Shown here piece after piece: positions 1-64,000 of a stretch of DNA of 64,000 nucleotides. Position numbers and translations under genes: made by a program. Location of the stretch: positions 2,671,501-2,735,500 of the forward strand of contig NZ_CP006877.1 of assembly GCF_000816845.1 (NCBI RefSeq), read 5' to 3'. The notes below the pieces were generated by a model. That model had not been told where the DNA came from and ran no database searches. It worked only from the letters and a program-made list of their open reading frames with translations. Each line of letters begins with the position of its first letter. The stretch's first letter is position 1. Source of the stretch: Rhizobium gallicum bv. gallicum R602sp (lineage in GTDB: Bacteria; Pseudomonadota; Alphaproteobacteria; Rhizobiales; Rhizobiaceae).

Positions 1-2
1 AG

Positions 3-113
3 CACTATTACCGCAGCCACAGGACGATCAATCCGACGGGCGTGATCCCGGTCGGCCCGGCTCTCGATCTCGACCGCCTGCACGGCCGCGCCAAGCTTGC
101 CGCTGCCGCGTGA
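3..113 (+). CDS. C-terminal end of an unidentified protein (partial)
   Basis: The first bases hold an open frame that runs in from outside the window and stops at TGA 111-113, giving the last 36 residues of a protein. It contains INPTGVIPVGPALDLDRL and ends in an Ala-rich tail. The stop lies 3 bp before the convergent Nudix gene. The fragment is too short for me to assign a family. The evidence that it is coding is only the frame and codon bias. Confidence 0.45.
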   Translation, partial: HYYRSHRTINPTGVIPVGPALDLDRLHGRAKLAAAA

Positions 114-116
114 ATC

Positions 117-596
117 CTACCAGAAGTGAGCGGCGGGCTCTTCGCCGCTCAACTCCCTCAGCCTGCGCCTCGTCGCTTCAGTCGTGCCGTCCGGCAGACC
201 GTCGAGCGCGAAGAAGCCGCATTCGACAATTTCGCGATCCGGCTTGCGCGGCGCTGTCTGCTCGACCTCGGCGCGGTAGAAGACCACATGATCGCGCCGG
301 CTCGCCGATGCGTTGAAATAGACATGGAAGAGCTGCGGCCTGCCGATGATCCTGAGGTTGCCCTCCTCGCGCAGTTCCTTGATCAGCGCTTCCTCAGCTG
401 TCTCGTTGCGCTCCAGCCCCCCGCCAGGCATATGCCAGCCGGGAATGTAGCTGTGGCGGACCAGAAAAATCCGCCCGGACGAATCGAAACAGGCCGCCCG
501 CACGCCCATCGTCATGCCGCGCGCGAGAGCGAAATAGCCATGCACGATCCGCATCAGCAGCTTGGATTGCCAGGGCCTGATTTCCTTGGTCGTCAT
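117..596 (-). CDS. Nudix hydrolase
   Basis: A 159-residue protein with a single Nudix fold, expected to hydrolyse a nucleoside diphosphate linked to another moiety using Mg2+. The Nudix box lies at about residues 58-80: a GG start, E six residues after the second G, then KEL-R-EE. The usual REUxEExGU core is altered here: K replaces the first R and the segment after EE reads GN instead of xG. The catalytic glutamates (ELREE) are kept, so activity is plausible. The substrate cannot be read from the sequence. It is divergent from the metallophosphoesterase that follows and convergent with the fragment at the window start. Confidence 0.85.
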   Translation of the reverse strand: MTTKEIRPWQSKLLMRIVHGYFALARGMTMGVRAACFDSSGRIFLVRHSYIPGWHMPGGGLERNETAEEALIKELREEGNLRIIGRPQLFHVYFNASASRRDHVVFYRAEVEQTAPRKPDREIVECGFFALDGLPDGTTEATRRRLRELSGEEPAAHFW

Positions 597-667
597 CGGT
601 CTGTTTTCACTATTTCGTTCAATCGGACGTGTTTGATTTGTAAATATCCTGGTCTATGTGTCGTAGC

Positions 668-1576
668 ATGTTCAAGCTCGCGCATATCTCGGATATCCAC
701 CTCGGCCCACTTCCCAATCTTTCATTCCGCGAGCTTTTCTCGAAGCGCATTACCGGCTTTGTGAACTGGCACCGCCACAGGCGCAAGCATCTTTTCGGCG
801 GCACGCTGGATCTGCTCCTGGAGGATATCCGTGCGCGCCAGGCCGACCACCTGGCCGTGACCGGCGACTTGGTGAATCTCGCAAGCGGCATTGAGATCCG
901 CTCCGCCGCCGCCTGGCTTCGCGCGCTCGGCGAACCGGCGGAAACCTCCGTGGTTCCCGGCAATCACGACGCGTATGTGCCCGGCGCCTACGAGAAATCC
1001 ATGCGCGCCTGGTATGACTATGTGCGCGGCGACCTCGCTCCAGCCGAATGGGAGGAAGACAAGCACATCTTTCCCTATCTCCGCGTCCGCGGCAAAGTCG
1101 CGCTCGTCGGCTGCTCGACGGCCGTCGCCACGCCACCATTTGCCGCCAGCGGCTTCTTCAGCCAGCGGCAGGCCCGCGAGACCGTCAACATGCTCCGCGC
1201 GGCCGGTGAAGCCGGCCTCTTTCGCGTCGTCATGATCCACCACCCGCCGATCCGCGGCGCGACTGCTTTCTACAAGCGCATGATCGGCATCCGCCGCTTT
1301 GCCGCCGTCGTCTCGACCGGCGGCGCAGAACTGGTGCTCCACGGCCATACGCATCTCAATACGCTCCACTGGCTGCGCGGCCAGACTGGTCCCGTGCCTG
1401 TGGTCGGCATTGCTTCCGCCTCGCAGGGACCAGGTGGCTTGAAGCCCCGTGCGGCCTATAATCTCTTCAGCATCGACGGTTCGCCCGGCGCCTGGGAACT
1501 GAGGGGCGAACGCTTCAGCTTGAACGACATGGGCGATGGCGTTTCGTCGGAAAGTGTCGACATTTTCAAGCTTTAG
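668..1576 (+). CDS. metallophosphoesterase (calcineurin-like)
   Basis: A 302-residue single-domain metallophosphoesterase of the CpdA/Icc-like group. All metal-binding motifs are visible in order: DIH at residues 9-11, GDLVN at about 65, GNHD at about 99, HH at about 195 and GHTH at about 230. These bind two metal ions and hydrolyse phosphomonoester or phosphodiester bonds; cyclic nucleotides are one known substrate class, but the substrate here is unknown. I chose the ATG at 668 because the protein then starts MFKLAHISDIH, as is typical. An in-frame ATG at 656 adds four residues. No signal peptide is seen, so it is probably cytoplasmic. Confidence 0.85.
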   Translation: MFKLAHISDIHLGPLPNLSFRELFSKRITGFVNWHRHRRKHLFGGTLDLLLEDIRARQADHLAVTGDLVNLASGIEIRSAAAWLRALGEPAETSVVPGNHDAYVPGAYEKSMRAWYDYVRGDLAPAEWEEDKHIFPYLRVRGKVALVGCSTAVATPPFAASGFFSQRQARETVNMLRAAGEAGLFRVVMIHHPPIRGATAFYKRMIGIRRFAAVVSTGGAELVLHGHTHLNTLHWLRGQTGPVPVVGIASASQGPGGLKPRAAYNLFSIDGSPGAWELRGERFSLNDMGDGVSSESVDIFKL

Positions 1577-1721
1577 GCGGACAAGCGGAATCTTTTTCGC
1601 GGCTTTTTGAATCAATTTCTGAAGCCGCTGCGATTTTCCCCCAGGTAATGCTTAAGCCCTTGGTATTTCCAAATCCCACTGTACAATCCGGCCGCAATCG
1701 CAGCCGATCAGGGAACAAGCC

Positions 1722-2282
1722 ATGCGCGCCGCAGCAAACCGCATCTGCCGTCTCACCCTCGCCTTCGGCCTTGCAGCCGGACTGTCGGCACCGGCCTTCG
1801 CCGTCGGTGACGAAAGCGACGAGACGAGCCCGCCTCCGAAGACCGAAACCACGACCAAATGCGCCGACGGCAAGGTGTGGGACAAGAAGAGGAAGGAATG
1901 CGTCGCGCCGAAGAAGAGCAGCTTTAATGACGACGACCTCTACGAGGCAGCGCGCGAATTCGCCTATGCCGGCCAATATGAAAATGCCATCACCGTCTTG
2001 AACCTCGCCAGGAACAAGAACGATCCGCGCATCCTGAACTATCTCGGCTATGCAAACCGCAAGGCGGGCCGGATGGAACTTGGAATGTCCTATTACCGCA
2101 AGGCGCTGCAAGCCGACGAGAATTATATCCTCGCACGATCATACATGGGCCAGGCCCTGGCCGAAGAAGGTGACATCCAGGGTGCCCGCGTCCAGCTCGT
2201 CGAAATTCGCGACCGCGGCGGCGAAAACACCTGGGCTTATCGTGCGCTATTGCAGAGCCTGAACGGCTACCGGACGTATTGA
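1722..2282 (+). CDS. secreted tetratricopeptide-repeat protein
   Basis: A 186-residue protein with an N-terminal signal peptide (basic MRAAANRICR, hydrophobic core, cleavage near APAFA at residues 24-28). A short KCADGKVWDKKRKECV segment with two Cys follows, then TPR-like helices from about residue 75 (YAGQYENAITVLNLA; YLGYANRKAGRMELGMSYYRKAL; YMGQALAEEGDIQGA). It is likely periplasmic and used for protein-protein contacts. It lies just upstream of the sigma/anti-sigma pair on the same strand, so it could be a partner, but nothing here proves it. Confidence 0.8.
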   Translation: MRAAANRICRLTLAFGLAAGLSAPAFAVGDESDETSPPPKTETTTKCADGKVWDKKRKECVAPKKSSFNDDDLYEAAREFAYAGQYENAITVLNLARNKNDPRILNYLGYANRKAGRMELGMSYYRKALQADENYILARSYMGQALAEEGDIQGARVQLVEIRDRGGENTWAYRALLQSLNGYRTY

Positions 2283-2451
2283 AACGGGGGCGCGCTCCGG
2301 CGACCAAGAGAGAAACCTTTGGGAATTCTTCGACCGCGCCGTCTTCTTCTTGCGCGGCAGTGCAAAATTGTTCCATAAAGATCACTTCCACGATATAAAA
2401 AGCTTGGCCCACATCGGGTGCTTCGCCCGAACCCATTCATGAAATGAGACT

Positions 2452-2955
2452 ATGCGTCAGCCTGTAACGACCATCGATATCCGACGCGACCTGGTGGGCC
2501 TGCTCCCGCGGCTGCGGCGCTTCGCGATGACGCTTGGCGATGCGGCTGCTGCCGACGATCTGGTTCAGGCGGTCTGTCAGCGTGCGGTGGCGAAGAGCCA
2601 GCAGTGGAGCGGCGAGGGCCGGCTCGAAAGCTGGATTTACACACTCGCCCGCCAACAGTGGAGCGACGATGGCCGCAGACGCAAGGCGCGACCGGCTTCC
2701 AAGAGCAACGTCACGGATATCCGCGACGCGGCGCGCGACCGCGCAGCCGTCGCCGATACCGATGCCATACACCGCATGCTCGCCGAAATGCCTGAAGGCA
2801 TTTCGAGCGTCTTCCTGCTTGTCGCTGTCGAAGGACATACCTATCAGCAGACCGCCGACATCATGGGCATATCGGCCGGCAGCGTGCCCACGCAGCTTGC
2901 CGCGGCGCGGCTGCACTTCGCAAGCCTCGCCGACGATCATCCTCACAGGTACTGA
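2452..2955 (+). CDS. ECF-type RNA polymerase sigma factor
   Basis: A 167-residue protein with the two-domain ECF layout. Region 2 is at about residues 15-80 (LRRFAMTLGDAAAADDLVQAVCQRAVAK, then ESWIYTLARQQWSDDGRRRK). Region 4 is at about 105-160, with a helix-turn-helix around HTYQQTADIMGISAGSVPTQLAAAR. ECF factors direct RNA polymerase to stress or envelope promoters. The gene ends 3 bp before a TTG-started membrane protein of anti-sigma type, so the two form an operon and the sigma factor is probably held inactive by it. The subgroup could not be named. Confidence 0.88.
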   Translation: MRQPVTTIDIRRDLVGLLPRLRRFAMTLGDAAAADDLVQAVCQRAVAKSQQWSGEGRLESWIYTLARQQWSDDGRRRKARPASKSNVTDIRDAARDRAAVADTDAIHRMLAEMPEGISSVFLLVAVEGHTYQQTADIMGISAGSVPTQLAAARLHFASLADDHPHRY

Positions 2956-2958
2956 ACT

Positions 2959-3804
2959 TTGCCCGACTTCAAAAAATTATCGCTTGACGCCCAGCTGACC
3001 GCCCTTCTAGACGGCGAAACGACGCCGGAACAGAAGCATGAGCTAGAGCAGCGCCTCGCCACCGACGAAGGTGCGCGCCGGCTTTACGACAAGCTGCGTC
3101 ACGGCGCCGATTTCGGCCGCCGCCGTCTGGACGATATTCTTAAAGAGCCGGTTCCGCTGGCACTCGTGCGCTCGATCAAGAGCGTCCAGCCGCCCAAGGC
3201 GCCGATCGCGCCGCGAACCACCCGCCCGTCGATGAAGCTCGCGCCTAGCGGCACGCAGGCGCTGGCCGCAGCGATCATCCTTTTTATCGTCGGCTGCGGC
3301 ATCGGCTATCTCGCCGGCACGAGCCCTGGCTCTCCCACGGGCAATGGCACGACACAGATCGTGGACGACAATGCCAGCAGCAAGAACTGGCTGAACGACA
3401 TCACAGCCTACCAGCGCCTGATGATCCGCCAGCCGCGGCATATCGTCGAGGTGCCCTCTACCCAGGCCGAGGAGATTTCCAACTGGCTGACGTCCACGGT
3501 CGGAGTCGCCTTTCGCGTGCCTGATTTGTCTACAGACGGCTGGGCCTTTCAGGGCGCCCGCGTGCTTCTTGGCGACGGAAAGCCGGTCGGCCAGCTGGTC
3601 TATACAAGCACGGACGGCGATCTCATCTCCATCTGCTTCCGCAAGGATGCCCAGCCAATCGAATCCGAGGATTTCAAGGAAACGATCCGGGACGAAATCG
3701 GCCTGATCACCTGGCACAATGCCGGCACCTCCTACGTTCTGGCCGGACCTTCCGCCGAAGCCTCGCTCAGCCAGATCGCCATGGAAGTCGCAACCGCGAT
3801 CTGA
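2959..3804 (+). CDS. transmembrane anti-sigma factor
   Basis: A 281-residue protein starting at TTG 2959, 3 bp after the sigma-factor stop. The N-terminal 60 residues (DAQLTALLDGETTPEQKHELEQRLATDEGARR) look like the cytoplasmic sigma-binding domain of ECF anti-sigma factors. I see no HxxxCxxC zinc motif. One membrane helix lies at about residues 95-115 (LAAAIILFIVGCGIGYLAG), followed by a periplasmic domain of about 165 residues that could sense a signal. Tight spacing to the sigma gene supports the pairing. It is convergent with the quinone oxidoreductase pseudogene, 3 bp apart. Confidence 0.82.
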   Translation: MPDFKKLSLDAQLTALLDGETTPEQKHELEQRLATDEGARRLYDKLRHGADFGRRRLDDILKEPVPLALVRSIKSVQPPKAPIAPRTTRPSMKLAPSGTQALAAAIILFIVGCGIGYLAGTSPGSPTGNGTTQIVDDNASSKNWLNDITAYQRLMIRQPRHIVEVPSTQAEEISNWLTSTVGVAFRVPDLSTDGWAFQGARVLLGDGKPVGQLVYTSTDGDLISICFRKDAQPIESEDFKETIRDEIGLITWHNAGTSYVLAGPSAEASLSQIAMEVATAI

Positions 3805-3807
3805 GCC

Positions 3808-4769
3808 TTACGGGACCAGCACGACCTTGCCGCTGACGCCCCGGCTTTCGATGGCGCGATGCGCATCGGCGGCCCTGTCCAGCGGAAAACTCGCGCCCTT
3901 TGCGACGATCAGCGCGCCGGAGACGGCAAGTGAAAACAGCGCGGAGAGATCGTCCGCCAGCGTTGCAGATAACAGAGGCAGCAGCGCAAATCCCTTGAGC
4001 GTCTGGTTCTTCTCGAACAGGGAATTCAGGTCGGCAACCTCAAGCCGAAAGCGGCCCAGTGCAGCAAAGACAAGCTCTCCGCCCGGCGCAAGTGCTGCAA
4101 GGGAGGCACGTGTCACCTCGCCACCGATCGTATCGTAGATCAGATCGACGGGCGCCATTTTACAAAGGGTCTCCTGCCAGCCCTCGGCTGTATAGTCGAT
4201 CGCCGCGTCCGCGCCCAGCCTGCGGGAGAGCGACCTCTTCTTCTCGCTGCTTGCCGTCGCGATGACCGATCCTGCGCCCTCACGCTTCGCCAATTGCACC
4301 AGCAGCGAGCCAACGCCCCCGGCCCCCGCGTGGACAAGAACGGTTTTGTCCCGTGGCAGCGCCTGACGCACCATATGCAGCGCCGTCAGCCCCTGCACCA
4401 TCAGCGCAACCGCCGTCTCGAAGGACAACGCGTCGGGGATCGAGATCACTGACGCACCCGGCACGGCGACGTACTCCGCATAACCTTCACCCCGCCCGAG
4501 CGCGAAAAGCGGAACGGCAACGCGCGCACCGATGACAGCGGAATCAACTCCCTCGCCTATCGCCTCGACAACACCCGCGACTTCAACACCCGGGATGATG
4601 GGCAATTCCGGCGTCACCGCATACCGGTTGGCGCGCATCAGCACTTCGAAGAAGTTGACGCCTGCAGTACGGACGCGAACGAGCACCTCCCCTTCGCGCG
4701 GCACCGCGGCACCTCGACGACCTTGAGAACCTCGGGGGGACCGAAATGGTCGAAGCGGACGGCTTTCAT
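3808..4769 (-). pseudogene. frameshifted quinone oxidoreductase (zinc-free MDR family)
   Basis: Most of the protein is an intact medium-chain dehydrogenase/reductase of the NADPH:quinone reductase type: EVLVRVRTAGVNFFEVLMR, PGVEVAGVVEAIG, the cofactor motif HAGAGGVGSLLVQLAK, and a complete C-terminus. The natural start is the ATG at complement 4769 (MKAVRFDHFGPPEVLKVVEV), but this frame runs out of register near 4700-4716. Beyond that point the family sequence continues in a different frame. The net change equals loss of one base (or of four) in a CCGCGG-rich stretch. An open frame reaching to 4896 exists, but its N-terminus is nonsense. It is either a recently inactivated gene or a sequencing error. 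It is divergent from an HxlR regulator that would be expected to control it. Confidence 0.75.
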
Positions 4770-4867
4770 GGCAGACCTCACGTTTGAATGGCGTGGGCAG
4801 CGCTTTATCAGTAAACTCGGCGACCAGAATAGACACTCTTTCGTGCCATACCCACCAGGAAGTGACC

Positions 4868-5254
4868 ATGGCTGAACCCATCAAGAGACTGCCCAAACTG
4901 CCCGTCGAACGCGCGCCAAAGGTGATCGCCGGGCGCTGGAAACCGGTTATCCTCTACTACGTTTTCTGCGGCTCGAAGCGTCTTTCGGAGCTGAAACGCA
5001 TGATGCCGGAGATCACGCAGAAGGTGCTGATCCAGCAGCTACGCGAAATGGAGGAACATGGTCTGGTAAGCCGCGAGGTGTTTGCCGAAGTTCCCGCGCG
5101 CGTCGAATATACCGCGACGGAGCTCGGGCTTGGCCTTGAACCGGTGCTGCTGGCGCTCTGCCAATGGGGCCAGCGCCACGCCGAGGCGCAGAATGAAACC
5201 GCCGACATTGCCGACTGCATCGTCCGCCCGCGCAAGCCATCTTTCGCCGCCTGA
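4868..5254 (+). CDS. HxlR-family transcriptional regulator
   Basis: A 128-residue winged-helix protein of the HxlR/DUF24 group. The core lies at about residues 20-100: IAGRWKPVILYYVF, KRLSELKRMMPEITQKVLIQQLREMEEHGLVSR, and VEYTATELG. The ATG at 4868 has a good ribosome site (AGGAAG, 6 bp upstream). An in-frame upstream ATG at 4784 would overlap the promoter region and is less likely. I do not see the conserved N-terminal Cys found in redox-sensing members such as QorR/YodB, so the signal is unclear. It is divergent from the disrupted quinone oxidoreductase, the usual target arrangement for this family. Confidence 0.88.
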   Translation: MAEPIKRLPKLPVERAPKVIAGRWKPVILYYVFCGSKRLSELKRMMPEITQKVLIQQLREMEEHGLVSREVFAEVPARVEYTATELGLGLEPVLLALCQWGQRHAEAQNETADIADCIVRPRKPSFAA

Positions 5255-5258
5255 GGGG

Positions 5259-5289
5259 CAAAACGCGCAGCCGGCGGCGCCCGCTGCGC
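5259..5289 (-). terminator. probable terminator of leuA
   Basis: Read on the minus strand just after the leuA stop, GCGCAGC and GCTGCGC can pair (plus-strand positions 5265-5271 and 5283-5289) around an 11-base GC-rich loop. A short GTTTTG follows. The U-tract is weak, so confidence is moderate. Confidence 0.5.
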
Positions 5290-5297
5290 AATCTCGA

Positions 5298-7013
5298 TCA
5301 GTTCTTCCCGGCTCTCACATCCAGCACGCGGTTGGCCGCCGATACGATCGCTTCGAGCGAGGCGCCGACGATATTGGTGCTGATGCCGGCACCAAAGAGC
5401 TTGCCGCCGGGATAGGCGGTCTCGACGTAGGAGATGGCCGCCGCATTCGAGCCGTGCTGCAGGGAGTGCTCGGAGTAGTCTTCGACCGACATCTCGATGC
5501 CGAGATAGTGCGAGAGCGCGTTGATGAAGCCGTCGATGGGGCCGTTGCCGCGGCCCTCGATACGCTTCGTCTCGCCATTGTCGATAATCTCAGCGGCGAC
5601 GACACGCACGCCCTTGCGCTCTGGATCGGCGAAAGTGTGATGATCGACGAACTTGATGCGGCCCTCGGGCTGCGTCACGTAGCGCTCGATGAAGCGGTCG
5701 TAGATGCGGCGCGACGGCAGTTCCTTGCCTTCTTCGTCGGTGATGCGCTGGATGTCCTCGCGGAACTCGACCTGGAGATTGCGTGGCAAATTGAGCCCGT
5801 AGTCCTGCTGCAGGATATAGGCGATGCCGCCCTTGCCGGACTGCGAGTTGATGCGGATGATCGCTTCGTAGGAGCGGCCGACATCCTGCGGGTCGATCGG
5901 CAGATAGGGCACTTCCCACACCGGATGGTTAGCGACCTTGATCGCCTTCATACCCTTGTTGATCGCATCCTGATGCGAGCCGGAAAAGGCCGTGTAGACC
6001 AGTTCGCCGACATAAGGGTGGCGCTCGCCGATGGTCATCTGGTTCGAATATTCGAAGACGCTCTTGATGCGCTCGATATCGGAGCAGTCGATTTCCGGAT
6101 CGACGCCCTGCGTGAACATGTTGAGCGCCATCGTCACCACATCGACATTGCCCGTGCGCTCGCCGTTGCCGAAGAGCGTGCCCTCAACACGGTCGGCGCC
6201 TGCCAGCAGACCGAGCTCGGCTGCCGCAATACCGGTGCCGCGGTCGTTATGCGGATGCAGCGAGACGATCAGGTTCTCGCGATTGTCGAGATTGCGGCAC
6301 ATCCATTCGATCTGGTCGGCATAGACGTTCGGCGTCGCCATCTCGACGGTGGACGGCAGGTTGATGATCAGCTTGTTGTCCGCCGTCGGCTTCATCACGT
6401 CGATGACGGCATTGCAGATTTCCAGCGCCACTTCGAGCTCAGTACCGGTGAAGCTTTCCGGCGAGTATTCGAAGCGGTAGCCGCCACCGGCTTTCGCCGC
6501 CATGTCGGTGATCATCTTTGCCGCATCGACGGCGATCTGCTTGATACCCGGCACATCCTTGGCAAAAACCACGCGGCGCTGCAGCTCACTCGTCGAGTTG
6601 TAGAAATGCACGATCGGCTTGTTGGCACCCCGCAGCGCCTCGAAGGTACGGGTAATCAGTTCAGGGCGGCACTGAACCAGGACCTGCAGCGAAACGTCGT
6701 CCGCCACATTTCCTTCCTCGATGCACCAGCGCGCAAAGTCGAAGTCCGTTTGCGAGGCGGAGGGAAAGCCGATCTCGATTTCCTTGAAGCCCATGTCGAG
6801 CAGCAGCTGAAACATGCGAGCCTTGCGGTCATGGCCCATCGGGTCCACCAACGCCTGATTGCCGTCGCGAAGGTCGACAGAGCACCAGACCGGAGCCTTG
6901 CTGATCGTCTTCGTGGGCCAGGTGCGGTCGGGAATGTTCACCTGCGGGTACGGGCGGTATTTCACACCTGCGGATTGCATGCCTTTTGCGGGATTTTGCG
7001 TCTTCGCGTCCAT
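5298..7013 (-). CDS. leuA: 2-isopropylmalate synthase
   Basis: A 571-residue LeuA of the long form: a TIM-barrel catalytic domain near the N-terminus (WCSVDLRDGNQALVDPM at about 45-60; metal-site HPHND at about 250) and a C-terminal LeuA regulatory domain. It condenses acetyl-CoA with 2-oxoisovalerate, the first committed step of leucine synthesis, and the C-terminal domain gives leucine feedback inhibition. Start ATG 7013 has a purine-rich ribosome site (GAGGAAGAAG). A 156-base untranslated stretch and a Leu-rich leader peptide lie upstream, so transcription is probably controlled by leucine attenuation. It is convergent with the HxlR gene. Confidence 0.97.
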   Translation of the reverse strand: MDAKTQNPAKGMQSAGVKYRPYPQVNIPDRTWPTKTISKAPVWCSVDLRDGNQALVDPMGHDRKARMFQLLLDMGFKEIEIGFPSASQTDFDFARWCIEEGNVADDVSLQVLVQCRPELITRTFEALRGANKPIVHFYNSTSELQRRVVFAKDVPGIKQIAVDAAKMITDMAAKAGGGYRFEYSPESFTGTELEVALEICNAVIDVMKPTADNKLIINLPSTVEMATPNVYADQIEWMCRNLDNRENLIVSLHPHNDRGTGIAAAELGLLAGADRVEGTLFGNGERTGNVDVVTMALNMFTQGVDPEIDCSDIERIKSVFEYSNQMTIGERHPYVGELVYTAFSGSHQDAINKGMKAIKVANHPVWEVPYLPIDPQDVGRSYEAIIRINSQSGKGGIAYILQQDYGLNLPRNLQVEFREDIQRITDEEGKELPSRRIYDRFIERYVTQPEGRIKFVDHHTFADPERKGVRVVAAEIIDNGETKRIEGRGNGPIDGFINALSHYLGIEMSVEDYSEHSLQHGSNAAAISYVETAYPGGKLFGAGISTNIVGASLEAIVSAANRVLDVRAGKN

Positions 7014-7126
7014 TGTCTTCTTCCTCGTCCCGGCAATTTGCCCCGCGTCTTAGCCCATCGTGGCGGGCTTGGCGACAGCAAATGCGGACCTTGTTGGTCT
7101 ATGTTGGAATTCAGGGAATTCGTCGC

Positions 7127-7170
7127 GAGGAGCGATAGGCCGGCGGGCTTTCGGCCGCCGGGCGCTCCTC
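7127..7170 (-). promoter_or_regulatory. long hairpin in the leuA leader (attenuator element)
   Basis: An extended stem-loop. The outer arms GAGGAGCG (7127-7134) and CGCTCCTC (7163-7170) pair perfectly; the inner arms CCGGCGG and CCGCCGG extend the stem. The promoter-proximal arm (GAGGAG on the minus strand, 7170-7165) directly abuts the stop codon of the leader peptide. It can also pair with the CTTCTCCTC Leu codons at about 7199-7210. Two mutually exclusive pairings are what an attenuator needs. No clear U-tract follows, so this may be the anti-terminator or a pause element rather than the terminator itself. Confidence 0.6.
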
Positions 7171-7294
7171 AAAGGACCCGGCAACCGCGCGTAAGGCCGA
7201 GGAGAAGAAGCGACGTCAGGGCGCGCGTATTGTCACGCAGGGCAACGCGGCCGCGGACAATGGTGTCGGAAATCTTTGCGCCATTGGTCTTCAT
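7169..7294 (-). CDS. leuL: leucine leader peptide upstream of leuA (LeuL)
   Basis: A 41-residue frame from ATG 7294 to TGA 7169, in the gap between the BenE-type gene and leuA. The C-terminal part reads TSLLLLGLTRGCRVL: four consecutive Leu codons (CTT CTT CTC CTC), then two more Leu codons, one of them the last sense codon before the stop. It is immediately followed by a long hairpin. This is the classical layout of an amino-acid leader peptide: ribosome stalling at Leu codons when charged tRNA-Leu is scarce would change RNA folding ahead of leuA. A -10 box ends 7 bp before the ATG, so the mRNA probably starts at or within 1-2 bases of the ATG (leaderless). It is embedded in a longer open frame to 7690 that overlaps benE and is only a shadow. 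Confidence 0.75.
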   Translation of the reverse strand: MKTNGAKISDTIVRGRVALRDNTRALTSLLLLGLTRGCRVL

Positions 7295-7301
7295 GCCTGC
7301 G

Positions 7302-7330
7302 CTTATAGCTGCCGAACAAAAAAACGGCAA
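7302..7330 (-). promoter_or_regulatory. promoter of the leuL-leuA transcript
   Basis: On the minus strand, a -35 TTGCCG (plus positions 7325-7330), a 17-base spacer containing a run of seven T, and a -10 TATAAG (7302-7307). Seven bases separate the -10 from the leader-peptide ATG at 7294, placing the transcription start at the start codon. Spacing and both boxes fit a housekeeping sigma factor. Confidence 0.65.
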
Positions 7331-7338
7331 CCCCCCGC

Positions 7339-8523
7339 CTACTTTCTTGCCGCCTGAACGAAACGCGACAGCGCCAGCATCAACCCGCCGGCCACGAGCC
7401 CCCAGAACGCTCCGGAAATGCCGGCGAAGGAAACTCCCGATGCCGTCACCAGAAAGGCGATCGCCGCAGCCTCGCGCGATTCCGGCGCCTGAAAGGCGGC
7501 CATCGCCGATCCGGAGAAGGCGCCGACGAGGGCCAGCCCTGCGACTGCCTGAATCAGGATCGGCGGCGCCAAAGCCACAAAGGCTGTCACGACGCCGGCA
7601 AGCAGTCCGAACACCACATAGCCGGCGCCGGAGATCATCGCCGCCCAATAACGTCGCTGCGGATCTGCATGCGCGTCCTGCCCCGCACACATCGCAGCCG
7701 TGATCGCCGCCAGATTGACGGCATGGCCGCCGAAGGGCGCGGAAAGAACCGAAAAGAAGCCGGTGACGGCAAAGAGCGGCCCCGGCTTCGGATCATAAAG
7801 ATTGACCTTCAGTACCGCGATGCCCGGAATGTTCTGCGATGCCATGGTGACGATGAAGAGCGGAAGCGCGACCGAAACGAGGCCCGCAAGATTGAACACC
7901 GGGCGGACGATCTCGATTGTCGGCACAAGCGACCGCCCGATCGAGGCCAGCGCTCCGTCCGGAATGTCGATGCCGAATGTCAGCACCAGCGCGAAGACGC
8001 CGAGGGCGGCGGGCACTGCCCAGAGCCGCCTGAAGGCGCCGACGACGATCCAGGCGAGAATGATGGGCAGCCCGAGTAGCGGATTAAAGGCGATCGCCTT
8101 TACCGGCGCGAAGCAGAGGCCGAGCAGCACGCCGGCAAGCATGGCATTGGCAAGTGGCGCCGGGATCGCGGCGACCGCGCGGCCAAGCGGCTTGAAGAGG
8201 CCGGCGACGACGATCAGCACCGCGCAGATCAAAAAGGCACCGACGGCGGCATCGAACCCACCCTCGATCGCGCCGGTGCTCGCAAGAAGTGCTGCGCCCG
8301 GCGTCGACCAGGCAATGCTGACGGGAAGCCGTGTTACCGCGCTCAGCACGATGCCGCAGATGCCCATCGAGATCGACAGCGCCATAAGCCCCGAGGCCGC
8401 CTGCCCATCCGTTGCGCCCACTGCCTGCAATCCTTGCAGCACGACGGCAAAGGAACTGGCAAAGCCGACAAAGGCTGTGAGGACGCCCATGAACAGGGCC
8501 TGGACGGAAAAGTCTTTGAGCAT
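7339..8523 (-). CDS. BenE-family benzoate/H+ symporter-like permease
   Basis: A 394-residue integral membrane protein with about 11-12 hydrophobic helices and the BenE layout: an N-terminal ALFMGVLTAFVGFASSFAVVLQGL, a central SIAWSTPGAALLAS and a later PFGGHAVNLAAITAAMCAG. BenE proteins import benzoate with protons across the inner membrane. No benzoate catabolic genes are near, so the true substrate is open. The start at 8523 has only a weak ribosome site (GAGACG). It lies upstream of the leucine leader on the same strand but has its own gene end at 7339. Confidence 0.85.
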   Translation of the reverse strand: MLKDFSVQALFMGVLTAFVGFASSFAVVLQGLQAVGATDGQAASGLMALSISMGICGIVLSAVTRLPVSIAWSTPGAALLASTGAIEGGFDAAVGAFLICAVLIVVAGLFKPLGRAVAAIPAPLANAMLAGVLLGLCFAPVKAIAFNPLLGLPIILAWIVVGAFRRLWAVPAALGVFALVLTFGIDIPDGALASIGRSLVPTIEIVRPVFNLAGLVSVALPLFIVTMASQNIPGIAVLKVNLYDPKPGPLFAVTGFFSVLSAPFGGHAVNLAAITAAMCAGQDAHADPQRRYWAAMISGAGYVVFGLLAGVVTAFVALAPPILIQAVAGLALVGAFSGSAMAAFQAPESREAAAIAFLVTASGVSFAGISGAFWGLVAGGLMLALSRFVQAARK

Positions 8524-8774
8524 GGCGCGTCTCGGATGACTGGAAAAGTTGCATGGAGCCCCATTGAATGGAGTCGCGCAAGTCCAGATGCCCGCCTTAT
8601 GGTTTTCTCAGCGAGAAGTTGCTCGTGAGGGAGATGTGGCGGCCGGCCGAGCCGGGCGATCCTTGAGTTCGGTGCAAACACCAGCTGCTTACCAAGAAAA
8701 AGGGGCAACGCTTGCCGCGCCGCCCCCTCATTCGAGCCTTCAGCCCGCCTCCTCCCCACCGGGGCGAAGAGAAA

Positions 8775-9362
8775 TCAGATCTCGCTCTGCGACGTTACGA
8801 TCCGCGAAACCAGGCCGTAAGCCTTGGCTTCCTCTGCCGAAAGCCAGTAGTCGCGGTCAGTGTCGGCGGCGATCTTCTCGATCGACTGGCCAGTGGCGGC
8901 CGCCATGATCTTGTTCAGACGCTCGTTCATCTTGATGATCTCGCGTGCCTGGATCTCGATGTCGGAGGCCATGCCGCGCGTGCCGCCGGACGGCTGGTGC
9001 AGCAGGAAGCGAGTGTTCGGCAGGCAAAGACGCCGTTCCTTCGGTACCGCGACGTAAATCAGTGCGCCGGCCGAGGCGACCCAGCCGGTGCCGATCATCC
9101 AGACCTTTGGCTTGATGAATTTGACCATGTCATGGATGGAATCGCCGGATTCGACGTGACCACCGGGCGAACTGACATAGATACGAATGTCCTCGTCGCT
9201 AGCTGCAGCAAGCGCAACGAGCTGCGAGCAGACCTTCTGGGCGATTTCCTGGTTGATCGGCCCGTAGATGAAGATCGAACGCGACTTGAAAAGATTCGCC
9301 TCCGTTTCCTTGCCGAGCGGCAGCTCCTTCGTCTTGTCGTCGTCTTGTTCTTCGTCGTTCAT
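8775..9362 (-). CDS. clpP: ClpP-type serine protease subunit (paralogue)
   Basis: A 195-residue ClpP homologue. The catalytic triad is complete: Ser97 in GWVASAGAL, His122 in FLLHQPSGG and Asp171 in DRDYWL, the same numbering as E. coli ClpP. The usual ASMAA around Ser is ASAGA here, and the N-terminus ([19 protein letters not shown]) is acidic and unlike the loop that contacts ClpX/ClpA. ClpP forms a barrel protease fed by an AAA+ unfoldase. No clpX or clpA is next to it. The ATG at 9362 was chosen for its ribosome site AGAGAGG; the open frame extends upstream without sense. It is probably one of several ClpP copies in this genome. Confidence 0.87.
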
Positions 9363-9524
9363 TCGAACCTCTCTTACTTCCAAATCGGGTTCCTCGCACA
9401 TAGTGCGACTCAATGGGTAAAACAATGCGGTAAAAAGACAAGGCACGGAACGGGTGAAGATATTCTTATGACAAACCGGCGATATGCTCGCATTCTGCCT
9501 GGGAGCTCGAAAGCGGAGGCGAAA

Positions 9525-10265
9525 ATGACATCGGAAATGCTGCGCGCGGCTGTCCGCAACAATGCGCTCTGGTGCAATTCCGTCTGTCAGGCACAAGGCG
9601 TGCCCGGCGAATTTTCCGCAACCCTGTGGCTTCACCGCCAGGGCACGCCGCCCTTTTATCCGGACGTCATAACGCTGACGGGTGCTGGCAGCGCGCGCGA
9701 GCAGGAGGAAGCGATAGCTGTGCTGATCCGCTCGCGAAAAGGCGGCTGGGGCGTCAAGGACAGCTACGCGGCGCTCACCCTTACTCCTCTCGGTTTCGAA
9801 ATCTTGTTCGAGGCCGAATGGATCGGCATCGAGGCGGTTGAGATTCATGCGCCGAAAGAGCAGTCCCTGACATGGAAGCGGATCACAACGGCGGTTGAAC
9901 TCGAGCTTTGGGAAAGAGCCTGGGGCGCCGGCGAACCGCCGCAGACAACGCCGATCTTCGCTGAACCTTTGCTGCGCAATGCGGATATCGCCTTTCTTGC
10001 CGCCTTCGAGAGCGAAGCGCTCTGCGGCGGCGGCATTCTCAATCGCCAGTCGCATGTGGTCGGCCACTCGAATGTCTTTGCCATCAAAAAGAGAGACCGC
10101 GCCATACGCGCCGGGCTGGTGCAGAAGGCGGCCGAGATTTTCCCCGGCATGCCGATCGTCGGCTACGAACACGGCGATGATTTGAGCGATGCGCTGGAGC
10201 TTGGCTTTACGTCGCTCGGCCCACTGCGCGTCTGGGGCAGTCCTGAGCGCCTTACCGAAATGTAA
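9525..10265 (+). CDS. conserved protein, possibly GNAT-like
   Basis: A 246-residue cytoplasmic protein starting at ATG 9525 with a strong ribosome site (GGAGG, 5 bp upstream). An open frame extends upstream to 8712 but overlaps clpP antisense. Recognisable stretches are [59 protein letters not shown] and a C-terminal [24 protein letters not shown]. The ending resembles the last strands of an acetyltransferase fold ([11 protein letters not shown]), but I see no clear acetyl-CoA motif. Function is not assigned. It is divergent from clpP. Confidence 0.8.
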
Positions 10266-10350
10266 CGCGCCGCGGCTTTGAAAAGCCGAAATCCGTTCCT
10301 ACCTCATCCTCAGGCGGCCATGTCCGCACGAAAGACACAAGGAAACAGCT

Positions 10351-11115
10351 ATGTCACCGGAAGAACGCCAACTGCTGGCCGGCCTCTTCGACAGGATCCG
10401 CACCGCCGCCGCGACACCGCGCGAGCGCGAAGCGGAGGCCTTCATCGAAAAGGGCGTACGCGAGCAGCCCTATACGACCTATTATCTGGCGCAGGCCGTC
10501 ATCGTTCAGGAAAAGGGTCTTGAAGCGGCCGCCAACCACATCAAGGAACTGGAAGAGCGCATCCGCCAGCTCGAGGCCGGCGAAAGCCAACATCACCAGG
10601 CCGAACAGGGCGGCGGTTTTTTGAGCTCGATCTTCGGCACCGGCCAGGCGCAGCAGCCGGCACCGACCTCGGATCCCTGGGGCAATGCGCCGCGCCAGAC
10701 CATCCATCAGGATCGCGGTTACGACGAACCCGTCCGCCCGATGCAACAGCAGCCGAGCGGCCCGTGGAACCCGCAACCCGGCGCGCCGTCGGCTGGCGGC
10801 AGCTTCCTTCGCGGCGCGCTCGGCACGGCTGCCGGCGTGGCAGGCGGCATGCTGCTTGCCAATTCGTTGAGCGGCATCTTCGGCAATCATATGTCGTCGC
10901 TCGGCTGGGGCTCGCCTTTTTCCGGCAGCAATCCAGGCAATGCCGGCGCCCCCGCCGAGGAGACCGTCAACAACAACTACTATGGCGATCAGAACCCTCA
11001 GGTTGCCGATGACAACAACAACAATGACATCCGGCAGGCCGACTACAGCAGCGACGACAACAATGATGACGACGTCGCTGGCGATCAGTCCGGCGACGAC
11101 AGTTTCGATGTCTGA
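10351..11115 (+). CDS. DUF2076 domain protein
   Basis: A 254-residue protein. Residues 1-80 match the DUF2076 N-terminus (MSPEERQLLAGLFDRI, EAFIEKGVREQPYTTYYLAQAVIVQE) with a helical segment NHIKELEERIRQLEA. The middle is Gln/Pro/Gly-rich and contains a Gly/Ala hydrophobic stretch at about 150-170 (FLRGALGTAAGVAGGMLLANSLSGIFG). The tail (about 200-254) is extremely Asn/Asp-rich (NNNNDI, SSDDNNDDD) and should be disordered. DUF2076 proteins have no established activity; they are described as periplasmic or envelope-associated. No signal peptide is seen here. It is convergent with queF. Confidence 0.88.
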   Translation: MSPEERQLLAGLFDRIRTAAATPREREAEAFIEKGVREQPYTTYYLAQAVIVQEKGLEAAANHIKELEERIRQLEAGESQHHQAEQGGGFLSSIFGTGQAQQPAPTSDPWGNAPRQTIHQDRGYDEPVRPMQQQPSGPWNPQPGAPSAGGSFLRGALGTAAGVAGGMLLANSLSGIFGNHMSSLGWGSPFSGSNPGNAGAPAEETVNNNYYGDQNPQVADDNNNNDIRQADYSSDDNNDDDVAGDQSGDDSFDV

Positions 11116-11130
11116 TGATCGGCCTGAGCC

Positions 11131-11595
11131 TCAGCCGCGGCCGCGATAGGTCCCGACACCCTGGTCGGGCAGCCACACGCCTTCCGGCGGCTTGCCTGTC
11201 TGCCAGAAGACGTCGATCGGAATACCGCCGCGCGGATACCAATAGGCGCCGATCCGTAGCCACTTCGGATCGAGCAGTTCGACGATCCGCTTGGCGATAT
11301 AGATCGAGCAATCCTCATGGAAGGCGCCGTGATTGCGGAAAGAATGCAGGAAGAGCTTCAGCGACTTCGACTCCACCAGCCATTCGTTCGGAATGTAATC
11401 GATAACGATATGGGCGAAATCCGGCTGGCCGGTCATCGGGCAGAGCGAGGTGAATTCCGGCGCGGTGAAGCGCACCACGTAGTCGGTGCCCGCATGGTTC
11501 GACGGCACCTTCTCCAGCACCGCCTCTTCCGGCGACTTTGCTGTTTCGGTCTCTTTTCCCAGCATCGACAGGCTGGAAACATCGGTTTTCGGCAT
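11131..11595 (-). CDS. queF: NADPH-dependent 7-cyano-7-deazaguanine reductase
   Basis: A 154-residue type I QueF, which reduces preQ0 to preQ1 with NADPH in queuosine tRNA modification. The catalytic Cys is in [16 protein letters not shown] (about residue 52), the QueF motif [16 protein letters not shown] follows at about 75, and FHEDC holds the substrate-binding residues. The start codon overlaps the stop of the upstream CDF gene by one base (TAATG), so the two are translationally coupled. No other queuosine genes are in the window. Confidence 0.95.
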
Positions 11596-12566
11596 TAGAC
11601 GTCCTTTACGACTTTGACGCGGATTCCATGGGCCCTTTCGCCCTCCGGCTCGACGTGAATGGCGATGCTGGCGCCCGGATGCACCGCGCGGATGGCATCT
11701 TCAAGGCAGTCGCAGATATCGTGCGCCTGCCTTACCGGCATTGCGGCCGGAACCACAAGATGAAAATCGACGAAGGTGACAGACCCCGCCCGGCGGGTCT
11801 TCAGGTCGTGAACGCCGATCGAGCCCGCCGCATGCGTGGCGATCGCCTGCTTGATCGCCTCCTCTTCCTCCGGTTCCACCGCCTGGTCCATCAGCCCACC
11901 GATCGAATGCGAGATCACCTTCCAGCCCTGATAGAGGATGTTGACGGCAACCAGGATTGCAAGCACCGGGTCGAAGATCGGATAGCCGGTCGCGATCGCC
12001 AGAAGCAGGCCGATCAGCACGCCGACGGAGGTCACGACGTCCGACATGATATGCTGGCCGTCGGCGGCGAGCGCCGCCGAGCGGTGTTTCCGGCCAGTCC
12101 GGATCAGCAGCTGCGCCCAGACGGCGTTGATCACGCCCGCGGCGAAATTGATCGCGAGGCCGAGCGCAGGTGCGTCAAGCATGCGCGGCGCCGCCAGATG
12201 GCCGATCGCCTCCTTGACGATCAAAAGCGCGGCGACCACGATGAGCGCGCCTTCGGTCACCGCCGAGAGATACTCGGCCTTGTGGTGCCCGAACGGATGA
12301 TCGTGATCAGCCGGCTTCTGCGCGTAGCGAATGACGAAATAGGCAATGAAGGCGGCAACGACATTGACGGTCGACTCAAGACCGTCCGAAAGCAGCGCGA
12401 CGGAGCCGGTGACCCACCACGCTGCCATCTTCAGTCCCATGACACCAAGCGACAGCGGAATGCCCCAAAGCGCCAGCCGCCGAACCGCGAGATTGCCTTG
12501 TCCGTCCATATCGATCACCCTGCCAGCCTCGGTGCGGATGCGAATGAATTGCAGCATCTGGCCCAT
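11595..12566 (-). CDS. cation diffusion facilitator metal efflux protein
   Basis: A 323-residue CDF transporter. Six membrane helices span about residues 30-215, with the metal-site motifs LLSDGLEST (helix 2), [12 protein letters not shown] (loop) and [15 protein letters not shown] (helix 5), then a cytoplasmic C-terminal domain of about 85 residues. CDF proteins export Zn2+, Co2+, Fe2+ or Mn2+ in exchange for protons; the metal cannot be told here. The first ATG (12566) lies 5 bp after a terminator-like hairpin; an alternative start is at [11 protein letters not shown] about 20 codons in. It is coupled to queF by a TAATG overlap. Confidence 0.9.
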
Positions 12567-12570
12567 TCAA

Positions 12571-12605
12571 ACGCAAAACCGCCCGCGCGAAAATCGCGCA
12601 GGCGG
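12571..12605 (-). promoter_or_regulatory. terminator-like hairpin in the 5' region of the CDF-queF operon
   Basis: Plus-strand arms at 12579-12590 and 12594-12605 form a 12-bp stem with one mismatch and a 3-base loop. On the minus strand it is followed by TTTTGCGTTT and then the CDF start codon. A TTGACA box sits upstream on the minus strand at about 12640, so the hairpin lies inside the untranslated leader. It may act as an attenuator, or terminate stray transcription from upstream. Confidence 0.5.
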
Positions 12606-12667
12606 CCAATGCGGGGGATATGGGGGATTATCGGTATTTTGTCAAACTGGGAGGCCCGCGGTGTTGA

Positions 12668-12696
12668 TTGACGAATATTGCATAACGCGTTATATA
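12668..12696 (+). promoter_or_regulatory. MarR promoter with a palindromic operator
   Basis: The -35 TTGACG (12668-12673), a 17-base spacer and the -10 TATATA (12691-12696) make a good promoter. The perfect 12-bp palindrome ATAACGCGTTAT (12682-12693) overlaps the spacer and -10, where a bound MarR dimer would block RNA polymerase. This suggests autorepression. Confidence 0.6.
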
Positions 12697-12723
12697 ACTG
12701 GTGATTGATTGGGGAGATTTCCT

Positions 12724-13212
12724 GTGGTTGACGATGTCGTGCGAACCCTCGGTTTCCTGTGCATGGGCAGCCGTTTCCGCCGCATCGGGGAGCGTCTGCA
12801 GGCCGATACCCAGCAGATCATCGAAGAATACGGCATCGCCATACAGGCTGCCCAGTATCCCTTTCTCGCAGCACTCGATCGCGCCGGCCCCTTGACGATC
12901 GGCGAGCTTGCGCAGGCGGTCGGCATCACGCAGCCGGGCGCCACGCGGACAGTAAGCCAGTTGCTGGAATTGGGCTTGGTCGACATGCAGGCAGCACCTG
13001 ACGACCAGCGGCGGCGGTTGATCTCGCTCTCCCGGAAGGGACAGGAACTCGTCGACTACTCGAAACAATCGGTGTGGCCGCGGATTTCGGCGGCAGTCGC
13101 CGATCTTTGTGGCGATCTGAACGGGCCGATCCTCGCGCAGCTCGCCGCCATCGAGGACCGTCTTGCCGAAGCTGCCCTCGTCCGCCGCGCCGCGAAGGAG
13201 GAAACGACATGA
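12724..13212 (+). CDS. MarR-family transcriptional regulator
   Basis: A 162-residue winged-helix regulator. The DNA-binding part is at about residues 50-110 (LDRAGPLTIGELAQAVGITQPGATRTVSQLLELGLVDMQAAPDDQRRRLISLSRKG). I chose the GTG at 12724, which has GGGGAG about 8 bp upstream; a TTG at 12709 is an alternative that adds five residues. It overlaps the next gene (GNAT) by ATGA, so the two are one operon. A palindrome in its own promoter points to autorepression. Confidence 0.88.
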   Translation: MVDDVVRTLGFLCMGSRFRRIGERLQADTQQIIEEYGIAIQAAQYPFLAALDRAGPLTIGELAQAVGITQPGATRTVSQLLELGLVDMQAAPDDQRRRLISLSRKGQELVDYSKQSVWPRISAAVADLCGDLNGPILAQLAAIEDRLAEAALVRRAAKEETT

Positions 13213-13889
13213 GACATATTCTCGACCGTCCGATCTGGAGCGCGCTCGACACCGCGCATGCGAGCCTCGCCGAAGGCAACGAGAGAGCCCGGCGATACCC
13301 GCCGTCCATCGTTCCTTTCGCAGCCTCGGCTGATGAGACGCCGGAAAGTCTCGAGGCATTGGAAAACCTCGCGGAAGCCGACGAAACGATGCTGCTTGTC
13401 GAAGCCGGCCCGATCGCCATTCCACGCGGGTTGGCTGCTGTTTCCGAGGCTTTAGCCGTCCAGATGATCGCCGAACGGCCGCATGAGAGGATCACGGATT
13501 CACGCATACAGCCGCTGAGCGAGGCCGACGCCGAGGAGATGCTGGCACTTGCGACCTTGACCAGGCCCGGTCCATTCACGCGGCGGGCGCAGAGCCTCGG
13601 CACCTTCTGGGGGATCAAGGCTGAAGGCAGGCTCATCGCCATGGCCGGCCAGCGGCTGCGGCAGACCGGCTTTGCGGAACTCAGCGGGCTTTGCACGCAT
13701 CCGCAATTCCAGCGGCGCGGGCTTGGAACGTTGCTCTTTCGTTTTGTCGCCGGCGAGATCGCCGCCCGGGGCGAAACGGCGTATCTGCATGCCTATGCGA
13801 ACAATACGCCGGCAATCGGCCTCTATGGGTCGCTCGGCTTCAGGCTGCGGTCCGACATGAACCTGCGCGTCGTCAAACGCCGAGCATAA
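13209..13889 (+). CDS. GNAT-family N-acetyltransferase
   Basis: A 226-residue protein with a C-terminal GNAT domain. The acetyl-CoA site is clear at about residues 165-185 (LCTHPQFQRRGLGTLLFRFVAGEIAARG), followed by YLHAYANNTPAIGLYGSLGF, the typical beta5-alpha4-beta6 end of the fold. The N-terminal 90 residues are less conserved. It transfers an acetyl group from acetyl-CoA to an unknown amine. The start codon overlaps the MarR stop (ATGA) and has a strong AAGGAGG site. Co-expression with MarR suggests a stress or antibiotic-like compound as substrate, which is inference. Confidence 0.9.
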   Translation: MRHILDRPIWSALDTAHASLAEGNERARRYPPSIVPFAASADETPESLEALENLAEADETMLLVEAGPIAIPRGLAAVSEALAVQMIAERPHERITDSRIQPLSEADAEEMLALATLTRPGPFTRRAQSLGTFWGIKAEGRLIAMAGQRLRQTGFAELSGLCTHPQFQRRGLGTLLFRFVAGEIAARGETAYLHAYANNTPAIGLYGSLGFRLRSDMNLRVVKRRA

Positions 13890-13932
13890 ACGGCCGATCC
13901 AACAGCGAAGCGGCCGAAGTGCGGGCGTTCGC

Positions 13933-16122
13933 TCAAGCCGCCTTCGTCTTCGCCCTGCGCGCCAGATGCGCCACCACGTTCTCGATCATCCGCATGCCGG
14001 CGTCGCCGCCGAGCGTCATGATTGATTCCGGGTGGAACTGGACGGCGGCGATCGGCTCCTTCGCATGCTCGATGCCCATGATCGTGCCATCCTCGCTTTC
14101 CGCCGTGATGATGAAATCGCGCGGCAGGGTCGAGGGATCGGCGAAGATCGAGTGATAGCGGCCGACCGTCACCTCTCTCGCGAGGCCCGAGAAGACGATA
14201 CCCGGCTCCAGCACCCGGATGCGCGACGGCTTGCCGTGCATCGGCAGCGCCAGATGGCGCAACTCGCCGCCATAGGCTTCGGCGAGCGCCTGCAGGCCGA
14301 GGCAGACGCCGAAGATCGGCAGGTTGCGGGCGCGCGCCCTCTTGATCGTCGCCTTGCAATCGAAATCCTTCGGATTGCCAGGTCCCGGCGACAAGACGAC
14401 GAGGTCCGGGTTCAGCCGGTCGAAAATCTCCTCAGGCACCGGCGTGCGCACGGTCGAAACCGTCGCTCCGGTCTGACGGAAGTAATTGGCCAGGGTGTGG
14501 ACGAAGCTGTCTTCATGGTCGATCAAGAGGATGTTGACGCCCTTGCCGACGGCGGCAACGTCGCGCTGGATCTTGCCGGCGTTGCCGGTCTTGGCATCGC
14601 GGATGGCAGAAAGCATAGCGGAGGCCTTCAGTTCGGTTTCGGCTTCTTCTTCATGCGGGTCGGAATCGTTGAGAAGGGTCGCCCCTGCCCTGACTTCAGC
14701 GATGCCGTCCTTGATGCGCACGGTGCGCAACGTCAGCCCGGTGTTCATGTCACCGTTGAAGCCGACCATGCCGATCGCCCCACCATACCACGCGCGCGGG
14801 CTCTTCTCACGGCTTTCGATGAAGCGCATTGCCCAGAGCTTCGGCGCACCGGTGACGGTGACGGCCCAGGCATGCGACAGGAAGCCGTCGAAGGCATCCA
14901 TGTCATCACGCAAACGCCCCTCGATATGGTCGACGGTGTGGATGAGGCGCGAATACATCTCGATCTGCCGGCGGCCGATGACCTTGACCGAACCCGGCTC
15001 GCAGACGCGGCTCTTGTCGTTGCGGTCGACGTCCGAGCACATCGTCAGCTCGGATTCGTCCTTCTTGGAGTTGAGCAGCTTCAGTATCTGTTCGCTGTCG
15101 GCGATCGGGTCATCGCCGCGCTTGATCGTGCCGGAGATCGGGCAGGTCTCGATGCGGCGGCCCGAAACGCGCACGAACATTTCCGGCGAGGCGCCGACCA
15201 GATATTCCTGGTTTCCGAGGTTGATGAAGAAAGAATAGGGCGACGGGTTGATCGCCTTCAATCGCTTGGAAATATCCGAAGGCTTGCTGTCGCAGCGCTC
15301 CATGAATTTCTGTCCCGGAACGACCTCGAAGAGATCGCCCTTGCGGAAGCTTTCCTTCGCCTTGACGACGAGTTCGGCATATTCGCCCGGCCGATGGTCG
15401 CTCTTCGGCGGAATGGCGTCCGTCTGCTTGAAGGGCTCGGGCGCGATTTCGCCCTTCTTGCCCTCGGTCGTCTGGCCGTCTTTGGCGAAATCATAGCGGT
15501 CGATCCAGGCCTTGGCGGAATAGTTGTCGACGACAAGGATTTCGTCCGGCAGGTAGAGCACCATGTCGCGCTGATCGGTAGGGCGCGTGAGCTTCAGGTT
15601 GATCGCATCGAACTGGAAGGCGAGATCGTAGCCGAAGGCGCCATATAGGCCGAGGCTGGCGTCCGCCTGCGAATAGAAGAGGTCGGTGACCGCGCGCAGA
15701 ACGGTGAAGACTGTCGGCATCTTCGAGCGTTCTTCTTCGGTGAAAACGCGATCGGGCATCTTCACCTTGAGATCGAGGCGGCGCGCGGTGGCAGCACCAA
15801 GCTCCAGCTCGGCAACGGTCTTCAGCCGCTCCGTCACGAAGCCGAGCAGCACTTCGCCGCGCTCGTTATAAGCTTCGATCCAGAGGTCGCGCCCGAAAGA
15901 GGAGATGCCGAGCGGCGGATCGACGACGGCCGTGTCCCAGCGCGTGTAACGACCCGGATATTCGTAGTTGGAGGAAAAGACCGCGCCGCGACGCTCATCG
16001 AGCTTGTCGACATAGGAGACCACGGCATCGGCATAGGGGATCGCCCTGCGCTGCCGGGTAACGGTGACCCCGCCCCTCGTCTCGTAGATTTCCGCACCAT
16101 CGTCCCTAAGGATCGTTACCAT
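13933..16122 (-). CDS. trpE(G): anthranilate synthase, fused TrpE-TrpG
   Basis: A 729-residue fusion, the form and length known from rhizobia. Residues 1 to about 510 are the chorismate-binding TrpE part ([53 protein letters not shown]). The rest is a class I glutamine amidotransferase: [15 protein letters not shown] with the nucleophile Cys, and [10 protein letters not shown] with the His-Glu pair. It makes anthranilate from chorismate and glutamine, the first step of tryptophan synthesis. The gene lies downstream of a Trp leader peptide and a rho-independent attenuator, so it is regulated by tRNA-Trp charging. Confidence 0.97.
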
Positions 16123-16168
16123 TGTTCCACTCCGTTATCGGGGCCCGGACGACACGCGGCCTTAAAGA

Positions 16169-16200
16169 CAAAAAAAGCCGCCTCGAAGTCTCGGGCGGCT
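16169..16200 (-). terminator. trp attenuator terminator
   Basis: On the minus strand AGCCGCC (plus 16194-16200) pairs with GGCGGCT (16176-16182) and is followed directly by a run of T (16170-16175, TTTTTTGTC). It lies between trpL and trpE(G). Upstream GGCGGCC (about 16230-16236) just after the trpL stop could pair with part of the stem to make the anti-terminator. Confidence 0.85.
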
Positions 16201-16237
16201 CACTCGTCGTCTTTGAACACGATTGGTCGAGGCCGCC

Positions 16238-16282
16238 TCAGCGAGCCCACCACCAAACAGCAATGTTCAACGACGTCTTCAT
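16238..16282 (-). CDS. trpL: trp leader peptide (TrpL)
   Basis: A 14-residue frame, MKTSLNIAVWWWAR, ending in TGA at 16238. Three consecutive Trp codons near the end are the stalling site. It matches the rhizobial trpL arrangement known from Sinorhizobium meliloti (14 residues ending WWWAR). There, the attenuated transcript rnTrpL also works in trans as an sRNA and the peptide has its own role; whether this holds here is inference. The -10 box ends 7 bp before the ATG and no ribosome site is present, consistent with a leaderless mRNA. It is too short for normal gene callers. Confidence 0.9.
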   Translation of the reverse strand: MKTSLNIAVWWWAR

Positions 16283-16289
16283 GGGAGGA

Positions 16290-16318
16290 TTGTTAGCGTG
16301 AGATGGGGGCAAGCGCAA
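16290..16318 (-). promoter_or_regulatory. promoter of trpL-trpE(G)
   Basis: On the minus strand: -35 TTGCGC (plus 16313-16318), a 17-base spacer and -10 TAACAA (16290-16295). The leader ATG starts 7 bases after the -10, so transcription should begin at the A of ATG. Confidence 0.65.
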
Positions 16319-16383
16319 GAGTGGTTTTAAGCGGGGTTGCTTTCGCCGGCTGGCACCAGTTGAAGCGAACCCGCTAAGTCGGA

Positions 16384-18519
16384 CTACCAATCGAGCTGCT
16401 TGCTCAAAGTGATCTTGAACGTGCGCCCCTTGGCGTAATCGTTAGACGTGTTTTCCCGATAGTATTGATCGAAGAGATTGTTGACGCTGGCCTGGACCTG
16501 CCATCCCTGCATCTCACCGCTCTGCGGTCTCCAGGAGGCGAAGATATCCACGGTCGTCCAATCAGGCGCCGGCACGACGAGATGGTTGGGCGTGGAACCG
16601 GAGGAAGCAGCCGTTCCGCGGACGCTGTTCTGCGCCTCGAAGGCATGCGTTACGCGGGTGCCGTATTCGATGTCACGCTCGGGAAGCCGGCCGCCCAAGG
16701 TGAAGGCGATCTTGTGGGCCGGCACGGTCGGCAGCGGCTTGTTGTAGTTCACCCCATCGCTGCGATCCTGGCCCTGCGTGCCGGTATAGGCAAGCCTGGC
16801 GAAGGCGTAGTCCGATTCGTACGCCCCTTCGACCTCGACGCCATAGATGCGGGCCTTGCCGACATTGTAGAAATAGGAGGACGCGCCCGTGCCCGTCGTA
16901 GCGATGAGATTCTCCAGGTCATTGTAGAAGGCGGTCGTCTTGAAACTGATGTTGTCGCCCGCCTGGAATATGTCATCCCGTGTTGCTGTAAAGCCGACTT
17001 CATAGTTGTTGGACTTTTCCTTCTTGAGGTCCAGGCTTGTTCCCTTGCTCCAGGTGTAGAGCTCATCCAACGTCGGCAGACGTTCCGTGTGGGCAATCGA
17101 TCCAAAAACGCCGAATTCGTCGGTGAGCTTGTAATGCGCGGCAAGCTTGGGCGAGAAAGCCTGATCGTTAACGTCGACGGCATTGCTGAAAGTCGCCGTG
17201 GAATCGCCGGGCTTTCTCCAGACGAAGTCGCCGCGAACGCCGCCGATGATGGTCAGCCGCTCGTCATAGACGAATTCGTTCTGCACGAAGAGTCCGACCT
17301 TGTTGTCCGTGCCCTCGGGATGTGTGGCGATCGCACCGGGCGTCGGGCTGGTCGCAAGCGGCGAATCCGCGGTGCGGTCCTGATGGCTCAGTTGGGTGCC
17401 GTAGGTTAGGTAGTTGACCCAGCTCTCGCCGGAGAACTCGGACGTATTCTGGAGTTTGGCCTGCCATGTCCGGTAGCCGTAATCGGCGTCGATGATGTTC
17501 GAGAAACCGCCGAGAGTTCCATCGCTCTGGTCGACCGAAGTATCAGAGAATGAGAGACTGGCCTTGAGGTCGAGCCACGGATTGTCGCTGACGGGATTTT
17601 CGTAGCTCAGTACCGCGGTATCATCGACTACATGGCGGTCGACAGTACCGAATGCGGCCTGTGTGCCGGTCTGTGCATAGTCCTGGTCGTTCGCATCGCT
17701 GTCCCAATGCTGATAGGACAAGCGCACCGTCTGCTCGTCGCCATCGCCGAAATGGAAGGTCCCTTTGGCAAGTCCTGACCACGACTGGAAGTCGGAGCCC
17801 GACAGGTCGGTGCCGTCTCCCAACTCGAATTGGCTGGACCCACGCTTGTTCAGCATGGCGAGGAATTCGGCGCCTTCGTTGAAGCGGTGCGCGAAAATAG
17901 ACGAGCCGAGGTAGCCGTTGCCATTTGTTTCATAGCTGCTCTTGAGCCTGAGAGCATTGTCATAACCCTCCTGCAGAAAGTCGGAAGCATCCTTGGTGGT
18001 GAAGTTGATGACGCCGCCGAGGGCACCGGCGCCGTAAAGCGTTGAAGAGGCCGGCCCGCGCAGCACCTCCACGGACTTGTAGAGTTCAGGGTCCGAGAAG
18101 AACGATCCCATCCGGTACTGTTCGTAGAATTTCTGGGCTCCGTCCACATTCACCACGATGCGCGAGCCGTCGGCGGAATCCTCGGTGGAGCCGATGCCGC
18201 GGATATTGAACGCCTCGCCGAAGACACGGTCGCTGCCGGCAATGGAGACGCCAGGCACATCCTTGAAGATATCGCCGATCGTTTCAGCCTGGAGGTCATC
18301 GATATCCTTTTGGTCGAGAACGGTAACGGCCTGCGGCGTATCGATGGCGATCTTGCGCTGCCCCGCACCGACGACGATCTTTTTAAGCGGCGTTACGCGA
18401 TCCGTCTTTTGGGAAGCCGCCTCCTCTTCCTGGCTTTGCGAATACGCCGGGAACCCAGCGCCAAAGACGAACAGAGCAGTGCAAGCCAAAAGAATGGCGC
18501 GCGAATTGCGAACAATCAT
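16384..18519 (-). CDS. TonB-dependent heme/hemoglobin receptor
   Basis: A 711-residue outer-membrane receptor. A signal peptide covers about residues 1-27. A TonB-box-like segment follows, then the plug domain (about 45-160: AVTVLDQKDIDDLQAETIGD, DVPGVSIAGSDR, SVEVLRGPASSTLYGAGALGGVINF). The 22-stranded barrel ends in the aromatic SKQLDW. The segment SIAHTERLPTLDELYTW corresponds to the FRAP/NPNL region of heme receptors. It resembles ShmR/HmuR, which take heme across the outer membrane using TonB energy. No hmuTUV or tonB genes are adjacent. A candidate RirA (IRO) box lies 135 bp upstream, fitting iron repression. Confidence 0.9.
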   Translation of the reverse strand: MIVRNSRAILLACTALFVFGAGFPAYSQSQEEEAASQKTDRVTPLKKIVVGAGQRKIAIDTPQAVTVLDQKDIDDLQAETIGDIFKDVPGVSIAGSDRVFGEAFNIRGIGSTEDSADGSRIVVNVDGAQKFYEQYRMGSFFSDPELYKSVEVLRGPASSTLYGAGALGGVINFTTKDASDFLQEGYDNALRLKSSYETNGNGYLGSSIFAHRFNEGAEFLAMLNKRGSSQFELGDGTDLSGSDFQSWSGLAKGTFHFGDGDEQTVRLSYQHWDSDANDQDYAQTGTQAAFGTVDRHVVDDTAVLSYENPVSDNPWLDLKASLSFSDTSVDQSDGTLGGFSNIIDADYGYRTWQAKLQNTSEFSGESWVNYLTYGTQLSHQDRTADSPLATSPTPGAIATHPEGTDNKVGLFVQNEFVYDERLTIIGGVRGDFVWRKPGDSTATFSNAVDVNDQAFSPKLAAHYKLTDEFGVFGSIAHTERLPTLDELYTWSKGTSLDLKKEKSNNYEVGFTATRDDIFQAGDNISFKTTAFYNDLENLIATTGTGASSYFYNVGKARIYGVEVEGAYESDYAFARLAYTGTQGQDRSDGVNYNKPLPTVPAHKIAFTLGGRLPERDIEYGTRVTHAFEAQNSVRGTAASSGSTPNHLVVPAPDWTTVDIFASWRPQSGEMQGWQVQASVNNLFDQYYRENTSNDYAKGRTFKITLSKQLDW

Positions 18520-18653
18520 TAAACCAACCCTCTAGGATGAATAGCTACCGGGCTGGCTGGTCGGTGCGCGTCAGGCGCTCGAGGGGCTGGCTAGGCTTTT
18601 CGGATTTGCGGCGGGACCCAACATTCCGCCTACTTTCTGCCGCATAAAAAACA

Positions 18654-18668
18654 TGAGTTTAGTTGTCA
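18654..18668 (-). promoter_or_regulatory. candidate IRO box (RirA site) upstream of the heme receptor
   Basis: TGA, nine bases, TCA (18654-18656 and 18666-18668) matches the published IRO consensus TGA-N9-TCA of rhizobial iron-responsive promoters. The motif is short and can occur by chance, but it sits in the AT-rich 5' region of a heme receptor gene, the expected place. Confidence 0.45.
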
Positions 18669-18798
18669 ATATTAACGCTCGATTTATCTTGAATTAAACT
18701 ATCAAGTTTTAAGGATGTCCCATGACGTTGCGAAATTGCAACGAAATCCGCCCTCGTGCGTTGCCCCTTTTCCATCGGCAGACATGGACGGTTGAAGC

Positions 18799-19662
18799 TT
18801 GAAGAACATCGCAATTGCAGCGGTCACCGCAACCCTGATTATCCTCACTGGCGCAAGCCTCCCAGACAAAGGTCCCATCCCGCACAAAAAGCCGCAGATT
18901 GCCGGCGAAGCCGAAACACCAGCAGAAACGGCGCCAACCCCCGAACCGAGGCCATCAACCGTTAACGATGCACAGAGCACGCCCGCCCCTCAAAACGAGA
19001 CGCCTTCGGAGGCGGCAAAGCCGCAGGACAAGAAGCCGGAGAAGTTCGGCCCGCCGGCGCCCGGCACGTTGGAAGCTCAGAACCTGACCATCGAAGCGGA
19101 AAGCGACGCCGATCACTCGGAATGCGTGAGGCAATTGCAGGCGCTTGGCGCCGTCTTCAAGGATATACCGCGCATCGATGACGGCCACGGCTGTGGCATC
19201 GACAAGCCGATCCGTCTTGTGGAGGCGCTTCCCGGCATCAAGGTGGAGCCGGAAGCGACGTTGCGCTGTCCGGCGGCTCTGGCGCTTGGCCGCTGGATGA
19301 AGGAGAGCGTCGTTCCAGCCGCTACCGCCGGCGCGAAGGAACAGGGCCGGATCACGGCGGTCAATCAGGCTTCGTCATACCTGTGTCGCCTGCGTAACGG
19401 CGCGGCGACAGGAAAGATTTCCGAACATGCCCGCGGCAACGCCATCGATATCGCAAGCTTCAGTTTCGAAAAGGGCGAAGACATTGCGGTGAAGCCGCGC
19501 CGGGAAGATCCCACCCTCACCGGCGCCTTCCAGCGCACAGTCAGCGCCTCCGGCTGCCTCTATTTTTCCACCGTGCTCGACCCCGAAAGCGATAGCGCGC
19601 ATGAGACGCATTTCCACATGGACGTGCTGCAGCGCAAGGGAGGATTTCGTTATTGCCACTAA
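18799..19662 (+). CDS. extensin-like family protein
   Basis: A 287-residue exported protein. The N-terminus has a signal peptide or anchor (MKNIAIAAVTATLIILTGASLP). Residues 25-95 are Pro/Glu/Lys-rich and disordered. The extensin-like C-terminal domain fills about 100-287 (SECVRQLQALGAVFKDIPRI, GCGIDKPIRLVEA, LRCPAALALGRWMKE, SEHARGNAIDIASF, HFHMDVL). The HARGNAIDI and final HFHMD motifs resemble metal-dependent peptidoglycan peptidases of the VanY/MepA type, so a cell-wall role is plausible. The start is TTG 18799; the ribosome site is weak. Confidence 0.85.
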   Translation: MKNIAIAAVTATLIILTGASLPDKGPIPHKKPQIAGEAETPAETAPTPEPRPSTVNDAQSTPAPQNETPSEAAKPQDKKPEKFGPPAPGTLEAQNLTIEAESDADHSECVRQLQALGAVFKDIPRIDDGHGCGIDKPIRLVEALPGIKVEPEATLRCPAALALGRWMKESVVPAATAGAKEQGRITAVNQASSYLCRLRNGAATGKISEHARGNAIDIASFSFEKGEDIAVKPRREDPTLTGAFQRTVSASGCLYFSTVLDPESDSAHETHFHMDVLQRKGGFRYCH

Positions 19663-19716
19663 CGAGCGTCGCTAGTGCTCCAATATCTGGAGCTGGTTGC
19701 CGAGCCGATCGCCGCT

Positions 19717-19974
19717 TCAGTTGTCCGCACGTCGCGTGCACACATACGGCTTCTTGACGCATGCAATCCTTGGCGTCGAGCATTCGGCCTTGCCGTCGAC
19801 CATGGCGCAGATCGAGCACTGGTCGCTGAACTCCAGGCAGCCAGGGGTGTTCTTGATGAAATCCGCCATGCTCTGCTCCTCGGCAGACGGCGCATCGGCG
19901 GCCATTGGACCATTCGCTGCAGACAGCGAAAGGACCGCCACTGCGGTGAGAACAAAGCTTCGCAGAAAACTCAA
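19717..19974 (-). CDS. small secreted cysteine-containing protein
   Basis: An 85-residue protein with a clear signal peptide ([28 protein letters not shown], cleavage near 26). The mature part of about 60 residues has six Cys ([38 protein letters not shown]), which could form three disulfides in the periplasm. It starts with TTG that overlaps the fhs stop (TTGA), so it is translationally coupled to fhs. I recognise no family and see no functional link to folate metabolism. Confidence 0.7.
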
Positions 19975-21647
19975 AACAACCCCTCGATATAACCCTGCTC
20001 ATTCAGGAATATCCGCTCGGCGGATGGCGATCTCGGTAACCCCGGCATTGTCATGATTTCGCCTGTGATGACGACGACGAACCCGGCGCCTGCCGAAAGC
20101 CGAACTTCGCGCACCGGCACGATATGGCCCTCGGGCGCACCGCGAAGGTTCGGATCTGTCGAAAAGGAATACTGCGTCTTCGCCATGCAGACAGGCAGGT
20201 TGCCGTAGCCTTGCTCCTCCCAGACGATGAGCTGATCGCGAACCGCCTTGTCCGCCGTCACCTCGCCGGCGTGATAGATCTTCGAAGCAACGATTTCGAT
20301 CTTTTCGAACAGCGGCACGCTGTCGGCATAAAGCGGCTCGAATCTCGCCTGGCCGGATTCCGCCAGTTCCACTACTTTGTAGGCGAGATCCTCGATGCCA
20401 GCCGAGCCTTCCGCCCAGTGGCGGCAGAGGATCGCTTCGGCGCCGTGGCGAGCAACGTATTCCTGGACGGCGGCGATTTCCTTATCCGTGTCCGAAACGA
20501 AATGGTTGATCGCGACCACCACCGGAACGCCGAATTTCCGCACATTCGCGAGATGCCGCCCGAGGTTCGAACAACCCTTGACGAGTGCCATGACGTTTTC
20601 TGCTGCCAGATCCTCCTTCTTCACGCCGCCGTTCATCTTCAGCGCGCGCACCGTGGCAACGATCACCGCCGCATCGGGCTTCAGCCCAGCCTTGCGGCAC
20701 TTGATGTCGAAGAATTTCTCTGCGCCAAGATCGGCCCCGAACCCCGCCTCGGTCACGACATAATCGCCGAGCTTCAGCGCCGTCTTCGTCGCAATCACCG
20801 AGTTGCAGCCATGGGCGATATTCGCGAACGGTCCGCCGTGGACGAAAGCCGGATTGTTCTCCAGCGTCTGGACAAGGTTTGGTTGCATCGCGTCTTTCAG
20901 GAGCACCGCCATTGCACCGTCCGCCTTCATATCGCGTGCATAGACTGGCGTCTTGTCGCGTCGATAGCCGATGATGACGTTGCCGAGGCGGGCTTCCAGA
21001 TCCTTGAGGTCCGTCGCCAGGCAGAGGATCGCCATGACTTCCGAAGCGACGGTGATGTCGAAGCCGTTCTGGCGCGGAAAACCGTTGGCAACGCCGCCAA
21101 GCGAAGACACCATTTCGCGCAGCGCCCGGTCGTTCATGTCCATCACGCGGCGCCAGGTCACGCGGCGCAGGTCGATGTCCAGCTCGTTTCCCCAGTAGAT
21201 ATGGTTGTCGATCATCGCGGCGAGCAGGTTGTGCGCGGCGGTGACCGCATGGAAATCGCCGGTGAAATGCAGGTTGATGTCTTCCATTGGGATGACCTGC
21301 GCATAGCCGCCGCCGGCAGCACCACCCTTGACGCCGAAGCATGGCCCGAGTGACGCTTCGCGGATGCAGACTATGGCTTTCTTGCCGATCCGGTTGAGGC
21401 CGTCGCCGAGGCCGACGGTGGTCGTCGTCTTGCCCTCGCCCGCCGGTGTCGGGTTGATGGCGGTGACAAGAATCAGCCTGCCGTCCTTCTTCCCCGCCTG
21501 CGCGGCGATGAACTCCGCGCGGACCTTGGCTTTGTCGTGACCATAAGGCGCGAGATATTCTGCCGGGATGCCGAGCGTCGCGCCGATCTCGAAAATAGGC
21601 TTCTTCTTTGCCGCACGCGCAATTTCGATGTCGGATTTGATGGCCAC
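19971..21647 (-). CDS. fhs: formate-tetrahydrofolate ligase
   Basis: A 558-residue 10-formyl-tetrahydrofolate synthetase, which uses ATP to join formate to tetrahydrofolate in one-carbon metabolism. The ATP-binding P-loop [19 protein letters not shown] lies at about residues 65-85; [29 protein letters not shown] and [22 protein letters not shown] are typical family blocks. The start is GTG 21647 with GGGGAGA upstream. The stop overlaps the start of the small secreted Cys protein. Confidence 0.97.
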
Positions 21648-21815
21648 GCTGGTCTCCCCGGGAGCTTATGCTTCTGCCCCGGAACATGCCGCGATCCCCG
21701 CGCCGGAAACAAGACCCCGGACGCCGCTTTTTCACTGCCTCCACCACAATCGCAAGTCCTTCATGGACGCTACTTTAGAGAGCGATTCTTCTTGAAGTTT
21801 ACATTAAAGTTGCGG

Positions 21816-21974
21816 ATGCTTCCCAAAGGCAAAACGGGCAAGGGTCGTGAGTCTCGTCATCTGCTGCGATGGCACCTGGAACACACCGAATGCGACGGAA
21901 AAGGCATTCCGGGCCCAAACAACACTTATGCAGCAATAGAAGAAGCAAGGTCGGCCGGACTGCTACCTGCATAA
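21816..21974 (+). CDS. small hypothetical protein (52 residues)
   Basis: A short frame, MLPKGKTGKGRESRH at the start and NNTYAAIEEARSAGLLPA at the end, not previously recognisable to me. Support: the ending is a plausible helix, and a perfect rho-independent terminator begins 11 bp after the stop, so a transcript ends here. No strong ribosome site is seen (GCGG before the ATG). An AT-rich stretch upstream (TTGAAGTTTACATTAAAG) could be a promoter. It may be a small protein or part of a small RNA. Confidence 0.4.
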   Translation: MLPKGKTGKGRESRHLLRWHLEHTECDGKGIPGPNNTYAAIEEARSAGLLPA

Positions 21975-21984
21975 TATTAAATAC

Positions 21985-22016
21985 AACCACAGAGCGTGGC
22001 GCTGTGGTTAATTTTT
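21985..22016 (+). terminator. rho-independent terminator
   Basis: AACCACAG (21985-21992) and CTGTGGTT (22002-22009) form a perfect 8-bp stem around a 9-base loop, followed by AATTTTT. It lies just after the 52-residue frame and before the LuxR gene, which is on the same strand. Confidence 0.85.
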
Positions 22017-22119
22017 AACAGTATGATTTAATCCGCGTATCCCAAGTCAATTAGGGCTAGCGTGACCGCCAATAAGCGTATTTGATAGCTTAAACATGAA
22101 AGGCAAGGCGGGGCGCATT

Positions 22120-22845
22120 ATGTCTTACATGACTACCTCCGAAAGGCAGTCACTTTTATCGGCAGAATTGGCATCGGCGCGAACGCGCGCTCTTTTTGTC
22201 CAGGCCTTGCACAGGATTGCAGATGCTTTCGGGTTTGCCCATTATACGCTGATGAATAAGCCGTCCGCGCAAGACCTTTTCCTCAAACCGCTAGTAATCG
22301 AAACCTCGCTGACGGGCACGTATCTCAGAGAATTCGACCGCGCTCATACATTGCGCGCTTTTCCTTTTTCGACAGTGCTCGGAGAAACCGTCGCCCCGCA
22401 AAAATGGAATCTCTCTGACCCCCCAACCTCTGAGATGTTTCGTTGCGAACTTCGCAGCCTGATGCTCCAGCACAAAATGCCGGTCAGCGTCATCTTGCCC
22501 GTCAATGGGGCAGACGGCAAACGGCTGGTTTTCTGGTTCGCAGGCGACCGCGCACCGCTCAGCCAGAGCGAGATGAACGAACTCGCGGTGATGGTGCTTC
22601 ACGCCTTCGACGCCTACAGCGCGGTCAAGCGCAACGAAGACAGCACCTATCACGCGCTTTCCGCCCGCGAGCTCGAAGTCGTTCGCTGGACCGCCCAGGG
22701 CAAGACATCCGTGGAAATCGGCCAGATCCTCGCCCTCTCCGATCATACCGTGAACGCCTACATGACGAACGCCATCAAAAAACTTGATTGTGTGAACCGC
22801 ACACAGTTGGTTGCAAAGGCTATCCGATTGAAGCTCATATCCTGA
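22120..22845 (+). CDS. LuxR-type regulator with autoinducer-binding-like domain
   Basis: A 241-residue protein. Residues about 10-160 resemble the autoinducer-binding domain of LuxR/TraR proteins (ALHRIADAFGFAHYTLMNKP, LSDPPTSEMFRCELRSLMLQHKMPVSVILPV, LSQSEMNELAVMVLHAF). The C-terminal part is a GerE helix-turn-helix (LSARELEVVRWTAQGKTSVEIGQIL, then HTVNAYMTNAIKKL). No luxI synthase is present, so it is an orphan (solo) LuxR, or a VisN/VisR-like regulator that does not bind homoserine lactone. The ATG at 22120 is preferred for GGCGGGG upstream; 22096 is an in-frame alternative. Confidence 0.85.
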   Translation: MSYMTTSERQSLLSAELASARTRALFVQALHRIADAFGFAHYTLMNKPSAQDLFLKPLVIETSLTGTYLREFDRAHTLRAFPFSTVLGETVAPQKWNLSDPPTSEMFRCELRSLMLQHKMPVSVILPVNGADGKRLVFWFAGDRAPLSQSEMNELAVMVLHAFDAYSAVKRNEDSTYHALSARELEVVRWTAQGKTSVEIGQILALSDHTVNAYMTNAIKKLDCVNRTQLVAKAIRLKLIS

Positions 22846-22946
22846 GAAACGATAAGAGAATCAGCGCCGAAACCTCACATAGGGGGAGCGCGCCTCTTCG
22901 ATTCGAGCAGCCGGAACTCCACAAGTAAGAGCGGTCGGGCGACCAT

Positions 22947-23322
22947 ATGGGCATCAGCGATACTGAAAGCGTTCGGCTTGTTTGCGCCCCCCGGCCCTTC
23001 GGTTACTGGGGCATGGACATCGAGACAGGACATTTCTCTGGCACTGAAGACGTCAATGCCATCTTCGACTGCCAGACACGCCCGGTGCTGAGAAATCTTG
23101 TCGACTTGCTTTCACGGCTCCGAAGAGGACCGCATCCTGATCGCGCAGACCTTCGAGCACGAGAGCCTGCACAAGGTTGGATTTTCACTATGCTACAGGG
23201 TCGATCACCGCGCGGCGGCTACAAGATGGCGAGATTGATCAGGCGAAATCGTCGGCGTCACCTACGAATTCGTCGAACCGCTTCGCATTGCGCAGATCGA
23301 AGACAATTCGCCTCGGCCCTGA
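22947..23322 (+). pseudogene. decayed PAS-domain protein
   Basis: The first frame (ATG 22947) encodes a PAS-like start, RPFGYWGMDIETGHFSGTED, but leaves register near 23110. The family sequence continues in a second frame (GSEEDRILIAQTFEHESL, then VGFSLCYRV), returns to the first frame for GGYKMARLI, and resumes in the second for GEIVGVTYEFVEPLRIAQIED before a stop at 23320. At least three frameshifts are needed, so this is a real pseudogene rather than one sequencing slip. The intact gene would be a small sensory PAS protein of about 125 residues beside the LuxR regulator. It is convergent with the DUF2333 gene, 3 bp apart. Confidence 0.75.
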
Positions 23323-23325
23323 CGA

Positions 23326-24453
23326 TCAGCGGTCGAGGACGGAACGCATCTCCACGAGGTTAGACCGGACCCTTAGGATGTAGAAGCCCATTGTCGCCAG
23401 ATGGCTCGGCATGATCCAGCCGTCCTCGCGGCCATTAGAAATGATCGCCGGCTGGATGCGCAGGGCCGCTTGAAACTGCTTTGTCGTGCCACTCCAGATC
23501 GCGCCAAGATTACGCTCGGCCACGACCTGCGAAAAATCCGACTGTGCTGCCGAAAGGATGGCGTAGTAGGCATAGAGCTGCCCGTAGGCGAACCAGAAAC
23601 GGTCATCAGCACGCGTGTCGAACCAGCCGCGATTGTGATTTTCCGAGCGCTCCGCCAGCATGTCGGACGTGCCGCCGAGATCGTTCGCAATGCGGTCGAT
23701 GAACTGGATGAGGTTGTCGGCACGGCCGTCAAAAACAGCGTTGCAGCTGGCAAGGTCGGCATTGAACTTGCGCAGGCTGCCGATGGCCGAACGATAGTAG
23801 CTCGGCGTCGGCGTCTTCGGCCCGAACGGATTGAGCCCGAAATACCAACTGTATTCGTCGAATTGCAGATTGCCGCGGGCGTTTTGAAGATCGTTGTTGA
23901 TGCCGGAGGTGCCGCGCACGCGCCCCAGCGTATCGACAAGCTCGGCCGATGTCCGCCTCGCCGCCTGATTGACTCCGCGCTGGAAGGACGCCTTGTTGTC
24001 GAGGAACGGCGTATGATCCCAGTCGATGCCGAAAAGTCCGAGCCGGTAGAGCAGCATGGACGATATCCATGCGTTCTGGTTGACGTTGAAGTCGGTCAGA
24101 TCGGCAGCGACATCGACGATTGCAGAACGCTGGCAGGTCTTGGCCCCAGGTGCTGCACCGCCGGCAACCGGCAGTTCCTGGCCGGCCGGAACCTTGCGCT
24201 CCGAAAGACGGTACTGGTCGACGAAGGACGGATTGAAATTAGACCAGACCTGCGTCTGCCAGAAGAAGTACGCGTAAAGGACGGCAAGCAGCGCCGCGAG
24301 CGCAATGATGGGAATTCGGATCATCCACGTCCGGCGCTGGTACCAGCCATGAGCGGCAAGGAAGGGCCAGAACGCCCAGGCGGCAAGAAGGCTGACCCAG
24401 CGGGTAATCGTGCGGCCGATCAGCCTGAAGAAACCGGCGATCCGGTCGAGCAT
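23326..24453 (-). CDS. DUF2333 family membrane protein
   Basis: A 375-residue protein with one N-terminal membrane helix at about residues 47-70 (IRIPIIALAALLAVLYAYFFW), preceded by a basic cytoplasmic segment. A large periplasmic domain follows (FDEYSWYFGLNPFGPKTPTPSYYRSA; NRGWFDTRADDRFWFAYGQLYAYYAIL). This is the DUF2333 layout; no biochemical role is established. The ATG at 24453 has AGGAGAAGGGC directly upstream. It may be co-oriented with the coiled-coil gene upstream, but a 140-bp gap lies between. Confidence 0.88.
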   Translation of the reverse strand: MLDRIAGFFRLIGRTITRWVSLLAAWAFWPFLAAHGWYQRRTWMIRIPIIALAALLAVLYAYFFWQTQVWSNFNPSFVDQYRLSERKVPAGQELPVAGGAAPGAKTCQRSAIVDVAADLTDFNVNQNAWISSMLLYRLGLFGIDWDHTPFLDNKASFQRGVNQAARRTSAELVDTLGRVRGTSGINNDLQNARGNLQFDEYSWYFGLNPFGPKTPTPSYYRSAIGSLRKFNADLASCNAVFDGRADNLIQFIDRIANDLGGTSDMLAERSENHNRGWFDTRADDRFWFAYGQLYAYYAILSAAQSDFSQVVAERNLGAIWSGTTKQFQAALRIQPAIISNGREDGWIMPSHLATMGFYILRVRSNLVEMRSVLDR

Positions 24454-24594
24454 GCCCTTCTCCTAGCAGAACGTCAGAAATTTCTGCTTTCACATATGTG
24501 TTTGCTCGATCGAGCACAACATGAAGGAGAGATTTTTAACGGATCGCGCAGGCGAGAAAGAGCAAGGATCGCGATTATCGCCTTTAAGACGTCA

Positions 24595-25665
24595 TCAAGA
24601 GCGCAGGAAGCGCAGTCTGAACCTCGATGGCTTTTGCGTCAGGTCGATGATCGGGGCATCGGCCGCGTCGTGGCTTTCGGCAAAAGCTGCGAACTTCCGG
24701 GCAAAGGCCGCATCTGCTGCCGCCTTGCGCGGTCCGATCTCCTGCGGAACAAGCATGCCTTTTTCGAAGAGCGAGATCGGCCCGGCGATATGCGGAAACA
24801 GCTCTTGCGTTATCTTCCGTTTCGAACCCGGCGCGTCGGCATCCACCTGCGCCTGATAGATGATCAGCCGCTCTTCCGTATCGATCGAAAGCTTGCGGGC
24901 CAAGGCGTTGCAAAGACCGATCTGGCTGTTCAACCCGTCGACAAGCGCCTGGAACATTATAATGAAGCGTTCGCGGCGCTGGCTTTCGTGACGCATCGTC
25001 TGCTCTTCTTCGGCGATCTTTTCGGCCTGCGCCTTGAGCGCGCGCCGCTCCTCCTCCATTCGCTCCCATTCGGTCTTGCCGCCGTAAAGGCCGATGCGCC
25101 CCTGTGTCGTCAGTGCCTTTGCGTTCAGCTCCTTCATGCGCAGCCGTGCAATATCGATGGCATCCACAAGGCGCCGGCGCTGTTCGACAATCGTGACAAC
25201 GCCGCGCTCAGCCGCCTTGTGGCAGGCAAGCGCGAATTCGCGGTGGCTGCCGACCAATCCGGCAACAGTGTTCGATTTCGACAGCAGGTCGAGCAGCCGC
25301 TCGATCACGGGGGCCGCGCGCACGCGCTGACTGTGGAGGTGCCACATGCGTTGCCTCGAAAACCAGCCGGTCAGCTTCTCGCGCGCGGTCAGGCCGCGGA
25401 AGCCATCCAGATCCGCCGAAACCTCCGCCGTCAGGCGGTCGAGGCCGGCTACCATTTCGCCAAGCAGCCCATCGAACTCCAGGCGCGCTGTGGCAAAAGC
25501 CTGGAACCGGTCGCGCTGCGCCAGAAACGCCTCGTCGTCAGATTGCGCTGCGTTGCGCGCAAAGTCCTCGATGAAGGCAGCGCACGCGGCTGCGTCGGCG
25601 CGAATGGTTGAGACAAGCGCATCGGCTGCTTCAAATAGACTGTCGAACGAGGGAGCTTTGCGCAC
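24595..25665 (-). CDS. uncharacterised helical/coiled-coil protein
   Basis: A 356-residue, mostly alpha-helical, charged protein with no membrane segment or signal peptide. Heptad-like stretches occur at about residues 200-250 (KTEWERMEEERRALKAQAEKIAEEEQTMRHESQRRERF). The C-terminal third contains PGSKRKITQELFPHIAGPISLFEKGMLV and a basic tail SRFRLRFLRS. I do not recognise a family. The start is GTG 25665 with CTGGAGAAG upstream. It lies between DUF2333 and thymidine kinase on the same strand. Confidence 0.75.
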   Translation of the reverse strand: MRKAPSFDSLFEAADALVSTIRADAAACAAFIEDFARNAAQSDDEAFLAQRDRFQAFATARLEFDGLLGEMVAGLDRLTAEVSADLDGFRGLTAREKLTGWFSRQRMWHLHSQRVRAAPVIERLLDLLSKSNTVAGLVGSHREFALACHKAAERGVVTIVEQRRRLVDAIDIARLRMKELNAKALTTQGRIGLYGGKTEWERMEEERRALKAQAEKIAEEEQTMRHESQRRERFIIMFQALVDGLNSQIGLCNALARKLSIDTEERLIIYQAQVDADAPGSKRKITQELFPHIAGPISLFEKGMLVPQEIGPRKAAADAAFARKFAAFAESHDAADAPIIDLTQKPSRFRLRFLRS

Positions 25666-25717
25666 CGGCTTCTCCAGAGAATCTCCGAGCCTAACCTAGC
25701 CGCTCGGGGGCCGAAGC

Positions 25718-26320
25718 TCAAACCGCCTCGGCGCGCCATTCGCCATTCATTGCATCGTCCCAATGCCTGCGGCAGAGCGATACATATTTCTCGTTGCCGC
25801 CGACTTCGATCTGCGCGCCCTCGCGCGCAACCTCGCCGTCAGCACCGAGCCGCACGACCATTGTCGCCTTGCGGCCGCAATGGCAGATGGTGCGCACCTC
25901 GCGCATCTCGTCTGCAATCGCCAGCAGTTCCTCGGAAGCGGGAAACAGCTTGCCCTGGAAGTCGGTGCGAAGCCCGTAGACCATGACCGGTATGTTCAGC
26001 CGATCTACCACGCGGGCGAGTTGCCAGACATGCTCGCGCGTCATGAAATTCGCTTCGTCGACGAAGATGCATGCGATCGGGCCGCCCTCGCCGCTCAGTT
26101 CCTTGATGAGTCCGAAAAGATCGGTCTGCCCCTCGAAAGCGATCGCGCTCGCTTCCAGCCCGATGCGCGAACCGATGATACCCTTGCCGGTGCGCTCGTC
26201 GAAGGCTGCGATCAAAAGCACGGTGCGCATGCCGCGTTCCTGGTAATTATAGGACGCCTGCAGCAGCATGGTCGATTTGCCGGCGTTCATGGTAGAGTAG
26301 TTGAAATAGAGTTTTGCCAT
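25718..26320 (-). CDS. tdk: thymidine kinase (type II)
   Basis: A 200-residue thymidine kinase, which phosphorylates thymidine with ATP for nucleotide salvage. The P-loop NAGKST is at residues 12-17, the DEANF segment at about 90 holds the catalytic Glu region, and zinc-binding Cys pairs are at CHCG (about 148) and CRRHW near the end. The ATG at 26320 gives the canonical MAKLYFNYSTMNAGKS start and has GGAGAA upstream; the open frame to 26389 is spurious. Confidence 0.95.
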   Translation of the reverse strand: MAKLYFNYSTMNAGKSTMLLQASYNYQERGMRTVLLIAAFDERTGKGIIGSRIGLEASAIAFEGQTDLFGLIKELSGEGGPIACIFVDEANFMTREHVWQLARVVDRLNIPVMVYGLRTDFQGKLFPASEELLAIADEMREVRTICHCGRKATMVVRLGADGEVAREGAQIEVGGNEKYVSLCRRHWDDAMNGEWRAEAV

Positions 26321-26555
26321 CGTTTTCTCCGCATTTTGCTTCTTGAAAGCTCGAATCGGCAAAGAAAAGACCGCAGATTCGATAATCACAGGAAATCCGG
26401 AGGAAAAAATCGTAAAATGCCCGGGAAACCGGCCGTGTCATGAAAAATGCGACACGTCGCATTCGGGGTAGCCAATGCGGCGCAAACACACTGAGGTCGC
26501 TTGTAAATGTCGGCTATTGATGCTTGGCTTGGGAACCAAAGACTGGGAGTCTAAA

Positions 26556-27509
26556 ATGAAAACAACAAGCGCATTCAAACTGACCACCGCCGCTGCAGTT
26601 GCCGCACTTTCCATCGCAACCGCATCATTTGCCGCAGAACCCGAAAGTTGCTCGACCGTCCGTTTCTCGGACGTGGGCTGGACGGACATTACCGCAACCA
26701 CCGCCGCCGCCGCGGTCGTTCTGAAGAGCCTCGGCTACGAGCCGGACGTCAAGGTCCTCTCTGTACCGGTCACCTATCAGTCGCTGAAGAACAAGGACAT
26801 CGATGTGTTCCTCGGCAACTGGATGCCGGCACAACAGAAGGACGTCCAACCTTATCTCGATGACAAGTCGGTTGAATCCATCGGAGCCAATCTCGAAGGT
26901 GCCAAGTATACGCTTGCCACCAACGCCAAGGGCGCCGAACTGGGCATCAAGGACTTCAGCGACATCGGCAAGCACAAGGACGCCCTTGACGGCAAGATCT
27001 ACGGGATCGAACCGGGCAACGACGGCAACCGCCTTGTCATGACCCTGATCGAGAAGAACGAGATGGGAATGGGCGGACTGGAAGTCGTCGAGTCCTCCGA
27101 ACAGGGTATGCTGGCGCAGGTTGCCCGTGCCGAAAAGGACGGTAAGCCGGTCGTATTCCTCGGATGGGCACCTCATCCGATGAACGAGAACTTCAAGATG
27201 ACCTACCTCACGGGTGGCGACTCCACCTTCGGCCCCAACTTCGGCGGCGCAACGGTCTACACCAACACCCGCGCAGGCTTCGTCACCGAATGCCCGAACG
27301 TCGGCAAGTTCGTGTCCAACTTGAAGTTTAGCTTGGAGATGGAAAACCAGATCATGGGCAAGATCCTCAATGATGGCGAGGATCCGCAGGACGCGGCAAC
27401 CGAATGGCTGAAGGCAAATCCGACGGCAGTCGAGCCATGGCTCGCCGGCGTCACGACCAAGGATGGCAAGGACGCCGCCGCGGCCGTCAAGTCCGGCCTC
27501 GGCCTCTGA
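26556..27509 (+). CDS. choX: choline ABC transporter, periplasmic binding protein
   Basis: A 317-residue substrate-binding protein of the glycine-betaine/choline type with a signal peptide (residues 1-26, cleavage near ASFAA). Family blocks include FSDVGWTDITATTAAAAVVLKSLGY, KNKDIDVFLGNWMPAQ and VFLGWAPHPMN; the Trp residues in these form the aromatic box that binds the quaternary ammonium group. It matches ChoX of rhizobia. Start ATG 26556 with GGGAG upstream. A terminator-like hairpin separates it from choW, so choX is probably made in excess over the membrane subunits. Confidence 0.95.
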   Translation: MKTTSAFKLTTAAAVAALSIATASFAAEPESCSTVRFSDVGWTDITATTAAAAVVLKSLGYEPDVKVLSVPVTYQSLKNKDIDVFLGNWMPAQQKDVQPYLDDKSVESIGANLEGAKYTLATNAKGAELGIKDFSDIGKHKDALDGKIYGIEPGNDGNRLVMTLIEKNEMGMGGLEVVESSEQGMLAQVARAEKDGKPVVFLGWAPHPMNENFKMTYLTGGDSTFGPNFGGATVYTNTRAGFVTECPNVGKFVSNLKFSLEMENQIMGKILNDGEDPQDAATEWLKANPTAVEPWLAGVTTKDGKDAAAAVKSGLGL

Positions 27510-27517
27510 ACCTGACG

Positions 27518-27549
27518 AAAGGGGCGGCCCACGCACCGCCCCTTTTTGT
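27518..27549 (+). terminator. intra-operon terminator between choX and choW
   Basis: AAAGGGGCGG (27518-27527) pairs with CCGCCCCTTT (27536-27545) around an 8-base loop, and the T-run continues (TTTTTGTTT). It lies 8 bp after choX and 38 bp before choW. Partial termination here would lower permease and ATPase expression relative to the binding protein. Confidence 0.85.
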
Positions 27550-27587
27550 TTCATCCTGATCTCTGCTCTTTCGGATAGGCGCGCTCC

Positions 27588-28433
27588 TTGAACTGGATCA
27601 CCGATTACAAAATCCCTATTGGCCCCGTCGCCAAATCCACCGTCGACTGGCTGACGTCGAGCGGTGAATGGTTTTTCGACAGGCTAGCCTTCGCTCTCTC
27701 GCACGTGATCGGCGCATTGCTCTTCATCCTGCAGGCGCCACATCCGCTGATCGTGCTCCTCGCCATCACGGCGATTGCCTATTGGCTCCGTCGCTCGATC
27801 GGCGTTGCGGTCTTCACCTTGCTCGGTTTGCTGCTGATCATGAACCAAGGCTACTGGAAGGAGACGACGGAAACGCTGGCGCTCGTTCTCGCCTCCACAT
27901 TCGTCAGCATGGCGATTGGCATTCCGCTCGGCATTGCCGGGGCAAGACGCGCCTGGGTCTTCTCCATCATGCGTCCCGTGCTCGACCTGATGCAGACGAT
28001 CCCAACATTCGTCTACCTGATCCCCGCACTCATACTCTTCGGCCTCGGCATGGTGCCAGGCCTGATCGCAACGGTGATCTTTGCCATCCCTGCGCCAATC
28101 CGTCTGACCCGCCTCGGCATCATCTCGACACCGCCCTCCCTCGTCGAGGCAGCCGAGTCATTCGGCGCAACCCCGACGCAGGTGCTGCGCAAGGTCGAGC
28201 TGCCCTTCGCGATGCCGCAGATCATGGCCGGCCTCACGCAGACGATCATGCTGTCGCTATCGATGGTGGTCATTGCTGCGCTCGTCGGCGCCGATGGCCT
28301 TGGAAAGCCCGTCGTTCGCGCACTGAACACGGTGAATGTCTCCATGGGCTTCCAGGCCGGTCTCTGTATCGTCATCTTGGCGATCATTCTCGACCGCATG
28401 TTCCGCACGGCTGGCGAAGGAGACGGCGCATGA
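27588..28433 (+). CDS. choW: choline ABC transporter, permease
   Basis: A 281-residue membrane protein of the ProW/ChoW type with about 6-7 helices. The permease motif for contact with the ATPase is SLVEAAESFGATPTQVLRKVELPFAMPQI at about residues 180-210. The start is TTG 27588 (MNWITDYKIPIG, typical for the family). It overlaps choV by ATGA, so the two are coupled. It carries choline across the inner membrane. Confidence 0.95.
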   Translation: MNWITDYKIPIGPVAKSTVDWLTSSGEWFFDRLAFALSHVIGALLFILQAPHPLIVLLAITAIAYWLRRSIGVAVFTLLGLLLIMNQGYWKETTETLALVLASTFVSMAIGIPLGIAGARRAWVFSIMRPVLDLMQTIPTFVYLIPALILFGLGMVPGLIATVIFAIPAPIRLTRLGIISTPPSLVEAAESFGATPTQVLRKVELPFAMPQIMAGLTQTIMLSLSMVVIAALVGADGLGKPVVRALNTVNVSMGFQAGLCIVILAIILDRMFRTAGEGDGA

Positions 28434-29479
28434 CCTCGGTCCGCTTCGACAATGTCAGCATCATCTTCGGCGACAAGCCGCAAACGGCCCTCTCTCTCGT
28501 CGATCAGGGAAAGACCCGCGACGAAATCGGCGCCGCAACCGGTCTCGTTCTCGGCGTCGCCGATGCTTCGCTCACGATCGAGGAAGGCGAAATCCTCGTG
28601 CTTATGGGCCTTTCCGGCTCAGGCAAATCGACGCTGCTGCGCGCCGTCAACGGCCTCGCTCCCGTCGTGCGCGGCAAGGTTTCAGTTTCCTCGGCAACCG
28701 GGCCGGTAGATCCCTATGCATGCAGCCCGAAGGCGCTGCGCGACCTGCGGATGCACACCGTCTCCATGGTGTTTCAGCAGTTCGCATTGCTGCCCTGGCG
28801 TACGGTTGCGGAGAACGTCGGCTTCGGCCTCGAACTTGCCCGCATGCCGGACGCCGAGCGCAAGAAACGGGTCGAGGAGCAGCTTGAACTCGTCAACCTG
28901 ACGAAGTGGGCGGACCGCAAGGTCAACGAGCTCTCCGGCGGCATGCAGCAGCGTGTCGGCCTCGCCCGCGCCTTTGCGACCGGCGCGCCGATCCTGCTCA
29001 TGGACGAGCCGTTCTCCGCGCTCGACCCGCTGATCCGCACCCGCCTGCAGGACGAGCTTCTCGAATTCCAGCGGCGCTTGAAGAAGACGATCCTCTTCGT
29101 CAGCCACGATCTCGACGAGGCCTTCCGCATCGGCAACCGCATCGCCATCATGGAGGGCGGGCGCATCATCCAGTGCGGCACGCCGCAGGATATCGTCAAA
29201 AATCCTGCCGATCAGTATGTCGCCGATTTCGTCCAGCACATGAACCCGATCAGCATGCTGACGGCGCAGGATGTGATGCAACCGGGCCTTGGCCATGCGG
29301 CGGGGGCGAGCGTCAGCGCCACGGCGCGCGCCCAAACGCCGCTCGTCGATATTCTCGACGCGCTCGCCCGCCAGCCAGGCAGCATCGGGGTCGTCGAGAA
29401 CGGCGCCATCATCGGCACGATTTCGGCTCAGGATGTCGTTGCCGGCCTGACCCAGCACCGGCGCAAAGAACAGGCTTGA
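28430..29479 (+). CDS. choV: choline ABC transporter, ATP-binding subunit
   Basis: A 349-residue ATPase. Walker A GLSGSGKST at about residue 62, Q-loop MVFQQFALLPWRT, signature LSGGMQQR, Walker B ILLMDEPFSALDP and the H-loop SHDLDEA. The C-terminal extension (about 260-349) resembles the regulatory CBS-like region of ProV proteins (LVDILDALARQPGSIGVVENGAIIGTISAQDV). Completes choXWV; imported choline can be oxidised to glycine betaine as nutrient or osmoprotectant. Confidence 0.95.
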   Translation: MTSVRFDNVSIIFGDKPQTALSLVDQGKTRDEIGAATGLVLGVADASLTIEEGEILVLMGLSGSGKSTLLRAVNGLAPVVRGKVSVSSATGPVDPYACSPKALRDLRMHTVSMVFQQFALLPWRTVAENVGFGLELARMPDAERKKRVEEQLELVNLTKWADRKVNELSGGMQQRVGLARAFATGAPILLMDEPFSALDPLIRTRLQDELLEFQRRLKKTILFVSHDLDEAFRIGNRIAIMEGGRIIQCGTPQDIVKNPADQYVADFVQHMNPISMLTAQDVMQPGLGHAAGASVSATARAQTPLVDILDALARQPGSIGVVENGAIIGTISAQDVVAGLTQHRRKEQA

Positions 29480-29511
29480 TCCTGACGTCTGCTTCCGTCA
29501 AGAAAGTGGAC

Positions 29512-30267
29512 ATGAAAGATCAGGCTTCCGTACTCAGGGAAACGGACGAAGAAGCGCGCAAGCTCGCGCGCGTTCTTTTGCGTTCCGCCCGCTATGGTGC
29601 TCTTGCCGTGCTCGACCCCGCGACCGGCTTTCCGTTTGCGAGCCGCGTTCTGCTCGGCACTGATATCGACGGCGTGCCTGTCATCCTCGTTTCGGCGCTG
29701 TCGACGCATACTAAGGCGCTGGAGGGCGACCCGCGCGCGTCCGTCTTGACTGGCGAGCCCGGCAGGGGCGATCCCCTTGCGCATCCGCGGCTCACCACCC
29801 AATGCATTGCCGAACCGGTCGAGCTGAGAAGCGCCGTTCACCAGCGCATCCGCACCCGTTTCCTCGACCGGCATGCGAAGGCGAAGATCTATATCGACTT
29901 CCCGGACTTCCGCTTCTTCCGTCTCGTTCCGCAATCGGCCAGCCTCAATGGCGGCTTCGGCCGCGCCTATCTTCTGGAAGGGGCCGACCTCATGATTCTC
30001 TCGCCCGCGAACGAGGCCGTTGCCGCGCAGGCAGCGCAGGCAGTGCGAGATTTAGTAGAGGAGCATGCCGACCTGTCCGCAGCGCTTGCGAAGCTTTTTA
30101 AGGCACCGGGGGATGCGGGATGGCGCATATGTGGAGTGGATTGCGCAGGGTTCGACGCTATTTCCGGTGATTTGCTCAACCGTTGCGAATTTGAGTCACC
30201 CATCGAGAATGCGACGGACATTAAGTCACACATATCTAAAATAGCATACTCGCTACGTGAAATTTAG
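29512..30267 (+). CDS. HugZ-like protein (pyridoxamine-phosphate-oxidase fold with DUF2470)
   Basis: A 251-residue protein. Residues about 15-160 form a split-barrel FMN-binding-like domain (LLRSARYGALAVLDPATGFPFASRVLLGTD, ALSTHTKALEGDPRASVLTGEPG). The C-terminal 80 residues (NEAVAAQAAQAVRDLVEEHADL, ICGVDCAGFDAISGD) fit the DUF2470 domain of heme-utilisation proteins. Members such as HugZ degrade heme; others are of unknown role. It follows choV by 32 bp, so it could be the last gene of the cho operon, though heme and choline are unrelated. Its last codons overlap a candidate NolR box. Confidence 0.8.
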   Translation: MKDQASVLRETDEEARKLARVLLRSARYGALAVLDPATGFPFASRVLLGTDIDGVPVILVSALSTHTKALEGDPRASVLTGEPGRGDPLAHPRLTTQCIAEPVELRSAVHQRIRTRFLDRHAKAKIYIDFPDFRFFRLVPQSASLNGGFGRAYLLEGADLMILSPANEAVAAQAAQAVRDLVEEHADLSAALAKLFKAPGDAGWRICGVDCAGFDAISGDLLNRCEFESPIENATDIKSHISKIAYSLREI

Positions 30268-30278
30268 GTATATACAAT
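30263..30278 (+). promoter_or_regulatory. candidate NolR box upstream of nolR
   Basis: TTTAG, nine bases, AT (30263-30267 and 30277-30278) fits the published NolR consensus (A/T)TTAG-N9-A(T/A). It lies 95 bp before the nolR start and overlaps the stop of the previous gene. NolR is known to bind its own promoter in Sinorhizobium, so autoregulation is likely. Confidence 0.5.
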
Positions 30279-30373
30279 CTTCCGGACCAGTTGCTACGTT
30301 TTAAACGTCCGCCAACCCCGTCTAACGCCCTGTGCCTATACGGATACATAATTCGCTTAGGAAGATTGGAAAT

Positions 30374-30691
30374 ATGAAAACCACTGACCTTTCAGACCAC
30401 TCTAACGTGGCGGCCGCCCTTTTATCAGCGATGGCAAACCCCAAGCGCCTCCTGATTCTCTGCAGTCTCGTCAAAGGCGAGGTACCTGTCGGCGTCCTTG
30501 CGACCCAGGTTGGCCTCAGCCAGTCCGCGCTTTCGCAGCACCTGTCAAAGCTGCGGGCCCAGAAGCTGGTAAAGACCCGCCGTGACGCGCAGACCATCTA
30601 TTACTCGAGCAATTCGGAACCGGTGATGAAGATCCTGGCAACGCTCGAGGACATTTATGCAGTCCAGGGCCGCAGCAGATCTGCAGCATAA
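30374..30691 (+). CDS. nolR: NolR-type ArsR-family regulator
   Basis: A 105-residue winged-helix protein. The core AMANPKRLLILCSLVKGEVPVGVLATQVGLSQSALSQHLSKLRAQKLVKTRRDAQTIYYSS closely matches NolR of Sinorhizobium and Rhizobium (quoted by memory; segments AMANPKRLLIL and SQSALSQHLSKLRAQ are essentially invariant). NolR represses nodulation genes and acts as a global regulator. No metal-binding Cys pair of the ArsR type is present. ATG 30374 follows a GGAAG-like site. A strong terminator lies 98 bp downstream. Confidence 0.9.
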   Translation: MKTTDLSDHSNVAAALLSAMANPKRLLILCSLVKGEVPVGVLATQVGLSQSALSQHLSKLRAQKLVKTRRDAQTIYYSSNSEPVMKILATLEDIYAVQGRSRSAA

Positions 30692-30788
30692 TAACGCAGA
30701 CATTACGTTTGCCAAAAAGCCGTGCTGCCGAGGGATGTTTCCGGAATGGCACGGTGAGCAGTATTTCAGCACGATATTATAACTTTGG

Positions 30789-30816
30789 CCGGCAAATCTC
30801 TCGATTTGCCGGTTTT
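30789..30816 (+). terminator. rho-independent terminator after nolR
   Basis: CCGGCAAATC (30789-30798) and GATTTGCCGG (30803-30812) form a perfect 10-bp stem with a TCTC loop, followed by TTTTGTTA. The rest of the 285-bp gap before the aminotransferase holds no frame I can support. Confidence 0.9.
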
Positions 30817-30976
30817 GTTATTTGCGGCAAAGCTGCGGCATTCCATATGCCAATGGCCGGAACGCGCCATCGATGGCATCCATGGCTTGACGCCCCAAGA
30901 TGCGCTGATAATTTGACCGGACAGTAAAAATATGGGCGCAAAGCCCCCGGGGGCCCGCGACGGCCAGGAGAACAGA

Positions 30977-32302
30977 ATGTCCAATCGCCTCAACGCACCG
31001 AACGATCTTCGCGCCTTCTGGATGCCCTTTACGGCAAACCGGCAGTTCAAGAAGGAGCCGCGCATGTTCGTCGGCGCCAAGGACATGTACTACACGACCC
31101 ATGACGGCCGTCAGGTGCTTGACGGCACCGCCGGTCTCTGGTGCGTCAACGCCGGCCACTGCCGGCCGAAGATCACCGAAGCGATCCGCGAGCAGGCCGG
31201 CGAGCTCGATTATGCCCCAGCCTTCCAGCTCGGCCACCCGAAGGCCTTCGAGCTTGCGAACCGTCTCGTCGATATCGCGCCGGAAGGCATGGACCACGTC
31301 CTCTACACCAACTCCGGATCGGAATCGGTGGAGACGGCGCTCAAGGTGGCGCTGGCCTACCATCGGGTGAAGGGCAACGGCTCCCGCTTCCGCCTGATCG
31401 GACGCGAACGCGGTTATCACGGCGTCAATTTCGGCGGCATCTCGGTCGGCGGCATCGTCTCCAACCGCAAGATGTTCGGCACGCTTCTGGCCGGCGTCGA
31501 CCACATGCCGCATACGCATCAGCCGGGCAAGAACACCTTCACCCGCGGCGAGCCGGAACATGGCGGCGACATTGCAACCGAGCTCGAGCGCATCGTCACG
31601 CTGCATGACGCTTCCACGATCGCCGCTGTCATCGTCGAGCCGGTCGCAGGTTCCACGGGCGTTCTCATTCCTCCGAAGGGCTACCTGCAGAAGCTCCGCG
31701 AAATCTGCACCAAGCACGGCATCCTTTTGATCTTCGACGAAGTCATCACCGGCTTCGGCCGCCTCGGCGCCCCCTTTGCCGCGCAGTACTACGATGTGAA
31801 GCCCGATATCATCACCACCGCCAAGGGCCTCACCAACGGCGTCATCCCGATGGGCGCCGTCTTTGTCACCTCCGAGATTCATGACGCCTTCATGAACGGC
31901 CCGGAGCACATGATCGAGTTCTTCCACGGCTACACCTATTCGGGCAACCCGATCGCCGCCGCCGCCGCGCTTGCCACCCTCGACACCTACAAGGAAGAAG
32001 GCCTGCTCACCCGCGCTGGCGAACTCTCGGATTACTGGGCCGACGCCCTTCACTCGCTGAAGGACTGCCCGAACGTCATCGACATTCGCAACACCGGTCT
32101 AATCGGCGCGATCGAACTCGACCCCATCGCCGGCGAACCCACCAAACGCGCCTTCACCGCCTTCCTGAGGGCCTATGAGAACGGCTTGCTGATCCGCACC
32201 ACAGGCGACATCATCGCCCTTTCCCCGCCGCTCATCATCGAAAGGAAGCACATCGACGAGCTCTTCGGCAAATTGCGCGGAATTTTGCAAAACAACATTT
32301 GA
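30977..32302 (+). CDS. omega-amino acid-pyruvate aminotransferase (class III)
   Basis: A 441-residue PLP-dependent class III aminotransferase, similar to beta-alanine-pyruvate transaminases. Motifs: TNSGSESVETALKVALAYHR (PLP phosphate site), VAGSTGVLIPPKGYLQKLREIC, LLIFDEVITGFGRLG with the Asp contacting PLP, and the PLP lysine K283 in ITTAKGLTNG. It transfers an amino group from beta-alanine or another omega-amino acid to pyruvate. Start ATG 30977 has CAGGAG about 7 bp upstream. Confidence 0.93.
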   Translation: MSNRLNAPNDLRAFWMPFTANRQFKKEPRMFVGAKDMYYTTHDGRQVLDGTAGLWCVNAGHCRPKITEAIREQAGELDYAPAFQLGHPKAFELANRLVDIAPEGMDHVLYTNSGSESVETALKVALAYHRVKGNGSRFRLIGRERGYHGVNFGGISVGGIVSNRKMFGTLLAGVDHMPHTHQPGKNTFTRGEPEHGGDIATELERIVTLHDASTIAAVIVEPVAGSTGVLIPPKGYLQKLREICTKHGILLIFDEVITGFGRLGAPFAAQYYDVKPDIITTAKGLTNGVIPMGAVFVTSEIHDAFMNGPEHMIEFFHGYTYSGNPIAAAAALATLDTYKEEGLLTRAGELSDYWADALHSLKDCPNVIDIRNTGLIGAIELDPIAGEPTKRAFTAFLRAYENGLLIRTTGDIIALSPPLIIERKHIDELFGKLRGILQNNI

Positions 32303-32411
32303 GACCGGCGCAAGCGCGCGCTCGAAGGCGGCGACCTCGATCGCGTTGCGGGTCGCCGCCCGCACACAATCCCGGCAGGAAAGACGAGTTCATTTCCAGC
32401 CGGAGGTTTCC

Positions 32412-33470
32412 ATGCTCAAGTTCATGCTTTTTATCGCCTTGCTCGTCTCATGCTCAGCCCAGTCGGCATTCGCCGCGGTCGGGTTCCGCGAGATGACCTT
32501 GCCGGACAAACAGGGCCGCCCCATGCATGTCGGCATCTGGTATCCCACGGATACCGACCGGCAGCCGGTGATGCTCGGCGACACGCCCGCCTTCAGGGGC
32601 CAGCCTGTCGTCAAGGATGCCGAAGCCGTAACCGGCCCTCACCCGCTGGTGCTTCTTTCACACGGCTATGGCGGCAGTTGGCGCAACCTCGCCTGGCTCG
32701 CGAGCGAACTTGTCCGCAAAGGCTATGTCGTCGCAGTACCCGACCATCCCGGCACTACCACCTTCGATATGCGGCCACCTCAAGCCGTATTACTCTGGAA
32801 GCGCCCGCGCGATCTCAGCCGCGTTATCGACGCGTTGCTTTCCCGTCGCGAGCTTACCGGCGGCATTGCGAGCGACCGCATCGCTGCCATCGGTCATTCG
32901 CTCGGCGGATGGACGGTCATCGAACTTGCCGGCGGTCGCTTCGATGCCAAAGATGTAATGAAGAATTGCGTGACACAGTTCGGCTCTCTCTATTGCAAGA
33001 TATTCAAGGCGTTGGGCATCGGGCGGGACGCAGCCTCCACTTTAGCGATGGGTGCCGATCTCAGCGATCGACGGATCCGCGCGGTCGTCACGCTTGACCT
33101 CGGCCCAGGACGCGGCTTTACGCCCCAAAGCCTCGCGTCCGTCCGCGTGCCGGCGCTCGTGTTTGGAGCGGCCGAGGATGTCGACAAGGAGACTGCCGCC
33201 AAGTTAGATATCGCCGCCACCAACAGGGACTCTGCCTATTTGGCCCAGTATCTGCCTTCTGCCACGACCTCCTATGCTCTCGTCCCCGGCTCCTTGCATT
33301 TCAGTTTTATGCAGCCTTGCAAACCGGGAGCGGCAGCGCTGATTGAGGAGGAAGCTTCGGGCGAAAGCATCGTCTGCAAGGATGGTCAGGGTGTTGATCG
33401 AAACGCCATTCATCAACAAGTTGCCGCTATGATCGTCGCCTTCCTGCAAAGAGCCCTTCCAACGAGATAG
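32412..33470 (+). CDS. secreted alpha/beta hydrolase (PAF-acetylhydrolase/dienelactone-hydrolase-like)
   Basis: A 352-residue protein with a signal peptide (MLKFMLFIALLVSCSAQSAFA, cleavage about residue 21). The alpha/beta-hydrolase fold shows the oxyanion segment LLSHGYGGSWRN, the nucleophile Ser in AIGHSLGGWT (about residue 170), and a late acidic and His region (GSLHFSFMQP). It is probably a periplasmic esterase. Start ATG 32412 has CGGAGG upstream. The substrate is unknown; it stands alone between the aminotransferase and an amino-acid binding protein. Confidence 0.87.
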   Translation: MLKFMLFIALLVSCSAQSAFAAVGFREMTLPDKQGRPMHVGIWYPTDTDRQPVMLGDTPAFRGQPVVKDAEAVTGPHPLVLLSHGYGGSWRNLAWLASELVRKGYVVAVPDHPGTTTFDMRPPQAVLLWKRPRDLSRVIDALLSRRELTGGIASDRIAAIGHSLGGWTVIELAGGRFDAKDVMKNCVTQFGSLYCKIFKALGIGRDAASTLAMGADLSDRRIRAVVTLDLGPGRGFTPQSLASVRVPALVFGAAEDVDKETAAKLDIAATNRDSAYLAQYLPSATTSYALVPGSLHFSFMQPCKPGAAALIEEEASGESIVCKDGQGVDRNAIHQQVAAMIVAFLQRALPTR

Positions 33471-33738
33471 ACCCTGAAAACTTAAAAAAATCGCGATCGC
33501 CGCCTGTTCCTTTCCGGATTTGCCGAAGACGGGCCCCGCTTTGTTATCTCCTTGCGTAATCGCAGCAAAATTCATAGAAAATTGATCTGTGCCTTCCGAA
33601 GCCAAAAGTGGCCGGAAGGCGCGTTGACCGCACCGTAGCCGTCGTCTTTTGGCGCATCCCTTTGGGGTGTTGAACGAACGGATTTCGTTGTCGCGGCAGT
33701 CATCGCGGGCCAGAAGGCCCCACCCAAGGAGAACGAAA

Positions 33739-34845
33739 ATGAGTCTGAAGACTTTGACTGGCGCGACCCTTGTCGCATCGCTGGCCTTTGCGCCATTTGC
33801 CTATGCCGACATCACCATCGGCCTGATCGCACCGCTGACCGGGCCTGTTGCCGCCTATGGCGACCAGGTAAAGAACGGCGCGCAGACCGCCGTTGACGAG
33901 ATCAACAAGAAAGGCGGCATCCTCGGCCAAAAGGTTGTTTTGAAGACTGCAGACGACGCGGGCGAGCCGAAGCAGGGCGTTTCCGCCGCAAACCAGCTCG
34001 TCGGCGAAGGCATCCGCTTCGTCGTCGGTCCGGTCACCTCCGGCGTCGCCATCCCCGCTTCCGACGTGCTTGCCGAAAACGGCATCCTGATGGTGACCCC
34101 GACGGCGACAGCACCGGACCTCACCAAGCGCGGCCTCACCAATGTGCTGCGCACCTGCGGCCGCGACGACCAGCAGGCCGAAGTCGCCGGCAAATACGTG
34201 CTCAAGAACTTCAAGGACAAGCGCGTCGCCATCGTCAACGACAAGGGCGCCTATGGCAAGGGCCTTGCCGACGCCTTTAAGGCAACGCTCAATGCCGGCG
34301 GTGTCACAGAGGTCATCAATGATGCGATCACTCCCGGCGACAAGGATTTCAGCGCGCTCACCACCCGTCTCAAAGCCGAAAATGTCGACGTGATCTACTT
34401 CGGCGGCTACCACCCGGAAGGCGGCCTGCTTGCCCGTCAGCTCGCCGACCTTTCCGTCAAGGCAACGATCATCGGCGGTGACGGCCTCTCGAATAGCGAA
34501 TTCTGGAATATCGGCACGCAAGCAGCTGCAGGCACCGTCTTCACCAATGCATCCGATGCGACGAAGAGCGCTGACTCCAAGGCAGCCTCCGACGCGCTTG
34601 CCGCCAAGAACATCCCGGCCGAAGCCTTCACGCTGAATGCTTTCGCGGCCGTCGAAGTCCTCAAGGCCGGCATTGAGAAGGCTGGCAGCGCCGAAGATTC
34701 CGAAGCTGTCGCCGCCGCCCTCAAGAGCGGCGAACCGATCGCAACCGCGATCGGCAAGCTCACCTATGGCGAAACCGGCGATCTCACCTCGCAGAGTTTT
34801 GCGCTCTACAAGTGGGAAGGCGGCAAGATCGTCGCCGCCGAATAA
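33739..34845 (+). CDS. branched-chain amino-acid ABC transporter binding protein (LivJ-like)
   Basis: A 368-residue periplasmic-binding protein with a signal peptide (residues 1-23, AFAPFAYA). The mature part is of the LIV/Leu-binding type: [42 protein letters not shown] and the ligand-hinge block around [29 protein letters not shown]. It would bind Leu/Ile/Val or a related amino acid. No livHMGF genes follow, so the permease is elsewhere. Start ATG 33739 has AAGGAG upstream; a terminator follows directly. Confidence 0.93.
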
Positions 34846-34857
34846 GGCCTGTCATTG

Positions 34858-34885
34858 ACCGGGCGTCGTATCGGCGCCCGGTTTT
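34858..34885 (+). terminator. rho-independent terminator after the LivJ-like gene
   Basis: ACCGGGCG (34858-34865) pairs with CGCCCGGT (34875-34882), followed by TTTCATTT. It is 12 bp after the stop codon. Confidence 0.85.
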
Positions 34886-34965
34886 CATTTGTGGAGCAGT
34901 CTCGCTTATAGCGCATTGTCCGGCACTTCAGTTATAACGGACGGATAGCAGAAACGAGGATGCCC

Positions 34966-36663
34966 ATGACCAGCAAGCTCGAACGCCTCATCGACCAGGG
35001 CACAGGCCGCCTGCCGGCCGATATCGTCTTGAAAGGCGGACGTTTCTTCGATCTCGTGACCGGCGAGCTGGTCGAATCCGACATCGCCATCGGCGGCGAT
35101 CGCATCGTCGGGACCTGCGGCACATATGAGGGAGAAACCGAGATCGCCATCTCCGGCAAGATCGTCGTTCCAGGTTTCATCGACACGCATCTCCACATCG
35201 AATCCTCGCTTGTCACACCGCATGAATTCGACCGCTGCGTTCTGCCCTATGGCGTCACCACCGCCATCTGCGATCCGCACGAGATTGCCAATGTGCTCGG
35301 CACCGACGGCATCCAGTTCTTCCTCGATTCGGCGCTCGAAACGATCATGGACATCCGCGTCCAGCTCTCCTCCTGCGTGCCCGCCACACATCTTGAGACA
35401 TCCGGGGCGGATCTGCCGATCGAGAGGCTCCTGCCCTTCCGCGATCATCCCAAGGTCATCGGCCTTGCGGAATTCATGAATTTCCCAGGCGTGATCCACA
35501 AGGACCCGGTCTGCATGGAAAAGCTCGAAGCATTCCAGGGCAGCCATATCGACGGCCACGCGCCATTGCTGCGCGGGATAAACCTCAACGGCTACCTCGC
35601 GGCCGGAATCCGCACCGATCATGAATGCACGACCGCAGCAGAGGCCCTCGAAAAGATCAGCAAGGGCATGCAGATCCTCGTCCGCGAAGGTTCGGTCTCG
35701 AAGGACCTGAAGGCCTTGATGCCGATCATCACCGAGCGTCTATCGCCCTATCTCGCGCTCTGCACCGACGACCGCAACCCGCTCGACATCGCCGAGCAGG
35801 GTCATCTCGACTACATGATCCGCACCGCGATCGCGAGTGGTGTCGAGCCGCTTGCGATCTACCGCGCCGCCTCGATCTCCGCCGCCCGCGCCTTCGGATT
35901 GATGGATCGGGGGCTCATCGCGCCTGGCTGGCGCGCCGATCTCGCCGTCATCGATAGCCTGGAGCGCTGCAAAGCCGAGATCGTCATTTCCGGCGGCCGC
36001 CGCGTCAGCGATGAACTCTTCGCCACCCGCAAGCCGGTCGCGCCAGTGGGTCTCGACAGCGTGAAGGCGCGACCCGTCAACGCTGCTCATTTCGGCGTCC
36101 CGGCCACCGAAGGCGAGACGCCGGTCATCGGCGTCACCCCCGGCAAGATCATCACCGAATTTCGCCGGCACCGCCTTCCGGCAAAGGGAAACCAGACGGG
36201 CATCGACCTCGAAAACGACATCATCAAGGTCGCCGTCATCGAGCGTCACGGCAAGAACGGCAACCACGCCAACGGCTTCGTCCAGGGCTTTGGCTTAAAG
36301 AAAGGAGCGATCGCCTCCACCGTCGGCCATGACAGCCACAACATCTGTGTCGTCGGCGTCAGCGAGGAGGATATGGCGTGCGCGGCCAACCGCCTCGGCG
36401 AAATCAAAGGCGGCTTCGTGGTCGTCGAGGACGGCAAGGTGACCGGCGAAATCGCCCTCCCCGTCGCCGGCCTGATGAGCCTCGAACCTTACGAAAAGGT
36501 CCGCGACACCCTCCACCATCTGCGAAAGGCAGCTTACGCACTCGGCGCCACGCTGGAAGAGCCCTTCCTTCAGCTCGCCTTCCTGCCGCTGCCCGTGATC
36601 CCGCACCTGAAGATTTCGGACCGGGGCATGGTGGACGTGGATCGGTTTGTCCTGATCGGGTGA
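34966..36663 (+). CDS. ade: adenine deaminase
   Basis: A 565-residue amidohydrolase that converts adenine to hypoxanthine. The metal-binding [12 protein letters not shown] is at about residue 70, [12 protein letters not shown] at about 100, and [22 protein letters not shown] is characteristic of Ade. The C-terminal domain ([24 protein letters not shown]) is also typical. Start ATG 34966 ([12 protein letters not shown]) has a GAGG site 6 bp away; 34960 is in frame. Length matches the family. Confidence 0.96.
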
Positions 36664-36708
36664 AAGCCTTTCGATAAGCCGTTGAAGTGATCCCTGCGAC
36701 AGCCTGCG

Positions 36709-38346
36709 TCAAATCCGGCTACAAAGCGCGCTTAGCGCTTCAAGCTGAATCGATTCCCTGCCGGCCAATCCGCCAGAGCCCGGCATATCGACGTGCTCGC
36801 CAAGCGTCATTCCCACGGGCAATCTAAACTCCGCCGGCTTGCGGGTCAGGTTGAAGACGAAGAGTAGTTTCTCGCCATTTTTCTCGCGCGTGAATGCCAA
36901 GAGATCCTGATTTGTACCGATGAATTCCATATCGCCGTCAAGCAACGCTGGATGCCGCTTCCGGAATTCCAGCATCTGACGATAATGAGTGAATACCGAG
37001 TTTACGTCCTCTTCCTGCGTATCGACGGAAAGGGCTGCCTGCTCGTAGGGAACGGGCAGCCAGCTTTTCTCTGCCGAGGTAAAGCCTGCATGCGCCTTGC
37101 CGGCCTCCCAGGGCATCGGCGTGCGGCATCCGTCGCGGCCCTTGAAGGCGGGCCAGAAGCGGATGCCGTAAGGATCGCGCAGATCCTCGAAGGCAAGTTC
37201 CGCTTCGGCAAGTCCCAGCTCTTCGCCCTGATAAAGGCAGATCGAGCCGCGCAGCGCCGCCAGCACGGAAATTGCCAGCTTGGCGATGATTGACCGCTCC
37301 TCCTGAGCTTTTGCAAACCGGCTCACATGGCGCTTGACGTCATGGTTGGAGAAGGCCCAGCATACCCAGCCGTCGACAACCGTCTTTTGAAAGGTCTCGA
37401 CGCAGTTGCGGATATGCGCGGCCGTGAAATCCGGTCCGAGCAGATCGAAGGTGTAGCACATGTGCAGCTTGTCGCCGCCGCTCGTATAGGCCGCGACGGT
37501 CTTCAGCGACCGCGCCCCGTCGCCGACCTCGCCGACCGTCGCTCGCCCTTCATATTGATTGAGCAGCGCCCGCAAGCGCTTCAGGAAATCGAGGTTTTCC
37601 GGCTGCGTCTTGTCGTGGAGATGGTTCTGCATGCCGTAGGGGTTGCTGTCCGGCGCATCGAGACCGCCGTCGCTCGTATCCGGCTCATGGGGCGGATTGT
37701 CGCGAAGCAGCTTATCGCAGAAGTAATAGTTGACCGTATCGAGCCGGAAGCCGTCGACGCCGCGGTCGAGCCAGAATTTCACGGTCTTCAGCACCGCATC
37801 CTGGACTTCCCTGTTGTGGAAGTTGAGGTCCGGCTGCGAGGTCAGGAAATTGTGCTGGTAATATTGGCGCCGCACGCCATCCCATTCCCAGCCCGGTCCG
37901 CCGAAGATCGAAAGCCAGTTGTTCGGCGCCGTGCCGTCGCGCTTCGGGTCGGCCCAGACGTACCAGTCCGCCTTGGGATTCGTGCGGCTCGAGCGGCTTT
38001 CGACAAACCACGGATGCTGGTCGGAGGTATGCGAGATCACCTGGTCGATGATGACTTTTAACCCCAGCGAATGGGCGACACCCATCATCTCGTCGAAATC
38101 ATCAAGCGTCCCGAAGATCGGATCGACGTCGCAGTAGTCCGAGACGTCGTAGCCCATATCAGCCATCGGCGATTTGAAGAAGGGCGAGAGCCAGATCGCA
38201 TCGACGCCGAGATTGGCGATATGCGGGAGGCGGCGGGTAATGCCCTTGAGGTCGCCAAGACCGTCACTGTTCGTATCCTGAAACGACCGTGGATAAACCT
38301 GATAGATGACCGCACCCCGCCACCAGTCCGCTGCCTGTATCGCCAT
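36709..38346 (-). CDS. GH13 alpha-glucosidase
   Basis: A 545-residue glycoside hydrolase of family 13, subfamily of oligo-1,6-glucosidase/alpha-glucosidases. The catalytic residues are present: nucleophile Asp in DGFRLDTVNYYF (about residue 205), acid/base Glu in VGEVGDG (about 270) and the transition-state Asp in FSNHDVKRH (about 340). The start MAIQAADWWRGAVIYQVYPRSF (38346) has GGAGAA upstream; a longer frame to 38367 is less likely. It has no signal peptide and would cleave imported alpha-glucosides in the cytoplasm. It is divergent from oppA. Confidence 0.93.
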   Translation of the reverse strand: MAIQAADWWRGAVIYQVYPRSFQDTNSDGLGDLKGITRRLPHIANLGVDAIWLSPFFKSPMADMGYDVSDYCDVDPIFGTLDDFDEMMGVAHSLGLKVIIDQVISHTSDQHPWFVESRSSRTNPKADWYVWADPKRDGTAPNNWLSIFGGPGWEWDGVRRQYYQHNFLTSQPDLNFHNREVQDAVLKTVKFWLDRGVDGFRLDTVNYYFCDKLLRDNPPHEPDTSDGGLDAPDSNPYGMQNHLHDKTQPENLDFLKRLRALLNQYEGRATVGEVGDGARSLKTVAAYTSGGDKLHMCYTFDLLGPDFTAAHIRNCVETFQKTVVDGWVCWAFSNHDVKRHVSRFAKAQEERSIIAKLAISVLAALRGSICLYQGEELGLAEAELAFEDLRDPYGIRFWPAFKGRDGCRTPMPWEAGKAHAGFTSAEKSWLPVPYEQAALSVDTQEEDVNSVFTHYRQMLEFRKRHPALLDGDMEFIGTNQDLLAFTREKNGEKLLFVFNLTRKPAEFRLPVGMTLGEHVDMPGSGGLAGRESIQLEALSALCSRI

Positions 38347-38615
38347 TTGCCGGATTCTCCGCGCCATTCGAAATGCGCACAGACTAAAGCCCGGAAAACA
38401 AAAAACAACCGCGCCGATGACCTCTTTTGGGCGGGACGCTCATAGCAAAGAAAACGCCGCCTGCGGGCTTGTCCACACCTTTAGCAACCCTCTTTCATTG
38501 GGGGTTGCAACGCCAAACCTTTGCGATAAGGTGCGCATTGACTTGCACGTAACAGGTCAAAAACCGGGAACAAATGACTAAGAATAGGCAAAAAAGCCTG
38601 GAAAGGTGGCCCAAT

Positions 38616-40196
38616 ATGACTCATACAACGAAAAAATTTCTAGCCTCAGCAATGCTTGGCACATTGCTGGCTTTCTCGGCCCACGCGGCCACGCTCAATA
38701 TCCACAATGGCGGCGATCCGGCATCGCTCGATCCGCAAAAGCTCTCCGGCGACTGGGAGAATCGCATTGCCGGCGACATCTTCGAAGGACTCGTGGCCGA
38801 AGATGCTAAGCTCAATCCGATTCCGGGCCAGGCCCAAAGCTGGACCGTTTCGGACGACGGCAAAGTCTACACCTTCAAGCTGCGCGACGGCATCAAGTGG
38901 TCCGACGGCCAGCCGGTAACGGCCGGAGACTTCGTCTTCGCCTTCCAGCGCCTCATGGACCCGAAGAATGCCGCCGACTACGCCTATCTGCAGTTCACCG
39001 TCAAGAATGCCGAAAAGATCAACAAGGGCGAGATCACCGATTTCAGCCAGCTCGGCGTCAAGGCAATCGACGATAAGACGCTCGAGATTACGCTCGAAGC
39101 CCCGACGCCGTACTTCATCGGCGCGCTCACTCACTACACCGCATATCCATTGCCGAAACACGTCGTCGAAGCCAAGGGAGCGGACTGGGTCAAGATCGGC
39201 AACATCGTCACCAACGGCCCCTACAAGCCCGTCGAGTGGGTGCCGGGGTCGCACGTTACAACCGTCAAGAATGACCAATATTATGGTGTCAAAGACCTGA
39301 AGATCGACGGCGCGAAGTTCTTCGTGCTTGAAGACCAGGAAGCCGCGCTGAAGCGCTACCGTGCCGGCGAGTTCGACATCCTTACTGACTTCCCGACCGA
39401 TCAGTACGAATGGATGAAGAAGAACCTGCCCGGTCAGGCGCACGTGGCGCCGTTCTCCGGCCTCTATTACTACGTGATCAACTCGAGCAAGCCGCCGTTC
39501 AGCGACAAGCGCGTCCGCCAGGCTCTTTCGATGGCGATCAATCGCGAGGTCATCGGCCCGCAAATTCTCGGAACAGGTGAACTGCCCGCTTATTCGTGGG
39601 TGCCGCCGGGTACGGCCAACTACGGCGAGCCGGCCTACGTCTCCTGGAAGGATTTGCCCTACAGCGAGAAGGTCGTCGAAGCTAAGAAACTGCTTACGGA
39701 AGCAGGTTTCGGCCCTGACCGTCCACTAACGGCACAGCTCAAGTATAACACCAACGACAACCACAAGCGCATCGCCGTGGCGATTGCCGCCATGTGGAAG
39801 CCGCTCGGCGTGAATATCGAACTCGTCAATGCCGAGACCAAGGTGCATTATGATCAGCTGAAAAGTGGCGAAGTGGAAATCGGCCGCGCCGGGTGGCTTG
39901 CCGATTACAACGATCCGGACAACTTCCTGAACCTGCTCGTTACCGGCGTTCAGATGAACTATGGCCGCTGGTCTAGCCCTGAATACGACAAGCTGATCAA
40001 GGAAGGCAACGCGCAGACGGATCTGGCAAAGCGCGCCGAAATCTTCAAGAAGGCCGAGCAGCTGGCGCTGGACGATTCCGCCGCCCTGCCGATCTACTAT
40101 TACGTCTCGAAAAACGTCGTCTCGCCGAAGATCGAGGGCTTCGTCGACAACGTGCAGGACATCCACCGTACGCGCTGGCTGTCGATGAAAGAGTAA
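38616..40196 (+). CDS. oppA: peptide ABC transporter, periplasmic binding protein
   Basis: A 526-residue binding protein of the oligopeptide family with a signal peptide (residues 1-24, cleavage at SAHAA). Typical blocks are GGDPASLDPQKLSGDWENRIAGDIFEGLV at the N-terminus and a large lobe III. The ATG at 38616 has AAAGGTGG upstream; an in-frame ATG at 38574 adds 14 residues. A strong hairpin follows the gene before oppB, which would protect the oppA message. It is first in an oppABCDF operon. Confidence 0.94.
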   Translation: MTHTTKKFLASAMLGTLLAFSAHAATLNIHNGGDPASLDPQKLSGDWENRIAGDIFEGLVAEDAKLNPIPGQAQSWTVSDDGKVYTFKLRDGIKWSDGQPVTAGDFVFAFQRLMDPKNAADYAYLQFTVKNAEKINKGEITDFSQLGVKAIDDKTLEITLEAPTPYFIGALTHYTAYPLPKHVVEAKGADWVKIGNIVTNGPYKPVEWVPGSHVTTVKNDQYYGVKDLKIDGAKFFVLEDQEAALKRYRAGEFDILTDFPTDQYEWMKKNLPGQAHVAPFSGLYYYVINSSKPPFSDKRVRQALSMAINREVIGPQILGTGELPAYSWVPPGTANYGEPAYVSWKDLPYSEKVVEAKKLLTEAGFGPDRPLTAQLKYNTNDNHKRIAVAIAAMWKPLGVNIELVNAETKVHYDQLKSGEVEIGRAGWLADYNDPDNFLNLLVTGVQMNYGRWSSPEYDKLIKEGNAQTDLAKRAEIFKKAEQLALDDSAALPIYYYVSKNVVSPKIEGFVDNVQDIHRTRWLSMKE

Positions 40197-40203
40197 GGAA
40201 AAC

Positions 40204-40232
40204 GGCCCTTCCCGCGGACTGCGGGTAGGGCC
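40204..40232 (+). repeat. stem-loop between oppA and oppB
   Basis: GGCCCTTCCCGC (40204-40215) and GCGGGTAGGGCC (40221-40232) pair with one mismatch around a 5-base loop. There is no T-run, so it is more likely an mRNA 3' end stabiliser for oppA than a terminator. Confidence 0.75.
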
Positions 40233-40243
40233 GGTCCACGATC

Positions 40244-41167
40244 ATGATCAAATATGCACTCCGTCGATTGCTGTCGACGATCCCCGTTCTCTGGATCGCC
40301 GTCACAGCCTGTTTTTTCGTTTTGCGCCTTGCCCCCGGCGGCCCCTTCGATGGCGAAAGGCCATTGCCGCCGGTCATCATGAAGAACCTTGCGGCCCACT
40401 ACAATCTGGATAAGCCGCTGATCCAGCAGTATATGATCTATGTCGGCGACCTGCTGAAAGGCGATCTTGGCCCGTCCTTCGCCAGCGAAGATTTCACCGT
40501 CGGGCAGCAGATCATGATCGGTCTGCCGTATACCTTTACGATCGGCACCGCCGCCTTCCTGCTCGCCATCCTTGTCGGCGTCATCGTCGGCTGTCTTGGG
40601 GCGCTCTACCAGAACAAGACGCCCGACTATACCCTGGGCGCACTCATTCTGATCGGCGTCGTGCTTCCCAACTTCCTGATCGCCCCGATCCTGCAGCTCG
40701 TTTTCGGTATCCGTCTCGGATGGCTCCCAGTCGGCGGCTGGGGTGACGGCTCCTTCAAGTTCCTTGTCATGCCGATCGTCGTTCTGGCGCTGCCGCATGC
40801 CGGCCGCATATCGCGCATCACCCGCGGCTCGATGATCGAGGTCATGAACCAGAACTTCATCCGGACCGCCAAGGCAAAAGGCATCGGTCCGCGCCTGACG
40901 GTCATGCGCCACGCGCTGAAACCCGCCATGATGCCCGTCGTCTCCTATCTCGGACCGGCGGCAAGCTATCTTCTCACCGGCTCGCTGGTTGTCGAGAGCG
41001 TCTTCGGACTGCCCGGCATCGGCCGCTATTTCATCACTGCAGCGCTGAACCGCGACTACGGCATGGTTCTTGGAACGGTCATCTTCTACATGGTGCTGAT
41101 CGTCTTCCTCAACCTTCTCGTCGACATCGCCTATGCGTGGCTCGATCCGAAAGTGAGAAACCGATGA
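40244..41167 (+). CDS. oppB: peptide ABC transporter, permease
   Basis: A 307-residue OppB-type permease with six membrane helices (first: ALRRLLSTIPVLWIAVTACFFVL). The ATPase-contact EAA loop lies at about residues 205-230 (QNFIRTAKAKGIGPRLTVMRHAL). It overlaps oppC by ATGA, so translation is coupled. It forms the inner-membrane channel with OppC. Confidence 0.95.
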   Translation: MIKYALRRLLSTIPVLWIAVTACFFVLRLAPGGPFDGERPLPPVIMKNLAAHYNLDKPLIQQYMIYVGDLLKGDLGPSFASEDFTVGQQIMIGLPYTFTIGTAAFLLAILVGVIVGCLGALYQNKTPDYTLGALILIGVVLPNFLIAPILQLVFGIRLGWLPVGGWGDGSFKFLVMPIVVLALPHAGRISRITRGSMIEVMNQNFIRTAKAKGIGPRLTVMRHALKPAMMPVVSYLGPAASYLLTGSLVVESVFGLPGIGRYFITAALNRDYGMVLGTVIFYMVLIVFLNLLVDIAYAWLDPKVRNR

Positions 41168-42081
41168 TCCTCAACCCCGCAAAACGCGAGCTGCTCGCCG
41201 CCGAGTTGCTGCAGGCCGAAGGCCTAGCCCCCGAAGGCCGTTCGCTCACCAAGGATGCTCTTCGGCGCCTGTCACGCAACAAGGCCGCGGTAATCTCCAT
41301 CGCGGTGCTGGCGCTGCTCGTCCTCCTCGCCTTCCTCGGCCCTTACTTCATTCCCTTCAACTATGAGGATCCGGACTGGGCCGCCTTCCGCACGCCCCCG
41401 GACTTTGCAAGCGGGCATTACTTCGGCACCGATCCGAATGGCCGCGATCTTCTGGCCCGCGTGCTTTACGGCACCCGTGTCTCGCTTGCCGTCGCGCTGA
41501 CGGCAACCGTCGTCTCCGTCGTCATCGGCGTGCTCTACGGCGCCGTCTCCGGCTATATCGGCGGCAGGCTGGATTCGATCATGATGCGTTTCGTCGATAT
41601 CATGTATGCCCTTCCCTACATCCTGTTCGTCATCCTGCTGATGGTGATCTTCGGCCGTAACGTCTATCTGCTCTTCGCCGCGATCGGCGCGCTGGAGTGG
41701 CTGACCATGGCCCGCATCGTCCGCGGCCAGACGCTGTCGATCAAGCAGCGCGAATTCATCGAGGCTGCACGCGCCTCCGGGCAGAGGCCTTTCAAGATCA
41801 TCCTCAAGCACGTCATTCCGAACCTGATCGGCCCGGTGGTCATCTTTGCGGCCCTCACCGTTCCCGAAATCATCGCCACGGAGAGCTTCCTTTCCTATCT
41901 CGGCTTCGGCGTTCAGGAGCCGCTGACCTCGCTCGGCACGCTGATTGCCGAAGGCACCGATGCAATGGAGAGCATGCCCTGGCTGCTGGTCTTCCCGGCA
42001 AGCTTCCTCGTCGCCCTGCTGCTCAGCCTGCTCTTCATCGGCGACGGCCTGCGCGACGCGTTCGACCCGAAGGATCGCTAA
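41164..42081 (+). CDS. oppC: peptide ABC transporter, permease
   Basis: A 305-residue OppC-type permease. It has an N-terminal cytoplasmic segment, a first helix at about residue 40 (ISIAVLALLVLLAFLGPYFI), the family block HYFGTDPNGRDLLARVLYGTRVSL, and the EAA loop REFIEAARASGQRPFKIILKHVIPN. ATG 41164 overlaps the oppB stop. A 2-bp gap separates it from oppD. Confidence 0.95.
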   Translation: MILNPAKRELLAAELLQAEGLAPEGRSLTKDALRRLSRNKAAVISIAVLALLVLLAFLGPYFIPFNYEDPDWAAFRTPPDFASGHYFGTDPNGRDLLARVLYGTRVSLAVALTATVVSVVIGVLYGAVSGYIGGRLDSIMMRFVDIMYALPYILFVILLMVIFGRNVYLLFAAIGALEWLTMARIVRGQTLSIKQREFIEAARASGQRPFKIILKHVIPNLIGPVVIFAALTVPEIIATESFLSYLGFGVQEPLTSLGTLIAEGTDAMESMPWLLVFPASFLVALLLSLLFIGDGLRDAFDPKDR

Positions 42082-42083
42082 CG

Positions 42084-43076
42084 ATGACCGACAACCTTCT
42101 CGAACTCAAAGACTACTCGATCACCTTCGAAACGCCGGACGGCCAGGTGAAGGCCGTCTCCAACATGAACCTCACGATCAAGCGCGGCGAGCGCATCGCG
42201 ATCGTCGGCGAGTCCGGCTCCGGCAAAAGCCAGACTTTCCTTGGCATCATGGGATTGCTCGCCAAGAACGGCAAGACCAGCGGCCAGGCGCTGCTCGAAG
42301 GCAGGGATGTGCTGTCGCTGAAGCCACGTGAACTCGATCGGGTGCGCGGCAAGGACATGGCCATGGTTTTCCAGGATCCGATGACCGCCTTGAATCCGTC
42401 TCTCAGGATTTCCCGCCAACTGACGGAACAGCTTGAGGTTCATCGCGGTTTCACGGCGCGCGCAGCCTCAGCCGAAGCGCTCGATATGCTGAAGCGGGTC
42501 GGCATCCCCGACCCCACGCGTCGCTTCAACCTCTATCCGCACGAGCTCTCGGGCGGCATGCGCCAGCGCATCGTGATTGCCATGGCACTGCTCACCAAGC
42601 CGAAGCTGCTGATTGCCGACGAGCCCACCACCGCGCTCGATGTCACCATCCAGGCGCAGATCCTCGATCTCTTCAACGATCTGACGGCCGAGATGAATAC
42701 GGCGCTCGCGATGATCACCCACGATCTTGGCGTCGTTGCCGGCCTCGCCGATCGCGTCGCGGTCATGTATGCCGGCCGCATAGTCGAGGAAGCGCCGGTC
42801 GACGAGCTCTTTGAAAATCCGGCACATCCCTATACGGCGGCGCTGCACGCAGCGATCCCGCGCCCGGACCAGGACGTCGACCAGCTCGTCGTCATTCCCG
42901 GGCGGCCGCCGAACCTGCAGCACCTGCCGAAGGGCTGCAACTTCTCGCCGCGCTGTCCCAAGGTAGAAGACGATTGCATCGATCGTCCGCCGCCGCTCGA
43001 AACGCTTTCACCACGCCATTGCGCAGCCTGCTTCCACCCCTTCCCGCGTATCGAGGAGCTTCTCAATCATGGCTGA
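42084..43076 (+). CDS. oppD: peptide ABC transporter, ATP-binding subunit
   Basis: A 330-residue ATPase. Walker [10 protein letters not shown] at about residue 41, signature LSGGMRQR, Walker [14 protein letters not shown]. The C-terminal OppD/F oligopeptide extension with conserved Cys ([25 protein letters not shown]) would bind an iron-sulfur or metal centre as in other OppD/DppD proteins. It overlaps oppF by 8 bp. Confidence 0.95.
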
Positions 43077-44052
43077 ACGATCGCTGTTGCGGGTCGAGAA
43101 CCTGACGACCCAGTTCGAACTGCCCTCCAAAGGCTTCTTCAAGCCGCCGGTGATGCTGACGGCCGTCAACAATGTCAGTTTCGACTTGAAGGAGGGCCGC
43201 ACGCTCGGCATCGTCGGCGAATCCGGCTGCGGAAAGTCCACGCTCGGCCGCTCCATCCTGCGGCTTCTACGCTCGCAGGAGGGCCGCATCCTCTGGCAGG
43301 GCCGCAACTTGCTAAACCTGTCGGACGAAGAGATGCGCGCCGCGCGCCGCGACATGCAGATCATCTTCCAGGATCCGATCGCATCGCTCGACCCGCGCAT
43401 GACGGTCGGCGACATCATCGCCGAGCCGCTGACCGTCTTCGAGCCGAAACTTTCCAAAGCGCAGCGCCTCGAACGTGTGCGCGAGATCATGACTGCTGTC
43501 GGCCTCGTGCCGGAAATGATCAACCGCTACCCGCATGAGTTTTCCGGCGGTCAGGCACAGCGCATCGGCATTGCCCGCGCGGTCGTGACGAGGCCGAAGC
43601 TCATCATCTGCGACGAGCCGGTATCTGCCCTCGACGTTTCGATCCAGGGGCAGGTCATCACGCTCCTGCGCAAGCTCCGGAAAGAGTTCGGCCTGACGCT
43701 GATCTTCATCAGCCACGACCTTTCCGTCGTGCGGCTGATCTCGGACGACGTGCTGGTGCTCTATCTCGGCAAGGTGGTGGAAGCCGGTGATTGCCAGACG
43801 GTCTTCGAACATCCTGCGCATCCTTATACGCAGGCACTCTTTTCGGCCGCACCCATCCCCGATCCGAAGCTTGCCCGCCAGCGCACACGCATTCGCCTTC
43901 AGGGCGATCCGCCCTCGCCGCTGAACCCGCCGAAGGGCTGCGTCTTCTCGCCCCGCTGCTGGAAGGCGACGGATATCTGCCGGACGGAAATGCCGCCGAC
44001 CGAGCATGTGCGCCCGGGTCAAACGGCAGCCTGTTACCATATGGACCGGTAA
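43069..44052 (+). CDS. oppF: peptide ABC transporter, ATP-binding subunit
   Basis: A 327-residue ATPase. Walker A GESGCGKST at about residue 50, signature FSGGQAQR, Walker B LIICDEPVSALDV, H-loop SHDL. The C-terminal extension also has the Cys cluster (GCVFSPRCWK, AACYHMD). It is last in the opp operon; a perfect 13-bp hairpin follows about 50 bp downstream. Confidence 0.95.
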   Translation: MAERSLLRVENLTTQFELPSKGFFKPPVMLTAVNNVSFDLKEGRTLGIVGESGCGKSTLGRSILRLLRSQEGRILWQGRNLLNLSDEEMRAARRDMQIIFQDPIASLDPRMTVGDIIAEPLTVFEPKLSKAQRLERVREIMTAVGLVPEMINRYPHEFSGGQAQRIGIARAVVTRPKLIICDEPVSALDVSIQGQVITLLRKLRKEFGLTLIFISHDLSVVRLISDDVLVLYLGKVVEAGDCQTVFEHPAHPYTQALFSAAPIPDPKLARQRTRIRLQGDPPSPLNPPKGCVFSPRCWKATDICRTEMPPTEHVRPGQTAACYHMDR

Positions 44053-44103
44053 ATCGCGTCCGCTCTGGGTCAGCTCGCGCGCAACACGCGCGTTGCCCAG
44101 CGC

Positions 44104-44142
44104 CTGCCCCGGAGCGGAACAATCGCGCTCCGGGGCAGTTCT
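44104..44142 (+). terminator. probable terminator of the opp operon
   Basis: CTGCCCCGGAGCG (44104-44116) and CGCTCCGGGGCAG (44126-44138) form a perfect 13-bp stem with a 9-base loop. Only TTCT follows, so the U-tract is weak. Confidence 0.65.
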
Positions 44143-44191
44143 CCCCTTACACAAGCATGCGGGTCACAGCAGGGTTCCGAAGGAGGAGAAA

Positions 44192-44527
44192 TTGCTCAAG
44201 CTGATATCCAATGCCGGCCTTGTGCTGGCGCTCACATTCGGGGGCGCTGTCGCGCCCGCATCCTTTGCTCAGGCTCAGGACGTCCAGTTCCGTATCGGCC
44301 CGGACGGCGTGGGTATCTACGAACGCGATCGCGATGATCGTTATCGCGACGACTACCGCCGGGGCTGCAGCCCGCGCGAGGCACAAATCGCCGCCCGCGA
44401 TTCCGGCCTTCGCCGGCCTGAGGTCGTCCGTGTGACGAGGCGCAGCGTCACGGTGCAAGGCTGGACCCGTTATGGCCCGGACCGCATCGTCTTCGCCAAC
44501 CGCCGCGGCTGCCCGGAGATCGGATAG
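44192..44527 (+). CDS. small secreted protein, unidentified
   Basis: A 111-residue protein starting at TTG 44192, just after a very strong ribosome site (AAGGAGGAG). A signal peptide covers about residues 1-26 (GLVLALTFGGAVAPASFAQA). The mature part has a Arg/Asp-rich region (YERDRDDRYRDDYRRGCSPREAQIAARDSGL) and two Cys. It may be periplasmic. Function is unknown; similar small proteins are common in rhizobia. A terminator follows. Confidence 0.75.
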   Translation: MLKLISNAGLVLALTFGGAVAPASFAQAQDVQFRIGPDGVGIYERDRDDRYRDDYRRGCSPREAQIAARDSGLRRPEVVRVTRRSVTVQGWTRYGPDRIVFANRRGCPEIG

Positions 44528-44550
44528 GCAAACGAACGATCTGCGACATG

Positions 44551-44578
44551 AGCCCGCCGTCACGCCGGCGGGCTTTTT
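44551..44578 (+). terminator. rho-independent terminator
   Basis: AGCCCGCCG (44551-44559) and CGGCGGGCT (44565-44573) form a 9-bp stem with a 5-base loop followed by TTTTT. Confidence 0.9.
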
Positions 44579-44687
44579 CACCACTATTTCTGAGGTTTGC
44601 GCCCCGTTTGTGAGCCTGTAACTCTTGACGATTGCCCTTCCACTCGCCTTCGCCATGAGGATTGCCCAACGTGGTGGGCATTCTACC

Positions 44688-45093
44688 ATGAAAACACACA
44701 GGCCTAGACGCTGATGCAGCGCTGCTTTTGCCACCGCCTTTCCGGCCCAGGCCGAAGATCTGACGTTCAAGCACATCAACGGCGGGCATCGAAGAGTGGG
44801 AGGATGATGTCTCCGGCAAGCAGGTCCTGAAGCCGGGCGAAACGATCAGCATCACCATCGCCGATGGCCGCGATGTCTGGAAATACGACATGCGCTTCGA
44901 ATTCGACGAGGCTTCCGACCTCTGTTCGACCGAGGACCGGCAGGCTCTCTGCCAGCTCGGCAGCTACACGATCCACGAAAGCAATCCGCCATTGGCCTCA
45001 AACCTGTCTCGCAAGCGGGCGGGGCTGGTTATTCCGGTGGCTGCCGTCCAACCGGCAATGCCTGCGCTTGCCTCCAAACGCCTCTGCGCGTAA
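44688..45093 (+). pseudogene. decayed secreted-protein gene
   Basis: Starting at ATG 44688 a signal-peptide-like frame is cut by TGA after eight codons, then resumes as AAFATAFPAQAEDLTFKHING. A second defect near 44785 shifts the frame; the protein continues as GIEEWEDDVSGKQVLKPGETISITIADGRD, then WKYDMRFEFDEASDLCS. The C-terminal SYTIHE is followed by an unrelated tail. The intact protein would be a small periplasmic beta-rich protein of about 130 residues of no known function. Both a stop and a frameshift support true decay. Confidence 0.7.
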
Positions 45094-45126
45094 TCAGCAG
45101 ACGCGGAGAATTTTCGGGAGGCAGTT

Positions 45127-46038
45127 TTGAACGGACGGTTCTTATCGATCGGTGAGTGCATGGTGGAGCTTTCGCAGGCAGGCGGCGGCCTGCTGAGAAA
45201 GGGTTTCGCCGGCGATACGCTGAACACCGCCTGGTACGCTCGCGCCTGCATACAGCCCGCCTGGAGCGTCGATTATTTCACCGCGCTTGGCGATGACGCC
45301 ATGTCGGACGAGATGATCGCCTTCTTCGAAGAAGCAGGCATCGGCACGAATCTCATCAGGCGCATCAAGGGCAAAGCGCCCGGCCTTTACATGATCAACC
45401 TCAGGAACGGCGAACGCTCCTTCAGCTACTGGCGCGACAACTCCGCCGCCAGGCAGCTTGCCGCCGATCCCGACCGATTGCGCGAAGCGATCGAAGGTAC
45501 AGACGTCGTCTATTTTTCGGGCATCACGCTCGCCATTCTTCCGCGCGAAGACGCCGACACGCTGCTTGCCGAAACCCGCCGCGCCAAGGCCGCAGGAAAA
45601 TTCGTGGTCTTCGATCCGAACATTCGCCCGCGCCTGTGGGCGAGCTATGACGTCATGCATACGACGATCAGCGAAGGCGCCCGCTCCTCTTCCCTCGTCA
45701 TGCCGAGCTTCGACGACGAGGCCCTGCATTTCGGCGACGACTCCATCGAAGCCACCATCCATCGCTACCGTGCCCTCGGCGCACCGAACGTGCTGATCAA
45801 GAACGGCGCGGACGGCGCGACGCTGAACTTCGCCGGCCAGGAGGACTTCGTACCGGCCGAAACGGTCAAGGAGGTCGTCGATACGACCAGCGCCGGCGAC
45901 AGCTTCAACGGCGCGTTCCTCGCCAAATATCTCGAGACGAAGGATGCGGTCGCCAGCGCCTGTTTCGCGGTGAAGGTTGCCGCGCGTGTCGTCAGCGAGC
46001 ACGGTGCACTCGTGGCAAAGGATAAGCTCGGGCTCTGA
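45127..46038 (+). CDS. kdgK: 2-keto-3-deoxygluconate kinase (PfkB family)
   Basis: A 303-residue PfkB sugar kinase. The N-terminal SIGECMVELSQAGGGLLRKGFAGDTLNTAWY and the C-terminal DTTSAGDSFNGAFL with the catalytic Asp fit KDG kinase, which makes 2-keto-3-deoxy-6-phosphogluconate for the Entner-Doudoroff route. The start is TTG 45127 with GGGAGG upstream. No other hexuronate genes are near, so the exact substrate is by family resemblance. Confidence 0.88.
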   Translation: MNGRFLSIGECMVELSQAGGGLLRKGFAGDTLNTAWYARACIQPAWSVDYFTALGDDAMSDEMIAFFEEAGIGTNLIRRIKGKAPGLYMINLRNGERSFSYWRDNSAARQLAADPDRLREAIEGTDVVYFSGITLAILPREDADTLLAETRRAKAAGKFVVFDPNIRPRLWASYDVMHTTISEGARSSSLVMPSFDDEALHFGDDSIEATIHRYRALGAPNVLIKNGADGATLNFAGQEDFVPAETVKEVVDTTSAGDSFNGAFLAKYLETKDAVASACFAVKVAARVVSEHGALVAKDKLGL

Positions 46039-46173
46039 ACCTCGATCGGCAGCCTGTAATAAATCCATCACAGAGAAGCCTCAAAATAAGCACGCGGGAA
46101 TCACGTTCCTTACGCCCGCTTGGGGTTGTGCCGCTGCCGCCCGATACGGCGTGGCGTGGATGGAAAACGGGAC

Positions 46174-47352
46174 ATGCTGCAACATCCGTCGAATAACGAT
46201 CGCGGCGAGAGCTGGGCCAATAGCGCGCCTGGAAGCTTGCCCGAGAGGCTGGTGATCGTCACCGACGCCTGGCATCCGCAGGTCAATGGCGTTGTCCGCT
46301 CGATCGAGAATACCAACCGCGAACTCGCGAAACTGGGGGTCGAAGTGTCCATGGTGACGCCCGAGCGCTTCAGCAGCTTCCCCTGCCCGACCTATCCGGA
46401 AATTCGCCTTTCGATCGCCAATTACCGCCGCGTCGCCCGCGAGATCGAAAAGCACAAGCCGTCCTATGTGCATATCGCCACCGAAGGCCCGCTCGGGCTG
46501 ACGGCGCGGCGCTGGTGCCTGAGTACCCGCATGCCGTTTTCCACCAGCTACCACACGCGCTTCCCGGAATATGTCTCGGCCCGTCTGCCGATCCCGAAGC
46601 GCTGGCTCTACGCCTTCGTGAAGTGGTTCCACAATTCCGGCGCCGGCTGCATGGTGGCAACGCCGAGCCTTGCCCGCGAGCTGTCGGAAAAAGGCATCCG
46701 CAACCTGATGCCCTGGAGCCGCGGCATCGATGCCGCGCAGTTCCGCCCGATGGAACTGGAAGAAAAGCCTTTCGGCCTGCAGCGCCCCATCTACATGACG
46801 GTTGGACGGGTGGCGTTGGAAAAGAACCTGCCCGCCTTCCTCGATCTCGACCTGCCCGGCTCCAAAGTCGTGGTCGGCGACGGCCCTGCCCGCGCCGAGC
46901 TGGAAAAGCGCTATCCGGACGTGTTCTTTACCGGCCTGAAATTCGGTGAGGAGCTTGCCGGGATCTATGCACAGGCCGATGTCTTCGTCTTCCCGTCGCT
47001 GACCGATACCTTCGGCAACACGATCCTGGAAGCGCTCGCCTGCGGCGTTCCCGTTGCCGCTTTTCCCGTCACCGGCCCCCTCGACATCATCGGCGAGGAT
47101 GGCGAGGTCGGCGCACTGCACGCAGACCTAAAGGTGGCGTGCCTCGGCGCATTGTCCGCCTCGCGCGAGAAGGCACGGGATCTTGCCCTGCAATATTCCT
47201 GGGAAGCGGCAACGCAGCAGTTCATCAACAATATCCGCGCCGCCAACGGCGTCATTACGCCGAAATGGAAGAAGGCCTGGCAATATGCCAAGACCCTGCC
47301 CAAAAGCAGAAAGGCCGGCGATGCCGCCGGCCCGATGAAATCCGGAACCTGA
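46174..47352 (+). CDS. glycosyltransferase family 4 (group 1)
   Basis: A 392-residue GT-B glycosyltransferase. The N-terminal half starts RLVIVTDAWHPQVNGVVRSIENTNREL; the C-terminal half has the nucleotide-sugar site (FVFPSLTDTFGNTILEALACGVPVAAF, with the family E-x7-E). Conserved SYHTRFPEYVSARLPIP suggests the group that includes lipid-linked alpha-glycosyltransferases; related rhizobial proteins make glycosylated diacylglycerols, but acceptor and donor are not proven here. ATG 46174 is chosen as it gives the MLQHPSNN start; a longer frame from 46120 exists. Confidence 0.88.
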   Translation: MLQHPSNNDRGESWANSAPGSLPERLVIVTDAWHPQVNGVVRSIENTNRELAKLGVEVSMVTPERFSSFPCPTYPEIRLSIANYRRVAREIEKHKPSYVHIATEGPLGLTARRWCLSTRMPFSTSYHTRFPEYVSARLPIPKRWLYAFVKWFHNSGAGCMVATPSLARELSEKGIRNLMPWSRGIDAAQFRPMELEEKPFGLQRPIYMTVGRVALEKNLPAFLDLDLPGSKVVVGDGPARAELEKRYPDVFFTGLKFGEELAGIYAQADVFVFPSLTDTFGNTILEALACGVPVAAFPVTGPLDIIGEDGEVGALHADLKVACLGALSASREKARDLALQYSWEAATQQFINNIRAANGVITPKWKKAWQYAKTLPKSRKAGDAAGPMKSGT

Positions 47353-47356
47353 TTTT

Positions 47357-48370
47357 TCACTTGTGCAGGGCACTGCGCAGCGTGTCGCTGGCAAGCGTGA
47401 TGGCGCTGCGGACGGCCGGGGTTTCGCTGATGGCGTTCAAGAGCACGAAGTCGTGGATCGTGCCGTTGTAGCGGACCGAGGTGACCTTCACGCCGGCCTG
47501 CGAAAGCTTGCGGCCATAGGCCTCGCCTTCGTCGCGCAGCACGTCGTTCTCATCGGTGACGATCAGTGCCGGCGGCAGGCCGTTCAGCTGTTCCAGCGAA
47601 GCGTTGAGCGGTGTTGCCGTCGGGTCCTTGCGCTTGGCTTCGTCCGGCAGATAAGCGTTCCAGAACCACTTCATCGCTTCCTTGGTGAGCCACGGGCCGT
47701 TGGCGAATTGATTGTATGAGCGGGTCTCAAAATTCGCGTCGGTGACCGGGTAGAACAGTACCTGTTGCTTGAGGGCCGGGCCGCCGCGCTCCTTGGCAAG
47801 CAGGGTGACGGCCGCCGTCATGTTGCCGCCGACGCTGTCACCGGCAACGGCTACGCGGCTCGCATCGACCTTGAACTCGTTGGCATGCTCCACGACATAC
47901 TTCGTTGCGGCATAGGCCTGCTCGATGGCGATCGGATAGCGCGCCTCGGGCGAACGCTCGTAGTCGACGAAAACGACCGCAGCATTGGCGCCATTGGCAA
48001 TCTCACGGACGAGGCGGTCATGCGTATCGGCATCGCCCAGCACCCAGCCGCCGCCGTGGAAATACATAACGACCGGCAGCGCGCCCTTGGCATTTTCAGG
48101 GCGGATGATCCGGAGCTTGATGCTGCCCGTCGGGCCGGCCTTGACCGTCCTGTTTTCTTCATGGACTGCGGGCTTCTTCACCTCGCCCTTCTGCGCGCCG
48201 GCGAGAATATTGCGGGCCTCAGCCGGAGAGAAGGTATAGATCGGCTTGCTGCCGGCAAGTGCATCGATGAATTTCTGCGTGGCCGGCTCCAGCACGGGAT
48301 CGGCAGCGGCGCCAAGGGCCGAGGCGGCCAGGATCACGGCTGTGGAAAGTGCGGTCTTGATGGTCGACAT
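47357..48370 (-). CDS. secreted esterase/lipase of the hormone-sensitive-lipase type
   Basis: A 337-residue alpha/beta hydrolase with a signal peptide (residues 1-23, ASALGAAA). The HGGGW oxyanion-hole motif is at about residue 106, the nucleophile motif GDSVGGN at about 177, DEND (Asp) and HDF (His) near the C-terminus complete the triad. It hydrolyses short acyl esters, probably in the periplasm. It is divergent from an OhrR-like regulator with operator-like repeats between them, so it is likely that regulator's target. Confidence 0.92.
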   Translation of the reverse strand: MSTIKTALSTAVILAASALGAAADPVLEPATQKFIDALAGSKPIYTFSPAEARNILAGAQKGEVKKPAVHEENRTVKAGPTGSIKLRIIRPENAKGALPVVMYFHGGGWVLGDADTHDRLVREIANGANAAVVFVDYERSPEARYPIAIEQAYAATKYVVEHANEFKVDASRVAVAGDSVGGNMTAAVTLLAKERGGPALKQQVLFYPVTDANFETRSYNQFANGPWLTKEAMKWFWNAYLPDEAKRKDPTATPLNASLEQLNGLPPALIVTDENDVLRDEGEAYGRKLSQAGVKVTSVRYNGTIHDFVLLNAISETPAVRSAITLASDTLRSALHK

Positions 48371-48414
48371 TGTCTTGTCCTCTCAGTTTGCTGTTCGTTG
48401 CGAATGGATTTTAT

Positions 48415-48499
48415 ATCGCGCACGATTGTTTATTGCGCAATTAAAAATGACGCATTGCTGCCATGCACTAAAATCGCTTGCTATTATTTATCGCACGAT
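48415..48499. promoter_or_regulatory. three operator-like inverted repeats between esterase and MarR
   Basis: ATCGCGCACGAT (48415-48426), ATTGCGCAAT (48432-48441) and ATCGCACGAT (48490-48499) share the core AT(T/C)GC...GAT/AAT and are flanked by AT-rich bases (TTTA/TAAA). They resemble sites bound by OhrR-type MarR dimers and lie in the divergent promoter region. Confidence 0.55.
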
Positions 48500-48527
48500 T
48501 AAATTGATGTATTTCCGGAGACATGCC

Positions 48528-48983
48528 ATGCAGGCGCAACCAGAACTCGACAATTTCATCTGCTTCGCCATGTATACGGCAAGCCACGCGATGAACCGCG
48601 TCTACAAGCCGTTGCTCGACGCGCTCGGCCTCACCTATCCGCAATATCTGGTGATGGTCTCGCTCTGGCAGGAGGACGGCCAGACCGTCGGCGGCCTTGG
48701 CGAAAAGCTCTTTCTTGAATCGAGCACGCTTACCCCTTTGCTGAAGCGCCTCGAAGCCGCCGGCCATATCCGCCGCGAGCGCAGTAAGGAAGACGAACGC
48801 GTCGTCATCATCCGCCTGAGCGGGGAAGGCATCGCACTGCAAGAAAAGGCCGCCGCGATTCCCAACTGCATCGCCGGCGCTACCGGCCGGGACGCCGCCG
48901 GCCTCGCGCGCCTGCAGGGCGAGATCGTGGCGCTACGCGAGGCGTTGAACGGGAGTGTGGCGGCTGAGAAGGGCGAATGTTAG
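48528..48983 (+). CDS. OhrR-like MarR regulator with one N-terminal cysteine
   Basis: A 151-residue winged-helix protein. The OhrR signature is clear: LDNFICFAMYTASHAMNRVYKPLLDALGLTYPQYLVMVSLWQEDGQ, with the peroxide-sensing Cys at residue 12, and a recognition helix in LESSTLTPLLKRLEAAG. A second Cys occurs at about residue 115. In OhrR, oxidation of this Cys by organic hydroperoxide releases DNA. Here the neighbour is an esterase, not an Ohr peroxidase, which is unusual. ATG 48528 has CCGGAG upstream. Confidence 0.88.
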   Translation: MQAQPELDNFICFAMYTASHAMNRVYKPLLDALGLTYPQYLVMVSLWQEDGQTVGGLGEKLFLESSTLTPLLKRLEAAGHIRRERSKEDERVVIIRLSGEGIALQEKAAAIPNCIAGATGRDAAGLARLQGEIVALREALNGSVAAEKGEC

Positions 48984-49457
48984 CTTTGACTGGCTGCCCC
49001 CCGACTTCGCCTTCCGGCTTAAAACGGCCATAGCAAAAACGTCGACGGTACTCTCAGAACCAGACATCAGCGAGCGTGCGCAACGCCATGGCGGCGCCAG
49101 ACGGTGCAATTGCAAATCGTGGCACCGGTATTTGTGCTCGAAACTCCGAGCGCGCAGCGCCCCAATGACAGAGCCGCGCGTAACCTCAGGCGCCATGTGT
49201 GTCGGCAGTGCCATGGTTACCCTTTCACTTTTGTTCGTCCCGGCATGTTTTGCACAGCAAAGAACGATGACTTTGCCGGTCGGTGGATCATGATCGCTTA
49301 CCCAGCAAATCAGGCCTGCCCCGAAAACGATGCCGATGACGCAAAAAGCCGCCTCGATGAGCATCGTGATTGGACTTCCGCGCCCGCTGGAGTCAATCTT
49401 ATTTCAGGGCAAAAGTGTAAGGGGGCGGAGCAGCCATCGTCTGAATCGGAGGCTAAA
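48984..49457. other. 474-bp gap without a supported gene
   Basis: Open frames exist on both strands (plus to 49293, minus from 49364), but none has a good ribosome site. The minus frame begins with a hydrophobic stretch (FCVIGIVFGAGLICWV) and then becomes Arg/Ser-rich with no family resemblance. I regard it as non-coding or as old gene remains. The last 20 bp hold the CGGAGG ribosome site for the next gene. Confidence 0.4.
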
Positions 49458-49895
49458 ATGAAACATCAAGCACTTGACCAACTGCGGACCGTCGCAAACG
49501 TCAACCTGGATCAGCCGCGCCGGCCGATGTCGCGCAGCGAGCGCCTGCAGCGCTGGGCAGAGATCCTCGAGCAGTTCCCGAACCGGCATCTCTCGACACT
49601 GCACCAGACAGAATATCAGCCGGAAGCAGGGCGCGACATCATGCGCGCCGACAATTCGCCGATCTCCGTCGCCTTCAAGGATCCTGTGCTGCGTGCAGCC
49701 GGGATGGAAAACGACACCTATGGCGAAGCAAAGCGGTTTTTCGAGTTGACCGACAGGGAGTTGCATAAGGTCATCTGCTACTGCCACTTCGGCGCTACGG
49801 TAAACGCTGCAACCGCTGCCCGGCAAATCCGCTCTTTCTACGCTGAAGGAAAGCGCGGCATGCTCCATCGGCTGCGCGCGGCGTTCCTCGACTAG
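49458..49895 (+). CDS. conserved protein of unknown function
   Basis: A 145-residue soluble protein, start ATG 49458 with CGGAGG 5 bp upstream. It is helical and charged (RSERLQRWAEILEQFPNRHLSTLHQTEY, then AKRFFELTDRELHKVICYCHFGATVNAATAARQI). No membrane segment or known motif. A strong terminator follows at 49922, so it is a single-gene transcript. Confidence 0.78.
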   Translation: MKHQALDQLRTVANVNLDQPRRPMSRSERLQRWAEILEQFPNRHLSTLHQTEYQPEAGRDIMRADNSPISVAFKDPVLRAAGMENDTYGEAKRFFELTDRELHKVICYCHFGATVNAATAARQIRSFYAEGKRGMLHRLRAAFLD

Positions 49896-49921
49896 GCGCG
49901 CCAAGGTTTCGTAGGGTCATT

Positions 49922-49953
49922 GCTGGAGCCGCCGTCGGCAGCTCCAGCTTTTC
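49922..49953 (+). terminator. rho-independent terminator
   Basis: GCTGGAGC (49922-49929) and GCTCCAGC (49941-49948) form an 8-bp stem with an 11-base loop, followed by TTTTCC. It lies 27 bp after the unknown gene's stop. Confidence 0.8.
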
Positions 49954-49999
49954 CGCGCGCCGTGCGGCGGCGTATTTCCCGAACAGGAGTGAAAGGCGG

Positions 50000-51418
50000 C
50001 TATCGCTTCTTCTTCGACTCGTACGGATTGTCCGGCGAGCGGTAATGGATGCGGATCGGCACGCTCGGCATGTCAAAATCCTCGCGCAAACCATTGATGA
50101 GATAGCGCGTATAGGATTCCGGCAGCGCGTCGGAACGCGTGCAGGAAATCATGAACGCCGGCGGGCGGGCCTTTACCTGCGTCATGTATTTCAGCTTGAT
50201 GCGGCGGCCGGAAACGGCCGGCGGCGGGTGCTGCACCTGTTGCTGCTCCAGCCAGCGGTTGAGCCGCGCCGTCGAAATGCGCTTGTTCCACACCTTGTCG
50301 GTATCGATGATCGACTGCATGAGCTTGTCGAGCCCGCGGCCGGTCTGGCCGGAAATCGGAACGGCGCGGATGCCGCGCGCCTGCGGGAGCAGGCGATCGG
50401 TCTTTTCGCGCAGGTCGGCGAGGACGGCCTGCGGATCCTCGATCATGTCCCACTTGTTGAAGGCGAGAACGGCCGCACGGCCTTCGCGCAGTACCAGGTC
50501 GACGATGTGCAGATCCTGTTTCTCGAAGGGGATCGTTGCGTCGAAGACCACGACAACAAGTTCGGCAAAACGGATCGCGCGCAGCGCATCGGCAACCGAA
50601 AGCTTCTCCAGCTTTTCGATCACCCTCGCCTTGCGGCGCATGCCGGCAGTGTCGAACATCTTGATCGTGCGGCCGCGCCAATCCCACTCGACGGAGATGG
50701 AATCGCGCGTGATGCCAGCTTCCGGCCCCGTCAGCAGCCGGTCCTCGCCGAGGAAGCGGTTGATGAGCGTCGACTTGCCGGCATTCGGCCGTCCGACGAT
50801 TGCAACCCGTAGCGGCTTGGTATCGTCGTAGGCGGGCTCTTCGTCCTCTTCCCCCTCCACTTCGGACCGCGCAACGTCCACGTCGGTAACGGCGACGTCT
50901 TCCTTCGGCGGATAGGCGCGCTCCTTGCCGAGCGCGGCGACGATCGCGTCGCGCAGGTCGAGCATGCCCTGCCCGTGTTCGGCCGAGATCGGCGTCGGTT
51001 CGCCGAGACCGAGTGTGTAGGCGTCGTAGAAACCGCTGTCGGATCCCTTCGCTTCGGCCTTGTTGGCAACAAGCACCACCGGCTTGCCGCGGCGGCGCAG
51101 CATTTCGGCCAGGGCGGTATCGACCGGCGTCAGACCGGTCTTGGCATCGACGACGAACAGCGATAGATCGGCCTCGTCGATTGCCGCTTCCGTCTGGGCG
51201 CGCATGCGGCCGAGCAGGCTTTCGGCATCGGCCTCTTCGAGACCGGCGGTATCGACGATCGTGAACTTAAGGTCGATCAGCCGCGCATCGCCCGGCCGGC
51301 GGTCGCGGGTAACGCCCGGCGTATCGTCGACGAGCGCCAGCTTCTTCCCAACCAGGCGGTTGAAAAGCGTCGACTTGCCGACATTCGGGCGACCGACGAT
51401 CGCGACCGTAAAGCTCAT
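50000..51418 (-). CDS. der: ribosome-associated double-domain GTPase Der (EngA)
   Basis: A 472-residue GTPase with two tandem G domains, needed for 50S ribosome assembly. G1 motifs are GRPNVGKST at about residue 8 and GRPNAGKST at about 210; G3 DTAG occurs in both, and NKAEAKG and NKWD are the G4 sites. The C-terminal KH-like domain (about 385-472) is present. A variable acidic linker (about 170-200) separates the domains. It follows the YfgM-like gene by 15 bp, so they form an operon, the same order as yfgM-bamB-der in other bacteria but without bamB. Confidence 0.96.
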
Positions 51419-51433
51419 TAGAGATCCTTAGAT

Positions 51434-52117
51434 TCAGCCCTGCGCGGCGGGCGCCTTGCCGGATGCGGTGATATTATCAAGCATGATCTGGGCGCGGTTT
51501 GCAATGTTGCGCGGGCTTGCGGCATCGTCGGCAATCGCCTGATACCACTGGCGGGCCTGCGCCATGTTGCCGGCCTTGTATGCAGCAAGGCCCAGCGCTT
51601 CGCGGGCCGAGTGGCGGAAGGCGTTCGCCGGAATGGCCATTTCCTCGACGGCGGCGGAAACCTGCTCGTAAGTGCCGCTTTCGATCAGCAGCCAGCCGGC
51701 GCGCATCCTGGCGGCATCGCGGACGGCTTCCGGAACGGACTGGTCCTTGCCGATCGCTTCGAAGGCGGCGATGGCCGCGGCATTGTCGCCCTTCTGCGCC
51801 TGAACCGAGGCCGCACGCATGCGGGCGAGAACCGGATAGGCGCCGTGGCCTTCCTTTTCGAGCGTGGCGAGCGCGGCAAGCGCCTCGTTGCTCTTGTTTT
51901 CGTCGGCAAGCTTCATCGCCGCCAGGAACTGGTCGCCGGTGCCGGACGAGCGGTTGTCGTCCCAGTAGTCAAAGGCAACCTTGCCAGCCGTACCGACCAC
52001 GATCAGAACGGCGATGGCGATGACATAGCGGCCGAAACGGCGCCAGGCGCCCTTCATCTGGTCGGAACGAAGTTCCTCGTTGACTTCACGGATGAAGCTG
52101 TCGTCGTTGAATGCCAT
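51434..52117 (-). CDS. YfgM-like tetratricopeptide membrane protein
   Basis: A 227-residue protein with an N-terminal membrane helix (RFGRYVIAIAVLIVVGTAGKVAFDYW, about residues 30-50) and a periplasmic helical TPR domain of the YfgM type (FLAAMKLADENKSNEALAALATLEKEGHGAY). YfgM binds the SecYEG translocon with PpiD and helps export folding. Start ATG 52117 has GGAGA upstream. It is upstream of der by 15 bp. Confidence 0.87.
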   Translation of the reverse strand: MAFNDDSFIREVNEELRSDQMKGAWRRFGRYVIAIAVLIVVGTAGKVAFDYWDDNRSSGTGDQFLAAMKLADENKSNEALAALATLEKEGHGAYPVLARMRAASVQAQKGDNAAAIAAFEAIGKDQSVPEAVRDAARMRAGWLLIESGTYEQVSAAVEEMAIPANAFRHSAREALGLAAYKAGNMAQARQWYQAIADDAASPRNIANRAQIMLDNITASGKAPAAQG

Positions 52118-52218
52118 TCTCGTCTCCGGCACGGATAAGCCCATTGCATGCGTTGCCGCATATTGTCGGGCCTTCTACTCCATTTTGCGCCACTTGTAAG
52201 GGGGATCGCAAAGATTCG

Positions 52219-52803
52219 TCACACCGCAAGCGGCGAAACGCCGATCAACCATTCGTGCACTCTCCAAATCAGCAGCCCCCAGGCGACAAGGCCGATGACG
52301 ACGGCATAAAGATCATACCTGGCTGAAACGAAGGGCCGCAGCGTCAGCTCGCCCGCCCGCTCGCGCCGCTTCAGGGAGATGCGGAGAATGACCCCCCAGG
52401 CGAGGAAGGCCGCAAACAGCAGAACGGACGAGGTCTCACCATTGGCAAGCAGATGCGAAAGCGCCCAGATCTTCACCGAAAGCACCATCGGATGCTTGGT
52501 CCGAACCGCGATGTGCCCCGCCGGCAGCAGCGAGGCGGCAAGACAGATGAGCGCAATCAGCATCAGCGTCACGGCGATATGCGCCATCCACACCGGCGGC
52601 ATGTACAGCATGCCGGTCACCTGCCGCGCCTGGCCAAAACCGTAGATCAGCAGGATCAGCGAAAGAAGGCTTGCGATCGAATAGGCGATCTTCCAGCCGT
52701 TCTCACCGAGGCTTGCGATCATCGATTGGCGGAAACCGGGTGCAACCACCCGCACCAGATGGATACCGAGGAAGAGTATGATGCCGATGATAAGCAAGGC
52801 CAT
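52219..52803 (-). CDS. nnrU: NnrU family membrane protein
   Basis: A 194-residue protein with about five membrane helices and the NnrU layout (LLIIGIILFLGIHLVRVVAPGFR; WMAHIAVTLMLIALICL; IRTKHPMVLSVKIWALSHLLANG). NnrU is linked to denitrification in rhizobia, but no nir/nor genes are here, and the family is broad. It is also similar to methyltransferase-like NnrU/MAPEG-neighbour proteins. Role is by family only. Confidence 0.85.
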   Translation of the reverse strand: MALLIIGIILFLGIHLVRVVAPGFRQSMIASLGENGWKIAYSIASLLSLILLIYGFGQARQVTGMLYMPPVWMAHIAVTLMLIALICLAASLLPAGHIAVRTKHPMVLSVKIWALSHLLANGETSSVLLFAAFLAWGVILRISLKRRERAGELTLRPFVSARYDLYAVVIGLVAWGLLIWRVHEWLIGVSPLAV

Positions 52804-52923
52804 GGCGCGCGTCTCCTGTCCGTTTCCCGAGGCTTAACCGCAGCCGCAGGAAAATGCCAGCGGCACCGCAGCTTTGCCGCAATTCTGTAACAGGAAAGCC
52901 GCAAACAAATTTTCGCGGTGCCC

Positions 52924-53922
52924 ATGTTTCGTTTCATTTTCCCTGCCTGCCTCGCCTTTTCCTTTGTCACCTCCCTTCCCGCCCAGGCAGCCGACCAGCC
53001 GCCGAAACAGTTGGTGATCGTGTCCTTCGATGGCGCCCATGACAACGCGCTGTGGCAGAAGAGCCGCGAGATGGCAGCAAGGAATGGCGCACACTTCACC
53101 TATTTTCTCTCCTGCACGTTCCTGATGAATCAGGCTGCGAAGAAAGCCTACCAAGCCCCTCATCAAAAACGCGGAAAGTCCAATGTCGGCTTTGCCCAAA
53201 GCGACGACGAAATCCGCGAGCGGCTCGGCAATATCTGGCATGCGCATCTCGAAGGCCACGATATTTCGAGCCACGCCTGTGGCCATTTCGACGGCCGCAA
53301 TTGGAGCGAGGCCGATTGGTCCGCCGAATACTCGACCTTCGAGGCGACGCTGAAGAACGCCTGGAAAAGCGTCGACCTCAAAGAGCCGCAAGGTTGGCAG
53401 GATCTGGTCGAGCACGGCATCAAGGGTTTTCGCGCACCTTATCTTTCGGCGACGGCGGGCGGCGACATGATCGCTGCGCAGAAGAAGGCGGGCTTTTCCT
53501 ATGACGCCAGCCTCGTCACCAAGGGTCCGGCCATGCCCGTCGCCGAAGACGGCATCATCCGCTTCGGCCTGCCGCTGATTCCCGAAGGTCCGAAGGAAAA
53601 GCCGGTTATCGGCATGGACTACAACCTCTTCATCCGCCACTCCAAGGGCGAAGAAGACAAGACCGACAGCAAGGTCTTCGAAGAGCGCGCCCACGCGGCT
53701 TTCAAAGACGCATTCGACAAGCAATATGCCGGAGACCGCATTCCCCTCCAGCTCGGGTTCCACTTCGTGGAAATGAATGGCGGCGCCTATTGGCGCGCGC
53801 TCGACCGCCTGGTGAGCGACGTCTGCCGCCGAACGGATGTCGCCTGCGTCAGCTACGCGGAAGCGATCCCGATGATCGAGGCGCGCGGGAAATTGCAGGA
53901 ACAGGAAACCTCGGGGCTTTGA
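52924..53922 (+). CDS. secreted polysaccharide deacetylase
   Basis: A 332-residue protein with a signal peptide (residues 1-22, SLPAQAA). The NodB-like motifs are FDGAHD (metal Asp), SSHACGHFDG (His-x3-His metal site) and FRAPYLSA (catalytic Arg). It removes acetyl groups from a polysaccharide or peptidoglycan in the periplasm. ATG 52924 is preferred; GTG 52918 is in frame. It is divergent from nnrU. Confidence 0.88.
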   Translation: MFRFIFPACLAFSFVTSLPAQAADQPPKQLVIVSFDGAHDNALWQKSREMAARNGAHFTYFLSCTFLMNQAAKKAYQAPHQKRGKSNVGFAQSDDEIRERLGNIWHAHLEGHDISSHACGHFDGRNWSEADWSAEYSTFEATLKNAWKSVDLKEPQGWQDLVEHGIKGFRAPYLSATAGGDMIAAQKKAGFSYDASLVTKGPAMPVAEDGIIRFGLPLIPEGPKEKPVIGMDYNLFIRHSKGEEDKTDSKVFEERAHAAFKDAFDKQYAGDRIPLQLGFHFVEMNGGAYWRALDRLVSDVCRRTDVACVSYAEAIPMIEARGKLQEQETSGL

Positions 53923-54162
53923 GCGCCGCCTTTGTGCGCCCTTTGAAACTCCTGCCGGGCCGGGCCCGCATCCGCCCTTCGAGCATCTTCTCCCCGCTGG
54001 GCAGAAGAGCAAAGCGACGCGCCCTGTTATTGCTGCGCCCAGCATTCATCAGCGACACCGCCACCCTCCATCGTTCGAGTGACTCAAACGTCACCACGAG
54101 TACCGGAAGGCGGATGAGGAGTTGCCGAAAACGGGACGCTCCAGCTTAGCGCAACCCAAGTC

Positions 54163-55428
54163 TTAGCCGTCCGGTTGGACGACGCCCTCACGATCGAGAT
54201 AGCGCTGATCGATCTCCGGCAACGGTTCGTCGTCGATCGCCGCCTCGAAGGCCTTGAGGCGCTTGTGGATCGACAGAAGCTCGATGATCGTCGTCCAGGA
54301 ATTGACGAGATACTGGAAGGAGTTGCTGACCTGGCCGAAGGCAGTCAGGATCTGCTGATAGATACCATAGGTGATCTTTCCCGCCACGATCGTCGGCACC
54401 AGCATGAAGGTCACGAACAGCGCGTCGGCCTGCAGATAGAAGTAGCGGGCAACATTGAAATAGAGATAGTGGAAATACATCCGAAAATAGTTGCGGCGGA
54501 CGTTCGCAAACAGCTCGTTGACCGTCGGCGGCTGGGCCCGGTCGGCATAATCTTCGCCGTAAACAAGTTCCTTGCGGTAAGCAGCTTCCACGCGCTGGTT
54601 GCGGAAGTTCAATCCCGGCAGCTTGATACCGGCAACGGCGAGAAGCACCGTTCCGAACGCGGACCAGAAGAGCGCCAGCCAGAACAGCGTATGCCCGATT
54701 TCACCGACGATCGGCAGTTCGGAGACGTAACTTGAAAGGGCAAACAGGATCGGCAGGAATACGATGAGCGTCATCACCGAATTGATCAGGTTGATGCCAA
54801 GGCCTTCAAGAATGCTCGAGAAACGCATCGTATCTTCCTGAACACGCTGCGCAGCACCCTCGATATGACGAAGCTTCTCCCACTTGGACATGTAGAAATC
54901 ATTCATGGCCGTTCGCCAGCGAAACACATAATGACTGGTGAAGAAGTCGGTGATGATTGAAACGAACATGCTGAGAAACGCGATCTGCGCAAAGATCAGC
55001 ATAAGGCTATAGAAGTCCCAGACGGTGACTGGGGCCGTTTTCGCCAGCGCATTCTGCAACGTATCACCAAACGGACGGCGCCAGTTGTTGATGGCAACGG
55101 AAATCTGAACCCCGAAATATGTCGCCATGATAATGAGCGCAGAACCCCAAACGGACCAGATCCTCCAAGGATGGTCTTTCGCTCGCAGGTGCCAAAAACC
55201 GCAGAAGAGACCAACGCATATCAGGAAGAAGGCATAAAAAAACAGATTGTCGGGCAAGAGGAAAAAGTCGAGTCCGATTGGAGGCTCCTGCCCCTCGGGA
55301 AGCGGCCCGAAACCAAGAGAAAGTCCCGTCGATTCTCCGACGCCATACCACACGGCGATACAGATAAGTGCCCAGATGGCTACTGACGGGAAGAAGAGTT
55401 TCGGCTGCGGGAAGAAGGAATGGAACAC
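54163..55428 (-). CDS. bacA: peptide transporter BacA (SbmA family)
   Basis: A 421-residue inner-membrane protein of the SbmA/BacA family with seven to eight helices and no ATPase domain. Family blocks: [91 protein letters not shown]. BacA uses the proton gradient to import proline-rich and nodule cysteine-rich peptides and very-long-chain fatty acid precursors, and is needed for legume symbiosis in rhizobia. The start at 55428 has GAACACGAG upstream. Confidence 0.94.
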
Positions 55429-55548
55429 GAGCAGTCGCTTTCCTGAACTGGAATCTTGGGAGTATCAGCTAACTGATTGTGCCGGAAACTATGGCAGTTC
55501 GAAGAAGGCAGCAATGGGTTCGGCCCATTGTTACGCATTTGTAACGGC

Positions 55549-56730
55549 TTATCCCAATCTCTTGATGACGGGAAGCACGAGGGCGGCGCACAGGATGAGG
55601 GCTGCGGCAGCTATAAAGGTCGGCATGGTGAAGCTGCCGGTCTGCTCGGCAATCCAGCCGGCAACGATGGGGCCGATGATCTGGCCGAGACCGAAGGCAG
55701 CGGTCATTGTCGCGAAGATGCGGCGCGCGCTTTGCGGAGCCAGCTTGCGGCCGATCTGCAGCCCGTAGGCGGTGATGGCGAGGAAGGTGGCGCCGAAGAG
55801 AGCGCCGCCGATCAGCGGCGCAATCGAATGCGGCAAAAGCACGGTCGCGAGAACCCCGACCGCCTCCATCAGCAAGGCGGCTACATAGACCCAGCCGAGG
55901 CCAAGCAGATATACCATCGGCCGCCATGCAAAAAGCGCAACGGCTGCCGTGAGCCCAGCGATGAACCAGCAGAGGAATTCGACCGTCTGCCCCGCCGCGT
56001 CCATGCGCGCGATTGTGACGAGGAAGGTCGCGGTGATCACGTAGCCGAAACCGAAGATGCCATAGGAAAGCGTGAGCAGAGCCACCGGCGGCCTCCAGAC
56101 GATCGGCGGCTCCATGCCGGCATTGCCTGAGCGTACCGGCGCCGATGGCAGCAAAAGCCAGACGGCGGAAAAGCTGATTGCCGAAAAGATCGCACCGCCG
56201 ATCCAGTCGGCTCGCCAGCCGGAGGCGCCGGCAAAGATGAGACCGATCAGCATCACCATGACCGAAGAGAGAGCAATGCCAGCACCCGGGCCGCCGAAAT
56301 GCGCCGCCTGAACGTGATCGTTGCCCGCCGCAGCGCCATGACTCAAGACGATCGACGAGGTGAAGATCATCGCAAATGCGCTTGCCAATCCGGCCAGAAA
56401 ACGGATGGTCGCGAAAACCGGAACGGAATTCGTGGCGGCCATGGCGGCAAGCAGTAGCGCGTTGGCCAGAAGCGCCGAGAGCGCGACCTTGCGTTCATGG
56501 CCAGCGACCCAGCTGTAAGTGGCAAGCACGGCGCCCGCGAGATAGCCTGCGAAATTGGCAGAAGCGATGAAGCCTGCATCGGCCGCCGAAAGCGGCACGC
56601 CGCTCATCATCCCGGGCAGGATCGGCGTATAGGAAAACCGCCCGAAGCCCATGGCGGCCGACATCGCGATCATGCCGGCAAGCGCCGTCCGGAAGAGGTT
56701 CACTGGTTCGGTATCGCTACGCACTAACAT
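55549..56730 (-). CDS. MFS permease of the YbfB/YjiJ type
   Basis: A 393-residue membrane protein with 12 helices. The first loop has AMSAAMGFGRFSYTPILPGMM, typical of the YbfB/YjiJ family, and the second half contains GYVITATFLVTIAR and GLQIGRKLAPQSARRIFATMTAAFGLGQIIGPIVAGWIAE. Substrate is unknown. I chose ATG 56730 (MLVRSDTEPVN); an open frame to 56826 overlaps the PadR operator. It is divergent from a PadR gene with palindromic repeats between them. Confidence 0.9.
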   Translation of the reverse strand: MLVRSDTEPVNLFRTALAGMIAMSAAMGFGRFSYTPILPGMMSGVPLSAADAGFIASANFAGYLAGAVLATYSWVAGHERKVALSALLANALLLAAMAATNSVPVFATIRFLAGLASAFAMIFTSSIVLSHGAAAGNDHVQAAHFGGPGAGIALSSVMVMLIGLIFAGASGWRADWIGGAIFSAISFSAVWLLLPSAPVRSGNAGMEPPIVWRPPVALLTLSYGIFGFGYVITATFLVTIARMDAAGQTVEFLCWFIAGLTAAVALFAWRPMVYLLGLGWVYVAALLMEAVGVLATVLLPHSIAPLIGGALFGATFLAITAYGLQIGRKLAPQSARRIFATMTAAFGLGQIIGPIVAGWIAEQTGSFTMPTFIAAAALILCAALVLPVIKRLG

Positions 56731-56822
56731 GCTTGGCTTTATCGCGCTGCACAATGGCAGAGACAAACGAGAAAATCTGATCGATCGATCAATTTCACAA
56801 ATCCTCGGCGTCACTTGAAATG

Positions 56823-56866
56823 ACATATCTTACGATATATGTTTTACGATATAGTGAACGATACAT
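56823..56866. promoter_or_regulatory. PadR operator region
   Basis: ACATATCTTACGATATATGT (56823-56842) is a 20-bp imperfect palindrome. ACGATATA (56846-56853) and ACGATACAT (56858-56866) follow, giving repeated ACGATA units with dyad symmetry. This is the form of PadR-like operators and lies just before padR. Confidence 0.6.
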
Positions 56867-56887
56867 CGAATGACAAAGGAACGAACC

Positions 56888-57478
56888 ATGAGAGGTTTCA
56901 GAGGTAGCGGCATGTTCGGCGAAGCGATGCGGATGGGAATGGGCCGCAAGTTTTCGGCTGGTGATCTTCAACTGGTGCTGCTGGCGTTGCTCGACGAGCG
57001 ACCACGTCATGGCTACGAGCTGATCAAGACCCTGGAGGAGCGCTCGGGCGGCTTTTACGTTCCAAGCCCGGGCGTCATCTATCCGGCGCTGACCTATCTC
57101 GAAGAGACGGAACTGGCGGAAGTCCAGATCGAAGGTGCCAAGAAGCTCTACAAGATCACCGAACGCGGCAGGCAAAAGGTCGAGGAGAATCGCGCCATGA
57201 TCCAGCACACGCTGAACAAGCTCGAGCGCATCGGCGAGAAGATGGCTTTCGTCAACCGCATGTTCGATCCGGATCACCACGGCCGCCACCGCGACGCCGA
57301 GGACGAGGAGGATCTGATGCGCGACAACGGCGACATTCGCGCCGCCCGCACACTGCTTCGCGCCGCACTGAGGATGCGTTACCCGTGGTCGAAAGCCGAA
57401 GCCACCCGCATCGCCGGCATCCTGGAACGCGCCGCCACGGAAATTCTGCAAGGTGGCAAGCCGGAGGCGAAGGGGTAA
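56888..57478 (+). CDS. PadR-family regulator
   Basis: A 196-residue protein. The N-terminal winged helix is at about residues 22-95 (DLQLVLLALLDERPRHGYELIKTLEERSGGFYVPSPGVIYPALTYLEE) and the C-terminal helices form the dimer interface. The N-terminus is Met/Gly/Arg-rich. ATG 56888 has AAAGGA upstream; 56870 is also in frame. Probably represses the divergent MFS permease and itself. Confidence 0.92.
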   Translation: MRGFRGSGMFGEAMRMGMGRKFSAGDLQLVLLALLDERPRHGYELIKTLEERSGGFYVPSPGVIYPALTYLEETELAEVQIEGAKKLYKITERGRQKVEENRAMIQHTLNKLERIGEKMAFVNRMFDPDHHGRHRDAEDEEDLMRDNGDIRAARTLLRAALRMRYPWSKAEATRIAGILERAATEILQGGKPEAKG

Positions 57479-57508
57479 GGCCGGCTTCCCCACAGGCGAG
57501 AGGTTGCC

Positions 57509-57539
57509 AAATCTTGTGCTTGGCCACCAGCCAAGATTT
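57509..57539 (+). repeat. inverted repeat after padR
   Basis: AAATCTTG (57509-57516) and CAAGATTT (57532-57539) are perfect inverted repeats; an alternative inner pairing CTTGG/CCAAG competes. No T-run, so a terminator call is not supported. It lies between the convergent padR and map genes. Confidence 0.5.
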
Positions 57540-57583
57540 AGAGTTCGCTGGTTAAGGTGAAACTACCTCGCGAGAAATCGCCG

Positions 57584-58342
57584 CTAAACCCCGCCATCCG
57601 GCAGCGTCAAAATCAGCGGACCGTTCCGGGTCGCTACCACAGTGTGCTCGAACTGCACGGTCGGGGCTTGCGGGTCGGCGTAGAGCGTCCAGGCATCGTC
57701 GCCGCCTTCGGCCCATGTCGCGCCGAGCGACAAGAAAGGCTCGACGGTAAAAACGAGCCCTTCGGTCATCATCCGCTTTTCGGAAGGATCGGGCCAGGTA
57801 GAAAGCTCGGCCGGCTCCTCGTGCAGCGAGCGGCCGACACCGTGGCTCGCGAGGTTGGCGACCAGTGTATAGCGGTTCTTTGCCGCAAAGGCGCCGACGG
57901 CCTTGCCGATCTTCGCCAGCGGCTCACCGGCCTTCACCTGGTTGAGGCCGACCCAGAGCGCCCGCTTGCCGTCACGGCAGAGCCTCTCGATCTTTGGCTT
58001 GACCGGCGGCACGGTGAAGGAGGCGCCGGTATCGGCGAAAAAACCGTCCTTTTCGGCCGAGACGTCAATATTGATGAGATCGCCCGGGCGGACCATGCGC
58101 GATCCCGGAATGCCATGGGCGATTTCCTCGTTGACGCTGATGCAGGTCGCACCCGGAAACTGATAGCAGAATTCCGGCGCCGAACGCGCGCCCGCATCTT
58201 CCAGGACCTTGCGGCCGATCTGGTCGAGTTCCAGCGTCGTCATGCCGGGCTCGACTGCTGCTGCCATCACCTGAATGGCATTGGCGCAGATGCGGCCGAT
58301 CTCCTTGAGCTTTACCAGTTCGTCGTCGTTTTCGATTACCAT
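57584..58342 (-). CDS. map: methionine aminopeptidase type I
   Basis: A 252-residue Map. Metal ligands: Asp in LINIDVSAEKDGFFADTG (two Asp), His in ASHGVGRSLHEEP, Glu in FTVEPF and Glu in QFEHTVV. It removes the initiator Met from nascent proteins. Compared with the housekeeping enzyme the length is normal. Alphaproteobacteria often have a second map; this could be either. Confidence 0.95.
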   Translation of the reverse strand: MVIENDDELVKLKEIGRICANAIQVMAAAVEPGMTTLELDQIGRKVLEDAGARSAPEFCYQFPGATCISVNEEIAHGIPGSRMVRPGDLINIDVSAEKDGFFADTGASFTVPPVKPKIERLCRDGKRALWVGLNQVKAGEPLAKIGKAVGAFAAKNRYTLVANLASHGVGRSLHEEPAELSTWPDPSEKRMMTEGLVFTVEPFLSLGATWAEGGDDAWTLYADPQAPTVQFEHTVVATRNGPLILTLPDGGV

Positions 58343-58383
58343 CGCTTTTCCCGGCCCGCCGCAAGGCGCAGGCCATTGCGGGT

Positions 58384-59445
58384 TCAGGCCGTGGCTTTCG
58401 CCCCTTCGCCCGTGTCAGTCAATGCCTTTCTGACAAGCGGGGCCACTTTCGTGCCGTAGAGCTCGATGCCCCGCATCACCTGATCATGCGGCATGAGGCC
58501 GATCGCCATCTGCAGCAGGAAGCGGTCGTTCCTAAAGATCTTGTGATGTGCGACGATCTTTTCGGCCACGACCTCCGGGTCTCCGACGAAGAGCGCGCCG
58601 GAAGGGCCGCGCGACATATCGAAATGCGCCCGGCTCGTCGGTCCCCAGCCCCGCTCGCGGCCGATGCGGTTCATGACCTCCGCCTGCGGTCCGTAGAATT
58701 GATCAGCGGCTACATCCGTCGTGTCGGCGATGAAACCGTGGACGTTGATACTGGTCTTCAGCTTTGCCTGGTCCTGCCCTGCCCGGCGCGCAGCCTCGCG
58801 ATAGAGATCGAAAAGCGGCGCAAAGCGGCGCGGCTCGCCGCCGATGATCGCAAGCGCCACCGGCAAGCCGAGCGCACCGGCGCGCGCCACCGATTGCGGC
58901 GTGCCGCCGACAGCGACCCAGAGTGGCAACGGATCCTGCAGCGGGCGCGGATAGACACCGCGGCCGTTGACCGGCGCCCGCAGCTCGCCCTGCCATTTGA
59001 CGGTCTCGCTTTCGCGGAGCGTCATCAGCAGATCAAGCTTCTCTTCAAAAAGCTGGTCGTAGTCTTCGAGGTTGTAGCCGAAGAGCGGAAAGGATTCGAT
59101 GAACGAGCCGCGCCCTGCCATGATCTCGGCACGACCGTTGGAAAGCAGATCAAGCGTCGCAAACTGCTGGAATACGCGAACCGGATCGTCCGAGGAGAGC
59201 ACGGTCACGGCGCTGCTCAGCCGGATATTCTTCGTCTTGACCGCAGCCGCGGCAAGCACAACGGCGGGCGCGGAGACGGCATAGTCGGGCCGATGATGTT
59301 CGCCGAGCCCGAACACGTCGAGCCCCACCTGATCGGCAAGCTCGATCTCCTCGATCAGATGCTTGAGCCGATCGGCCCCCTCCGCACCCTTGCTGCGCTC
59401 AGGGTTCGGATTGACGTCGGCAAAGGTATAAAGGCCCAATTCCAT
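58384..59445 (-). CDS. LLM-class flavin-dependent oxidoreductase
   Basis: A 353-residue luciferase-like monooxygenase (bacterial luciferase fold) that binds FMN/F420-type flavins. Blocks: [59 protein letters not shown] and [30 protein letters not shown]. The start MELGLYTF (59445) is chosen for alignment; 59454 and 59472 are in frame. The 41-bp gap to map suggests they could be co-transcribed. Confidence 0.9.
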
Positions 59446-59804
59446 AATCGGCATCCCGTTGAATGTGCCCATGGAGATAAGAAGACAAGCAGCGGAGGGC
59501 AACCGGAAATTCTGGAACGGACCGTTCGATGAAGTTGATGGGCCATTGCCCTGTTCTTGAATGGAAACCTGCACGTCCGCTGGCAGGCTGCAGAGTTTCT
59601 CGGCTTGCGGACGCAAGCCGGCTGGATTCCCGTGCTCGTCACAAGAACAGCCGCGGCACGTCGGCGGGCGAAAAACTCGCATTTCTACTGTAAGATAAAT
59701 CACTTCGCAGCTTCAACGGAATCACTTTCCGAACAGCTTTACAATGATACCGACCGGTCAGGAGAGCAGCGTTCAGCACCGATCTCCTGCTCCATTGCGG
59801 AAAG
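59446..59804. other. 359-bp gap without a supported gene
   Basis: No convincing frame on either strand. On the minus strand a weak promoter, TTGAAG (plus 59711-59716), 17-base spacer, TTACAG (59688-59693), could serve the LLM gene with a long untranslated leader of about 240 bases. No stable hairpin or riboswitch-like structure was recognised. Confidence 0.35.
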
Positions 59805-60272
59805 TCAGATGCGGGCCAGAAGCTCGGCGAGCTGATCGGCAGCCTTGCCCCAGCCTTCGTGGAAGCCCATCTTTTCGTGCTCTTCCTTGTCTTCGGCCCG
59901 CCAATGCAGTGCCTTGGCGGTGTACTTGGTCCGGCCGTTGCCGAGGTCTTCGAGAAGCACCAAGGCGGTCATGAAGGGTTTTTCGGAGGGAACCCAGGCG
60001 CTGGTATAGGCGTCAGTCAGGACGATCTTCTCGTTTTCGACGACTTCCAGATAGACGCCGTGGTTTGGAAATTCCTGGCCTTCCGGGCTGCGCATGACGA
60101 CAAGGCTCGAACCGCCCGGGCGAACGTCGCTTTCGACCTTGGACACGGTCCAGGGGCGCGGGACGAACCATTCCTTCATAAGTTCCGGATCGGTCCAGGC
60201 CTTGAATATCTTTTCGCGCGGGGCATCGAATTCGCGGACGAGAACGAGTTCATGTTTTGCATCGGCAATCAT
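59805..60272 (-). CDS. SRPBCC/AHSA1-domain protein
   Basis: A 155-residue START-like protein. The N-terminal ELVLVREFDAPREKIFKAWTDPELMKEWF and C-terminal GFHEGWGKAADQLAELL are typical of AHSA1/SRPBCC proteins, which bind hydrophobic small molecules. ATG 60272 has AGGAGG 9 bp upstream. It follows the ECF42 gene by 103 bp; genes of this family are often found with ECF42 and DGPF proteins. Confidence 0.9.
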   Translation of the reverse strand: MIADAKHELVLVREFDAPREKIFKAWTDPELMKEWFVPRPWTVSKVESDVRPGGSSLVVMRSPEGQEFPNHGVYLEVVENEKIVLTDAYTSAWVPSEKPFMTALVLLEDLGNGRTKYTAKALHWRAEDKEEHEKMGFHEGWGKAADQLAELLARI

Positions 60273-60375
60273 CTCAGCATTCCTCCTGTTGAACGAAACC
60301 TGTTTTCCATCAGGTTGTTACAAAGACGTGTCGCAATTTGCCGTTCCGACATCGCCCACGATTATTTCTTGAAGT

Positions 60376-61635
60376 TTATTTCGCAACCGGATGTGCCGGC
60401 TCGCTCTGCAGCTTGTCGATCTGCAGGCGGATGTGAGCCGCTTCGGCAGCTGAATTTGCAAGCGCGATCGCGCGGTCGAAGGCTTCGCGCGCCTCCCTCG
60501 CCCGGCCCATCTGCTTCAGCAGGCCGCCGCGCAGGCCATGAAAGTAGAAATAGCCGTCGAGCTTTTCACCGAGCGTTTCGACAAGCCGCAAGGCCTCCTC
60601 CGGTCCCTTAAGCTTCGAAATCGCAACCGCCCGGTTGAGCGTGACGACCGGGGACGGCTGAAGGCGCTCGAGCACGCGGTAGAGCAGATCGATCTCTTCC
60701 CAGTCCGTGTCTTCGGCTCGCTTCGCCCGGGAATGAATAGCCGCAATTGCCGCCTGCAACTGATAGGGTCCGGGCCGGCGGTGGCGGATCGCCTTGTCGA
60801 GCAGATTCAGCGCTTCGTTGATCAAAGCATGATTCCAACGCGAGCGGTCCTGATCTTCGAGCAGTACCAGTTCGCCATTTGCCTCGAAGCGCGCGTCGCG
60901 CCGCGAGATCTGCAGCAGCATCAGCGCCAAGAGCCCCATGATCTCCGGCTCGCCCGGAAAGATGCGAAGCAGGAGGCGGCCGAGCCGGATCGCCTCATCG
61001 CTGAAGGCGGCCGCCTCGCGTTTCGGATCGCCCTGCGAATAGCCCTCGTTGAAGATCAGGTAGATCATCGTCGAGACGATCGAAAGACGCTCCGCCCGCT
61101 CCTCGGGACCCGGCGTCTCGAACGGCACGCCGGCTTTCGCAACGCGTGCCTTGGCGCGGGTAATCCGCTGCTCCATGGCACTTTCGCCGACGAGAAAGGC
61201 GCGCGCGATCTGCGGCACAGAGAGCCCGGAAACGATGCGCAATGCCAGCGCGATCTGCTGGGTGGCAGGCAGGTCGGGATGACAGCAGATGAAGAGCAGC
61301 CGCAGGATATCGTCGCGATAGTTGGATTCGTCCAGCCGGTCGGCAATATCGCTTTCGGCATCCTCCTTGTCGGAGATCAAGTCTTCGTCCGGCAACGCCT
61401 GGGTCTTTGCCTGTTTGCGCACTGCGTCGATACCGCTGTTGCGGCCGACGAAGATCAGCCATGCGGTCGGATCGCGCGGCGGGCCTTTTTCCGGCCAAGT
61501 GCGGATTGCCCGCAGACACGCCTCCTGAAACGCTTCTTCCGCAATGTCGAGATTGCGGAAGTAACGCAGCAGCGCGCCCAGCGCCTTCGGCCGGGCAGCA
61601 GTCAGCGCAACGTCGATCCAGGCGATATCCGTCAT
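60376..61635 (-). CDS. ECF42-type sigma factor with C-terminal TPR-like extension
   Basis: A 419-residue sigma factor. Residues 1 to about 175 are the ECF core (ALLRYFRNLDIAEEAFQEACLRAIRTWP, GLSVPQIARAFLVGESAMEQRITRAKAR). The remaining 240 residues are a DUF6596/TPR-rich domain (HALINEALNLLDKAI, LYRVLERLQPSPVVTLNRAVAISKLKGPEEAL). Family ECF42 has no anti-sigma factor; the C-terminal domain is thought to control it. It overlaps the DGPF gene by ATGA, the standard ECF42 partner. Confidence 0.93.
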   Translation of the reverse strand: MTDIAWIDVALTAARPKALGALLRYFRNLDIAEEAFQEACLRAIRTWPEKGPPRDPTAWLIFVGRNSGIDAVRKQAKTQALPDEDLISDKEDAESDIADRLDESNYRDDILRLLFICCHPDLPATQQIALALRIVSGLSVPQIARAFLVGESAMEQRITRAKARVAKAGVPFETPGPEERAERLSIVSTMIYLIFNEGYSQGDPKREAAAFSDEAIRLGRLLLRIFPGEPEIMGLLALMLLQISRRDARFEANGELVLLEDQDRSRWNHALINEALNLLDKAIRHRRPGPYQLQAAIAAIHSRAKRAEDTDWEEIDLLYRVLERLQPSPVVTLNRAVAISKLKGPEEALRLVETLGEKLDGYFYFHGLRGGLLKQMGRAREAREAFDRAIALANSAAEAAHIRLQIDKLQSEPAHPVAK

Positions 61636-62006
61636 GTCGAGGCTTCTCCGGGCCGGAAAACGTAAAACGGCCGAATTTCATAGGACGTCGAGCCTGGATT
61701 GACCGCCGACAGCTCCTTCGAAAAAGCGATCGCCTCGTCCAGGGTCTCAAAATCAACGACGTAAAAACCGAGAAGCGCTTCCTTGGTTTCCGCGAAAGGA
61801 CCGTCGAGCACGAGCGGTTCTTCCTTGCCCTTGCGCACGGTGGTCGCCGCCGTCGTCGGCATCAGCCGGCCCGTCGGACCGAGCCTTCCAGCCTGAGCAA
61901 CGGGGGCCTGCACGGCATGGAGCTTCGCCATGACGGCGTCTTCCTCCTCCTTGGACCAGGAGAAAACGGTCTCTTCATTGGCATAGCAAAGGATTGCGTA
62001 AAGCAT
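61632..62006 (-). CDS. YCII/DGPF-domain protein
   Basis: A 124-residue protein with the YCII-like fold and the DGPF motif in LVLDGPFAETKEALLGFYVVD. Genes with this domain sit next to ECF42 sigma factors and are their likely targets. ATG 62006 has GAGGAG upstream; the stop overlaps the ECF start (ATGA), so they are coupled. An open frame extends upstream into the TetR remnant and is not real. Confidence 0.92.
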   Translation of the reverse strand: MLYAILCYANEETVFSWSKEEEDAVMAKLHAVQAPVAQAGRLGPTGRLMPTTAATTVRKGKEEPLVLDGPFAETKEALLGFYVVDFETLDEAIAFSKELSAVNPGSTSYEIRPFYVFRPGEAST

Positions 62007-62146
62007 CTTCCACTCCTCTTCCTCAATGACGAAGAAGTAACCCGGTATCCGACAGGACGCAGCAAAAATTATCGTTGAGAAGATCGGCAAGCCGTATGGT
62101 GAAAGACCCGTGAGCGCGGGCAGCAGCGTTGCCGCACCGGCCATGT

Positions 62147-62708
62147 TCAAGACGTGATCAATCGCTTCGCCATCTGATCCAGCGCCCGCTTGAAAAGGCC
62201 TTGTCATCGAGCGCACGCGACAGCACAAGAGCCGCCTGTATTCCAAGCACGGCGTTCTCCGCCGTCGCCCTCGCCTCGTTGGCCGGGCGGCCGCTGCGGA
62301 CAAGGGCACCGGCGAGCGCATCGATCCAGCGCTGGAAATAGCCGTTGATGGTGGCCGCAAATCGATCACGGGTTTCATCCAGCGCGAAGGCGCCGACCAG
62401 GCAGATACGGCCGCCGGAGCGGAAATAGGCGTCGGCGTTCTTCCACATTGCCGCGATCGCTTCGGCAGGATCTTCGCGGCGCAGGGCTCGTAAACGAATT
62501 GTTCGAACCAAGTGTCGACATCGGCGAGTACGGCGGCTGCCATCTCTTCCTTTCCACCGGGAAAGAAGTGATAGAGGCTGCCCTTGCCGATGCCAGTCCG
62601 CTCAGTGATCCGGCTCAGCGTCGCTCCTTCGAAGCCCAGCTCGCGGAAGATTTCCGCAAGCAGCGGCACCACGTCAGCGCGTTCGTAGAGCGTTCTCAGA
62701 GCTGCCAC
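62147..62708 (-). pseudogene. frameshifted TetR-family regulator
   Basis: The N-terminus is a normal TetR DNA-binding domain (EIFRELGFEGATLSRITERTGIGKGSLYHFFPGGKEEM). After VYEP the frame is lost: the sequence continues in another frame as LRREDPAEAIAAMWKNADAYFRS and the rest of the ligand domain. A further shift is needed near 62190 to reach the natural end ALDQMAKRLITS, stop at 62147. The first defect is equivalent to one missing C in a C-run. It is either a pseudogene or homopolymer sequencing errors. It lies 6 bp after DUF1348, probably the same operon. Confidence 0.72.
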
Positions 62709-62714
62709 CTTCCT

Positions 62715-63176
62715 TCAAAGACCAAGGTCGGAGGGGCCGGGATGATCATCTGGCCGCCGGCCGAGCGGCCAGTGGAATTTGCGGTCCGATTCCTTGATCG
62801 GCAGATCGTTGATGCAAGCGAAACGCCGCTGCATCAAGCCCTCTGCATCGAATTCCCAGTTCTCGTTGCCGTAGGAGCGAAACCAGTTGCCGCTGTCGTC
62901 ATGCCACTCATAGCGCACGGCAATGCGGTTCTCGCCGAAGGTCCAGAGCTCCTTGATCAGGCGATAATCCAGCTCCTTTGCCCATTTGCGCGCAAGGAAC
63001 GCAACAATCTCGGCGCGGCCGTTTATGAATTCCGCCCGGTTCCGCCAGCTGCTGTCCGGCGTATAGACGAGCGATACCCTTTCCGGATTGCGGCTGTTCC
63101 AGCCGTCTTCTGCCATGCGGATTTTCTGCGTTGCGGTTTCCAGTGTGAAAGGCGGGACGCGTGCACTCGTGATCAC
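62715..63176 (-). CDS. DUF1348 (SnoaL-like/NTF2-fold) protein
   Basis: A 153-residue NTF2-fold protein of DUF1348. Blocks: [57 protein letters not shown] and [29 protein letters not shown]. No enzyme activity is proven. The first start is GTG 63176, but the AGGAGG site overlaps it so closely that a slightly later start is possible. It is followed by the TetR remnant. Confidence 0.88.
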
Positions 63177-63332
63177 CTCCTGTACTGATGAGAATGCATT
63201 GTACCATTACAGAATTGGCAACGAGCCCTGCTGCGCATTTCATCCCCTGATAGAGATTGGCGATACGCCCACGCTTTTGACGCATTTCGTCTATTTGTTT
63301 CCTGCTGCAGTGCACGGTCGAGAGAGGGAACC

Positions 63333-64000
63333 ATGCGGCAGGAAAAGACCCGCATCGATTGGCTCGACATCGCCAAGGGGATGTCGATCATCCTCGTGGT
63401 CATCTACCACACGCTCCTCTACCACGACTTCCACGAGATTGCGCCGGACCTTTATGCCCGCATCAGCGGCATCATGACGCCGATCCGGATGCCGCTGTTT
63501 TTCACCGTCTCCGGCTTTCTTGCGGCATCGGCCGTACAGGCGCCCTGGCGCGACTTCCTGAGCCGGAAGATCTGGCTGCTCATCTATCTCTTCGCCGTCT
63601 GGAGCACCGCGCGCTGGCTGTTCTTCCACTATATCCAGACCAATGCCCTGGTACCGGCCGAAGGCAGCGATCCCTACCAGTTGATCGAGATGTGGTGGGC
63701 GCCCAATACAGGCATCTGGTTCATCTGGGCACTGGCAATCTTCATGGTCGCCACGAAGCTTCTTTCTTCCGCCCATCATGCGACGTCGATCGCGATCGCC
63801 GCCATGGTCTCGATCCTGACTTTCGGCGAGCATCTGCAGATCGATCTCTTTACCCATCGCAATGTGCTGCAGTATTTCGTCTTCTTCCTCTTCGGTTGCT
63901 GGTACGGAAAATCCGTGGTCGGCACGATCACGCAGCGCCCGCTTCTGATGGCATTCGGCGGCTTCCTGCTGTTTGCGGCACTCTATCTGTTGCGCTGGCG
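63333..64000 (+). CDS. acyltransferase family 3 membrane protein (partial, runs off the window)
   Basis: An open frame from ATG 63333 (AGAGGG upstream) to the window end, at least 222 residues. It starts RIDWLDIAKGMSIILVVIYHTLLYH, a typical acyltransferase-3 opening with the catalytic His, and has several membrane helices (PLFFTVSGFLAAS; IWLLIYLFAVWSTARWLFF; IWFIWALAIFMVATKLL). Such proteins O-acetylate sugars or surface polymers; NolL-type fucose acetylases belong here. Complete length is not visible. Confidence 0.88.
   Translation, partial: MRQEKTRIDWLDIAKGMSIILVVIYHTLLYHDFHEIAPDLYARISGIMTPIRMPLFFTVSGFLAASAVQAPWRDFLSRKIWLLIYLFAVWSTARWLFFHYIQTNALVPAEGSDPYQLIEMWWAPNTGIWFIWALAIFMVATKLLSSAHHATSIAIAAMVSILTFGEHLQIDLFTHRNVLQYFVFFLFGCWYGKSVVGTITQRPLLMAFGGFLLFAALYLLRW

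Follow-up and report, generated by a model that had tools for sequence, protein, structure and literature searches.

Attenuators built on a leader peptide generally evolve rapidly and are confined to a single lineage. The enterobacterial leu leader, which we take to be Rfam family RF00512, and other terminator attenuators combine Leu codons in a leader peptide with competing helices; T-boxes dispense with a leader peptide, since they bind uncharged tRNA themselves. The closest described system is the LEU element of Actinobacteria (Seliverstov et al. 2005), in which a Leu uORF is combined with a pseudoknot and an alternative hairpin, and the Leu codons form a base stem with the leuA Shine-Dalgarno (SD) sequence (PMC1262725). 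The excerpted text of that paper leaves the mechanism open, proposes protein binding with a helicase as the candidate, and reports close homologs of this candidate from Actinobacteria only. It also cites Streptomyces leader mutations whose effects misfit classical attenuation and states that Leu-codon mutations have no regulatory influence. The LeuL1 leader of S. lividans is reported to be leaderless and, in the excerpts of its source, has no typical terminator (PMC8079986), and leuA leaders have been reported from Corynebacterium (excerpts of PMC4046766 and PMC5784534).

Judged from its sequence, the leuL region upstream of leuA in the window (the whole 64,000-nucleotide stretch of Rhizobium gallicum DNA analyzed here) has the anatomy of the actinobacterial LEU element. 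A uORF with a run of Leu codons lies upstream of leuA, a pseudoknot follows directly, an alternative hairpin is present, a terminator is absent, and the Leu codons are predicted to be complementary to the leuA SD, a pairing that swapped SDs achieve nearly as well. As in S. lividans LeuL1, the start is leaderless, here by prediction (PMC8079986, in excerpt). In contrast to the actinobacterial element, the hosts are Proteobacteria, the leaders have 38-41 codons in 72 of 80 loci against 13-16 in five actinobacterial loci, which agrees with the unusually long leader peptide of the original prediction, and leuA starts a median of 149.5 nt past the leader stop, with further structure between. Unlike the enterobacterial leu leader, leuL has no U-tract terminator, contains a pseudoknot, and is predicted to be leaderless.

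A known Rfam family was rejected as the identity of the element, with no match above its gathering score: window positions 6800-7600 gave three matches of 13.6-18.1 bits against gathering scores of 40-145 and no leu leader at E<=10, and six loci gave no match at E<=0.5. Among the open PubMed Central papers listed, none was seen to describe a proteobacterial LEU element or a leader before rhizobial leuA, which is not proof of absence.

The leuL leader and its promoter

The features of the leader and its gene in the window are as follows.

5298..7013, minus strand: leuA, 2-isopropylmalate synthase of the TIGR00970 type, 571 aa (768 bits, above the curated cut-off)
7169..7294, minus strand: leader ORF leuL, 41 codons with 8 Leu, predicted leaderless, reading MKTNGAKISDTIVRGRVALRDNTRALTSLLLLGLTRGCRVL up to its stop codon
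7193..7210, minus strand: regulatory codons LLLLGL (CUU CUU CUC CUC GGC CUU), of which 7198-7210 are the predicted partner of the leuA SD
7302..7330, minus strand: leader promoter as read from the sequence, with -35 TTGCCG (7330-7325), a 17-nt spacer, and -10 TATAAG (7307-7302)

The 41-codon Leu-rich frame that had been foreseen before leuA is present, separated from the gene by 155 nt, and it behaves as coding. At least 593 LeuA relatives were confirmed, and the best 80 were kept for comparison of their upstream regions; one of these (L075) came without upstream DNA, so that 79 relatives and the window make up 80 loci, all from Hyphomicrobiales genera or rhizobial/alphaproteobacterial assemblies. 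The leuL leader and the RNA core were found in all 79 relatives with upstream DNA among these best 80 of at least 593, one locating pass for the leaders having used a list of C-terminal motifs read off an earlier listing of the same loci. Forty of the loci encode a leader of 41 codons; in a further 32 it has 38-40 codons, and in the last 8 it has 23-37.

Substitution patterns indicate that the leuL ORF is conserved as a protein and is under purifying selection. Over codons 2-26, the in-frame median of dN/dS is 0.30 for 103 pairs drawn from 15 close leaders, against a +1-frame median of 1.14 for 34 pairs; the +2 frame gave no usable pair. Each leader carries 4 to 9 Leu codons, which form the most conserved part of the peptide: residues 29, 30, 32, and 34 are Leu in 40 of 40 leaders of 41 codons. 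CTT accounts for 55% of the 505 Leu codons in leaders against 18% of 128 in three neighboring genes. The comparison of orthologous leuA upstream regions that had been suggested as a check thus returned both conserved Leu codons and, as described below, compensatory changes in the helices. A Leu as last codon, present in the window, fell away as a defining trait, since only 13 of the 40 leaders of 41 codons end in Leu and 24 end in Arg. The conserved peptide end, GCRV or GDRR, evidently also serves as RNA, because the last codons form the covarying arm of a helix, P1.

The promoter-like pair noted earlier was confirmed in the window, where the -10 box TATAAG ends 7 nt ahead of the leuL ATG, and +1 is predicted at or beside this ATG. 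The motif TTG-N16..18-TA, ending 5-9 nt before the leader ATG, occurs in 79 of the 80 loci (at 7 nt in 52). Of 830 further ATGs in these regions, 1 has it, and an SD-like motif stands ahead of the leader ATG in only 1 of 80. The count of 79 is somewhat favored by the choice of start codons, which came from a length list made with the help of promoter likeness among in-frame ATGs; this bias cannot explain it, given a control rate of only 1 in 830. The placement of the promoter therefore speaks for the leaderless leader that the original prediction had assumed.

The leader -35 box also lies inside a terminator-like hairpin with a T-run (7322-7340, minus strand), so that the two signals share bases; this hairpin probably terminates the upstream benE-like gene.

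Alternative helices around the leader stop codon

Five features of the RNA around the leader stop are referred to below.

7177..7187, minus strand: 5' arm of helix P1, CGGUUGCCGGG, formed by the last leuL codons (covariation)
7164..7169, minus strand: AGGAGC in the P1 loop, overlapping one base of the stop codon, the 5' strand of the pseudoknot or outer P2 helix (covariation)
7152..7162, minus strand: shared strand CCCGGCGGCCG, serving as the P1 3' arm or as the inner 5' arm of P2 (covariation, folds, energies)
7128..7133, minus strand: GCUCCU, the 3' strand of the pseudoknot or outer P2 helix (covariation)
7127..7170, minus strand: alternative hairpin P2, made of an outer and an inner helix, with no U-tract behind it (folds, U-tract test)

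In helix P1, CGGUUGCCGGG and CCCGGCGGCCG form 11 bp with the stop codon inside the loop, and AGGAGC in that loop pairs with the downstream GCUCCU as a pseudoknot. Alternatively, CCCGGCGGCCG pairs downstream and, joined to the AGGAGC:GCUCCU helix, gives the single hairpin P2. P1 and P2, as derived from covariation and folding, are mutually exclusive, being alternative pairings of the same strands. The hairpin that had been noted as abutting the stop codon is thus present as P2, which begins at the stop codon and reaches -29.5 kcal/mol in the window. Its first arm had been thought to pair alternatively with the Leu codons, and such a pairing (GAGGAG with CUCCUC) is possible in the window, but the conserved alternative is P1, which involves the last four codons.

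Covariation was evaluated in an alignment (A1) of 72 of the 80 loci, from which 8 near-duplicates had been dropped by eye, leaving 71 distinct sequences in the test. P1 and the pseudoknot together have 99.5% of 1207 cells paired, with double changes at 6 of 17 pairs; shuffles equaled this in 0 of 500 cases on four of five measures and in 18 of 500 on the fifth, the number of pair types. Sliding the partner columns by 1-3 positions lowers pairing to 33-53%. For the AGGAGC:GCUCCU helix, 98.8% of cells are paired, with double changes at 3 of 6 pairs. A wider alignment (A4) of 75 sequences, which was fitted to P1 and hence leans towards it, gave 97.9% of 804 P1 cells paired, double changes at 9 of 11 pairs, and 0 of 500 shuffles on all five measures. 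Under a fixed placement in the 80 loci, all 11 P1 pairs are present in 76, 10 in one, and 7 in three.

Energies of cognate arms point in the same direction, with relatedness ignored: P1 reaches -20.39 against -17.92 for permuted partners and inner P2 -13.22 against -12.65, each unmatched in 5000 permutations, the signal for P2 being weaker. Folds of the 72 sequences contain both the outer and the inner P2 helix in most cases, not all. P1 is scarce in free RNA. Its population in the window is only 0.01, and masking the Leu codons in silico moved a broader count from 0.14 to 0.00, with no rise; over 79 loci, the mean changed only from 0.38 to 0.44. P1 would consequently have to form co-transcriptionally or on translated RNA.

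A further hairpin, GCAUUUGC with GCAAAUUGC (7033-7085, minus strand), precedes the leuA SD and appears by eye to be conserved in Rhizobium and Sinorhizobium.

Proposed masking of the leuA Shine-Dalgarno sequence and competing explanations

We propose, with a probability of about one half, that this rhizobial form of the LEU element is a switch that senses stalled ribosomes and controls the initiation of translation, not termination at an intrinsic site. The last leuL codons, the stop codon, and the bases that follow would constitute a three-strand RNA switch before leuA. With plentiful leucine, the ribosome would reach the stop codon and open P1, allowing P2 to form; after its release, the Leu codons would mask the leuA SD, and little leuA would be translated. 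With leucine in short supply, the ribosome would stay on the Leu codons, leaving the SD free and leuA translated. The distance to P1 is 11 nt from the end of LLLL and 5 nt from the last CUU, so that, given the footprint of a ribosome, P1 should stay accessible when stalling occurs at the first Leu codons and be opened by a ribosome at the stop codon. In this way leuL and the RNA fold together would probably let the cell make LeuA only under leucine shortage, a leucine dependence that we infer from the codons. Amino-acid supply is likewise read as SD masking by the translational T-boxes before actinobacterial ileS (excerpt of PMC1262725). The Streptomyces results on leader and Leu-codon mutations count against the stall-sensing reading, as do the median 149.5 nt that separate leuA from the leader stop and the scarcity of P1 in free RNA.

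The predicted target of masking is the following.

7017..7027, minus strand: leuA Shine-Dalgarno region CGAGGAAGAAG, complementary to Leu codons 7198-7210

In the window fold, these codons pair with the SD at a probability of 0.91. Over 79 of the 80 loci (one was too long), the mean pairing is 0.55 (about 0.547), compared with 0.505 when SDs are swapped between species. Masking the Leu block raises mean SD accessibility in these 79 loci from 0.247 to 0.487, while a ribosome at the stop codon gives 0.265 and a control mask 0.262; the gain exceeds 0.05 in 63 of 79 loci on Leu masking (it falls below -0.05 in 4) and in 16 of 79 with the control mask. Against the Leu block, the leuA SD scores -24.2, compared with a mean of -15.1 for 46 mechanically called window ORFs, which are partly spurious and among which leuA itself is displaced by an antisense frame; one of them scores slightly better, at -24.3. 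Cognate complementarity is -17.22 against -16.62 for non-cognate pairs (permutation p 0.0136, relatedness ignored). The stem may simply reflect pairing of CU-rich with AG-rich sequence, since swapped SDs still pair. We therefore regard masking of the leuA SD by the Leu codons as plausible on the basis of these folding models, and selection for such masking as a possibility.

Regarding termination, no conserved intrinsic terminator was detected between leader and leuA: with a detector that allowed one mismatch and no bulge, terminator-like sites occur in 3 of 80 loci against 2, 0, 4, 5, and 4 in shuffles. Counting T directly in the bases that follow P2 is more reliable, because the bulged terminator of a trp attenuator in the same window escapes the simple promoter/terminator scan. 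This count reveals no U-tract, with a mean of 2.44 T in 8 nt and five or more T in 4 of 80 loci, and an intrinsic terminator after leuL was rejected on both grounds. The trp region, compared here through the sequence as read, is described in the following line.

16282-16238, minus strand: trpE(G) leader reading MKTSLNIAVWWWAR up to its stop codon, then a hairpin with TTTTTTTG (region 16120-16300)

This textbook-like attenuator, about 9 kb from leuL, resembles the S. meliloti trpL attenuator (excerpt of PMC10117765), and both share a leaderless leader ORF before a rhizobial biosynthetic gene with leuL, whose leaderless start is predicted. The trp hairpin ends with a T-run (16176-16170); that of leuL does not.

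An absent intrinsic terminator would suit control by Rho: as in other cases where a uORF controls Rho, translation of the leader would govern Rho-dependent termination, or mRNA decay, within the approximately 115 nt that separate P2 from leuA. Bases 6-12 after P2 contain little G and much C and A, as a Rho-loading stretch could, and stalling or release of the ribosome would alter the exposed RNA. Judged by eye, the distance from P2 to leuA is no more than some 30-40 nt in L094, L101, and L102, three of the five actinobacterial loci, and is longer in L103, which makes Rho unlikely as a shared mechanism, and we consider this explanation improbable overall.

Less probable still is classical transcription attenuation, with P1 as an antiterminator formed on stalling at the Leu codons and P2 as an intrinsic terminator. 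The order of the helices and the stall position fit its logic, P2 is very stable and starts at the stop codon, and T-rich stretches are visible by eye behind the element in both Cupriavidus loci (L098, L106). Yet the hairpin after the leuL stop lacks the U-tract that the window's trp attenuator possesses, terminator-like sites are no more frequent than in shuffles, and the S. lividans LeuL1 leader also has no typical terminator in the excerpts of its report (PMC8079986). The sequence therefore does not support classical terminator attenuation at leuA, and the leucine-controlled attenuation of the original prediction survives as a Leu leader with mutually exclusive helices, without its terminator.

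If the RNA were instead a protein-binding site, as proposed for LEU in 2005 with a helicase candidate, the peptide would be secondary. By eye, the loop and strand sequences (GGAGCGYCCGGCGGYCG) seem kept beyond the needs of pairing, which such a site would explain; the conservation of the peptide is nevertheless greatest at its Leu codons, the ORF is under purifying selection, and the part order also occurs in Proteobacteria, while the excerpted report restricts close helicase homologs to Actinobacteria (PMC1262725). We consider this very unlikely. It is equally improbable that the element is conserved but constitutive, the leader merely boosting expression through its leaderless start and ribosome recruitment and the hairpins protecting the mRNA: this would agree with the open literature, in which we met no measured rhizobial regulation, but not with 4 to 9 Leu codons placed directly before mutually exclusive covarying helices and upstream of the first leucine-specific enzyme.

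The stall-sensing switch could be explored in a tractable host. Ribo-seq in S. meliloti captures leaderless leaders (excerpt of PMC10117765), and this species, whose strain Ak57 carries the element as locus L105, lends itself to asking whether a ribosome stalled on the leader governs the start of translation further along the RNA. The rhizobial set pins down the helices through covariation and weakens the idea that the actinobacterial candidate protein is required.

Occurrence beyond the rhizobial set

Three covariance models were used: R1, built only from Hyphomicrobiales and other alphaproteobacterial loci; R2, which includes Nonomuraea; and R3, a less specific model described below. Their E-values are rough. 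The R. gallicum genome contains a single copy of the element at E<=1, and a weak R1 match at window positions 48170-48256 (16.5 bits) was taken as chance.

Five actinobacterial leuA loci, one each from Nonomuraea, Nocardia farcinica, and Microbacterium and two from Tsukamurella, were drawn from database records labeled as plasmids. With stops picked by eye, all five have the same part order: a Leu leader of 13-16 codons, a P1 of 11-12 bp whose loop contains the stop codon, and the loop helix. Their combined score was matched by 0, 1, 0, 3, and 0 of 177-198 shuffles, in which the by-eye choice of stop was not repeated. R1, built without actinobacterial loci, detects the Nonomuraea locus with an E-value of 0.0042 when 28.5 kb are searched and of 0.038 when 258 kb are searched. 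R2 finds three of the four other loci at E 0.0018-0.0054, and the Microbacterium locus is missed by both R2 and R3.

Elsewhere in the Proteobacteria, two Cupriavidus loci carry P1 and the loop helix, one detected by R2 at E 0.014 (L106) and the other only at E 1.2 (L098), with scores reached by 1 of 184 and 1 of 191 shuffles; a Sphingomonas locus (L104) has an R2 E of 0.024 and a score reached by 0 of 193. Plasmid-borne second copies of leuA with an element of their own occur in Shinella (L096, E 4.6e-9 already with R1; L107, E 1.5e-6), Ochrobactrum (L108, 1.4e-7), and Rhizobium (L112, 8.7e-6). No model matched near leuA in Burkholderia arboris (L095), a Streptomyces plasmid (L097), or Paenibacillus (L109).

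In a class sample of 385 alphaproteobacterial genomes, 110 have this leuA at E<=1e-150 (104 above the cut-off). R1 detected nine genomes of the sample including that of R. gallicum, with six of the other eight matches at leuA. The 110 comprise 7 R1-positive genomes, 4 left out (one without upstream DNA and three partial matches), and 99 whose regions were scanned, some of them shortened by contig ends. At E<=0.01, R2 matched the coding strand in 25 of these 99 and the opposite strand in none; among its weaker matches, four lie on the opposite strand, and the strongest of these has E 0.064. Once the 25 had been included in R3, this model added 13 of the remaining 74 at the same threshold, likewise without any on the opposite strand. 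Altogether, the models detect the element in 45 of the 110 genomes with this leuA type, where 3 of the 38 R2 and R3 matches (L195, L209, L213) lie further upstream and may belong to another leucine leader. The order scan gave 27 of 297, and in the phylum scans R2 and R3 each gave 19 of 398; leuA adjoins 19 of 21 loci checked from the order and R2 phylum scans, one of the 19 belonging to another class (L136). R1 matches L086 and L087 and R2 matches L137 and L138, where leuA is not adjacent, were attributed to chance.

These data point to a leuA element whose part order is kept across phyla and which has no terminator. A broader picture is quite conceivable, and we offer it tentatively: a leaderless leader with a pseudoknot switch, absent from Rfam, would be common to Actinobacteria, Alphaproteobacteria, and Betaproteobacteria, having travelled with this leuA type or being as old as it; stalling at the Leu codons would unmask the SD, and in many Alphaproteobacteria another leucine leader would precede the element, the two making up a sensor with two stages.

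A scan of the same 99 regions for the hairpin/ORF architecture was too strict (10 of 99, with 0 on the reverse strand and 0, 1, 1, 1, and 2 in shuffles), and the covariance models were used instead. A motif scan of these regions recovered a Leu-leader-like ORF on the coding strand in 64, with two in 5 of them, and on the reverse strand in 7.

Inspection by eye places a second leucine leader some 140-210 nt upstream of the LEU-like one in 11 alphaproteobacterial loci (L140, L145, L158, L159, L163, L172, L173, L197, L198, L199, L208) and often ends in ..LRL[TI]xPA before the stop codon, or similarly. Second model matches are also present in L144, L150, L156, L167, L179, and L193. The Nonomuraea record (NZ_LT559118.1, L094), 11.85 Mb in length and filed as a plasmid, looks like a chromosome. 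In Paenibacillus (L109), the same leuA type is preceded, as judged by eye, by a stretch that resembles a T-box with terminator (AGTGGTACCGCG, later a T-run).
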